Part shown: one piece after another, positions 1 to 64,000 of the stretch | Numbering within the stretch: the first letter of the stretch is position 1 | Layout of the letters: every line of letters starts with the position of its first letter | Assembly (NCBI GenBank): GCA_963930775.1 | Contig: OZ005697.1 | Span: forward strand, 4,362,292-4,426,291 | Reading direction: 5' to 3' | DNA from: Cliona cf. orientalis | Lineage: Eukaryota; Porifera; Demospongiae; Clionaida; Clionaidae | Length of the DNA: 64,000 bases | Notes under the pieces: generated by a model | What the model was told of the DNA's origin: nothing | The model's input: the letters and a program-made list of their open reading frames with translations, nothing else | The model's database searches: none | Translations under genes and position numbers: made by a program

Positions 1-8
1 CATTTCAG

Positions 9-2101
9 GTTCGGCCATCTTTGGAGGGCTACTGGATCGCTGTACAGTGAGTCCATTTGCTGAAATTCACACTGAAAATAGCACTGAGTACCTTCGTAAT
101 ACATCAGATGTAAAGCTTGACTTCATTTCTTCCCACCCTGCTCGAGTTTGTTTCTGTGTCAACAATCTTCCACAGTGTAATGAAAGTTATCATAAACACC
201 CTATAAAGGTAATGAAAGGAGAAACATTCTCACTATCCTTGGTTGCAATTGATCATGTAGGTCAAACAGTGGATGCTATAGTTCAAAGCTCCCTTACATT
301 CACCAAAAGTGGTTTGGGTGATGGACAACTAATGCAGAGGTTAACTAATCAATGCTCAAGTCTAACTTTTAGTGTGTCATCTCCTCATACCCATGAAAAT
401 TTGACACTGTACGCAGCAAATGGTCCATGCAGGGATGCAAAACTCTCAAGGATAACGATTGACATAGAATTTGTTGACTGTTCGTGTCCTCTTGGGTTCC
501 AAGTTTCGAGATCAAATACTTTAAGCTGTATGTGTGAATGCCATCATCAGATCACTGATGTGACATGTAATATAACGACTCAGTCACTTACGAAGTTGTC
601 CTCATCAACTGCTTGGTTCTCATACATCAATAGTACAGATTTTATGGGATACTTAAATTACCCAAACTGTCCTTATGATTACTGTATGTCTGGTAATGTA
701 ACGGTTAACCTGAATGAGCTCAATGGAGCTGATATGCAGTGTGCCTTTCAACGCTCGGGCAAATTATGTGGATCATGCCGACAGAACTTTAGTCTATCTC
801 TAGGTAGCTCACGCTGTCTTTCTTGTCCCGATTATTGGCCTGTTTTGTTTGTATCTATCACTATCGCTGGAATATTAGCTGGCTTAGTACTTGTGACTTT
901 CATATTAATCCTCAATATGACCGTATCAATAGGGACTTTAAATGGATTAATTTTCTATGCTAACATTGTGGCAGCATATAGGAGCATTTTACTTCCTTTC
1001 TCAGAACAAAATTTTATCACTGTTTTAATATCATGGCTAAATTTGGATTTTGGATTTGACTTGTGCTACTTTCCTGGAATGGATGCATACTCTAAAACAT
1101 GGCTACAGCTAGCCTTTCCGCTATTCATAGCCTTTCTTGTTGTTATGATACTGGTTCTAAGCTCTTGTTCTACGAAGTTTGCTAATCTTATTGGGAAGAA
1201 GAACCCGGTAGCAACATTGGCCACACTGGTTTTGCTGTCTTACACAAAGCTACTCACTTTTGTGCTCGCAGCGCTGACCTTTGGTACACTGGAGTTTCCT
1301 GATGGTTCCCATGTGACGGTATGGCTTCCAGATGCAACTGTTATGTTCCTTGGTGGTAAGCACATTGCCTTATTCATCACTGCTGTGATATTGCTTTTGA
1401 TTGGCATGATCTTCACTGCTCTGCTCTTTTCCTGGCAGTGGTTGCTTCATCTACAAAAGTGGAAGATATTCAAAATAGTTAGAAATACACGATTGATTAA
1501 TTTTATAGAATGCTACCATGCCCCCTACACTCCTAAACATCGCTATTGGACTGGACTGCTACTTCTTGTACGCATTATCTTGGTTCTGTCTGCTCAGATT
1601 AACACTAGTAACGATCCTCGAGTTGCACTATCCACTATTGTGTTCATTATGGGCATCATACTGTTTCTCAAAGGAGTTGTAGGAATTAGAGTGTACAAAG
1701 ATTGGCCACTTGATACATTAGAAATGCTCTTCTACTTCAACATTATCTGCTTTACTGCTTTGACTGTTGCCACTGATCATCCCGCTAGTGCTTACATGTC
1801 AGTCTGTATCTCATTTACTCTTCTTTTGATTGTTATCTTCTACCATGTGTATACATACACTAATGTGTTCATAAAGTTTCGTGAATCCTCAATTGGCACC
1901 AGACTTAAGGGAATATTTACAACCAATCTCAGTAAAGAAACAGTGAGCCAAGATGATGATGTAGTTTATAGATCTCACGAGCTCCTTGATATGTTAGATA
2001 TTGACAGACCAAAAGAGCCAACTTATTCCTTTATTGATTTTTCTACAGCTGATGTGCTAACCCGTGAGGAAGATCTTACTATTAACATCTCTTCTGAGTA
2101 A
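9..2101 (+). CDS. Last exon of a cysteine-rich multi-pass membrane protein (5' part outside window)
   Basis: The reading frame is open from the window edge. A tttcag acceptor at 3-8 suggests the exon starts at base 9 in phase 1, so the GTG at 47 is an internal valine codon and not a start. About 270 extracellular residues come first, with many N-glycosylation sequons and Cys pairs (CSCP, CMCECH, CGSC, CLSC). The remainder is hydrophobic, with about eight to ten membrane segments between residues 270 and 620 of the frame, and it ends in an acidic cytoplasmic tail. I do not recognise a named transporter or receptor. The architecture, Cys-rich ectodomain then multi-pass domain, matches an expanded sponge family whose N-terminal half is a right-handed beta-helix; such an N-terminal exon sits at 61853-63119. 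The function is unknown. Confidence 0.75.
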
Positions 2102-2874
2102 TTATCAAGAGTACCCCACTTGTAAAATATATTCTCTCAATGTATGATTTATTAATAATTGCAGTTTTGTAACCACTTTTTTTCCTTCTAGTCAATCATT
2201 CAAGTTACGTGGATATTTATAGCCTTGTCCCCTAGCTGATCATGACAACTCATGATCAAGCTCCAACATGCATATTTTCAATGTTAACCTACATTATTAA
2301 ATGCATAATATTATTATTATTATCTTCATGATATCAATATTGATGATCAGATTTGTACTAATTTGCATGTGCATAGGAGAATGATTGTCACACATGGGTC
2401 TTGTGCGCCATATGCAGTCGCCTCAGTACATAAGAAAGTTCTTAGAGTAAAATAACATTTCTCATGTTTTAGACTGATCTGAGAGATATATTATGCATTA
2501 CACACTATTAATTTTATAGGCTAGTGTGAAAAATAAGGGCTAACATATTATTAGTAATTGATGAGACACAGTTCTTATAGTACAAGTCCTAGTCACAAAA
2601 CAATTTATGTTTCTATTGAATAAGTAATAGGTTTAGACTCCAGATATCACATGATAATAATAATATTTTGCAATAATATTTTATTAGTGTATAACACAAG
2701 TAGCTACATGCACATCCGGTCATACAAAAGTGTTCTCACACTTACATAATAATTTTATGGCAAAAATATTCTAATCAGATACAATTGACTGTGAAATTTT
2801 CATTTCTTATACCAAAATAATAGCAACTATAAATATTATAGTTTAAAGGGTAAAATAGGCCCAGGGTATGCTCC
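2102..2874. other. Intergenic, AT-rich, convergent 3' ends
   Basis: This is the spacer between the plus-strand membrane-protein exon and the minus-strand VioB-like pseudogene. No coding signal was seen. The reverse strand has AATAAA at 2680-2685, about 190 bases past the pseudogene stop, a possible old poly(A) signal. Confidence 0.5.
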
Positions 2875-5800
2875 TTAATCCCATTCATAGTCCCAGACTG
2901 GACCACACATATGGATCTCATCATACTCTGTCCATATGGCCTTCTTAGCATGCAGCTGCAGTGACTCCATTAGTGCAACTGCTTCATTAATCTTCTCCGG
3001 ATAGCCGTCAACTGCTTCCTGCAACACTCGTAAGAAGTTGCGATAAACTTGATGGAAAGCTCTGGCCTCCGCAGTACAATTTACATTCATTTTAACCCCC
3101 GTTTTCGTAGGGTTATCTCTCATTGGCCACACTCCTTTTGGATCGTAGGGAATTGGAAGCCCAGTGTATGAATAGCCATATTTTGATTTCTCCAACCTCC
3201 TCTGGCAGACAATCTCTTCAAACTTATAAAAATGAGCAAGCTCACCTGGGATTCCTGTTTCAGGGTTGAGAGAGATGGTACCTTCACCCTGGTCAACAAT
3301 TTGCTGAATGGCCTTCATTGCTGATGCCAAGTCAGTAACAATGAATAGTTCACCAACAGTCTCTTCCATTTTCCACGGCCATCTCAGTTGTCTTTTTACA
3401 TGGCCTTGAAAGATCTCATCACCCAAATGTGATAGACACAAGCTTATCTCCTTGTAGACTTGTCCAATTGTATGCAGAGTGTATCGAACATTAAATTTTG
3501 GATCTGTTCCCGATATCAATATAGCTGGAGTCTCAATACCCATAAAAGTATAATAGACATGTTCTTCTTTAGAGTTAGGAATAAGTGAGGTAGTACTCCT
3601 CCAGGAAGACCCTTTCTTGGAAATTTAGGAGCCTTTTCAGGAGTATGTAGTACTACTTTACCCCCAATTGAGATCAGGATATTCGCTGCCTGAGCATAAT
3701 GAAGCATTTCTTGCATAACAATACTTCTGATCAGCTCATAAGCTTCAACATTGCAGTCCTGTACAATGGAATAGAGAGCTGTCAGGTAGAGAGGCAAGGT
3801 TATAAACTCAAGTTCAGTAGCTATTTGGAGTTGGTCTTTCAAGTTATCCAGAGTACAAATGGGATATACAAAATGCTGTCTGATAACACTCAGGTCATCT
3901 TCCACATTCATACCCACAAAGCCTAAGAGTGGCCTTATAGTATCAGTTGACTTTGCAAGCTTTGAGTATTCATCATGAATGATCTGATGAAAGTATGCCT
4001 CATCATTCCCTGGGTTATCACTGTATGCAATCAATCTTTTCTTACATCGAGGAGGACTAAAATAAGAAACACTTGGCATAGCAATATCTGTTGAAGGACT
4101 AAGACAACTAGGGGTTGCTGGTTTTTCTGCTAACTCACAGTCACGGTCATAACAAGGCTTTTCAAGCCATTCCAATATCATCGCCAGTTTTGTAGATGAT
4201 AAATCTCTAGTGACAGGCATGTAATTCGGATCTGTAAAATCCTTGGTGAACGATGCTCGTAATAGCTCAACATTATGAGGATTGGTCACTTCTGTGTAGC
4301 TTTTCATGTTCAGAATGGTGGACATTATGTTGTGAAGATGATGAAACTGATGAAATATCGGTTCAACATGATCAATCCACGTGTATGGCCGTTCGTAGCT
4401 CACGGTGGAGAATGCTAAGAATGCTATGATGGTCGGGCAAAGAAGGATAAACTCCTCACTTGGATTTTCAGAAATATTATATAGCATGCTAGAGTATTTA
4501 TCAGCTCAGTAATAAAAAATATACACTTGCCCATCTATAGGAACTTCATAAATTTCCAAACTATTAGGATCCTGATGGTAGTTACTGATATTTTTTCTAA
4601 GTTTGATCATGTCACGGATGCAAGGGTCTCCTTTGTATTGCCGTTCCTCTGGAATTGGGCTTGCAACTTTGAATGTAAATGTAACTAGTCCATAACTTTC
4701 AGTTTTTGCTGTATCTTGTGCTACAATTACTCCTTTATCAGGTATAACTTTATTGGTATTGTATATGTGTATCAAAACACCTGGAGTTGGAATTCCAAAC
4801 TTTGACACCAATAATGTTACATTACTGGTAGAGGTTTCACCTTTGTACTCCAGCCGACTCTGGTAGTGATCCATCGGTCGTATATAGTACAATAACTCCT
4901 TAAACAGCAGGATTGTCTTGTGATCATCATGTTTCAATGATGGGAGTGTTTCCATAACTTGATGGACAGAATTATGGATATCATTAACGACTTGTTTGAC
5001 TATTACTAACTGTGATCTTTCCAGTAGTGACATACCATTGCTATCAAGATGCCATTCGATTACTCCACCATACTTCCTTATCAGTTCCCAATTTCTATAT
5101 GGCACTTCATTGCCAAATATGATCACGGAGGCATCCTCTTGGAGTATTCCGAAAAAGAGTTCTCCCAAATCTAGAGGTTTGTTGTCGATATCCACTGGAA
5201 AAGCATTGCTAATATCCACCACTAGTTTGTTACAAGATTTGTCAATTATAAATGGTGCCATGAGTGTCCACGGTTTTAATTCAGTCTTGGTGACATTATA
5301 ACATCGATGCTCTGGTAGAAACTTGAGGTCTGGATGAGTAGTTTCAAGCTTCCTGTCACCTCCATCATTAAGTGGTTCTCCAGACTTTGCCAGTCCAATA
5401 GTGCCAATCACTTCTCCAATGGTGAATGCTTCTTGGCTAAAGTAGTTGTAGGACACTGCTATGGAGAGATCGCCTGTACAATCTGTACACTGAGCAAATT
5501 CTTGAAGAGCAGGAGGAATATTTGCCCAGGTAATATTGGTAATTCTGCTAGTGCTACTGCCACCTAGATAAGCATCATGAGCCATGTGCTCTCCATGTAA
5601 AGCACACATCATTTTGAACCACAGGTTGCGAGCAACAAATGATGGAGACCAGTCCCCAAGGAAAAATATTTCATCATCCTTTCTGAGCCCTAACTTCAGA
5701 CCATACAGTGTAGAGATTTGATAATCAACATCCAAATCCACAAGTTTGGCCAGCGGTTGAACCTGATTACTGAATAATTCTGCACCCAACAATGAACTTG

Positions 5801-6289
5801 TAACAATTTCATTTCCACCAGAATCAATCACAGCAGTTATGTAGGTATCAAGGAATTCCCATTCAGATGAGCCCTTGTAGTTCCAGTCACCTTCACTATA
5901 AGCAGGCCGATCATAGTCAAAATTGCACCTATAGTTGTTGCGTGAATTAACATCAGCTCGAAACTTGCCAGAAAAATGGATTCGGGGCATGTCTAGATAT
6001 GAACTATTTACTGCAATAAACCTGGGTTATAAGATACAAAGATATTGTTATAATAATGATTCCAAATATCTTGTACCCTGGTATGTACCACAAGTGCACC
6101 CTAGCTACCACATTATAATGTCAAATTTGTGAAGGTACAATATCCTTACAATGGAAAGGCAGTGCCAAGACTACCCGGGAATTTATAGGTATACTTACAC
6201 AACTCATGATCATCACTGTCTGAAAACATCTTTAATTACCTCAATTGAATGATGCCAAAGAAAATTGCAATCAGAGTGCTCAACTTCAT
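2875..6289 (-). pseudogene. VioB/RebD/StaD-like gene, copy 1, disrupted
   Basis: This is a degraded paralogue of the intact gene at 11599-16478. Exon 1 (6289-6240) encodes a signal peptide starting MKLSTLIAIFFGIIQL. It ends AG|GTAATT, and exon 2 starts at 6021 after a cccag acceptor, giving a 218-base intron. The frame runs to 4506, where a TGA replaces the TGT (Cys) of the intact copy. The same frame then continues (4505-3570) up to a net 10-base deletion near 3564-3570, just after the ferritin-like helix region. The last part (3543-2875) is in a shifted frame and ends at the same position as the intact copy. The N-terminal two thirds are nearly identical to copy 2; patches around 3240-3480 and 3840-4080 are clearly more divergent. 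The two lesions make a full-length product impossible unless they are assembly errors. A secreted 500-residue N-terminal fragment could still be made. Confidence 0.85.
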
Positions 6290-7140
6290 TGTTCTAGTTC
6301 TATAGTACTTAAACTAATGCACACCTGCAAATAAGCAAAGAATATACAGAATGTCCCAATCTAATAATCACGTGGGTAGCAATCGCTCAACATCAAGGCC
6401 AAACATAGCTATTTGTGGCATACAACACTGTGACTACCTCAGTAGCATAGATTAAGACCATTAATTTTATGTCATTATTCCAACACCTATATAACGCCTT
6501 TGGCCAACTCCAGAAATCTCAACTAGAGCTCTCTCGAGCACAAACCCCTCGGCGCGTTGCATGGCATTAGCTAGCTAACGCTGGGGATCTGGACAAGGCT
6601 AATGTTATGCAGCATTGTTCAAGATTCAACAGCTCTCAGCAATTAATAACAACCCTGGTATGTTGTATTGAGCACCACATGTACACGTACTGTGGTGCCG
6701 GCTATTGCATGTCCAATATTATTGTTGCAAGTTGCTCATATATGGATCCCAGCGCTTAAGCGCTGCATCAGATGCATGCATGCATACCTGTACAAGCTTA
6801 GCTAGCCAGACTATCATACAAAAGTCAGTGTGCTTGCAACTTAGCTATCCAGCCTTAATAGTCTGGGTGAAGGGGCTGGCAACTAGGCTACATTTATACT
6901 AGTCCAGCCTACGCCTGTTAGCAGCAGTGAGTGTAACCACTCCACAAGAATGCATACAATTACATAATATACATGCACGTGTGCGTATATGCCTGATCAG
7001 CAGTTTTGTTACACACAAAGAAAGTATAAGCCAAGAAGCGTTGTTGATAGTCTACCATGATCAGTGATGACTCAGTCAAGTTATAAGAACTATCGCTACT
7101 CCTACATACTAGTCTTCTTGAAAAGAAGCCATCGCTGCCT

Positions 7141-7388
7141 CCTTTGTCCATTGTGATCTGGTCAAGAAGCTAAGAAGGCTGTGGTAGTCAGCAAATGTCG
7201 CCAAAACTTCTGAACAAAGCGTTTTCAACGAAATCCACATAATGCATACGTTGAAATCAGCATAGAAAGCCTAATGATACTGGATTTTCAACGTATAAAT
7301 GAGGTATGTAGCAGCTAGCTCGATTACAGACAGACAGACACACAGAACGACTACCGTAACCCTACGGTGTACGTGCCGCGGGTTAATA
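7141..7388 (+). repeat. Dispersed repeat ending in (CAGA)n and CGTAACCCTACGG
   Basis: The stretch with AATGTCGCCAAAACTTCTGA, then AACAAAGCGTTTTC, and a (CAGA)n tract followed by ACGACTACCGTAACCCTACGG recurs at 34170-34386. A related reverse-oriented end lies at 29735-29800. It resembles the 3' end of a non-autonomous DNA transposon. Confidence 0.6.
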
Positions 7389-7642
7389 ATTAATAATTAA
7401 TAATAAGTGCCAGTTATCGACAGGTACCTGTTATCGAAAATACGGGTATCGATTATAGACATAGGGCCTTAGTAGAGGCAGTGGGCATGGCACATTTAAT
7501 AATAACTTCGCATAATCAATCATAACTCCACTGCTCTGCTTCAGACTGGACTCTTGAAGGTAAGGTTTGCTCCATTTGTGATAATATGACCCTCACAGTA
7601 ACATGATCGAAGTTGCCTCAGTAGTTAGAGCTCATGATTATG

Positions 7643-7678
7643 TAGCCTCGTCCCCAGGGGAGGCTGGGGACGAGGCTA
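7643..7678. repeat. Foldback element, TAGCCTCGTCCCCAG arms
   Basis: A perfect 15-base inverted repeat (7643-7657 with 7664-7678) around a 6-base loop. It has the same termini as the longer foldback at 17455-17533. Confidence 0.8.
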
Positions 7679-9224
7679 ATGATTATGCACCTGCTAGTAT
7701 TTTTTTATAATAATATTATAACTTTCTTACTCTTGGATTACATAATTATACTGTGATGACAAAGCTCCAAGTGACGCTTATCGATCCCCGGCGTAATTAT
7801 TATATAAGGTGAACCGATAATACGTATAATATTCTACCGACTGTTGATAACTGGCATTCACTAAAATTGCCATTACAGATGCATTTTTATTGGCAGTCCC
7901 CTGTAGCCCTGGCGACGCCCTATCTTTTGATCCAAGTTTGAAGTTCAGGCAATATTCCTATGCAACAAACAGCACACGCAGGAGAAAACCACACGTCAAT
8001 AATTGGCACTTGACACTATAGCATACACTCAGGATGGTTATAATATTATAGCATGACATTGTACTAGCGTCACAAAACATGTAGGAAATTGATTTTATAG
8101 AAGTTATTATTGAGGTCTACGAGCTAACAGACTCTAATGGAACCTGCCGCACCAGTTACACTACCCAGATGATCTACAAGGAAGCACTGCACCAGTGAAT
8201 GCATATCATGGAGGGGAACTGAGGGCTCCAATCGCCTATACATAATAATATTATTATAATAATAATAATTATTCTTTTCAGAAACTATACGCCATAGAGG
8301 CAAGTGAGGCAGCCGCCTTCTATAAAGTTATATGCACAAAATGCACTCTACTTCAAATACGTTTATACAGTGACCACAGCTGAGACCCAGTCGACAATTA
8401 ATGGTGGTCAAGTAATGCTGACGTATACTACAGAATAATGAATAGATAATGGACTTCCTGATCAGAACTGGTCACTTCTCCATTAATTTCCCGCCGAAGT
8501 CCAGGGTTGCTATCATTCGTATATATAGCTGATACTTTGGACATATATAGGAAAATCCCAGGATCATTGTATAGCTAGTTTTGAATGGAAGAGAGAGTGG
8601 CCCCTTGGTGACGACCTGATTGAAGTGATCGTGAATCAAGATCATACAACTGGGGTGAGAATCAAGTATGACTATACCCCCGGGTGTTAATTAGAACTCC
8701 CCTATATATTTTTAGCTATCAGAACGACCAATAATCAAGTCAGTCCTGATGCAAGTTTGCTGTAGCTACAAATCGAGCTCCCAGATTTTGTTTGTGTCAT
8801 GACAGTTGGTCTTACCTAGCTAGCTACCCCTACTGTTTCCAGTGCAGTAGCCAAAGTATTTACAGTGCCAATCATGAACCAGTAATAATTAAAACACAAC
8901 TTAGATCTAGCTAGTATAGCCTTTCAACATTGGTCGTATTAAATTTTTACCTTAACTCTTTGCTGTACAGCTTGCAACACCACCGTTCCAGGTATTCTTT
9001 AATATCAATAGAGGGCCCTGTTATAAGTTTTACCGGATATAGCCTTCAAGTCAAGTTTAAAGTGCAACCTAGCACAAGCCCTACGAGTAAATAAACAAAA
9101 CCTCAGGGTTCACCACAGCAGTCTGGAGTGTGGTTTTTACAGTTGGGTTTGAACTGACCACCATTACTACCAAATGTTTAGCTACATGGCCATGTACAGT
9201 ATGAATTAGCATGACCACATATAG

Positions 9225-9328
9225 GTTATACTACAAGCACGAGTGCACGAGTGGGATAAACGATTTACACCACGAGTGCGAAGCACGAGTGGTGTAATGG
9301 CTTATCCCACGAGTGGGCGTAGTATAAC
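9225..9328. repeat. Hairpin MITE-like element with CACGAGTG core
   Basis: The termini are GTTATACTAC (9225-9234) and GTAGTATAAC (9319-9328). Inside are TGGGATAA/TTATCCCA and a 13-base perfect stem, ACACCACGAGTGC (9267-9279) with GCACGAGTGGTGT (9283-9295), around a 3-base loop. Confidence 0.8.
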
Positions 9329-11598
9329 TGATTTGTACCACTGAAATGAGCTACTTTATGTCACACTGTAAACTTTTCCAGACAATTAAGAGAAGAGGTC
9401 ACACAAACCAGCTCTTGCTTGCTTATTTAACCCTACAAAAGCTCAGCAAGGGGCCAGTGTGATGCCAGTGCTCAGTAGTTGCGCCTAGTAGCTGTGTTCA
9501 GTTCTACCAGTCTCAGTGTATATCGGAAGATGACTCTCTATTTCTCTAGCTTATTCTGTGGTGACATGGAGCCAGCTAGTTTAAAATTCATGATGGCTGG
9601 TCATTCAAAACACTAGAGCCAAGTGTGCAGAAAGTTACTTTTGCTGATGCTATGGGCTCTTGATCTGCAGCTATGTCCCGGATCGCTAGTTGGCTGTCTA
9701 CTAGGATCTTCTACAGATGGTCACACTAATCTTGAGGCCAACATGCAGGTTTGCAGACTAGCTGCATGGATATCATAGCAAATTAGGCCCACATGGCAGG
9801 CCCCTGAGTCCCTACCATGCACACAGTGCCTATGCTTATAGTCTGGTATATTAAAAACTGTCTTGGTAACTATTCTGCTTATTCTGTGGATAGGTGGCTG
9901 TTTTGGAGCTTCTCTGATCTTTCGACAATCCATGACACTAAAAAAATCAGGCCTATACTTGCTAATCTGTGGCTGTATTCATTACTACTTCAATGTAGCT
10001 ACTGCTTAAAATTCAATTCTGTGAAACTAATCAGCAAACTAGCTTCAGCTAGGCTAAAAAAACCACAAAGAACGTGAGGTATAAGTTGTAGTTGCTAGGC
10101 AAAACCACCAAGAACGCACTGTATAAGTTGTAGTTGCTAAGCAAAACCACCAAGCATGCACTGTATAAGTAGGGGTTAATTACTTATTCTCACCTGGTCC
10201 TAGAGCTACCCACAGCCTACCAGCACTATAAGCGATTTATTGCACTGGCGGTGCCTTTGATCTCTATGGCTTCAGTGGTACAAATCTACTTATTACATAC
10301 TACAGGGACAAGGATCATTTTGGGTGTTGCAACCCCAGAAACGCACCCCTGTGGCAATAAACTCAAGGATGCAAAGTAATAATCTCATCACTGGATGACC
10401 TAGAACTTATATTAAAGGATTAAACCAGCTACAACAGCTGCAGACCGAGTGGTGATTCAGGTAGGTATTTCAACTCAGAAGGTATTTCACTTGTGAACTT
10501 GTAATTGGTAAAGATTTGTACACATCAAAGTACAAGACTAGTGACATTTGTACTATTGTTATTATTATGCCAGGTAAGTCACCGTAAATATTTTATTAGT
10601 ATTGCTCTACAGCTATAAAAGCTGAAGGACTGCTACTACAACTGTTTGTGTGAACATGTTGGACGAGGTATACATGTCCGAGAGTGGGTTCGAGCAGCAA
10701 TAGGTACCTAGGGGTAAGTAAATTATGTTAATTTTTTAGCCTATAATTCTATTCTCAGAAATCCCTATTAATGCTCAAGAAGTGCACCTAGCTATAATTC
10801 CTAATATAATATTGCCCATTATGCTCAAGTTGAACCAATCGTAGTAAAATGTTATATGAGACTCAGTTACACTATCGTCAAGTGTGGCCATTTCAGTTTT
10901 ACCACGTGCTCGGTTTCAAAAGTGGGTACCAGCTGTCCATAATATTATGTAGTGCAGGTAGTGTGACAAGAGCCATTTTACTCATGTTAATTAAACAGCT
11001 ATGACCTAAAATTTACAAAAAATCGTACCAGCTGACACCTATAATGCTAACATATTATATATTATTATTCTCAAATGCTTACACGCACTTAATATTACGT
11101 TCAAAATAATTATGATGGCAATAGGGGTTGAAAATAGGGTAGATTTTGACCTGATGGATGCTTGCCAAACCAAGTCTTAACCTCTTCTCATTCTATAGTT
11201 GTGTATAGACATTACCTATCCAAATATTGTGGCAATTTTGTACCTGATCCAATACGTACTTTTGTGCATCTAAATTTAGTTTCTTGCTAATTTGGCAATA
11301 GGATTGATATAATTATTATACGCTTGAAACACAGTCATGCATACATTAATTTTACGTATACATTAGGCTGTATTAAACACTTTACCCATGTGCAAGATAA
11401 TAAATTCTGATTCCAAACAAGTATCTTTACTAGCAGCTAATCATAATAATATACTATTCCAAAATCAAAATCAATTTCGTCTAATCAAATACATGTAGCT
11501 AAGTTTTCTTTTGTGAGAATAAGGAGAATTATCTTTGCTTCTATTATAGTAGGCATTACGTTTTGGTAGAAATTTGGATAGAAAACCTAGAAATAAAT

Positions 11599-14500
11599 TT
11601 AATCCCATTCATAGTCCCAGACTGGACCACATGTATGGATCTCATCATACTCTGTCCATATGGCCTTCTTAGCATGCAGCTGCAGTGACTCCATTAGTGC
11701 AACTGCTTCATTAATCTTCTCTGGATAGCCGTCAACCGCTTCCTGCAACACTCGTAAGAAGTTGCGATAAACTTGATGGAAAGCTCTGGCCTCCGTAGTA
11801 CAATTTACATTCACTTTAACCCCCGTTTTTGTAGGGTTATCTCTCATTGGCCACACTCCTTTTGGATCGTAGGGAATTGGAGACCCAGTGTATGAATAAC
11901 CATGTTTTGATTTCTCCAACCTCCTCTGGCAGACAATCTCTTCAAACTTATAAAAATGTGCAAACTGACCTGGGATCTCTGTTTCAGGGTGTAGAGGACC
12001 AGCACCTTCTCCTTGGTCAATAATTTGCTTAATGGCCTTCTTTGCAGATGTAGTGTCAGTAACTATGTATAGTTTACCAACAGTCTTTTCTATTTTCCAT
12101 GGCCACTTAAGTTGCCTTTCTATGTTGACTTGAAATATATTGTCACCCAGATGTGACAAACATGCACTTATTTCCTCGTAAAATTGTCCAATTGTGTGTA
12201 GGATGTATCCACCACGAATCCTTGAATCTGTTCCAAAATATATAGCTGGAGTTTCAATACTCATGAAAGTATAGTAGACATGTTCAAGAGTAAATTTTTT
12301 AAGAGTTAGGAACAAGTGAGGTAGTACTCCTCCAGGAAGACCCTTTCTTGGAAATTTAGGAGCCGTTTCAGGAGTATCCAGTACTACTTTACCCCCAATT
12401 GATATCAGGATATTCGCTGCCTGAGCATAATGAAGCATTTCTTGCATAACAATACTTCTGATCAGCTCATAGGCCTCCACATTGCAGTCCTGTACAATGG
12501 AATAGAGAGCTGTCAGATAGAGAGGCAAGGTAGTGAATTCAAGTTCAGTAGCTATTTGGAGTTGGTCTTTCACTTTATCCAGAGTGCAATGTGGGTATAT
12601 AGAATGTTCCTGAAGGTATTTACTAATAACATTCACAGACATTTGGTTGTGTTTCATTAAAAAGCCAAACAGTGGCCGTACAATATTAAATTTTGATTCT
12701 GCAAGCTTTAACAAATCATCATGAATAATCTGATGAAAATATGCCTCGTCATTTTCTGGATTATCACTGTATGCAATCAATTTTTTCGTACAACGCGGCG
12801 GACTAAAATAAGAAACGCTTGGCACAGCGATGCCCATTGAGGGACTGAGACAACTAGGGGTTGCTGATTTTTCTGCTAAATTACAGTCACTGTCATAACA
12901 AGGTTTTTTAAGCCATTCCAATATCATCGCCCGTTTTGTAGATGATAAATCTCTAGTGACAGGCATGTAATTCGGATCTGTAAAATCCTTGGTGAATGAT
13001 GCTTGTAATAGCTCAACATTATGATGATGGGTCACTTCTGTGTAGCTTTTCATGTTCAGAATGGTGGACATTATGTGGTGAAGATGATGAAACTGATGGA
13101 ATATTGGTTCAACATGATCAATCCACGTGTATGGCCGTTCATAGCTCATGGTGGAGAACGCTAAGAATGCTATGATGGTCGGGCAAAGAAGGATAACATC
13201 ATTATTTTTTCCATTTAATATGTTAGGAATGCTACATGGTCTGCTAGTGTCCCTGTCAGCACAGTAATAAAATGCATATACTTGCCCGTCTATAGGAAGT
13301 TGATGAATTTCCAAGTCATTACGATCCTGTCTGTAGTGACCAGTAATTTTCCCTTTCATACTAATTGTACCATGACAAGGGTCACCTTTGTATTGCCGTT
13401 TCTCTGGAATTGGACTAGCAGCCTCAAAAATAAATGTAACGAGTCCAAGGCTATTAGTTTTTGCTGTATCTTGTGCTGCTATTACTCCCTTATCAGGTAT
13501 AGCTTTGTTGACATTGAATATGCGTATCATAACATCTGGAGTTGGAATTCCAAACTTTGACACCAATAAAGTCACAGTACTGCTGGAATGTTCACCTTCG
13601 TACTCGAGCCGACTCTGGTAGTGATCCATCGGTCGTATATAGTACAATAACTCCTTAAACAGCAGCATTACCTTGTGATCGTCATGTTTCAATGATGGGA
13701 GTATTTCTACAATCTGATGAACAGAATTATGGACATCCTTAACGACTTGTTTGACTATTACTAACTGTGATCTTTCCAGTAGTGACATACCATTGCCATC
13801 AAGATGCCGTTCGATTACTCCACCATACTTCCTTATCAGTTCCCAATCTCTATATGGCACTTTATTGCCAAATATGATCACGGAGTCATCCTCTTGGAGT
13901 ATTCCGAAAAAGAGTTCTCCCAAATCTAGAGGCTTGTTGTCGATATCCACTGGAAAAGCATTGCTAATATCCACCACTAGTTTGCTGCGAGATTTGTCAA
14001 TTACAAATGGTGCCATGAGTGTCCACGGTGTTAATTCGGTCTTGGTGATATTATAACATCGATGCTCTGGTGGAAACTTGAGGTCTGGATGAGTAGTTTC
14101 AAGCTTCCTGTCACCTCCGTCATTAAGTGGTTCTCCAGACTTTGCCAGTCCAATAGTGCCAATCACTTCTCCAATGGTGAATGCTTCTTGGTTAAAGTAG
14201 TTGTAGGACACTGCTATGGAGAGATCGCCTGTACAATCTGTACACTGAGCAAATTCTTGAAGAGCAGGAGGAATATTTGCCCAGGTAATATTGGTAATTC
14301 TGCTAGTGCTACTGCCACCTAGATTAGCATCATGAGCCATATGCTCTCCATGTAAAGCACACATCATTTTGAACCACAGGTTGCGAGCAACAAATGATGG
14401 AGACCAGTCCCCAAGGAAAAACACTTCACCGTCCTTTCTGAGCCCTAACTTCAGACCATACAGTGTAGAGATTTGATAATCAACATCCAAATCCACAAGC

Positions 14501-16478
14501 TTGGCCAACGGTTGATCCTGATTACTGAATAATTCTGCACCCAACAACGAACTTGTAACTATTTCATTTCCACCAGAATCAATCACAGCAGTTATGTAGG
14601 TATCAAGGAATTCCCATTCAGATGAGCCCTTGTAGTTCCACTCACCTTTAGGATCAATAGGCCGACCATAATCAAAATTGCACTTAAGGTTGTTGCGTGA
14701 ATTTGTATCAGCTCGAAACTTGCCAGAAAAATGGATTCTGGGCACATCCAGATATGAACTGCCTACTATAACAAACCTGGGTAAAGGGAAACAAAGTATT
14801 TTTTGATTGAGTAGTTAGCTAATTCACATGGCAAAAGTTATGCTGTACTCATCTTTCACCTTGGTGGATCTAGGGGGAACCCTTCTAGTTCCAATAGCTA
14901 AAAGGTAATGCTGAATCAGATGTGCTTAGCCATGCAAATTGATGGTTTTACGTAAATACACAACATTTAGTTGTAGTAGTGGTCAGCTCTAAACTGGTAG
15001 TAAACTGGTTAAAACTACTCTCCAGATAGCTGTAATGAAACCTGCTTGAGGTTTGCACTTACTAAACCTTGGCATATGCGCCAGAGGGTTATGGTAGTCA
15101 TTATGTGTGTATCTGTTACCAAGCTAGCTGCTACATACCTCGTTTGCGAATCCAAAGTATGGTGTTATAAGGTTCTTTATGGCATTCCAAAAGTGCTTTA
15201 TTTGCCAGTTTTGTCGTCATTTGCTGATTTGACTTTTGTCTGGCTAGTGGTAGCATGACTTGACATAATATAAAATTAATAGAACATCATGTGTCTCACG
15301 CTACGTATTACTAACCCTCGACGCATACATGTTAGACACGGTTGCAATAAATCGTTGACGATGGTGGCACTGCTGCCGCCTTCCTTGCTTAGCTCAATAT
15401 TTAGCTACCATGCCATGTGCCTTCTTGTGGTACCCTTTTACTCTAACTTTGTGCGGCTTATATGCATGCATGGCCATGCAGTGCTTGCACCCAAGTAAGC
15501 AACTTACAGTATTGGACATGCAATGCTGCTCAGTGTACATGTACATCAGTTTTGCACCAAGGTTTTATATCAAGGTTCTTTAAGATGTTTTAAAGAAGCT
15601 GTGAGGAAAGTTGACTTGATCAGATGCTGCCACTGCAGTGTGGAGTCAGTATGATACAACACACCCTGCAACCTTGAACAACACTGCTGTACAAGTAAAC
15701 TATAACATTAGCCTCACCCCCAATCCTTTACCCACTTTTCTGCATGCAATACTGAAATATGTAGCTACAATGCCATGAAACATGCCGAGAATGTTGTACA
15801 CGAGAGAGCCCTAGAGTACTACTGTAAGTGTTACGCTAGGCTTTTAGCAGGAATTGAGTAGGTTTAAGTCAGGAGTAGATTAGATATATAGGAGTATTGA
15901 ACTACATGCAAATGCATTCCGGGAGAATGACGTAGATAATACGCGAGTAATGAATCTGCGGTCATGTAGATGAGTAGAACGGGTGTGTCCCACTCAGGCC
16001 ACCATAGTACCAGCTGCACTATACAGTTGTACAGCTACCGGAACACTGTTACTACATTTGTACTGTAGTTCAACACTCCTATCAAACCTACTCCTGTTTA
16101 AGTAAGTCCCCAAATTTTCATGTTTACAAAAGTGCTACAATCCTGCTATTCTAATAATCCTAGATCCACCGCTGATACAATATGCATGTATCAAAGAGGT
16201 CTCTCATTAAAACAGTGCAATATAAATTTAAATAGTATACTACCATAGTATCCCGGGTAAATGCCCATGGGCGCTTAAACATAACTCGCAATTTTGGCCC
16301 GCACAGGCTTATAGAAGCTGCTACAGTGGCCCCTTGAGATGTGGTACATGGGGCTTGTCCGGGACACTACAGTAGTATGAAGTCATTACAGTCTAATGGT
16401 TGACAATATAATTGATATCTTCAAATACCTCAGTTGAATGAAGCCCAAGAAAATTGCAATCAGAATGCTCCACTTCAT
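11599..16478 (-). CDS. VioB/RebD/StaD-like protein, secreted form, copy 2 (intact)
   Basis: Two exons, complement(11599..14776, 16429..16478), give 1075 residues, close to the usual VioB size of about 1000. Exon 1 encodes a signal peptide starting MKWSILIAIFLGFIQL; its donor is AG|GTATTT and the acceptor is ccctttacccag. The join is in frame. The codon at 14745 is GTG in this copy and ATG in the paralogue, so it is not the start: conserved residues (SSYLD) precede it. The mature N-terminus carries the family's PRIHFSGKF motif (about 29-37). A YMPVTRDLS segment (about 620), a ferritin-like helix pair with ATELEF (about 760) and QEMLHYAQAANIL (about 795), and DQGEG (about 935) all match VioB order. 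Known relatives couple two imines of indole- or phenylpyruvate during violacein, rebeccamycin and staurosporine synthesis. The substrate here is unknown, and secretion into the ER pathway is unusual for the family. Confidence 0.85.
14777..16428 (-). other. Intron of the intact VioB-like gene (1652 bases)
   Basis: The paralogous intron in copy 1 is only 218 bases, so about 1.4 kb was gained here or lost there. It contains a repeat-like segment at 16245-16390 (TATCCCGGGTAA and TCCGGGACACTACAGTAG ends) related to 51210-51360. The short open frames inside show no recognisable protein. Confidence 0.7.
16245..16390. repeat. Short MITE-like repeat, copy at 51210-51360
   Basis: Shares GGGCGCTTA, GAAG-TGCTACA-TG-CCCCTTGA and ATG-GGTACATGGGG-CTT blocks with 51210-51360, with inverted CCCGGG/CCGGGA-type ends. 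Confidence 0.5.
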
Positions 16479-18257
16479 GGTTCTAGTACAAAACAATATG
16501 TACATTCACCTGTAAAAGTTTATAAAACATTTCCATCCATAAAATTAATACTAGCAATAATATTATTATATTGTTAGAAAGTTGGCCAAAAGTAGCTAAT
16601 TTGTGAGGAAGTATGGGGTACTGTAAAAGTTCTACATGCAGTGGCGTCTCTAGACAATTATTTAACTGGGTGCAAGTTATCGAAAACCGCACAGGTGGAT
16701 ACATAAAGCTAGCGGAAGTGTACCATAGTATACATGACATTGTAGTACTATTAATAGTGTAATAACCAGCTAGGTACTATTCTATGTAGACAGTCTACGT
16801 GTATTGACATGTTACATCAGTGGCTGTGACAGTGTAGTGAAATATGCAGGCTCAACGAAACTACACAATGTCGTGCATAGGATGGGTGCACAGGTGCATG
16901 AATTGGGTGCAAATGAACCCACACGCACCCCCCCCCCCGGCAACATCACTATCTACATGCAATTACAGTGCCAAAAAAAAAGTTCAGAACTGTGCTTGGC
17001 GCTCCCATTAGTATATTTAAAAAATTACTTAAGGCGCCAGTTTTTATATCTCTGATTGTACTTTGGCACTATAATTAGAACAACAATAATATTATCCAAT
17101 GCCAAATGGCGCTTACATTTAGAGTGGTGCTGTAATTAGAACTTTTATGGTACTATGACTATCCAACCTTGATTCCCTTTGACTAACTCCAAAATCCCAA
17201 TGCACAGAGAAGCAAAATGTTTTGGATTCATAGTCTCAACTGGGAAAATTAAGGTCCACACAATCAAGCACCCACTCCAAGGTAAGTGCCCAGGTGCCTC
17301 GTTTGAATGGAGATCTAGCTAGCTTGAGTGCTCACTCTTGAGTAAGAAGTGCCCATACTGTCATGCCTTGCAAATGCCTAAGCAAAATCTGCATGTCAAA
17401 GAGCACTTGCACTGATTGACACAATGTCATTCCACTGACCACAGCTAAACGTAACCTCGTCCCCAGGCCACTCCCACGTTATCAATGTTACTGCGTGTAA
17501 CATTGAAAATGTGGGAGTGGCCTGGGGACGAGGCTAAGCTAAACGTACAGCTAGTTGATAGGACATAATATAGCTATAAGCTTGATTGTGTACCAACTCT
17601 ACTCACCACCATAACAGCTGACTCGTAGCAGTAGATTGAGCAGTAGCTTCTATACTATAGTTCACAAAAGAGCAACTGACTTGTGTCTAAAACGCACTAG
17701 CTAGTGTATGTATGTATGTATGTATGTATGTAGCTATACATTGTATATGTGCTTGCTAGTTCATAGCGCACAATTTTGGAGTAAAGATTACTAATATTGG
17801 CCGTGTATTAACTCTATAAATGTAATTGTAGTGTCAGTGCCTCCACTGCTTAAGGTTTGATCGTGACAATCTGTAGATACATATGTACATAATTTTCTAG
17901 CTGAGGAACTTGTTTCGGCTCACCCCAATTAAGAACAATATAAAAGTTTCAAAGGTGATGTGGTATGTCAGAATAACATTAGACACACCTAAGACCAATT
18001 AAATTTGATGCACATATATAACAGCTAGCTTGCAGCAGTAACAATGTAATAGCATTACAATTTCACAGCTATTTTATTGATTCATCAGCTAGCTTTACGC
18101 GCATTATTTATGAATTGTCAAGTGTGTGGGGATTTAGCTATTGAGCTTACATAGGTAGTTAAGTTGTGCATAGCAATGACAAATGTGGTTCAGCAAGGAT
18201 AGAGTTTCTGAAATAGGTACGGCATTCACCAGACCTTCCATGCCACCTACACAGTTA
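16479..18257. other. Upstream of VioB-like copy 2; repeats, no gene seen
   Basis: Contains a poly-C run (16930-16938), a degraded element with CAATTAGAAC/GGCGCC words (16970-17160), the 79-base foldback at 17455-17533 and a (GTAT)n microsatellite (about 17705-17732). No coding exon was identified. The promoter of the intact gene should start just above 16478. Confidence 0.5.
17455..17533. repeat. Foldback element with 23-base perfect arms
   Basis: CCTCGTCCCCAGGCCACTCC begins the left arm (17455-17477), which pairs without mismatch with 17511-17533. The loop holds a second inverted repeat, CAATGTTAC/GTAACATTG (17483-17491, 17497-17505). Confidence 0.85.
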
Positions 18258-18481
18258 TCGTATAGCCGGAAAATTTGGCGGGGAATTAAATTTGGCGGTT
18301 TGGCGGTCTATATTACAACCACCAAACTAAAATCCGCCAATTAAAATTTCCTACTCGCATATATATGTATGGCGATCCGGTACTGAACTGCCAAATTTAA
18401 ATCCGCTAATATTCTTGCAATAGCGATTTTGGGCTCAACTGCCAAATTTAATTCCACCAATATTTCTGGCTATATACGGTA
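18258..18481. repeat. TTTGGCGG foldback MITE, copy 1
   Basis: Has CGTATAGCCGG...TATACGGTAT ends and repeated TTTGGCGG / CCGCCAAA blocks in both orientations around an ATGGCGATCC core. Near-identical architecture occurs at 20715-20956 and 42610-42815. Confidence 0.8.
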
Positions 18482-19340
18482 TGAGCCAAATCAGCATTTT
18501 TAGGTGTGGTCAGTAGATATGGCAAGTCAATCATGACATAACCAATAGTAAGTAGTGCTCCCATCTTCATTTCAAAGAACTTATGATAGACGTCAAGATC
18601 TCCAAATGAACTGGTTTTTGTGGTGTTAGAATGAATCATGATCACTTTGCCCCCTAATCATTATGTAAAGCAATAATGCAGGATATGAATGGATATCACA
18701 TTTGCTGCACAGATGGAGTCTACAGTAATAAGTTACTGGTCTCCCTACATAAGTGGTCCTGGTTGTGTTATCATGAATGGTCTCCCAGACATCCTGCATG
18801 TGCCACAAAAGATCCCCAGTTGCAATAAGTGGTCCCCCATTATACACGTATACTTAACCGTTTCAAAGGGCCACTGTCCGTAGCAACGCTATCGCCAATG
18901 CCAATGGCCTGACATGCCAAAGCTAGGAAGGCTTCTGGTCTTTAATTTACCATGGCAACTCTGATAACAGCGATGATAATAATATTATTGATAGGAGAAA
19001 TTGGGTGACTTGGCAATTCTACGACTGCATCGATAACAGGAGACAGTATTACCTACATCAGAATACAGCAGCAGCGACAATTTCAACTATATATCCATTG
19101 ACTATCATAGTATACCCTAAGAAGATCAAGAAGACATAACCACGGATCCTGAGCATGACAATGTAGCAATAACTTTCAACAGTGATAATGAACTTGATCA
19201 AGAGATAGCCATAGAATCTGATGATGAGCGTAGCTACCTCACAAAAAAGAAATACGGTATCCTCTGGATGCAGCAAGATTCATAAAAGAATCATTAATTT
19301 TGGAGAAAAGCAGAGACTCAAAGAACAAAAGTCTACAAGA
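18482..19340. other. No gene identified; probable degraded transposon flank
   Basis: Short open frames on both strands show no family resemblance. The right end runs into the Ulp1-like fragment and may be the degraded upstream part of the same element. Confidence 0.35.
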
Positions 19341-19354
19341 AACGAGGAAGGAGT

Positions 19355-19771
19355 ATGGTAAGTGCATGTAGTTATGACAACAAAACCATATCATGTGTGA
19401 GCCCAGTGGGATGGTTGAACAACAACCTCATCATAGCTGTACAAAATCTTTTGAAGAAGCAATCTCCGATACTAGGATTTCATCTTGGTCAATCAATGGG
19501 CTTCAAAATCCAGCAAGGAGAATTCATTCAAATTCTTCATGATGGACAAGGCCACTGGCTAATGATAAGCAGTGCTATCACAGAGGATGGTGCACAGAAA
19601 CAACAGCATTGGGACAATACTATTAGGACCTACACTAAGAAGCAGATGCATCACTTTTGTAAGCGAGTGATTGATTCAGAACTAAAAATCATGAATGCGC
19701 AGAATGTGAGCTTTTACCACTATTTTGGAATGGAATTTAGCCAGCAAAGTATTTTTTCAAACAGGACATAA
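19355..19771 (+). pseudogene. Fragment of a transposon-associated Ulp1-like cysteine protease
   Basis: The 138-residue frame contains GWLNNNLIIAVQNLLKKQ, then GEFIQILHDGQGHWLMISS, the pattern (GWLnD..I..aq..Lk...fvQilh..gHW..iS) of Ulp1/C48-like proteases encoded by mobile elements in invertebrate genomes. The HW pair would hold the catalytic His. The segment that should follow, with the V-[YF]-D-S acid motif, is missing, and the text jumps to a TYTKKQ block normally further downstream. There is no N-terminal context, so I regard it as a relic. An exonised host gene is possible but unsupported. Confidence 0.5.
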
Positions 19772-20139
19772 TGAGAAGACACATGAAAATTTAATGTCTT
19801 ATGGATAAGAATATGACTATGTTTCCACTGAAGCCAAGATGGATGAATAGGATGGTGAAATTAGAGGACACAATAGAATCTAACTCTTCTGTACCTGTCA
19901 TATGCCAGAGATCCCACCAATAGTTGGTGTAATAATTACCGTAATTTGCAAAAATTTTGTTGTTTAAAAATTTTTTGTTTTGCACAAAGTGACGAAACTT
20001 TTTTATGTGAAAATAGTTTACCTGTACTAACTTATACAGCGAATATACAGCACACGCTTGAAGTTGATCAAAATAATATTATTATTACACGAATATTTCT
20101 AACACAAAAAGTTTGCAAATGAAATTACTACATACTTTC

Positions 20140-20705
20140 TAATGTGGACGCCCCTAAAAATAATTATAGATCGCGCAGGCGCCTCTAATTAGAACCGAAA
20201 AATTCACGAAGGGTGCCTAAATTAAGGAGGTGCCTAAGAGCTGCAATTAGAATGGTTCTGGAAGTTTTGCCAGAGCACAAGCACTATCACTAATCGATAC
20301 TATTTAGTGGTAATGAATATGACAGTGGCAAAAACAACAAAAATATGGGTCTGGTTTCAATTCTTTTTGGAAATTTCACCCTGATCGCTGAATCATGCAT
20401 GTCCGAATTGCCGGTACACATACCATCGCCATCAGAACGGTTGTCTCTAACTCCAGAAAGATATCAAAGCAGTAGGTAAGTACCCACATAAATGTAAGAG
20501 ATAGATTAGTTCGATATCTAAACTGCTAGCTCGATAGATCAATCGATGGTATGGTACAGTATGGTACCGTGGTATTGCGATATTACACATGGCAATACGT
20601 TCCAATTAATAAATAGGTGCCACCTAAAAATAATATTGATGTCCGGAAAGGCGCCTTAAATCAGAATCAAAAAATTGCACAGGTCTCAAAAGGGCACCTA
20701 GCTAT
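20140..20705 (+). repeat. Non-autonomous element of about 560 bases, copy 1
   Basis: Begins and ends in GGCGCC-containing blocks (GGCGCCT, AGGTGCC). The whole body, including GTTGTCTCTAACTCCAGAAA and AGCAGTAGGTAAGT, is found in reverse orientation at 48655-49220 with high similarity. Confidence 0.75.
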
Positions 20706-20714
20706 ATTAGAATA

Positions 20715-20956
20715 TACCATATAGCCGGAAATATTGGCGGGAATTAAATTTGGAAGTTGAGCCCAAAATCACTATTGCAAGAATATTGGCGGTTTTAAAT
20801 TTGGTGGTTCAGTACGGGATCACCATAATTATGTATAATAGTATTATGATATGCAAGTAGGTTTTAATTTTGGCGGATTTTAATTTGGCGGTTGCAATAT
20901 AGACCGCCAAATCACCAAATTTAATTCCCCACCAAATTTCTGGCTATATGGTATAT
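20715..20956. repeat. TTTGGCGG foldback MITE, copy 2
   Basis: Opposite orientation to the copy at 18258-18481. It shares CATATAGCCGG ends, TTTGG[AC]GGTT blocks and the GGGATCACCAT core. Confidence 0.8.
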
Positions 20957-22332
20957 GGTAATGCGAATTATGATAGTATCATGCTAGTTATGTTAGCGTG
21001 CCCCAGGATGGATGTGTCAAAATTATTAAGTAGCTACTATCTATTAAATCTTATTGACACTCATGTCATTTTTTCAATATTGAAGCATTGTGCAGCTTGA
21101 TGGGGGGGGGGGGGGGGGGGGGAGGGGGGGACCGTTTATGTTTGAGGGGGACCCCTTACCATGACATAAGTAATCCTGGGGATCTGCCCATGGCAATGTA
21201 TGTATTGCCTGCCAAAGTGGGCCTGCTATCTAATCTGACATCTTTGGTGGGGGACAAAACCTCCTGAACTTAGACCACAACAACCAAGGTGAAAGCAATG
21301 GAAGCCAAGTATGACTACCCAGCCATGTGGGTGTTAATTAGAAAAGCTTGCTATGTAGCTAGCTAGCTCTAATGAAAACATTGGCAAATACTAAGTCTTG
21401 TTGAGTCTTTAGTCACATGGTTGCCGGACTACAACCCATGCAAGTATACATTTTTATTTGAGTCGCAGTCCAACATTTTGAATTTCGGCGGTCATATGAC
21501 TACTATAATCCCCCTGGGCCATGCACATACAATTATGATGCTGTAAGTTGAATTCAAAATATCTTGTGTGTGCCATAAATGGTTCCCCTACGATTGAGCC
21601 TATGGCAACATGTCACGGAACTTCAAACTCCCCCTGTTGCTCAGCTTCCAGTGTAGTAAGTTTTATGCTTCACTGACAACAAAATAAACAGCACAGTATT
21701 CACAAACAATAATTGATCATATATTATGGTTACAGTCACGGAGTTGCACGTAAAATTAACGTGGTCTGGACACGAGGCTACTGCTTCTAGCCATCAACAT
21801 AATTCATGCAGCGGATTATTTTATAGGCACACAAATTTGTGACAGCATGGCATGCATGGCGGATGCAGAAAATGTCTTGCACACCCGGGTAGCTAGCTAA
21901 CAGGTGAATAAGCACACCGTAGTATACGTATTTATTTCCCATTCCACTTTGGTTATGATTCTTACCTAAATCTTGCTGTCACAGCGTGCAACACCAACGG
22001 GCGCGAAGCCGTCTCGTCTCAGACCGTCTAATCGAGTTCAAAGTGCAATTCACCTCTCGAGCTCATGCGCGCACATGACATGCAGGTTTAAGGAAAAGTT
22101 ATAGGCTTGCAGATATTGCTAGACCCACATAAATAATATTATAGTAATAGCACATAGGATTTATTTTGGGGAAGTTGGCGGCTACAGCAGAAATTATTTA
22201 TCATTAATAATAGATCATAGTTTAATTTCATGTACGTGTATAGTGGCTACAAAATTGATATTTTAAAAGTATGTCCGCTATTTAATATAGCAAGAGTATA
22301 GAATATTATTAATGGGGGATTATAGTAGATCA
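20957..22332. other. Spacer 3' of the DUF917 gene; poly-G tract and repeat
   Basis: Holds a poly-G run (21102-21130), an AGTATGACTACCC...GTGTTAATTAGAA segment resembling 8665-8695, and a TGCTGT-CAG-TGCAACACCA segment (about 21970-22000) resembling 8962-8990. No coding exon was seen. Confidence 0.4.
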
Positions 22333-25300
22333 TCAAACTTCAAGCACAGATCGTGGTTTTTGGTATGCCGTAAATCCAAGTTTCACCAAGTCTTGATAGG
22401 CACTGGGTCCAACAGCTTCAATAATCTTCTTTGGTGATTTCAGCTTGGGGTTGCTAAGGATACAAATCAATGAGACAACATTTCCAATCAATTCCTTTCG
22501 CTCAGTTGATGCTGTAACTGGTATTCCTGCGTGGCATTAGGTGTAGAATAATGTGAACTATAATAATATAACATCAGTATGATCTCATTAATGAGATTAC
22601 TCAGTCCCACCCTCAAAGAATTCTCACACCACACACATGCATGAACATATTAAATTATAATTGTGGCAGTATCAATATTCAACAACTGTTTAACCAAACA
22701 AGGAGCACCTCAGCGGGCAGCGAAAGTTTTATTTAATGTGATTGTTTATTGTGAATCAGTATAGTCAAGTTAATAATATTATTTTGTCCATTTAACATCA
22801 AAGTGTGTGTCTTATGGCTAGAGCACAATGCACTTTAATCTCGCCCTTAAAAATTGTATCCAAATTAATGTACAGGATCGATAATAATATGCTATGCAAA
22901 CAAATTTCGTTATATCAAGTATATAATATTATTATGCATGTGCCATGGCTATAGAATTACGGCATTAAACAGGTATACTGCATGAAAATCTATATACCGG
23001 TACATGTACATGGCTACCCATTTTCAATACCTGTTGTAGGATCCACCATGCTGATGCTGTCAGGAGTGCAACCATACATCTTCGCATTTTTGTCATCGTT
23101 GTTAAGGGCTGCATAGATCTCATTCTGAGCTCTAGCTACCACAATATGTCCAGCGTACTTATCAATGCCAGCAATCTTGATGTATACAGAATGGAATCCA
23201 GGCTCTTTATTCTTTGGCTTCTCTAATTCAAGGATCTAAAAATTAGAACAAAAAGTTTTAATGCAACATTACCTGGTGCTTCATACATCAAAATTTTACC
23301 TTGCCAGTAATGATAGTCACAGATCCCTTTTCTTCACTCAAGACAGCCACTACTGGATCTCTCTTCATTCTTGTAGCTCTTATTACAGTGCGGCCCAACT
23401 CCCAGGCATGGCTGATGGCATAGGGAATGCATATGCTATAGATATCGTGCAGAGACATCACTCCAAATGATATTCCGGCATTTCCACTGTAAGCATAATA
23501 ATAGAAACTCATCATTCAGATGAAAAACAACGTCAAGACGTGGCACCCATGCCAGTTAATCATGCATAGTATAGCTATTCTGATATGTATTAGCCTGGTA
23601 AAGCATTAATGTTCATAGTATCTCTTAATAATCATTGCATATAATTATTTATTTATGGGTTACAAAAAGAAGTAGTAAACATAATTATAGATGTAGCAAT
23701 TGAAAGCTTATTGCTCAGACATTATAAAGATTTTCCTACCCCATTTCGACAATCTTTGCTCTGAAAAAATTCTCGAGTTTATCTGCCGTGTCAACATGTG
23801 TGCAGCACACCAGCTTGCTACCATCAGCATTAGAGAGGGCACTCGGGTATGGTTTAATTCCATGGAGGAATGGTAACCACATCGACAACTTGGGAACAGC
23901 TCTTCCTTCAGCACCAAAATCGATAAACATAAATTCGTCCTTTTTATCAGTCGCCATTTCAGAGGCACACCGAATAGGTGCCATGGTATTCACTGCACCA
24001 GTTTCCAGATTAAAAATACCAGCAAGTCTGTGTTCCTGTACATGTATAAAGTCAATGATGAAAAACTAATAATGATTATGAAGTATATGACTCAGTTTGC
24101 ATGCATGCAGGTATGGGTCAACAATTAATATTATAAGAGTACATAATATCCTGCAAGCACTGTCATCGATATCCTGCTTCAATCTGCACAGCTGAGATGA
24201 GAGCAGCATGCATTGTGCCTGCACCTGCATATGTACAATACTATAGGCCAGTCACACATGTACACGAGTGGAAAGTACATGGCCTGAAGTAGGTACTTGT
24301 GATGCATATTATTATAATACTTATTATGGGCCTTGCCAAATGCATAATATTATTGAAGCCAGTGTTTCCCTATGCACAGTACAAGCTGCTCAGAGGCCTA
24401 GATGTCGAGATCTTGTGATTTCATAGTGAAAACCGACGACATAATATTATGCAACGTGCTATATTGGCTCCGTGCTGGAATGGCTCGCGAGAAGAAAAAT
24501 TTTGACAAGTGAAAAAAAAAATCAAAGCATAAAGCGAGACTTGAACCCGCTACATTCTGTTCCACACACAAGAGCCCCAACCACTACACCACCACTGTTG
24601 TCGCTGCTGCCAATCATTATTTCCCCCATGTCATAGATAAACCCTAACCATTGGCAAGCCATCCCCAACCCCCCAGCCCCTCCCATCCATACCGCATATA
24701 CATATATTATAGTATACTGAATGAACCATTGTTGCGCGCATTTTGCGCCGATGTTGCATGCGCCTCCCTATGGCCATTCCAGCACATCACATGGAGCCAT
24801 TGTGGCACGCTACAACATACAACAGATTATAAGTCGATAAATTGAATATATTTTGCTGCTATCACTTTCCTGTTATCTAATGGAGTATCATCTAACCTAG
24901 TAAAAAACACTATCAGTTTGTTTTTGGGAGTAATAACATCATCCATAATATTATTTTCAATTTCGGATCCTAGGACTTTCTACCTTTCTCATAAAACAAA
25001 AGTCAATGGCCTGGGGGAAAGGTTCGGGTTCAGGTTTGGCATGGTCCTGCATGCATGATACATACACACAAGCATGATTCAAAGCATAAGGGGGACATGT
25101 TTGGACAGACATCAAAGTCTTTGGGCTCTCCCTCATTCCCACATCAAAGTAAACTCCATACTGAAGGCTTATTGCCATGGGCGGACATGCCTATGTATGC
25201 TTAGGTGAACACTGATGATACTTAATTGCTATTACCTTGGGAATCCGTGCATCTGGTCCAATATTTACTTTCTTTAGATCATCAGTATTAGCCAGGCAGG

Positions 25301-26321
25301 CCACAGTGACATCCCCAGAGCGCTCTGGAATCGTCTCCTTAGTCACTCTCACGTTGTCTGTGCCAATCTCACCATCTCCATTAGCAGGATTGCACACTCC
25401 ACTGGCCAGAGCTTGCTGCACGACCTTGAAGGCATGTGTAGTGGACATCACTCCAATACCATCAGCAGAGTGGACAGATTTAGGGTTGCCATCAAGACCC
25501 ACAACACAAAACATAGTCTTACCCAAATCACCTTCACTTAACCTATAATATTATTAAAATTAATAATATCACATGTTTCCTGCCAAAATTATCCATTACA
25601 ACAGCTAAACTATGATAAAATTCTGTTCACACGATCAGTCCTCGCTAGCTATCATTAGGTTGAGTTATAGAGTGCCGATGCCAATATTAACTACACCGAT
25701 AATAACAAACCTTTTGTGGTAAGGATTGTAAATCTTCAAGTGTTTTCCTTCTAACCACCCTTCTATTGCCAACTGTTTGCACATGGCCGGTGGTCCACCT
25801 CCACCACTTCCCAGTATACCACACCCAATACTGAGGCACTGAATATCATCAGAGCTAAGATGCCATACACCATCTACGCATGAGTGCATTGATTGTGGCT
25901 ACATAATAATAATAAATATTGTGTATTAATTATTATTGAATGACTATTTGTACACACAACGAATAATACTAATCATGGTAAGAGGTATAGAGTTAGAGGG
26001 TAGCCTACATTAAAACCTTGACTCTCTTGTCTGCATGAGGTACTTTGGTAGCCAACTAGATACTGCATACAAGAAAAATGAGTGCTTTGACTGTCCTACA
26101 TATAATCCTCCCCATATTTTAATATTGGAAATCTTTCTGACCTTCAATGTACTTGTTTATAATTAATTTATTTTGCATAAGATCAACAAATATTAATATA
26201 GAGCTGCCCCAGCCAGCTGACCTTCGATAATTGGCGCGGGTAGAAAAACTTCCTCATCCTTCTTCCTTCCGTCAGCATTCTTATACGGCCAATGAGGTCT
26301 TACTTCGTGCTGGCGTGCCAT
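22333..26321 (-). CDS. Stand-alone DUF917 / S-Me-THD family protein
   Basis: Seven exons, complement(22333..22526, 23031..23235, 23300..23486, 23740..24035, 25236..25542, 25711..25873, 26222..26321), give 483 residues. Every junction has GT..AG borders and keeps frame. The start is MARQHEVRPHWPYKN at 26321. Exon 2 joins at GAA G|AT to give APIIEDGVWHLSSDDI, which aligns with the fused neighbour. Residues about 45-60 carry the DUF917 glycine-rich IGCGILGSGGGG motif; the C-terminus has VGPSAYQ where the fused protein has VGPSAFGF. The family is known from bacteria, often next to HyuA/HyuB hydantoinases, and Pfam now ties it to S-methyl-thiohydantoin desulfurase. The reaction here is unproven. 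It is head to head with the fused gene, its first exon matches that gene's inter-domain linker, and it has no HyuA domain of its own. Confidence 0.85.
24535..24600 (-). repeat. tRNA-derived SINE-like sequence
   Basis: In the fourth intron of the stand-alone DUF917 gene. On the minus strand it reads TGGTGTAGTGGTTGGGGCTC (A-box-like), then GCGGGTTCAAGTCTCGC (B-box and T-arm), followed by an A/T-rich tail. No convincing full cloverleaf was found, so it is called SINE-like and not a tRNA gene. Confidence 0.5.
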
Positions 26322-27328
26322 AATCGATTAAGCTTAGACAGATCAGAAAACCGAGCTTGAAGATAGCTAGAGTATTGGAGATCTCTACTGCTGCTGCACC
26401 GGTTGTCGCCTGGATTGCGGGAAGTTTGGCTCGTACCTTGGAGCTTTGCTTGGAGGACAATAATTAGTTTTTTATGAGCCAACTAATTAAGTCGCGGAAT
26501 CGGAATCTAGATCTGCAGGTCAGGGAATCTCCCTAATCGATTAATCATAGCAAGGATAATTAAAACGTTTAATTATCCTTGATCATAGATACTGTGGGCG
26601 TGACCGGAGCACATCATTCCGAGCGAAGCGATGTCTCTACTCGGACTCAGACAAAAAAAAGTATGGCTTCACCCATATTCCTCGCGTTCTTGTAAAATGT
26701 TGTTCTTGCTCGCCATATCGAGTTGCTTTCCATAGCCAACTATCAGATTGCCAAACATGGACTTCTATCTTCACAAGAACACAGAGCGGCTACAAGCCAG
26801 CAGATTTGCCGGATTTTTCCTATCTTGTTCAAAAGTTCGCGTCGGCTTTATATCTTCGCCCATCTTCCCGATAGCCTATTGCTGCTTCTTTGTGCTCCTG
26901 ATACACGTCAAACATGGATTTCTATTCTCTGAAAACTTAATACCACCAACGCTCTACCAGTTTTGGTGAACTGTACTCCCTCGATGGCTCTAATGTGCGA
27001 CCCACAAAAAATGGTCGCCCGTTGTTGAATCGTGGTTGCTGACACTTTCACCAACAGTCATAGATAGTAAACTACCTTGTCTACAATATAAACTGATTCC
27101 TAGCTTTAGATCTTCTACAAGTGCCGTTTAGTATAAAGCACTTTTGTTGCACCTATGTATCGCAAGATTTGTTTATCTCGCATTGTGGCGCTGAACTGTA
27201 TAGGGAGTTCCCCGTAAGCACATGGTCGCCATTGCGCGTGCGCACTGCCTCCCTGAGCTGAGCGAGGAAGTCCCTGCACGCAGTGTATCGCTTATACCTT
27301 CGCAGTAGCGAGATAGCTATCTGAAGAG
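26322..27328. promoter_or_regulatory. Shared divergent promoter region of the two DUF917 genes
   Basis: About 1 kb separates the ATG codons of two oppositely transcribed paralogues, so both promoters should lie here. A TATAAA occurs at 27132-27137 for the plus gene. A perfect hairpin (26551-26564 with 26568-26581, loop ACG) sits near the minus gene. The promoter function is inferred from position only. Confidence 0.45.
26551..26581. repeat. Perfect 14-base hairpin in the divergent promoter
   Basis: CAAGGATAATTAAA (26551-26564), loop ACG, then the exact reverse complement TTTAATTATCCTTG (26568-26581). Confidence 0.75.
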
Positions 27329-30300
27329 ATGGCTTTCGTGATCGGCATAGACGTTGGAGGGACCAACACAGACACTGCAATCCTACAAGGTAGCAAAATT
27401 GTGGCCAAGGCCAAACGGCTCACGACACAAGACAAGACCCAAGGCATTATCGATTCCCTTCAGGCAGCCCTCGACTCGGTTTCAGCTGACCCTGGCAAAG
27501 ACCATATCTTAGCTAACTTACAACGCGTAAGCATTGGTACCACGCACTTCGTGAATGCTGTGAAGGAGAGGGCGGCCCAACATCTCAAGAGAGTAGCGGT
27601 GATTCGTCTCTGCGGCACTGCCTCGAGGGATCTTCCTCCATTCGCTGACTTTCCTAAAGACCTCACAGCGCTTGTGTTTGGCGGCAAATTCATGGTACAA
27701 GGAGGACTGGAATATGACGCAAAGCAAGAAATCTCATCACTGGATGACGAGGAGCTCAGGACAACCATCAGCAAGATTGCCAAGCAAGATCCACCAGTAA
27801 GAAACGTGGTGATATCTGGAGTGTTCGCTCCTTGTGACAACCCAAACGACAACCAAGAGATGCGAGCACTGAAGGTCATGAAGCAGGAGTGCCCTGACAT
27901 CAGCTGCACTCTGTCTCATGAGGTCTGTTGAAATTTCCTCCACCTTCCCCTATTAAAATGGGGGATGATAATTGATCCTGAGGGGTGATAATTTTAATTA
28001 ATCCTACGTTAATGAAGAAACTACTGTACAGCGGGAAACTTTGGCAAGGGTTTTACCATGATAAACTAATAATAATAATTAGCGCAAGGAAATTCGCATT
28101 CTAGGAGTTATCATAGTGTACCGTAAATCGTGAATACAAAATATTTCAAGCGATAATTTTTCGTGTTAAATATTTTTCGGACAAACAACACTGTACCGCA
28201 TTATCATTAATATTGCACGTAATCATAATAATTATTATATTTTCGCGCATTCAAGTTTTGCACAAGCAAGGCTGTCTGAAAATATTATTTTAACAAAGAA
28301 ATATTTACAGTATCTTAATGTAGAGTGGGCGACCTTTGCTAGAATATTATTATGTTTAAAGAAGAGAGAGAGAAAGAAACACACACTGGGAGTGCAGGCA
28401 GCTGTGCAGACAAGTGGTTATGTTTGCAGCATTACTATTGTGGGTGTTAAGTAAACTTTAAATTTGTGGGTTTGTCGAGTCTAACCAGCAGCACTCTTTT
28501 CATTAAGTGACCATTACCTACTACAACGCAACTAGACAATCGCAAATGACAATTTTGGCGACTGTCTGGGGAACCACTGAGTATAGATTGCCAGTTTTTG
28601 CGCTGATGGTGGTAAGTATTCAGATCACCAAATTTAAACTTTGCCAATACCAATGGAGAGCCATTTAATGCTCGCCAAAGTTACCTGCTATACGGTAGGT
28701 CTTCGATGTGCTAAAAATACAATGTAGTAATAGTCACTCCATGTATTTACAGATGAATATGCATAGTCATCAGTGACAGTTTGTCTGCACATTGAGATAC
28801 AATCGAGAATAGTTTATCAGGCTGTCGGAACAAAAAATTAACAAATATAACTGTATTTATTCAAATAGAAGCCGTACCCTGATTAGTAGCCCGCCCTCAA
28901 ATAGTAGCCATACATGGAGCTCTGCGAAAGAAATAGTAGCCGTCCTCGAATAGTAGCTGCACGCATGTGTGAACACAATTAAGTGGGCGTGGCCACAATC
29001 GCAAGCCATGAACAATCGTTAGTTCGAGGCAAAAACATGGCAGAAAACGTCCTTGGCTTGGTTCTGCTGCTTATTTATCTCAAACATTTGAAAATCAGTC
29101 CTGAAAATCGTATCTATTGTGTCAATATCACCAAGAGGTGTCGCGCCAAATTAATAAAAGCCGCCCTCGATTAGTAGAGCAAGGCTGAAATAAATAGTAG
29201 CCGCGGCTAGTATTTGAATAATAATAAAATGTGGTATATCTTGAGATTAGATATTAGGCATGAGAGTGAGTTGAAAGCATGATGAAACCATCCAAAGTGC
29301 ACTCGAGTACTGCAAATCATTGGTTCTCCGCTGGGTATTCACTATGCTCTTAAGGGACTCAGCAGTGTATAGGCCTATAGATTAACCCATTGTTAACATG
29401 GTGTTGAGTGTGAGATGGTTCTCATTGCATCTTGGGAATTACTCATGTAGCTTCTCTATAGATGTGTCACATGGCCAGCTAATGTTGGGCAGATCAGTGG
29501 TAGATCCCCATGGCAGGATGTGCAATGGCTATGTTGCTCTGAATTAGCCACTACAGTAATGTCAACTATTGTGTACCTAGCTGGCATGTGTGATAAAAAC
29601 TATGAGGTAAGCAGACAGGATAGAGGAAGCGTATGGAATGTATGGTCCCTGCAATCTTGTGTTCAGCTTTCATGGATGCTGTAGTACATGTATATAGCTC
29701 CAAAGTGAGAATGTCTATGTATATATTTGTAGCAGCCTTATTAACGCTCGGCGCATGCGCACGAGCGTTACGGTAGTCTGTTTGTCTGTTTGTGTGTTAC
29801 CAGTCTACTGACTGCATATAAAGTTTATGCTAGAAAATGAACATACCAGCCAACTTCACGCTGATCTCCAAAGGTTTTCAACTTTGGGATTTTGCTATAA
29901 AGCATTCGTTGAAGAGTTATGGCTCTATTCATCCTTTTTAGCGTGCGAGTCCGCCATTTTTGTGATATAAATATACTATTTCCACCTGCCCAAGCTGTCT
30001 ATTAATAGCACATACTATATATCTATTTATACCACTTACTATTAATAGGTACCCTCGTGGTACATCGCGCATGCGCTATATAAAGCTCATGGCAGTTCAC
30101 AGCCTAGCGTCTAAGTGGAAAGAATTTGTGTATCTGTGGTGTGTTTGTTTTGTCTCATTTTCTGTTTCAAGATTGTTATCCCCCTGAGTATAAGAATAGT
30201 GCACTGCATATACACAGCAGACAGTTTTACATACCTGCTTGTACTGTGCCTATATAACTTTCTATCACTAAGTATAATCATAGAGTAGCGTTTGATCTCC

Positions 30301-33300
30301 ACTCCATGTGGCATTCCGCCGAGCGTTTTGCACCATGGTGCTTCATTGAAAAAGGAAAGAGGGGGGGGGGGGGGGGCTACCTTTGAGGAGTCCCACCATG
30401 AAATTGTCTAGTAGACAGGAAATCGAGTTGATCATGATACTATCACTTGGGAAATCGATTGTGCCAGGTAAGATCATACTAAGGGTCTGAAAACCACACA
30501 TATCCCCTTGCATGCCCATCCAGGATAATAATATTAAGAAATATCGCCTTAATTAAAGGTTTTAGGATATATAAATTAGTATGAATTAGAATGCTTAAAA
30601 TTTTTTGAGAGGCCAATTTGATGGATGTACTAATGCATATTGCTTTATGGTAAGGTGATGAACTAATGCACTGTGTTTCGTTTCTTATTTTGCTACTGTA
30701 ACATGCATTTTAGCTTGGTATGATTGGCATACTGGAGCGAGAGAATGCTGCCGTTTTGAATGAGTCTCTAAAGGATCTGGCCACAGTAACCATCAAGGCT
30801 TTCGGAGAGGCCCTGCAAAAACTCAACATCACATGTCCCTTCTACCTAACTCAGAATGATGGAACTCTCATCAGGTGAGTCTAATAATGTATACATGCAT
30901 GTACATACAAATTTTCACCTTAAATATTTTTCCAATTTCGCCACTTGCTCTCATTGACGAAAATTTATCATGCTAATTTTTTTCCCTGTGTTAATTAAGG
31001 ATTACGTAGAGGATACCGTAGACTCTGGTTATTAAATGCATGCTCTCCTCTCACCATTAGCTATTGTTTATTAAGGGCATGGTGTTTTACGAACCCTGAT
31101 CTTGACCTCAATAACTGGCTGGAAAGTGTGAAATAGGGAAACGCGCAGAAAAAGAATAAGCGATGCATGGCTACAAGCATCCAGCAGACACTAGATGGAC
31201 TACCTCTCTACTCACTTTACTCACTACTACTCACCTCAGCTTCAGCGCTAGCAGAAGCTGTAAATGCTAACATGCTCAATCAGTCAAGCTAGCTAGTGTG
31301 CCTCGCATCATGTGCCAAAATGTTGGTGGATGTGCAGTGTGGATTATAAGGCCAGACCAGTTATTGCACGGATTCGCTCGCTCCAATTTTTGGGCAAACA
31401 GAAGAAAATTTAAGTTGGTTGAGCTTATGTACAGTAGAGTGGTTTTTGTATTCTATCTTGATTCCCTGGTCCTAGATAGTTACATTTGTCTATCTTAATT
31501 AGATTGTGGTCTATAACCACACCCCAATTGATTGCTTTTTTTTCCTTTTTTTCGATCGCTCGGTCCAATTTTTACCTCACAATAACCGAGCAACAACAAA
31601 TTAAATTGGTCTGGCCTAACCAGCCGTTGAGCCAGCGGTCCAATTGTTGCAGATCCAGGAAGTGCATCCGGTGTCACATTCCAGTGCATGCACTTTTTGC
31701 CGTTTTTATCTATTTTTCTTACCTGTTCTATCTAGGTCATCTTTCACTTCTAGGACTCCAAACAAAGACCAGAAGACAGAGCAACTCTTCTACTTTCTGC
31801 TCGTTCAAGTTCCATCACCCAGAGACATTCATGAGCTCCGCGGCAAGCGCTTCTGTGCATGCTACTCGCAAGCGCTCACAAAAAGTGCCTCGCGCAAAAA
31901 GTGGGGCATTTAGGTTCCCCTGAATGGATTCCCATGTTTCAAGCACCATTCAATAGCTCTTGTGTTGCTCTATAATATAAGACTGGAACGAAGTTTTTCC
32001 ATCGAGCCGTTCCAGAGTTACACAGCGTTGAAAATCACGCGTGGTATTTTCCATATATTCTCGAAGGTTTCTAGAGTCTGCCCAAGAACAAATCGTAAAT
32101 GACGAGGAAAAGAGTACTCCTTGTCTACTGCCAAGCTTCTAGGGAGGAGGCATCGTCATCCAGATGGAAGGATTCCTTCTCTATAGTCCAGTAAGCATAT
32201 CTGAATGTTGGCCAGTGCCCACGTGCACAGTAAATAATAATTATCTTGACAAAGCGTGTGTAAGGCGAGTGTATCAGCATAAGTCCAGGGATGGGGGTGA
32301 GCCTTACCAGTGTATATCACAGGATGGGTCTGTGTTAAAGCAGCTCACATCAAAGCTGAAAACTAGTCTCGCGCGCTAGGCTGGGGACAAGACTAGCTGA
32401 AAACCCCGAGCGTATACTTGCAATTGGGAGGTAGCTAGTACTTTACTAGTGTCTTGGTACTTCACGCCCCCCCCCCCTCTCTATCTCTCTCTTTCTCCCT
32501 CTCCCTCTCCCTCTCCCCCCCCCCCCCCCCCCCCCCCCCCCCGCTCTCTCTCTCACTCTCTCACCCTGACCCCGTACACCTATGTACGTACACAATAGGT
32601 GATGTGCCTGTGATCAGATTACCAAGTATTGGAAGAGAGTGCTTTCTGTCAACCATAGCTGTGATGATGGAATAGGAGACTGATTGTGAAAGCTCCAACA
32701 ACCTTCAGCAAAACTTCAAGATGGCCTTTGATAGCTAGCAGCAATACAGCTAGCTTGTACTATGTTAATATCATTGGTTTGTATGTAAACGTACACAGTG
32801 AAATAACAATTTTTGTACTATTTTTAACAGCGTGTAACTCTGGAACGGCTCGATGGAAAAACTTCGTTCCAGTTATATATTATAGAGCAACACAAGAGCT
32901 ATTGAATGGTGCTTGAATCATGGGAATCCATCCAGGGGAACCTAAATGCCCCACTTCTTACGCGAGGCACTTTTTGTGAGCGCTTGAGAGTAGCATGCAC
33001 AAAAGCGCTTGCCGCGAAGCTCATGAATGTCTCTGGGTGATGGAACTTGAACGAGCAGAAAGTAGAAGAGTTGCTCTGTCTTCTGGTCTTTGTTTGGAGT
33101 CCTAGAAGTGAAAGATGACCTAGATAGAACAGGTAAGAATGAACACCATTGGTGCCAAACCCTCGGCGCTGTGAGATTCATAGTATAGTGACGTACAATA
33201 CTGGGCAGGGAAACTCTCAGTCTTCGACTGCACTCACTGCAGATCTATGCAGTCACATAATACCCAACACTCTTGTCATTAAATTTTATTGAACTTCGAG

Positions 33301-34311
33301 CCAAATATGGCAAAGATACTGGCACCACGTGGCAGACCTGGACATGAGCGATTCTTCTCAACATTTGTTGCACGTACAAGCTGGCACATGAATGATCATA
33401 GTAACTACATTGATCTGAGTGCCCACATGCATGCTTCTCAAGCTCAAGTTGAGGGGTGTCGTACCAGTTTGGAGGTGGAGTATAAAGGCCTTATCTCATC
33501 TCTGGTCTAGTGACTAGACTAGGCTGTATTCTGTGTAGGCTCACTTTTGTACTTTCTGGTGCTATCCGTGACTAGCCTCAATGCAATCTCATCTGCTGAT
33601 TCTCAGTGATGCTATTGCTCATTCTCTTGCTTTCCTTAGGCCAGTGGAATAAACTGGAAGTCACACATACACACACACACAGATTTCTGCCATGGAACAC
33701 TGAACATTTAGGACACTGCTGGCAGACTGGAGGCATAATCAAATCACAAAATACAATAACTCTGCCCAGAAAGTGTTGCATGTGAACTGGGTGGTAGAGA
33801 ACCAAATGTACCCTCCAAGGGCCTGGGTACAAGGCTACAAGCACATTCATATTAGTACTATTAAACGTCCTTACCAGCTGCTGGGCAGCCTTTCAAGAGA
33901 AAAACAGCTGGCTAGAGAGTGCAGTACAATGTATACGGTAGCATAACTTGCGTGTAAATAGAGACAGGTGCATTGGGTGTGGCTTGAAGTCAAGAAGCTA
34001 AGCAGTTCAAGTTATACTTCGCTGACTATTGGCAGGCAGGCAGTAGCTTTACTGGAGTTGTAGCTGGAACTTCTTAGTTTGTACCTTGAAAGAAGTCTAC
34101 TATTGTTCATTCTGTCCATCGAAAAGCTGCCAAGGTGCGTGGAAGGATGGTCCTATGGTGGAAGGTAGCGGTCCTGAGCAAATGTCGCCAGAACTGGAGA
34201 ACAAAGCGTTTTCAGCGAAATCCACACAATACATGGCTTTGAAACGCCATAAGGAATCATAGAACACGAGCTTGGGACTCACAAACGAAGTATGCAGCAG
34301 TTACAGAGTTA

Positions 34312-34342
<31 letters not shown>

Positions 34343-37300
34343 CACAGAACGACTACCGTAACCCTACGGCGCATGCGCCGAGGGTTAAAAATAGATAAAA
34401 AACGGCAAAAATTGCATGCACTGGAATGTGCCACCGGATGCACTTCCTGGATCTGCAACGCTTGTACGTGTTTTGGACCGCTGGCTTAACGACTGTAACG
34501 GTCGGTCATCACCTGCCTGCTGTATAGTTGGCAACGCGTCTGCATTCTGATACTACTGGCAGACAGTGGTCAGTAGCTGGAGGTTAGTAGTACAGTAGTA
34601 GTAGTTTATTCAGCACCCACTTAACTTATAATTGTCACTGCTCTTGTGCTGTGGTTTGTGGTAACTGCACCTGTCAGTGACCTCTGCAGCTATACATGTA
34701 CAGCCATGCTTGTGTAAGGTATAATTGTGCATGCAAACTTAGCCATTGCTGCTGCCATCCCTTGCAAGGACACTAGCCTTATAGTCTGGCTGTACTACAC
34801 ATAAACATGTATATAATGTTCGACTAACAGTCGGTAATATCTGGGATATGGTCTGGCATTTATCAGATCATAAACACAAAGCAGCCACATGTATGAAATC
34901 AACAATACTCCAAAAATTCTACATTTTTGCCTTATTTCATTCAATACATACTTAATTGCCACCGTTGAACTATTCCCACACCGATTATCTTCCTCTAGTT
35001 AAGCAACCTGTCCACCCTCCAGTAGTTCCCATGCCACAACAATAGCTTAACTTATAGAAGCTGCGTCTTGTTACACTTGGCATGATCACTGGATTGTGCA
35101 GTAAAGCTGATAAATTAGGCACCTTGAGCTCATGCGTGCATGGCATAGAGAGACTAGGAAACAAGAGAGGGGAGGTAGGGGATCAGTACAACAGAATAGC
35201 TTTCTGTAACAACAAGACTATGTACATTTAAATTGCTATCATAGTATGGTAAGCCTATAGCTTGCCCAGGCAATTCAAAAATTATTAATTTTATGCAGCC
35301 ACACTAGGATCAAAGCTCCTGACATTCCACTGTGCCACTGGTACTAGCTGTATAGCAACTTGCTATACATGCATTGCCATAAACTGTGCAGTTAGTGCCA
35401 TCCAGCAACAGTATAATATTATATCGCTGCACAGTCTATATTGTTACATGATTGTACTTACTTACATATTGTACCCGTATGCACCTTGGATAACTGCTAC
35501 TAGCTATAATGAGCTCTTACTCTGTATGAATCTACTATGAGTAAAGGCTCACCCCCTCAAGGACTTGCATCACCTTAGTATGTACACTGTAAAAATAAAC
35601 AAGGGGGAGCTTCTGAATCACTGTCTGCTAGCACTCTTAATTTCTGTACCAGTATATATGTGGAGGACTATTCCTACGACCCATTAATTTGACTCCTCTA
35701 ACGTTCCTGAAAGAGGCTTTACCATGTGGAATTTGAAATGAGATTTCCTCTTGAAGTGATATCATTCTCAGCAAATCTTTGCTGTAGCATAAGATAGATT
35801 GGCCTTTGGGCATGCTGAGCACCAACTGTGATCGCTGAACTATCTGCATATTTCATGGCCGATTCGATTTTATGAAACTACTAGACATGCAAAGCATGAA
35901 TGTATTTTCATGATACTAAGATTAATTATAAAATGGACCACCAGAGTATTAGTACTTACATTTGTACACCAATATATCTATACCATCCTCATATACATGG
36001 AAGAGATGTTTAAAATGCATTATGATGTGGTGCACCATGTCGGAATTGCCCCATCAGCAGATTTTCAATCAGGGCGACCATTTTCATCTTCTACAACGAA
36101 CAGCTACACATTCAGCAACGGTTGTTGGGCTATGATGGACATTGAGTGATTACGGCATAAGCATTGTGGGTGCTGTCCACTTATGGGAGGTAGCAGACCC
36201 AAAAGATCAAAATTTGTATCGGAATTGTCCTGCTTTACCTTACTTTAAGCAAATGCTGTCGCTCTAGAGCTGTATTAAGCACGAGGTCCATAACTAATGG
36301 CCACCAACAACTTGTGTGTATGAGCAGAGAGCATGTGGTCAGCTGTAGGTGTGGTTGATAGGCATCACCAACCCTCGTGGCCAGTGTCGTTCAATTTCAA
36401 GTCAAGCCTAGCCAAGCCAGTTTTTGCCTTGTATGGTGGTTTGATCACCGTTTCAACTCACCCAGAGCCCTACATCTCCAGATTTGGCTGTTTTGGTGCT
36501 GGCAGCAATGATGACAATAACAGACAGACAAACAGATTACTTCACTTTTCACACATGCGCACAGGGTAATAAAGATAAGTAAATACTATAACAATAACAA
36601 TTAACAAAATGATGTTCAAACAATGTTATCTATAATATTATATTTATAAATTACTAGCTACTACTAACTACATGGATAAATCTTAACGTTAAGCTCTGTA
36701 GAACACATACCCCGCACGCACATTGTGCAATCTATAGAGTTTCTTTTGTGTGCATGGCTATAATTAATTTTTGTGAACTTCAGAAAATTAGTGGAAGTGC
36801 TACTTAATTGTATATATGTAGCTACTGGAGTTCCCAGTGATAAAAAGCACTCTCTCTGCACCAATATTGTTTTTGTTGAAAATTAATAGTATAGCCGTCA
36901 TACATTATGTTTTGGTTCCATAGGGCTGCAGATTTCAGCTCCATCACTATTAATTTCGACAATCTTTACCAGTCATATTCTTGGCTACTTAGTTGTGCGC
37001 ATGAGCAGAAAACACAGTGGGCATGCATTATGCATTGAGTAGGCACTATCAATAGGTGTGGCTATGTTAGCCAACAAAAAGGCACTATTTGTGACGCCCA
37101 TGGACCGTGTCCATCGATTTAACGCTCACTGAAGCTAGTTCTTCGCCGAATTCGATTGATTCGTTGTGCTTACAAGTTGCTTAGATGCCTACATCTCAAG
37201 ATATGGCGATTTTTGTACTCACGACAATGACGACAACAACGACACAGCCAATTACTTCACCCCTTGTGCATGCGCACAGGGTAACTAGGAGTACACATGG

Positions 37301-40300
37301 TACACGTAGAAATAGTCCTCAAAGGAATGAATGAGCATGCATAAGCTACTCTTCATAGCTGGCACGGACTCTGTTGCTCTGCTAGTTTAAACACCTGCCA
37401 GCTATTCTTTCCTAGTGCCAATTATGTCTCAAAAAATTAGATTTTATTACCAGAATTATTAGGGAAAGAATGAAAAAGGTACAATTATTGTAACCCTGGT
37501 TGTAATGTTGCTTTAAATTAATTGTCATTTCTTGAATCCCTAGTTTCTATCTACATGAGGAAAGTACAGGGTGTTTCTGTACCCTTGTAGACTAGACACC
37601 TTGCTAAACGATTGTGTTTCTTGATTCCCCTTATCGGACTGAGTCTCTGGTCAAACTAAGGACTTTAATTTGATAACCAAGTACAAAAATGTTTAACTTT
37701 TTTGAGTCCTTAGTCAAACTAAGGACTCAAATTTGAGACCTGACTTCCACACAATCCAAATTTCTTGAGTCCCTAGTCAAGCGCGGTACCCCCTCTGGCA
37801 TTAGCAGCTGAAAACTGCATATTGTCCTGGGCATATATGGCTTAGGGTTCGCCTTGAATACTAGGCTGACTTCCGTCCCCTGTGGCTACAGTAATGGAAG
37901 GTTGATATGGGAGGATGGGGTTATAATTTTTTTTATTTCACAAGTATGTTTAATGTCACAATCATGGGATAATGTGGCTAGACTAGTATGCATGATCATC
38001 TATTAATAGTACATGGTTACAAAACATAGAGACGTAGTTCATGCATAAACAGTATCTATCCTGCCTGTGCAAGATTGTCCATTAGTACCTTGCGCATGCG
38101 CAGATGGAAGCGACATGACCAATTGTGTTTGATGTCACAATCATGGAATAATGGCTAAAAGCTCACAGAAAATCTCATCTCCCTAGCTGTACTGTACATA
38201 AGTCAATCGTTATAGCTGCAGCAGTACGAACTTTGAACCTATTAGTATTACTTCGTAGACCACACCCCTCGATGCAGGTCACTAGCACTGCTCAAACTCA
38301 CCACTGCAATAGCGACGTCCTCGCTCTGTCAACTCTACCACCAGGCTATGACGAAGAACAGACCTTGTCTCTCGCTTCGCTCGAGGCTCGGTGGCCGTGG
38401 CCTGCTGAGCAGGCCTCTCGAAATATGCGGCGGTTCACGCCATTCATTCCGGCAAGAATGCATCTCTATGGCCACCCTTGTTTGTGCATGCACACGGCAC
38501 TGCAATTCTGACCAATCGTGGACCTTCTGAACTTGTAGAAGAGCGCATCTTTTATGCCCTCCAGGTTAGGACACAGACTATATATGTAAGAAAAATGATT
38601 GTCTGAAAAATATTTTTCGTTGTATATAGTATAATAATGCGAGATTGTGATGTGCAGAGACTATGCTTCTACCATTCTCCCGGGCAACGATGGATGCTTC
38701 AGCTACAAAAGAACAAAATTATTATAATAGAAATATTAATATTGAGGGAGAAAAGTTTGCCCAATCTAGCTACTTACCAGGTACCGTTCCACAGTCAGGA
38801 GAAAAATGGCGGACGAAGTACATGTAGATAAGTAGCTCTTTAGTAGATGACACTTCAATGGCATTGTACCGAGGTTCACTAGTTTCAAAGTTGAAGTGGT
38901 CCGCACACACACCGCCATCTGGAGAATGGTGTGAAATCAGAGCAGTTGTAGTACAATCAGTAAGTGAGGTCTATAAAAATGTAGGGGTTTGTATTAATTT
39001 GAAGGTGGAGGGGACATCCCCACTTTCCATGACATATATATATTATAGTAATGTACTTACTAAACAGTACATGAGACAAGTCTTTCCAGCTTGTCAATGG
39101 TTGCATGACTGGGGAATCTCCGCTGGGCTCCTTCCCATGACTCGGTGTTAGTCAACCAAGCAAACAGTGTCTTCAGAGTAGTGATTTGTTTCGCTTGTTT
39201 GGAAAGGTCTTTTAATACTGTTTAGGGGGATCTCCTTTTGCACCACTTTGGTTAGAATGCTACATTGATCATCTATAGATAGGGCACGCAAAGGAGCCAG
39301 ATGTTGCTGTTTAAACTCTGGCTTCAACACCAACTGCTTCACATTCAGCTTCTGATCTTTTAAACTACCCATTTCAAATGTATCCATCACCTTCATAGCA
39401 AGATCTCACACTGGTTTGGCCAAAGTTGCCTAGTGCAGGATGGAATCTCTGAGTATTGGAAATCATCTGTAGAATTTACATTGTGCAGAAAAATAGTCAT
39501 ATTTCTGTATAGCAGAGCTGGTATTGAGTAAGTGCATTAGTACTATGGATTGTAGTCTATTCTAATAACAAATCAAAACTAGAGCTCTGTAGAGCACATA
39601 CCCCGCGCGCTCTGCAATACTCTGCAATATTGCAACTTGGGCAAAGCTGTTTTATGACTTGACGACCCTTTTCAACACTGAGCTTGAGCATGCGCAGTTG
39701 CATCAGCATACTAAAAGAGTGGGTGTGGTCGACAAACCACAGACATGCAGAACAGAAAATGCACGATTTGTAGCACTAGTAAGCCTTTTTGAGCAATTCG
39801 AAGCGCGTATAAACCAGTTTTTCACCGATATCTATCGATTGGTTGTGCTTACAACACGCACAGACGCCTAGAACTCGAGATCTGGCGATTTTCGTGCCGA
39901 CGACAACTACAACAACAACAACAACAGACATACAAACCGATTGCTTTACCCCTTGCGCATGCGCGCGGGGTAATTAACATGTCCAATACACCTAGCAGTT
40001 AAGTACATGTATAATATATGTAATACAGTTCAGTTTGATCGCTGCATCCTTTAGTGGTATTATACCTCATATGCAACCTATACACACACTTTCGTTTGGT
40101 AGAAGGTGGTAAGATTTGTAATACTTATACTAGGAATAACTGCAATCTTGCAAGACTCCTTCCAAACTGCTGTGGGTGATGGTGTGGCATCACTATCATA
40201 TATAATCCTTTTTGGACGTCGCATACAGCTTGGCTCTACAAGTTTCAACCTAAAAGAATAGATCATTGTACACATGATTATGGACTGAATTAATTTCTAA

Positions 40301-43300
40301 ACAATGCACACCCCCAAAACCAACCAACGTTTCATTGTACATGGTACAAACTATAGTACCTAAGTTCCCTGTGTAGTTAGCACTTACCAAATCACGATGT
40401 GTGACTATGTGGGTGAAGTGACTGCTTTGGTTATGTACGTCTTTGCATGAGCAAGTCCGGCGTAGGGACTCGATCATCATCTGTCTACATACACCTCAGT
40501 GTTCATAACCTTGTACATGTCATTGTCTGAAATTTCCTGTGCTAGCTGAGATTTTGCCAGAAAAGTGTGGAGTCCACCTAGCACCTCGTATTTGTAAACA
40601 TTTTTATGCTTAGAATTGAAGTCCTCCACTGTCGCCTTGTCCATGCACAAAAGAGCAAGAGGAGCAGAATCTGGGCCAGCTGGATCACGGAGCATGTTTT
40701 CCTTCAGATTGCTAATGAAGGTTGGGTCTGGTTCCTGGAGAAGTCGGGAACCTCGTGGTGGTTTCTGAAGGGCTGCCACAGGAATTTCTATTAACCCTGT
40801 ACAAAAAGAAGTCTATGATTTACATGTACTTTTTGACCTTCAGTGACGATGGGTAACTTACCTACTCTCTTGGACTCAATGTCTTCGTTAATGCTTTCCT
40901 GGACACAGCGGGGCTTTTACTGGGAGCTGGTTGCATGTCCGCACTTGGTGAAGATTGGTTGTGTGATGATGATTGATGAGGCCCAGTTCTTTCCAAATGA
41001 GACATGACCACATCCCACTTATCCACAAAAGACTTGTTATCTTGCACACCATTGAACTGCATCGAAAACTCTGACGTATTCCATTCAAATATGCTGAGGT
41101 TAAGAGCAATCCAGCCATTCTTGCACTGGAACTGAAAAATGTGAGGCAATTAAATGGTCTGGACTATTTGACAGCACTAGATACCAGCTAGCATGTGTTA
41201 TAATATCGTAAGTTGTATATTATTGGACAAACCTGGATGGTGGTGGATAGTAAACTTAATTATGATCTAGTCTGCCCTGGCAGTGCAGGTGTGACCTAGG
41301 CCTTACTTAATTTATACCTCAAATAACCAACTACATATATATACAGGGTTTCTTTTTTCTTTTAGTACAGCCATAGCTCTGAAAATAGCCAGGACTTATT
41401 TATGAGAAAAATCGATTTCCTTTCTAGTTACCATTCCGATTTGGAGGCAGCTGAAGATCCTCACACACTTTTTCCCAATGCTGACTTGCTCTGCTAAGTT
41501 CATAATATTTAGGGTTTATAATTATCTGTATTGTTTAGCATGTTTAAATTAAAAGATAGTCTAGTTCTGTACTTGATATCCCTTTATCTCTAGAAAATAC
41601 CTCAGGGGTTACACAAGAACAAAGGGCTCTCTCAAATTCAACTACAACCTGGCAAGATACAGTGTATCCTGGTCACATTCATATGATATCATTTTACATT
41701 TCAGTTGGTCCACCTATGTTTGTAGCTCTTGCACTCTGTTTTGGAGAGACGTTATCAGTTTGTATGTATTTCTCACTTTGCTGCTGTCGAAGCTCATCTA
41801 TATATCACTTTTCAACTCGGTATTTCCTGTGAAAGACTGTCCCTTTCACTCTCTAGAGATATTGTTGCCTGTTGCTGCTCACTGCGAATCTGAAGTTTTA
41901 CAGTTGCTGTGTCAGACTTGACACTTCTCCAATTCCGCTACTCTTTCATCAAAATTCTGGGCCATTAATCGACTCTTCTGACTCAAGATTACCTAAATCC
42001 TCACAACCAGTCTCATGTTGGATATGTGCCTACAGGGCTGCAACAGTGCAGCACACAGATCATAAACCTGTTGACGACCTTTACCTGACTAATATCCTGC
42101 TAGGTTGTGCGCGTGAGCAGAGCGCACATGGCTTACTGGGCACTGTCAGTAGATGTGGCTACTGTGGCCAACAAAAAGGTACTATTTTGATGTTCATGGA
42201 CCATGTCCATGTATCGATTTGAAACACATGTACACTAAGGCCTGTTTTTCACCAAGTTCGATCGTTCATTGTGCTTATGAGTCGCTTGGATACCTAGATC
42301 TCCAGATCTGGTGATGTTTGTGTGGACAGATGACGATAGCAGAAGACACAACCAATTACTTTATCCCTTGTAGCACATACGCATGCAGGGTAATGAAAGC
42401 TTGCCAACATACTCCTAGTTTGGGTGTCATACCTGAGCCTCTCTTAGAAATATCTAATAATAATATATTATTAACATTGTATATACCCCTCCTCCCCCCC
42501 CCCCCCCCCCCCCCCCCCCCAGGGAGCCCATATCCCCTTGCTTATCCTGTCACCTTAATCATCCCATTCCATAATTATTGTGTTCAGAATCCATGAAGTA
42601 CCCAACATACCGTATAGCCGGAAAATTTGGCGGGGAATTAAATTTGGCGGTCTATATTACAACCGCCAAATTAAAATCCGCCAAAATTTCCTATATATAC
42701 GTATGGCGATCCCATACTGAACTGCCAAATTTAAATCCGTCAATATTCTTGTAATAGCGATTTTGGGCTCAACCGCCAAATTTAATTCCCACCAATATTT
42801 CCGGCTGCACGGTACTATAGTTTGGGTATCATTCCCGCCAATATTTCCGGCTATACGGTACTTCTAGTTTGGGTATCATACCTGAGCCTCTCTTAGAAAT
42901 GTCTATTATTATCATCATATATATACCCCTCCCCCTTAATCATCCCATCTCATTCCATTCCATATTATGTTCAGTGGTGAAGAGGCCATGAAGTACCCAG
43001 TCCTCACTTTCTCCTCCGGCCCGACCAACAGCATGAGAGGTGCTGCATTCCTATCTGGTGTGCCCAATGCCATTGTTGTTGACATTGGAGGGACCACCAC
43101 TGACGTTGGTGTGCTCAGGAACAGTTTCCCAAGGGAGGCAAGCAGTTTGTGTAAGGTAAGAGTGTAACATTACAAAGTTTGAATATTAATTTTATTGACT
43201 CGCATACATGTAATATACGTTCGTGTATGAGGAGTAGTCACCGCAGTACACAGGTACTTACCCTAGCTGTCAATGTACAATAAATATTATTGTCAAGTGG

Positions 43301-46300
43301 ATACCACTTAAGCCTTGACTTTATTCGGACACATGTGCCACAGTAAAAAAATATAGAAATTGAAGATGAAGTGAGCGCATGTTCTTGACACTATAGGTTG
43401 GTGGTGACGTGAGGACAAACTTCTCCATGCCAGACGTACTCAGCATTGCTCTTGGAGGTGGTACTCATGTCAAAGTTGATCATGACACTGTGAGGACCCA
43501 CACACACTCACATGCATACATACATACACAGGGTTCTCCCCAATTCATTCAGTCAAGTAAGGTAATTGTAATATCAAGCACACCAGCGTGGTGCAACCCA
43601 TCCTCCCTCTTGGGAGAACCCCGATACGTTCATGTATATGCTTATTGAATTTAGAGTAGGGCTGAGGCGGCCATCCATGCACAGAAATTTGTGATTTTAG
43701 TAGAGAGCTGGCTGTTATAGAAAGTGTATAGAGCCTGAACTTCATAAAGTTACGGCTGTAATAAGGAGGTGGCTGTGTGCCTTACATTGACTTGATTTTC
43801 AACTGCTAATGGCCCAAATCAAGATTCAAAATCAACTGTTTGTTCAGGAAACAATTTATTGAAAATTGATATGTAATGCGCTTGGGTGAGAAAAAGTTTA
43901 GTCCATCTCCAGCTTGCATGCACTTAGGGGAATAGGAGCGTCTTTCCCACACGTCTGTCATTCCTAATAATGGCTACAGTACCAATATCTAGATAGCTAG
44001 AGGAACATGGAAACCTAATAATTCTACTAGCATGTAGGTCAGTCTGATAACCACAATAATATAATAGTATTATTAATTTTGTCATTAGTGCACAATAATT
44101 ATGCATGATTACATTTTAAATGTTAATATTAAAGTTAATCAAACCTGTCAGACCCATAAAATTTTGATGGATCACGACACAATCTTTGTATTATTTTTTT
44201 TTTGCAGCGAAAAATTTCAGTTGGACCTGAAAGTGTAGCATTTCGTTTCACAAGTGAAGCTCTTTGCTTTGGGGGTGAGCAGTGCACCCTTACAGATGTT
44301 GCCATGGCAGCAGGGGTAGCTCCTGCCAATATTGGCCACAGTCCTGATGGTGTTAAATCCATTGCATCAGATGTTGTCTACTCAGCCATGAGGGAGATAC
44401 GAAGGAAGCTCGAGAATGCCATTGACAGTATGAAGGTAACCATTGACTTTGCCCCCTCCCAGCCCCTGGCTTGGGGATGACTCTGATTGGCCACTACCCA
44501 ATACGAATCTGCAATAATGCCCTGATCGTACAAACATTGAGTACTAGAGCAGGACATTTATAAATGCATAGAAGACTCTGTAGAGGACATTGTCTGTTAA
44601 TTGATGATTCCTATTGTATGAATGCCTTCAATGTTGGAAAGGTCTATTTTAGTTGCTCTTGTAGTATAAATTGATCCATTATGCTTGAATAGTAGTGCAC
44701 TAAGCCCCACTGGGAACAGTAATGTGGCCATGTGTGCATAGTTACGACACATGAGCATATAGAAAATTAGCATTCCAAAGTGTGTTGGACATACATACAA
44801 TATCACACGAAAGCAAAATGATATGTGAAGTAGGATACACCAAGATGCTCAGTATGCAATTATGGATGCAAGCAACTATGTTACCATGTTCTTTTGTATG
44901 AAAATCAGTCAATAAAAGTTGTGGCTGGTACAGTTTGCAGTCTATTGCGAAAGGAGGGATAGAACATTTTAAGTCGAGTCCATCCTTGTTTGGCCCATGA
45001 GACTTGTGTTACTACGATTTTAGTTGGTGAACCAAGTGTATCTTTGTGTGTCGTTGCTATAGACTGAGAGAGAAGATGTTCCTGTGTTGCTGGTGGGTGG
45101 TGGAAGCATCTTGGTTGACTGTCAGATTCCTCTGAGAGGAGCCTCCAAAGTGATACTGCCATCGGACCACTGGGTGAGAGATACCACACAGCGGTAACTT
45201 CTTGAGGGTCAAAATTTTACATTTATCAAACAGTGAGAATTAAACCGAAAGCAGTACGTCTACATGCATTGCATTATAATCCACAAGAATGAAAGTACAA
45301 AACATAAGAGTATAATAATATATCACCTACATGTACATTGGACCTTTAATTTGTTGCTTTACGATAATATTTCATACTGTCGATCCAAGGTGCCCGATAT
45401 CTTGTTAGTGCAATATTGATTTGGGACCCTACCAATATTTCTGGCTATACCTTGTGACAGTATTGCATTGTAATATTGTGTTTACAGGATGTTGCCAATG
45501 CTGTTGGTGCTGCTCTGGGGACAGTGGGAGGAAGTGTCGACTATATTGTCAATCTCGCTGAGATCAAAGATGAGCTAAAGGTTGCTCCTGGAGTGGTTGG
45601 ACTATCACCCGCTGAGCTAGAGAGGGAGGCAAGAGACATGGCTTTGAAAAGAGGCAGGGAGAATGCCAAGAACATTGTGATAAATAACAAAGGTACGTAC
45701 GTGTATACTGGACAATATTATTTTTATTGTCCTATGTATTAGGATGCATGTTTAAAGTCAAGTGACTCTCCATGAAAGCCATTCATATTGCACTAGACAT
45801 CAATCTGAGTCACCCAAGATAATACACTATGTCCACATGAATATTTTGAACAAATAGATTGACTCTGAGGAGTCGTTCCTCTACAGAAAAATATCTACTT
45901 TGTAGTCATAGAACATTATACTTATCATTCTTACATACATGTGTAAAAATGTACTGAACCATGTTCCACGGTTCACACATAATATATGTACATACAAAGC
46001 TTATATTCAGCAGGCGTATTATAAGAATTAGTATTATACTTGTATTCACCTCAGGTGCTATTTCTGAGACGGTGTACATCCATGCTGAAGAGGTATCTGA
46101 TGTCACTTATGTCATTGACCGTGCACGAGTCAAAGTGAAGGCAATTGGTACCCTGACTCGCTGGGACATCCAGAGTCTACATAAGACTGAGCCAGTTGTT
46201 TGTGTAAACCGTGTGGCTGCTGATTCGGGTGACACTGATGAACCTACTATAGATCTATCCAAGGTTAGTGTGAATGTGTGCATATAAACATAATTTGAGT

Positions 46301-49300
46301 ATCTGGGCTATGTTTTCAAATATTATATACCTACTCGATCACCAGTTTTGACTCTACAGATTCTCAAGGAGCAACAAGCTAAGGACAATCCATTCTGGCC
46401 CAATAGCTCTGCTGAAGACAAGGCAAAAGATGAAGCTGCAGGTCTTGCCCCACCAAAGGTCACGGAAAATGGGGAGTGGGAACTGAGTGAGCAGGACATA
46501 GAGTGCTTGGCGATTGGTGCTGGGATCCTTGGCTGCGGTGGGGGAGGTGACCCACATGGAGGAAGGCTGAGAGCACTGCAGCAGCTAGAGGCTAAGAAGA
46601 CGATCAAGATTCTAAATCCTTGCAGGTGTGCAATGTAGTCTGATTTAGTGGTGGTTAGGGATCAGTCGATTGCAAAATATTAGAGCTCTCTGTGGCACAT
46701 ACATGTGCCCTGTGCACATGACACAGCTGTCCCCACACTCAAGTACTATAGTCGAGTTAATAATATTATGGTGCCAGGCCAAGTATAATAAGACATTTTT
46801 CGATAGCACAGCTGTTGTAGTTTTCAGGTTTTATTGCCAAAACAGCTGAGCTGTTCACATATGTACTGAAATCGTTTACTTTAATTACCGTATTTGATGG
46901 TAATATTATATGCATTGTATGTAGAACCTGCGGTACAATTCCCAAAATTATTAGCCTGCAATTACAGTTGTGTAAAGTTAATATCTATAATGACCTTAAA
47001 AGATACTGATGATTATTGAGTTAGCTATTTTTGATGTGAACCACCCGGTGTGCAGGGTTGACTCATCCTCCATGGGTATGCTGTGTGGAATTGCTCTCAT
47101 GGGAGCTCCAGTCATCCTAATTGAGAAGCTCTGCAGTGGAGAGGAGACTCTCCTATCACTGAAACGTCTGCGTCAGGTTGTGGCAAGTGGGGTATGTGAA
47201 GGGGAATCTGCCGGGAAAGTTAGTAACGACAAGGTCCATGTAGAAGAGAAGACATACACTTACATGGACAACAGTCAGTTCTCCGTATGCCTAGCTAACG
47301 AGGATGACCTCGAAAAGATTGATTTCAGTGATCCACAACTACCACCAGTGAGTTTTTTTATCACATGGTTAATTTGGTGTTAGCTGTTATGTATACTATT
47401 GCTGAGTATGCATCATAATATTGCTTGTGGGTTATTATCATCTCAAGACAAGTCCTTTTCGTTTCATATTTTGATAAGCTGCTAGACAGCAGATTGTGTT
47501 TTGAGCGTTATTATCCCACACAGAGTTAATGCGATCGCATGCACCATTAATATTAAGTTTATATAACTTTGATCTAGAAGATCTCAGGGTTCTAGAGAAC
47601 TCCATTCAGGATTCTGCATGAAATCTATTGATCATCTAAAAAGTTACGTAGTAATTATTATAACATTATTGCATACATGTACATGTACCGATTTTTTAGC
47701 ATCGTCGCATCACAGCCATCATTTGTTGTGAGGCTGGTGGAGCCAACTCAATTGAGCCTCTGCTGGTGGGAGCTGCCACAGGTCTGCCTGTCATGGACGT
47801 TGATGGAATGGGACGTGCCTTCCCTGAGCTACAGATGTTCACTCCCTACATCTATGGAGCCAATGCCTTTCCAGCTGCTCTGTCTGACAACAAGGGTGAA
47901 TCAATCACATGCACTCATGTTGGATCATCCGTGGAACTCGAAAAGTTCTTTAGGATGGAAACAGTGCGCATGGGGTAAGTCATGTACATGTATTACTATA
48001 ACTGTACTTTTGAAACTAGTGAGGGGTCATATAATATTATTACAGGAATAATCACCAAAAATGCTTCAAATCATCATGACTATAACATTAAATTGTCAGC
48101 TTTATGATTACTATACCTTACAAAATTATTAGTGGTAATTTACTGGACACAGGATGTCTTCAGGTGTTGCACTATGTTTGATGACATTCAAGGAGATGTT
48201 GGAGAAGTCAGTGCTGTTTACGATGAGTCTTGCCTGGCAAGTGGGACGGGCTGTCATGAGGGCCAGGTTGCAGCATATCAATGTTGTGGAGGCGGTCACC
48301 AACCAGCAAAATGGCATTATACTCTTGACTGGAAAGGTAATAGGTGCACAGTTCTGTGTCTGCTAATGGCTATTGGAACACATCATCCAATGAATTTTCA
48401 TAATGTTTATACACTGTGTATGGAATGATTAAGATCTTTACCAGAAAAACATTTTTTTGAAATTGAAAATTTTCTCCATGTATTCTATTAGATTAAGTAG
48501 GCTATGTGATGAAAGTTGTTATCAAACGCTAGTACGCCAGTCTCTGAACAGTACAGCTGTTCATTACTTCACTATGACAGTGGGGCTGTCAGCATAAAAT
48601 TAGATGACGTTGTTTGGTTGCTGCATGACATTCTGGGATATCATATTATGTTCTAAAAAAGGCGCCACCCTAATTTATAATTAGGTGCCCTTTGAGACCT
48701 GCCACAAATTTTTTGGTTCTAATTTAAAAGGCGTCCTTCCGGACATCAATTATTTTTAGGCAGCGCCTTTTAATTTCATATTGCCACATGCAATATCACG
48801 ATACCATTGATCGAGTCAATCTATCGAGCTAGCGATTTGATTTAGGTGTCAAACTAAGCTGTCTCTTACATATCTTACGTGTATATGGGCACTTACCTAC
48901 TGCTTCGATGTCTTTCTAGAGTCAGAGACAACCATTCTGATGGCTACAGTACCTGCAACTCAAGCATGATTTAGCGCCAAATTGGAGTGAAAACTTCCAA
49001 AAAGAACTGTTAATTTTTTGTTGCTTTCGCCACTGACATATTCACTGCCACTAAGCAGTTACCAGTCAGTGATAGTGCTTTCACTCTGACAAAACCTCCA
49101 GAACTGTTCTAATTGCATGCGTATCCCTTAGGCACCTCCCTAATTTAGGCGCCCTTTGTCAATGACCTGCTCGTGAATTTTGGAGGTGCCTTTGTGATCT
49201 ATAATTACTTTTAGCAGCATCTATATTATTAGAAACTATACAGTAGTTATTTTCCCTTAGTCTGAAACGTATTGAAATCCATTGCTCATAATTTAACTCT

Positions 49301-50735
49301 TTCAGGTGATTCAAGTTGACCGTGTCAGTGGTGCTGGATTTACAATGGTGGAGACGTTTATTGAGGGCTTGGATGACTTCGCTGGATACCAGCTCCAAGT
49401 GCAGGCTAAGAATGAGAACTACATAGCCAGGTGCTTTGATGTCACTAGCGGGAAGAGGGTGGAGGGACCAGTGCTAGCATGCACGCCAGATCTCATCACA
49501 ATCATAGACTCAGAGTCAGGTGAGAGTGGGTGCCCTTGTGATCTTGAGCTCTCTAGGGAACGTATATCAAACTCATTATATGGCCTTGTAGCATGCATGG
49601 AAATAGCTAAAGTCTTAGGTCAATTTAAAGGAACTGTGTCCCTATATAAGAGCCACACATTACTATTTTTAAAATCAACCGTAAAACATGTCGAAGTGAT
49701 GCATCACACGTGTGCAAGCGGCCAACCACGTGCTGTTTACCATGCTCATAGCTACTGATCAATTGATCCCAATGCACCTTGTGATGGCAGATAAGCCCAA
49801 AAATGAATCGAAGAGAAGTAAGTTCACCTTTCTGCTTCATTTAGTATCCTTGCGATGTCAATTTCGCCGAAGTATACGCCCAATCGCGGGCGCAGTGCTT
49901 GATCTGCTGGCCAGCCATGGGAAAGTGGCATGATCATGTCCCAAAACCGCATCGCCCACATACTTGATTAAATATTGGGGATCCTCATCCGGCTTCCGTT
50001 ATTAAAAATATGCTTATTATAGTGATAGAGTTCCTTCCACCCTTGAACACAGGTATGCACGGTGTAAAAATGCATGACATTCCAATCAACAATCATGATT
50101 TATAGCTTTCATAATCCTTATTAAATTCCGTATTTATTCGAATAAAAGCCACTCCTTATTTGGTAGCCACTCTCGAATAGTAGCCACATGCATGCACGAG
50201 CACAATTAATTGGGTGTGGCTATGATCACAAGCCACAAACAATCATTAATCCGCGGAAAAACATGGCAGAAAATGTCCTTGGCTTGGTTTTGCTACTTAT
50301 TTCTTGATCATAATATATCCCAAATATTCGAAAATCAGTCTTGAAAAACAAGTCTATCGTGCCCAGACCCCCTACACTACTACAACGCTACGAAAAATGA
50401 TGCCTAGATCTCCAAATTTAACAATTCTTATGGCGACAGAACCAATTATGCATATGCCCACCAAAATCGGTAGCTATGCAATAATTGACTACCATTGTAG
50501 GCAAATCCCCCCTCCCCATTTCACAATGCTTGCATGCATGATGTGATTAATATTTTCCCTGTTAGGTGATCCTATTACAACTGAAGCAATTCGGTATGGC
50601 ATGAGAGTAGGAGTGGTGGTACTGCCAGCCAACCCTATGCTCAAGACACCAGAGGCAATGAAGTTTGTTGGACCAAGCGCCTTTGGATTTGACATTCCAT
50701 ATATGGAACCACGCCCACTTCCAGGACAGCATTGA
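27329..50735 (+). CDS. HyuA-type hydantoinase/oxoprolinase fused to DUF917
   Basis: Fourteen exons: 27329-27922, 30714-30874, 42975-43155, 43397-43489, 44208-44435, 45063-45173, 45488-45692, 46055-46263, 46360-46625, 47056-47347, 47700-47974, 48153-48336, 49306-49519, 50566-50735. The joined frame is 1060 residues and every junction is GT..AG. Residues 1-620 are HyuA: IGIDVGGTNTDTAIL (about 5-19) is the first ATPase phosphate motif, then LSHE|LGMIGILEREN, LTQNDGTLI, SGPTNSMRGAAF, and the second phosphate motif VVDIGGTTTDVGVL (about 285). DUF917 begins near 638 with ELSEQDIECLAIGAGILGCG and GGGDPHGG and runs to the end. HyuA relatives are ATP-dependent amide-ring openers such as hydantoinase and 5-oxoprolinase. 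The fusion could act on a cyclic thio- or imino-amide, but the substrate is unknown. Intron 2 is 12.1 kb; all others are under 2.8 kb. Confidence 0.9.
27923..30713 (+). other. Intron 1 of the HyuA-DUF917 gene
   Basis: 2.8 kb. Contains a TACCGCATTA-type repeat (28120-28310) related to 60430-60600, a decayed TTTGGCGG-type stretch (about 28450-28690), the AATAGTAGCC repeat (28848-29225), a GCTCGGCGCATGCGC element end (29735-29800) and a poly-G run (30361-30376). No nested gene was seen. Confidence 0.6.
28848..29225. repeat. AATAGTAGCC-type MITE-like repeat, copy 1
   Basis: TATTTATTCAAATAGAAGCC at the left and GGCTAGTATTTGAATAATA at the right form imperfect terminal inverted repeats. The interior (AACATGGCAGAAAACGTCCT, then TTGGCTTGGTTCTGCT) recurs at 50128-50385. 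Confidence 0.7.
31623..32030 (+). repeat. Left arm of a large inverted repeat
   Basis: Bases 31719-32030 match the reverse complement of 32827-33137 almost perfectly, and 31623-31718 match the reverse complement of 34388-34493. The right arm is therefore split by a later insertion. The shared ORF (TSRTPNKDQKTEQLFYF in both) is a by-product of the repeat and not evidence of a gene. Confidence 0.8.
32467..32566. repeat. C/T-rich low-complexity tract
   Basis: Poly-C, then CTCTCC repeats, then about 28 consecutive C and CTCT, in the loop of the inverted repeat. Confidence 0.9.
32827..33137 (-). repeat. Right arm (inner part) of the large inverted repeat
   Basis: Reverse complement of 31719-32030. 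The match stops abruptly near 33137, about 20 bases before the terminal repeat of the inserted element, and resumes at 34388. Confidence 0.8.
33158..34386. mobile_element. DNA-transposon-like insertion with AACCCTCGGCGC ends
   Basis: AACCCTCGGCGC (33158-33169) and GCGCCGAGGGTT (34375-34386) are perfect 12-base terminal inverted repeats. The 1229-base segment interrupts the right arm of the larger inverted repeat, which gives an independent boundary. No transposase frame is visible, so it appears non-autonomous. Its right end, with (CAGA)n and CGTAACCCTACGG, matches 7141-7388. Confidence 0.75.
34388..34493 (-). repeat. Right arm (outer part) of the large inverted repeat
   Basis: Reverse complement of 31623-31718: GCATGCACTGGAATGTG, GGATGCACTTCCTGGATCTG and GGACCGCTGGCT are shared. 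Confidence 0.75.
36261..36571 (+). repeat. GCGC-ended MITE-like repeat, copy a
   Basis: Shares TACATCTCCAGAT-TGGC-TTTT, GATGACAA, CAGA-AAACAGATTACTTCAC and CATGCGCACAGGGTAAT with the copies at 36990, 39589 and 42103. Confidence 0.6.
36990..37284 (+). repeat. GCGC-ended MITE-like repeat, copy b
   Basis: GTTGTGCGCATGAGCAGA through ATGCGCACAGGGTAAC. Contains the shared GGTGTGGCTATG-TAGCCAACAAAAAGG and GATTCGTTGTGCTTAC blocks. A detached end-like piece (CTCTGTAGAACACATACCCC) lies at about 36692-36716. Confidence 0.65.
37701..37731. repeat. Perfect 14-base hairpin
   Basis: TTTGAGTCCTTAGT (37701-37714), loop CAA, then ACTAAGGACTCAAA (37718-37731). Degenerate copies of the arm word occur over the preceding 100 bases. 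Confidence 0.75.
39148..41150 (-). pseudogene. Decayed multi-exon gene with a ParB-like GGxH motif, nested in intron 2
   Basis: Exon-like pieces lie in order on the minus strand: 41149-40862 (FQCKNGWIALNLSIFEWN), about 40799-40477 (LIEIPVAALQKPPRGSR ... YEVLGGLHTFLAKSQLAQE), 40478-40388 (ending HFTHIVTHRDL|gtaagt), about 40253-40080 and 39396-39148. Acceptor (ttgtacag at about 40800) and donor (GTAAGT) sites are preserved. However, the best frame changes inside the first piece (an A-frame stop at TAG, with continuation as DIESKRVG), after VYVDR (stop), and inside the 40253 piece. YEVLGGLHTFLA resembles the G-x-H-R-x-x-A box of ParB/Srx-fold proteins. I do not recognise the gene. Several frame breaks make a functional product unlikely, though unrecognised introns could explain one of them. 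Confidence 0.5.
39589..39975 (+). repeat. GCGC-ended MITE-like repeat, copy c
   Basis: TACCCCGCGCGC near 39600 and GCGCGCGGGGTA at its end form perfect terminal inverted repeats. The interior has GATCTGGCGATTTTCGTG and an (ACA)n tract shared with the other copies. Confidence 0.7.
42103..42393 (+). repeat. GCGC-ended MITE-like repeat, copy d
   Basis: GTTGTGCGCGTGAGCAGAGC through ACGCATGCAGGGTAAT. Closest to copy b. Confidence 0.65.
42412..42608 (+). repeat. Partial duplicate of the intron 2 / exon 3 junction
   Basis: The block TACCTGAGCCTCTCTTAGAA, then TATATACCCCTCC, a poly-C run, CCTTAATCATCCCAT, and TTCAG followed shortly by CCATGAAGTACCCA repeats the true junction at 42876-43010. It lacks GGTGAAGAGG of the real exon and stops where the TTTGGCGG MITE begins. 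It is a decoy acceptor, not an exon. Confidence 0.7.
42610..42860. repeat. TTTGGCGG foldback MITE, copy 3, plus truncated end
   Basis: CGTATAGCCGG to GCACGGTA (42610-42815), followed by an extra end fragment, CCCGCCAATATTTCCGGC then TATACGGTA (42834-42860). It separates the two copies of the exon 3 junction. Confidence 0.8.
48655..49220 (-). repeat. Non-autonomous element of about 560 bases, copy 2
   Basis: Reverse-oriented relative of 20140-20705, within intron 12 of the HyuA-DUF917 gene (48337-49305). Both ends carry GGCGCC/GGTGCC words. Confidence 0.75.
50128..50385. repeat. AATAGTAGCC-type repeat, copy 2 (truncated)
   Basis: In the last intron of the HyuA-DUF917 gene. Shares TATTCGAATAAAAGCC, TCGAATAGTAGCC, AACATGGCAGAAAATGTCCT and TTGGCTTGGTTTTGCT with 28848-29225 but lacks the right end. 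Confidence 0.7.
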
Positions 50736-52402
50736 ATTCTTTAGGTAGTAATGTCATGTAAAGACTGGCCATCCAGACCCCACAAAAATTTCTCTCCATA
50801 CAGCATGTTGAACTGGAAAAATTGATGATATGGGTCGCATGTAGCTCAAATAGAATTAATGATTTTTCCCATTATATGTACCATAATTCTCATAGATAGC
50901 TAAAAAATTGGACCCCTTTGAAATTACCCACTGTATGGATATTAATGTATAGTGAATGTTCCTGTGAGCCAAAGCCATAATTATTACAATAATAATTATA
51001 CATAATAGAGATGTTTATTTGGGAAATGCCATAAATTAATTTTATCCGTCATGGTTCATGGGAATCCACAAGTTGATTCGGGATAACAATAATAAGGTAC
51101 CATAATTATATTATATGAGTGGAGTACGCTGGCTATCAAAATTGTACAGCATGTTCATCCTTGTGCTTATTGCCAAACATTTTTGGGCCTTTGCACACAT
51201 AGTACATGTGTTTCCTGGGTAAGTGCGGCCAGCATGGGCGCTTACTCAGGACATACTTTCCATGCATTTGTATAGAAGATGCTACATTGACCCCTTGAAA
51301 TATGAGGTACATGGGGGCTTATACCCAGGAGTGGGCGCTTGCCTGGGAAACTACGGTAAATTATTATTATACCGTACACATGAAATTTTTGCTGGATATA
51401 AATCCTGCTACCTTTGTATTACAGAAAAAGTTCATGGAAAATATTCAATGCATTAAAGGTTACAATAATAATAATATTATTCTCTATTCAATCTTTAACG
51501 CAGGACAAAATTAAATTTTCGCCAGTGAGAGCAAATTAGCGAAAATTTATGCATATAATATGGTACACTGAGAATGGATATAGACATAATTGAGAGCATG
51601 TAACTTTCTCCAATCTTGAATAATAATATTATGTATACCACATACAGCACAACTCAATTAGGATTGACCAATAATAATATTTTTTTATTATTAATACACT
51701 GAAATTACCGAATAATAGGAGCATTTAAGCATATATAGGCTCAGATTTATCGTATAGCGGGAAATTTTCGAGGAGAAATTATTTATAAATTTTGTGATTT
51801 CAGATCGAACCATCTGCAAAAGATTTCTCCACAAATTTGGGCATATCCTATATATTTGCTTCCACAAAAGTTTTCTCCATGAAAATTAATTCTATAGATT
51901 CACGAAAGTTTTCTTCCTTGAATGCTTCATGCTATACGGTATCCTGTATGCGCATGCAATTGATACCAGGCTTTCCTTTCCCCTCCCCCCTAGAGCCTGG
52001 GTACAAGGCTAGGTCAATGAACTTGGGGATGTGGTTACGGGGTGTGGTTTAATCTTGACCATATAGTCTGACAAATCGAATGTCTAAGAGCTGCATGTAC
52101 ATACCTCTCTGAGCACAGTGAGCAAGAAGAATGTTTTGAGAGACTGCATGTGGGCGTGCATGCTAGAATAATAGGCAGAACTCTGAGCAAAGAATAGTTG
52201 AATAATGTCAAGGTGAGCATAAATTGGGGAACCATGAGTATAAACATGCATGATGTAAGACGTAAAGATTAAAATTGTAGTTATAGTAAACCCTCCTAAT
52301 AATACAGACTTTCAGTTTTTCAATTTCAGTACAGTACCTGAATTTTTCAAGTGAAATTTTCATATTGTTGTCATTGAGAACACAAAATACATCAGGGAAA
52401 GA
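50736..52402. other. Spacer between convergent 3' ends; repeats
   Basis: Contains the copy of the 16245-16390 element (51210-51360) and a 51750-51945 element with CGTATAGC...GCTATACGGTA ends and TTTTCTCC/GGAGAAA blocks, structurally like the TTTGGCGG MITE. No gene was seen. Confidence 0.5.
51210..51360. repeat. Short MITE-like repeat, relative of 16245-16390
   Basis: TTTCCTGGGTAAG at the left and CCTGGGAAACTACGG at the right are inverted ends. The interior has GGGCGCTTAC, CCCCTTGAAATATGAGGTAC and ATGGGGGCTTA. Confidence 0.55.
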
Positions 52403-54662
52403 TTAAACTACTTTTCCAAACTCAACTGAATCACAGACTTTGTCGTCAGTGGTCCACCCTCCCACCACCATTAATTGGTTGTCAGGGAGAACAGCTAATA
52501 AACAGTAGTATCTAGGTGTTGCCATGTGACTAATGACCTCCCAGGAGTTAGTGGTTGGCTGGTACATATAAACATCTGAGGTGGGTTTGTCTTCTGAATC
52601 CACCCCACCAATTGCCAGCAGTCGACCATGAAGACTCACAGCAGAGGAGCATTTTACAGGGATGTCAGCGATTCTATTCCATGGGTTATCTTTGCTGAAC
52701 ATGAGTGTTACAGTAGCTACATGTACAAAACGCTTTCTTAGCAATGTGGAACCAGTGGAGAAAAAAAGTGATGTTAATGAACAACTGTATACCGAATTTG
52801 TACGTGCTTTGTGTTTGTCGCCTCCCCCCAACAGGTAGACTAGATCACCACAGAGTGCTATTGATGAACTTGACAATGGTTGAGGTAGATCAGCAGCAAT
52901 GTGCCACTCACAAGTCTCAATGTTCAACACTTCAACTGCTTTCAATGCTTTATCCTTACGACCATGGCCATCTCCTCCCACTACGATTAGAGCTGTTCCA
53001 GTGCACAGTGCAGACACGCAGTACCGTTTAGTAGGCATTGGTGGGAATTTCTCAGTCCACCTCCTACCACTGCCTTCACCAATCAGACTGTACAGCTTGT
53101 TGGTGTTCACACTACCTATCAATCCACCAATTGTAGTCAGTAGACCATCAACGATTGCCAGAGCAAATCCTTTAGTTGGGCTGCTTGTAACAGGAGACCA
53201 AGTGGAGCTTAGTATATGATACGAGAATACTTCACCACTGCTTTCATACATGCAATACACAGTGTTGTTACCCACAACTGCATCACAATATTGAATCATT
53301 TGACATGGAGATTTTTCTCCCTCTCGCCACCTCAGCTTGAAGTCAGTTCTGCTCACTGCTCCAGCTTTAGCTTCACTATCTTTCCCCTGTACCTGACTTC
53401 TCAGAATTCTAAGCTCTTCTTCAAGTTCTGTGTTTTGTTTGTCAAAATTAGTTATCAGTCTCTCACTCTCTTCCAGCTGCTGATTCACTCGTCCAAGCTC
53501 CCTCTCTCTTTCCACTTTTTCTTGAATTGCTTGATCCCTTGCTTGTTCTACTTGTTGCTTATCTCTCTCTAGTTGCTGGATCTCCTCATTCTGCAGTTGA
53601 ATTTGTTGCCTCTGGTGCTGAATTTGTTGATTCTTTTGCTGAATCTGCTGAGTCAGCTCATCTTTAAGTTGTCTTAGTTGCTGTTCTTTCTCTGCTATAA
53701 TTGCATCTTTTTGATCTATGACATTTTTGTATTCAGCTGTTTCTTTTAGAGCTGCTATTCTTTCACAGAGCTTCTGAGATGAGGGTCGCTCACCACCAGC
53801 ATCTTTGAGACAGTCGAGAGCAATCGGTAGAAGAGGATGGTTTGGATCAACTTGACTAATGTGATTTTGTCGTCGTTCTATTTCTGATACACACAGTTTG
53901 AGTGCACCTTGAGGATAGCGAGGGTCATCAATCGTCATCTGTCGATCTCCAGGTTTGGGGAACTCTCGTGTCAGTATCTGGACTGTGATGACACCAAACG
54001 AGAAGCAGTCTATCTTCTCTGTGTACAGTGGCTGGTCGTGAACAGCTTCTGGAGGCATGTAGACATCAGTACCGGGACACATGGTGTTAGTGAAACGAAT
54101 TGCTTGAGAATTTACATTGCCCAACCTTGCCATTCCAAAGTCTGTCAATTTTGCTATAATGTTACCAATGAGCAACACATTGTTGCTATATAGAAAGATC
54201 TCTATGGACAATGCCATTGGAGTGAAGAAACGAAAGTGCTCGAGATATATCATGACAGATGTTGACTTGGGTGTGATAGAGGATTGGCTGTGGGGAGCTT
54301 TCCAGAAAGTGAGTTAGGCTGTCATCCATCAGCTCCATCAGCAGAACTGGAAGACGTGTTTCGAGATCTTGGTGGGTGCCCAGGTATTGGACAATGTTAG
54401 GGTGCCGCACGGTGCTCAAAAAATCACATTCCAGTTGAAATCTCCTGATTGGTAGCCTGTGCTCTCTGTGAGGGGCTATTTGTTGCAGTGCAGTTGGGTC
54501 AAATAGGGTTGGGTGGATAACTTTTGCAGCACAAAGGAGGTCATCACACTTTGCCTTGCAGACTGAGCCATATGATCCAATACCAAGGATTTGATCTTTG
54601 AAAAGAATAATAGTTTTGAAGCCAATCTTCTTGTCTCCCTGCTGTTGCTGTTCTCCAGCCAT
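52403..54662 (-). CDS. TKL-like protein kinase with coiled coil and Kelch repeats (frameshifted)
   Basis: Starts at MAGEQQQQG (54662). The glycine loop GIGSYGSV is at about residues 27-34, the AAK lysine near 46, RHPNIVQYLG near 95 and HRDLS near 153. The expected SNNVLL follows only after four extra bases, ATAT, at 54188-54191, which create a TAG and shift the frame. Removing them gives a 751-residue frame ending at 52403. Downstream come DFG (TDFGMARL), a PPEAV activation-loop end, a long Gln/Glu coiled coil (about residues 325-455) and about five Kelch-type blades with GG pairs (IGGL, VVGGD, LLGGGD, AIGGVD, VVGGW). Kinase-coiled coil-Kelch proteins are numerous in sponges; substrates are unknown. 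As written the catalytic domain is broken, so this is either a recent pseudogene, an indel allele or an assembly error. The gene is intronless otherwise. Confidence 0.75.
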
Positions 54663-55930
54663 AACTTAACTATCTTGAGCTACAATACTCGGGTACTTTC
54701 TTGCAATTACAGGTTTATCCAATAGATGTGCCCTTAAGCGGTCCATGTAGCATGTTCTTGTGTGGTCACCATAGCAATTATCACAAGCTAGTGAATATTT
54801 ATGTTGAAATTCATTCATTGACCTCTTCAGAATAGACTAGTAAGTGCATATCAAAGTAGCACAAGCTACTCTGCAGGCCTCCTGGCCTCCAACCGAGATA
54901 TGCTATAAAGCAACATTTTTATGAGCGTGAAAAAATTATGCATAATTATCGGTAAAAACAGACATCTTGAAAAATTTACGCGGTTTTTATTTATGCCTAC
55001 ACAGACTAGCTATACGTTTCATGTATGGCGTGTTGTAAATTATTTATCGATCGCCACTTGACTCACATAATACTCACGCAATTGCAATGTCATAAAAATA
55101 TCACTTTAGAGTAAATCAAAAACTTGGCATAGCGGCTACTCAACCATATCATAGCTACAACACTAAAGCTACTACAGGCCATATGCTTGCTGCTGCTGAG
55201 AAGTATGGCCAACAAATTGCAGCGTATGCGATGCTCATGGCCGAATCGAGGCATAATGAAGCCAAATTTTTTGGATTTGTTTTGTCGCTCACATGTCTAT
55301 AGCTATAGATCTCTCTGACACCAAATCTTGTGACTTGTGCTGACAAATAATACGGATTGTTTTGCCCATGCATTGCACATGTGTGCATGTGTGGGGTACC
55401 CTACCTAAAAGAATGCATTCAATGGGTATAATAATATTATGTATACAGGAAATAGTGATACCCCTCAATTTCTGGTATCTTCCGACCCAAGACGCTTAGG
55501 CCATGGAAATTGTTGATAAGCTAAATTATAACTGACTCATAGTAATAATTATAACTGTGTCCTTGATAACCCATAATAATAATTATAATTATTTTTATGA
55601 TCAGTTCAATATTACGTATAGTCATGAATGCCTAGATCTCCAATGTATACTGAGCATGAGCAGCAGCTTGCTTTACAACTCATTCAGTGACTATAAGTAC
55701 AGCAGTTATTATACTAGTGTTGGAATACAGTATATAAGCTTACGTAACTGCACCATATCCTGCATCATCTCATTTGTCATGTACATGTACATCTATAGCA
55801 AAGGTACATGGGAATACACAAGGTAATTCAGAATTATTGTGTTGATGCAATAATAATATTATTATGGATGGTGCTGGCTACTGAAATTGTATAGCATATT
55901 TATTCTTGTGCTTATCACATAACATTCTGG
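54663..55930. other. Spacer, no gene seen
   Basis: AT-rich, with short unconvincing frames only. The promoter of the kinase gene should lie immediately above 54662. Confidence 0.4.
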
Positions 55931-56003
55931 GGTTCCTATAGCACTTGCATTGTATACACTCAAGTCAAGTCCCAAGATTTCTTTCCGAGAAAAGAAAATC
56001 TCA

Positions 56004-56075
56004 GGACTTGAGTGGGGATCAAAGCCACACACTCACATTTCCGGTGTGTTGCTCTACCAATTGAGCTACCAAGCC
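56004..56075 (-). other. tRNA-like head of SINE, left unit
   Basis: Folds as a cloverleaf: GGCTTGG acceptor strand paired with TCAAGTC, D-arm GCTC/GAGC, anticodon stem ACACA/TGTGA with loop CCGGAAA, T-arm with TTTGATC. Position 33 is C instead of the near-universal U, and the GGA anticodon would be serine without the long variable arm of real tRNA-Ser. I therefore call it SINE-derived and not a functional tRNA. Confidence 0.6.
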
Positions 56076-56537
56076 CTTGGGAGCAAGCTGGTAGGAAGGA
56101 AGGGTATACAAGTGCCGGTTTCTTGGTGCCAATTACATCAGAAAGTAGCTTTCTCTTATGGAACACCCCTGGCAGTGACGATGCTATCACTGTGGCTCTT
56201 AGCTACATACACTAGCCATCAGGCCTAAGTCATCAATGATGCATTCCTATAGCATTTGTATACAAGTCCCAAGTTTTTCTTTCCGAGAAAAGAAAATCTC
56301 AGGACTTGAGTGGGGATCGAACTCACACACTCAGACTTGTATACAAGTGCTATACCTGGTATATAGGAATGCATCATTGATGAGTTAGGCCTGATGGCTA
56401 GTTTATCTAGCCAAGAGCCACAGTGACAGCATCGTCACTGCCAGGGGTGTTCCATAAGAGAAAGCTATTTTCTGATATAGTCAGCACCAAGAAATCGGCA
56501 CTTATATACCCTTCCTTCCTACCAGTTTGCTGCCAAG

Positions 56538-56610
56538 GGCTTGGTAGCTCAATTGGTAGAGCATCACACCGGAAATGTGAGTGTGTGACTTCGATCCCTA
56601 CTGCAAGTCC
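56538..56610 (+). other. tRNA-like head of SINE, right unit
   Basis: Same sequence type as the left unit, with a perfect TCACA/TGTGA anticodon stem, TTCGATC T-loop and the same CCGGAAA anticodon loop. The T-stem is weaker. A-box (TAGCTCAATTGG) and B-box (TTCGATCCC) elements are intact. Confidence 0.6.
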
Positions 56611-56715
56611 TGAGATTTTCTTTTCTCGGAAAGAAAATCTTGGGACTTGTATACAAGTGCTATAGGTCCTGGAATGCATCATTGATGACTTAGGCCTGAT
56701 GGCTAGTGTATCTAG

Positions 56716-58162
56716 CCGTGTGTACATTAAGAAAATCTGTTCAGCTGCATGTTAGGTGTAGCTTTTGTGGTGTATTTATTATTGTGTATGTTTATGATGT
56801 CATTATTATGTCATTCATTTTTAGACCTTTAGACCTAGTGCACATGTGCATTGTTCAGTTGCTCCTCATGTTCTTTCTGTTAATGTCTCTCTTTCTCTAT
56901 CAATAATGATCTGCTTGAATCTACGAGCAACTAAGTAAAATACAACAGCTTTGATGCGTTCTGTGCGAATAAGTGTAGGTAGGTGTTAACCATGCTGGTG
57001 TTGCATGCGTGACTAGACCTCACTCATTTGTGACCCCTTGGTGAACTTTATAATTTGCTCTGTGTGCACCCTCCTGGGCCGCTAGTAGTTTCTAATAGGT
57101 ATTGTAGCTATTTTGTATTAGGCCTTACTTTTGTGTGTATCTTATAAATAGAGATTTGTACATTATGTTGAGTTGTGTGTTATAGCATTTTGATATTCTT
57201 GTCTGTTATCGGATTAAAGAGTTACAGTTGCATGTATGTACCTCGGCGAGGTGTTCCCTGAGAACCTGCTACAATTATTATAGTATACATGGGATATGCA
57301 ATTCTACAAAGTGCTGGTATAGCCACATGTACTTGCAATCTTGGTGATCATAATAATAATAATAATAATAATAAATATTATTACGTGAATGCTGAGGGAT
57401 ATTATAATAATAATGTCATAATTAACAATAATATTATAGCTACAAATCAAAAGTAACATGCTATTAATTAGCAAGTGCTTCTTGTACCATAATAATATAC
57501 AGACATATAATATAGATCTATCATGTATAGTCTATCTATGTTTAATTTGTACAAAATTAGTGAACAAAGTCCTGATAATACTATAAAAGAAAGGTAACTA
57601 CTATAGGTGAACAATATTCGTACCATAAACCATAATATGGACATAGCTATTATAGTAGTTTCACAATTATATGGGACATACAGTATATCGAAAGTAATGA
57701 TGAAATACATGTGCAATAATAATATTGTTATTGTAAGTTTGGGGGTGGCTGATATTAAATTTGTTTATACTCCAACCCTAAAACAGAAATCAGATTATCT
57801 TATCTATATAAACACACACATTGAAATTTTGAAGTATTAATAATATTATAACATACATTGTACAATAAATTTGGATAATTTGTGTCACGGTAACATGCAG
57901 GTGCATGTTATGTGAGGTAATATATTATACAGTTTCATATGTGAATATTGCTATATTAATGACATAATTATTCATCTCATGCACCTGCATGATATGCATT
58001 ATGTGAGGTATCATTATGGAATTTAGTTTATTAGTTAGCCACGACACAAAATAGCTGACAGTTCAGGTGACTTAATTATAATACTGTAGAGGACTAACAA
58101 AATTAGCTAGCAAGACCTATACATTTATCTATTAGCCACATCAGAACCATAACAACAATTTT
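56716..58162. other. Spacer upstream of the transporter gene, AT-rich
   Basis: Contains an (AAT)n microsatellite (about 57352-57375) and many AATAATATTATT palindromes. A GGTGCATGTTATGTGAGGTA motif (57900) recurs loosely near 57980-58010 (GCACCTGCATGATATGCATT and ATGTGAGGTA). No gene was seen; it probably includes the promoter of the transporter. Confidence 0.4.
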
Positions 58163-60202
58163 ATGGCTCACCAAGTGGAAGAGAGTGATTTGCTAATTCA
58201 TCCAGTAAGGTCTAGACTTAGAGGAGCTGCATCCCGTCCCTCTCAATCACATGCTTCTGAATCGGACAAAAATGTAATACAGCTTCTATTGAGGAAGCTC
58301 CCATCCATCCTGCCGTGTGACATCTGTATCAAATCCAAAGCAGTTATGCTCATCCTGGTATGGAGCATGATAATCGGAGCTATCTACCTCCTCCTGCTGA
58401 ATGGCTTTGGTGTGATGGGTTTCAGTTTACGTCGTCACATTGAGTATATCGACAAGGATCGATTACCTATCAATGTACTAATAATCACTGTTATACTGGC
58501 CTATGCTTTCCTTGCTATAATCCTATTGGTGTATCCCCTAAGTGGCTATTTCGCTGATGTCTGGTGCGGACGCTACAAAGCTGTCATAATCAGTCTTATA
58601 TTGCTTTGTGTAGCCCTTTTTCTCTTATGTTGTGCTGCAGTAATTGGGATAAGAAGCTCATGGAGAAAGGATAGTTTTGGACTAGGTCAATTAATTCCAT
58701 TTGTGGTACTGTTGACTGTGATGATGATTATGATCATTATAAGTCTTTCTTGCTACCAGGCTAATATCATTCAACTTGGTCTAGACCAGCTGTTAGAGGC
58801 TCCCAGTGAGAAACTTAGCCAGTTCATCCACTGGCTCATGTGGGCATATACACTGGGAAGCTTCATACCACTAATCACGTACGTATTTTTGCCATGTTCC
58901 TATAATTCCACGAATTCTAAATCAGGTGCAGAATGGATTAGGATTACAAGTTTTATTCCATTTCCTGCTCTTCTTCTTTTATCTCTCCTGCTGGCCTTCA
59001 CATGTTACGACAAAACTTGGTTCTACTCTGAGCCAGGACAGAATGATCCGTACAAAACTGTGTACAGGGTTCTCCGTTTTGCCTGGAAGAATAAGTTCCC
59101 TATTCGTCGCAGTGCATTTACGTACTGTGATGACTTCATGCCATCACGGATTGACTTTGCCAAGGAGAGGTATGGAGGACCATTCACTACATCACAGGTT
59201 GAAGATGTAAAAACATTCTTAAGAATAGTGAAGGTATTGGTAGCTTTGGGACCGATTTTTATTGTTGAAGTTCCAGGCTCTTATTATCTCTTTCCTCTCT
59301 TTGCTTTACATATTGATAGCACTTTGCAGTTCCAAACAGATCAGCAATGTCACTCAGTAATCAAATGGGTTCTCGTGCAAAGTGGAAGCCTCGGATACAT
59401 TTCTTCTGTCATATTCTTTCCTATGTACATTTGGCTAATTTTTTCGCTTCTTCGTAGGAGAATACCCAAAATCTTAAATCGTTTGAAGTATGCTGTGTGT
59501 ATGCCAGTGGCTGGTGTTCTTTGCTTGCTTATCACAGACCTAATTGGACACTATCGTTTTCATCAAAATTATCCAAACAACTCCACAGGTGGTGTATGTT
59601 TATTCACATCCAGATTTGTAAACCCTGAAGAAGAACACATACCTAATTTACTCGATATGCACTGGGGTGTTGTCATTCCTCCTTGTATTCTGTTTAGTCT
59701 TGGATATCTATTGGTACAGTCAACAGCAGTCGAGTTCATCTTAGCACAGAGTCCTCACTCAATGAAAGGACTTCTTGTTGGAGTCTTCTTTTCCATCAAA
59801 GGCCTCTTTCAGTTTATCAGTGCAGCTGCAGTAATCCCATTTGCAATTCCGAGCATTTGGAATGACATCAACTCAGTGACTAACTGTGGATTTGGCTACT
59901 ATCTTTTCACCGCTGTAGTAGGTTTGGTTGGTCTAGTGGTATTATCCTTCGTAGTGAGAAGTTATAAGTATCGTCAACGAGATGAAAGACCCTTTGACAC
60001 ACGCTTTGCTGAGCAGTACTATGAGAAAGACATTCATTCATCATATAGTCCAGTTACTGGGGTGGGTAGCAACAGTGATAGATGCTCGCATACATATTAT
60101 GGCACTACTAGGAATAGTGATTATGGAGTAATTGAAGGTCACGATGAGATGAATATCTGCCTTAAGGACAGTGCCAGTCAAAGTTATGAGAGGCTGAACT
60201 AA
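58163..60202 (+). CDS. POT/SLC15-like proton-coupled transporter, intronless
   Basis: 679 residues starting MAHQVEESDLLIHP at 58163, with stop TAA at 60200. A soluble N-terminus of about 70 residues is followed by about 12 hydrophobic segments. YPLSGYFADVWCGRYK (about 123-138) matches the POT/PTR signature PLxGGxxAD...GRYK, and GLDQLLEAPSEKLSQFIHW (about 211-230) matches the next conserved stretch of that family, where an acidic and amide pair sits before an aromatic helix. Known relatives move di- and tripeptides, histidine or nitrate with protons. The ExxER proton motif of classical peptide carriers is not seen, so the substrate is open. The C-terminal tail is polar with Tyr- and Ser-rich motifs, probably cytoplasmic. 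A poly(A) signal AATAAA lies at 60349-60354. The lack of introns suggests either a retroposed origin or a naturally single-exon family. Confidence 0.75.
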   Translation: MAHQVEESDLLIHPVRSRLRGAASRPSQSHASESDKNVIQLLLRKLPSILPCDICIKSKAVMLILVWSMIIGAIYLLLLNGFGVMGFSLRRHIEYIDKDRLPINVLIITVILAYAFLAIILLVYPLSGYFADVWCGRYKAVIISLILLCVALFLLCCAAVIGIRSSWRKDSFGLGQLIPFVVLLTVMMIMIIISLSCYQANIIQLGLDQLLEAPSEKLSQFIHWLMWAYTLGSFIPLITYVFLPCSYNSTNSKSGAEWIRITSFIPFPALLLLSLLLAFTCYDKTWFYSEPGQNDPYKTVYRVLRFAWKNKFPIRRSAFTYCDDFMPSRIDFAKERYGGPFTTSQVEDVKTFLRIVKVLVALGPIFIVEVPGSYYLFPLFALHIDSTLQFQTDQQCHSVIKWVLVQSGSLGYISSVIFFPMYIWLIFSLLRRRIPKILNRLKYAVCMPVAGVLCLLITDLIGHYRFHQNYPNNSTGGVCLFTSRFVNPEEEHIPNLLDMHWGVVIPPCILFSLGYLLVQSTAVEFILAQSPHSMKGLLVGVFFSIKGLFQFISAAAVIPFAIPSIWNDINSVTNCGFGYYLFTAVVGLVGLVVLSFVVRSYKYRQRDERPFDTRFAEQYYEKDIHSSYSPVTGVGSNSDRCSHTYYGTTRNSDYGVIEGHDEMNICLKDSASQSYERLN

Positions 60203-60348
60203 ACCAAGTCAACATACGTCATACACATAATAATTATTATAGATATAATAGATATCCTCATTAGATACATTATCATAATTTAATAGATACAGTAGTGCAC
60301 TGTGTTGTTCATGAATGTTTATATTCTAGGCTAGTTTCTATCATGGCA

Positions 60349-60354
60349 AATAAA
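60349..60354 (+). terminator. Candidate poly(A) signal of the transporter gene
   Basis: AATAAA about 150 bases past the stop codon at 60202, followed by T-rich sequence. Confidence 0.5.
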
Positions 60355-61852
60355 ATCTTATTCATCTTTTGGCTATGGTAGCTATTGGGAGGATTTGATA
60401 GCTACTGCTGTTCATAGGATCGGAGTTTGCGAATGTTTCGTGTCCAAAATCTATTTCCTGCAATATTTTTGGTGTTAAATATTATTAATGATTTCAAACA
60501 AATTAATGACCCTGTACCGCATTACCGTTAATAGTGCGCATACATTTCACATTTTGCATCAGCCATGCTATCCAAAATATTACAAACAGCAACATTAGGT
60601 ATTTATGTTTTATAGTCCTCATTAAGGAAAATATAACTATAAATTAATAATCATCTGTCCATGTAATAATGACCTGAACAAGTGCTCACCCCTGGGTGAG
60701 CAAAATTTCAAGGGGTATATAAATGCTGCGGTTTCTATGCTAACTTGGTGGCTAAGTACCCACGTAGGCCAAAATTCCATGGGTGCTTATATTATTATGG
60801 TAACAAATCATTAATTAAATTTTTTATGTAGGTGATATAAGCATTTGTATGCATATAACGGCACTTTCAATTCACTAAAATGAGTACCCATTAAACACAC
60901 TATTTCCGAAATCCGCTAAAATTTGTACCAGCAAATAATCATAGCCCTAAGATAACAAAAAGGCACCATGTCCCTTGATTCAAAGCACACTGAAATCCAT
61001 TTTTCACCAAAATTAATGTGACTGATTCGTTGTGCTTACGAGTCGCTTAGAAGCCTAGGCAGTGGCGTAAGAAGATATTTTGAAATAGGGGGCAGGGAAT
61101 GGTAATCGAATCAATACATAGCTGTGGCTGACTATGCCCACCACAAAGGTATGCTCCCCCAGTAAGATTTTAGATTTTCACATCTTCTTAGAGCTATAAT
61201 ATTCTGAGCACAAATGTGATCTGCTATAAGAAAAGGGACCATTCATGGTAGACTAAGTATGAAACAAGACCAATTTCTATCACGATAATGGCCAGTTTGC
61301 TTTCTACAGATGTAGTATAGTGAGTATACTTGTATCAGTGTATAGATACCAACATAGAGTGGATACCTACAGTACATTATACAATATCATGTATTGTATA
61401 CTCCATACACATGCACTATTACAATAAGCTACATACCGGTATTATATTATATGACAAACATAAAGGATCCCTTTTCACACAGCTGCATGGTCACGTTGTA
61501 CTGGTAAAAGCTTAACTCACCCAATTTAATAATACCTATACTAGAGCGCATATTACTAGGTACACTGGGGAGGGGGCTAAACCCCCCTACATTTTGAACC
61601 AGGGGGCTGATCATGAAGTCCCCCCAGCTCCCCTGGTTCTTACGCTACTGTTTGAAAATTATCGTGATATATACCCTACCCTACAATGCACCCAAGCTTG
61701 ACCTGCAGTAGCTATTTAAGTCACTGAGTTCTAGCTGTACATGTTGCGCTAGTCAGATTGAGTCTCGTTGCTGCTTGTCTGTGCATGCACTTTCGCAGGA
61801 TCTCTCACTCTTCTTGAGAAGCACTTATCTCTTGGCCGTTGTCACATAAACT
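60355..61852. other. Spacer with repeat relics
   Basis: Contains a relative of the 28120-28310 repeat (60430-60600, shared CTGTACCGCATTA), a truncated piece of the GCGC MITE family (60955-61060, shared GATTCGTTGTGCTTACGAGT) and low-identity text only. No gene was seen. Confidence 0.45.

Positions 61853-64000
<2,148 letters not shown>

Follow-up and report, generated by a model that had tools for sequence, protein, structure and literature searches.

The window analysed here, a 64-kb stretch of a 216.8-Mb assembly in 149 contigs, carries on its minus strand, at 11599..16478, a two-exon animal gene of bacterial type that belongs to a family spread through the genome. We consider it reasonably probable (roughly 0.6 for the statement as a whole) that the product is secreted and functions as a di-iron oxidase whose substrate is a small aromatic compound, perhaps derived from an amino acid. 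Within this reading, the gene structure and the family are the firm part and the substrate is the weakest.

Gene structure and second copy

The features discussed are as follows, with positions given in the window:

16429..16478, minus strand: exon 1, 50 nt, ATG at 16478; hydrophobic leader MKWSILIAIFLGFIQL(R)
14777..16428, minus strand: intron, 1,652 bp, phase 2, GT-AG, pyrimidine-rich end
16428-16427 and 14778-14777, minus strand: donor GT and acceptor AG, respectively
11599..14776, minus strand: exon 2, 1,058 codons; stop at 11601-11599
11614..12597, minus strand: ferritin-like domain, exon-2 residues 727-1054
6240..6289, minus strand: exon 1 of the second copy, leader MKLSTLIAIFFGIIQL(R)
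2875..6021, minus strand: exon 2 of the second copy; protein 82-84% identical to the first copy

Exon 1 comprises the MKWSILIAIFLGFIQL codons and ends two bases into an Arg codon, while the frame of exon 2 is uninterrupted from 14775 to 11602 (1,058 aa in the ORF translation). The two exons join in frame, yielding the N-terminus MKWSILIAIFLGFIQLR-FVIVGSSYLDVPRIHFSGKF, with the residues ...LGFIQLR-FVIVGSSYLDVPRIHFSGKF around the junction. The leader at 16429..16478 was called from hydropathy and from the small residue preceding SYL. The initial annotation had described a 50-base hydrophobic leader exon, joined in frame through a canonical intron, and the coordinates and the GT and AG borders are indeed as it gave them.

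The same arrangement had been reported for a second copy (2875..6289, minus strand). Its layout stands, with 45 of the 50 nt of exon 1 identical between the copies, but this copy is broken: its reading frame contains a TGA at 4508-4506 and shifts near 3564. The intron of the second copy is 218 bp long, as compared to 1,652 bp in the first, and apart from a 71-nt block surrounding exon 1 the two introns fail to align. Since exon 1 is conserved between copies with unalignable introns, and since a phase-2 acceptor is found in all 12 loci inspected (see below), the exon 1/exon 2 junction is more than chance: there is good comparative evidence that 16478-16429 is a real exon. The dN/dS ratio between the copies is 0.32-0.52 (three pieces). 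The NG86 synonymous divergence (11599-14775 against 2875-6026) is uneven, at 0.16 N-terminally as against about 0.3 elsewhere, which may reflect gene conversion.

The window holds further features. On the plus strand, exon-like pieces at 27317-49755, all on one strand, encode hydantoinase/oxoprolinase (PF05378) and S-Me-THD-like (PF20906) sequences, and may together form a single bacterial-type gene rich in introns. A protein kinase followed by Kelch repeats lies at 52403-54665 (minus strand), where two overlapping frames suggest an intron, and a 688-aa open frame for a POT/PTR2-family transporter lies at 58136-60202 (plus strand).

The family is part of the animal genome

Protein and PF12902 searches of the assembly locate family members in at least 15 places. 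Eleven of these are nearly full-length, reading as 924-1066 aa; the others are three fragments and the broken second copy. Among the eleven, C1b has overlapping frames, which may mean damage. The family is spread over ten contigs (C1, C4, C5, C7, C8, C9, C10, C11, C16 and C19), and the nine with a stated size span 7.2-37.5 Mb. Wnt is an animal family, and Wnt (PF00110) matches were found in three places in the assembly and in none of the 14 control prokaryotes. The initial annotation had considered that a tree might place the gene with a bacterial contaminant lacking the intron; in the IQ-TREE analysis the 11 animal rows form one clade (support 100/99), and they come with introns. Taken together, the Wnt matches in the same assembly, the at least 15 places and the single animal clade argue that the family is not a contaminant. 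The original proposal that this is a bacterial-type gene of an animal, equipped with an intron and a leader exon, is thus borne out by the Wnt matches, the acceptor shared by 12 of 12 loci and the animal clade.

Relation to VioB and to bacterial VioB-like proteins

The initial annotation had suggested a PF12902 search, and this domain matches exon 2 at residues 739-948 (E 3.5e-46, 158.3 bits against a gathering cut-off of 22.3). Its naming of the protein as a VioB/RebD-type imine-dimer synthase, on the other hand, is not supported as worded: with the TIGR04492 equivalog model for VioB the protein scores 13.9 bits, far below the cut-off of 1250. With the same model, true VioB was found in three of the four bacterial genomes tested (1722-1856 bits), alongside VioB-like genes.

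Across bacterial and archaeal species genomes, our scan found 194 relatives from several phyla, of which the best 80 were kept. In this bacterial family the protein is encoded either by a single gene of about 900 aa or by an adjacent pair of about 640 and 350 aa; three bacterial loci (L080, L110 and L113) each hold two such pairs in tandem. The claimed whole-length similarity holds for the fused bacterial VioB-like proteins (hhalign E 1e-178, 857 columns, 32%), and for VioB itself it does not hold in that form, true VioB being matched lengthwise by profile only (E 5e-21, 808 columns, 21% identity). The VioB model picks up seven of the 13 fused bacterial relatives at E <=0.01 (best E 1.5e-11), one of them at 25.5 bits.

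The tree was built from 47 rows and 869 columns, comprising 11 animal, 34 bacterial VioB-like and two VioB rows and no other eukaryotes. Grouping with VioB was rejected: a 100/100 branch parts the two VioB rows from the 45 animal and bacterial VioB-like rows, so that the animal proteins group with a bacterial family other than VioB, from which true VioB is excluded. A separate clade (98/99) contains the 19 split bacterial rows. As support is weak (60/87) for the branch that joins the 34 bacterial VioB-like rows, the animal clade may be either sister to these rows or nested among them. Judged by these alignments, the animal family are distant cousins of VioB, not VioB itself, and we infer that the transfer ran from bacterium to animal.

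The leader intron and secretory traits

We inspected the 5' ends of 12 loci, namely ten paralogues and both window copies, this part being absent from the three fragments. In all 12, a phase-2 AG acceptor lies shortly upstream of the SYL..PR motif (FYL, SYM and SYF variants in three), which indicates that the leader intron is older than the family expansion. The acceptor lies six codons and one base upstream of the motif in ten loci, and eight and ten codons upstream in the other two; a hydrophobic exon 1 was accepted in four of the 12. The residue preceding the motif varies, yet is Ala, Gly, Ser or Cys in every locus, and a small residue ahead of the cleavage site is what signal peptidase requires. 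Among 13 aligned fused bacterial proteins with hand-picked start codons, 12 start with MSYL and one with MTYL. Cleavage before SYL would therefore leave the animal protein with the same Ser-Tyr-Leu N-terminus that the bacterial proteins would have after Met removal.

The animal proteins are also enriched in cysteines and glycosylation sequons: the 11 proteins average 17.5 and 11.6, respectively (mean length 1023), whereas the corresponding averages for 76 bacterial rows are 5.8 and 3.7, at a mean length of 931. The animal proteins thus carry about 12 more cysteines and eight more glycosylation motifs. Nine cysteine columns are common to at least seven of the 11 animal rows and occur in none or one of the 76 bacterial rows. 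Leader, cysteines and sequons together indicate the secretory pathway, and the leader probably sends the proteins out of the cytosol.

The ferritin-like domain

According to the fold model and PF12902, the exon 2 product combines a beta-rich N-terminal half with a C-terminal part that has the ferritin-like four-helix fold. The candidate metal ligands E746, E779, H782, E841, E923 and H940 are all kept in ten of the 11 animal rows, in all 76 bacterial rows and in both VioB rows. The family are probably iron-binding enzymes with oxidase activity. A paralogue on contig C8 (L027, 4001-6220) has an open main exon and has lost four of the six candidates, making it a possible pseudoenzyme.

Gene neighbourhoods of bacterial relatives

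Clustering of flanking ORFs around the best 80 of the 194 relatives revealed recurrent neighbour families common to the same 14 loci. We then used the six genes downstream of the VioB-like gene in the Flavobacterium locus L070 as queries. At least five of the six have homologues in each of the following 14 loci, L070 included, which belong to six genera (Photobacterium, Undibacterium, Flavobacterium, Chromobacterium, Pseudoduganella and Massilia):

ebo-adjoining VioB-like loci: L042, L053, L055, L070, L071, L079, L081, L085, L094, L098, L100, L102, L110, L113

The TatD-like, DHQ-synthase-like, first and fifth genes were found in all 14, the sixth in 13 and the UbiA gene in five at the threshold used. 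Pfam assignments come from L070, L053 and L071; the combination of TatD, UbiA, DHQ synthase and phosphodiesterase is that of the ebo operon, with EboA-F as presumed gene names assigned by order. Locus L072 has the fifth gene of the set alone, and the remaining 65 of the 80 loci have none of these genes in the available flanks (the sequence available is under 11 kb for 14 of the 80). A few actinobacterial loci adjoin other kinds of genes: tryptophan-halogenase-type (L083, L066), P450 (L074) and glutamate-mutase-type (L095, L109). These neighbour genes weakly favour small-molecule oxidation over iron storage.

According to PMC6282210, transfer of a scytonemin precursor to the periplasm was shown to involve the ebo cluster, and a Pseudomonas cluster containing ebo protects against nematode grazing. 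The main text of the ebo papers searched makes no mention of ferritin, violacein or VioB. The ebo-type linkage of some bacterial relatives is the nearest hint of a putative role in pigment or defensive indole chemistry.

Proposed function and alternatives

We propose that the animal, probably a sponge, came to hold one bacterial-type VioB-like gene, and that an upstream signal-peptide exon was joined to it through a phase-2 intron a short way ahead of the former bacterial start codon; cleaving the leader off before SYL would recreate the bacterial-like N-terminus. The gene would then have multiplied, giving 11 or more near-full-length copies, and its product would enter the secretory pathway, become disulfide-bonded and glycosylated, and act as a ferritin-like di-iron oxidase through the six candidate ligands, with the beta-rich half helping to shape the substrate site. 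Outside the cytosol, it may oxidise or oxidatively couple a small aromatic, perhaps amino-acid-derived, substrate; the substrate class and the coupling are a guess.

VioB, StaD and RebD are imine-dimer synthases, marked by a heme cofactor and aromatic-imine coupling, and VioB couples tryptophan halves on the way to the purple pigment violacein. An animal enzyme that, with an amino-acid oxidase, likewise couples two aromatic imines into a pigment or defensive alkaloid would fit the full-length profile homology to VioB, the six ligand candidates common to both VioB rows and the presence of amino-oxidase genes (PF01593) in the genome. We nevertheless consider it unlikely, given the TIGR04492 result, the separate clade and E946, present in 11 of 11 animal rows where both VioB rows have Ser/Thr. 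Among the matches listed, moreover, no PF01593 place lies within 100 kb of a family member, although animal pathways need not be gene-clustered. The ferritin-like fold, the many copies and the paralogue with an open main exon that lacks the ligand set would suit a secreted iron-binding, ferroxidase or structural protein that stores or oxidises iron outside the cell and has no organic substrate. The long beta-rich half co-conserved in bacteria and the metabolite-type contexts of some bacterial relatives make this quite improbable. Finally, the bacterial-type sequence and the broken second copy might bring to mind a contaminant or a dead gene, which is scarcely credible in view of the introns, the Wnt matches, the spread over ten mostly large contigs, dN/dS below 1 and the intact 1,058-aa frame.

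The secreted di-iron oxidase reading can be extended, tentatively and with more doubt than confidence, to a captured VioB-like gene that gave rise to an expanded secreted oxidative-coupling family making host-encoded alkaloids or pigments outside the cytosol. The animal would export the enzyme itself, whereas some bacteria combine a cytosolic enzyme with an ebo-type export operon.

Whether host or bacteria make the alkaloids and pigments of sponge-like animals is a long-standing question, for which a host-encoded, apparently secreted, expanded VioB-like family offers concrete genes. The case would also illustrate how a bacterial cytosolic enzyme can be refitted for the secretory pathway by a leader exon, cysteines and glycosylation sites, and looking for related proteins has connected ebo-type export operons with a bacterial enzyme family that is uncharacterised. 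Among the literature matches listed, and in the main text of the HGT papers searched, we found no report of animal VioB-like members. PF12902 is named among Schistosoma vesicle proteins in PMC7563238, where it may refer to ordinary ferritins.

Comparison with known systems

With the bacterial VioB-like family (PF12902 C-terminal; e.g. L047, L053 and L070), the animal proteins share whole-length alignment, the SYL..PR N-terminus and the ligand candidates. The bacterial members, in contrast, have neither leader nor introns, carry fewer cysteines and sequons and are often encoded by two genes; and while 14 of the 80 bacterial loci adjoin ebo-type genes, none were seen in the animal genome with a single query, EboE. 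Caulobacter CC_0557 (PDB 3hl1) differs in being a stand-alone ferritin-like protein of 317 aa without the N-terminal half. The chromopyrrolic acid synthases RebD and StaD are described in PMC10851217 and PMC10847564 as performing VioB-type coupling. VioB itself (iminophenyl-pyruvate dimer synthase, TIGR04492) resembles the animal proteins in its full-length profile, its N-terminal S-x-L-D-x-P-R and its ExxH and QGEG motifs, but differs from them at the position of E946.
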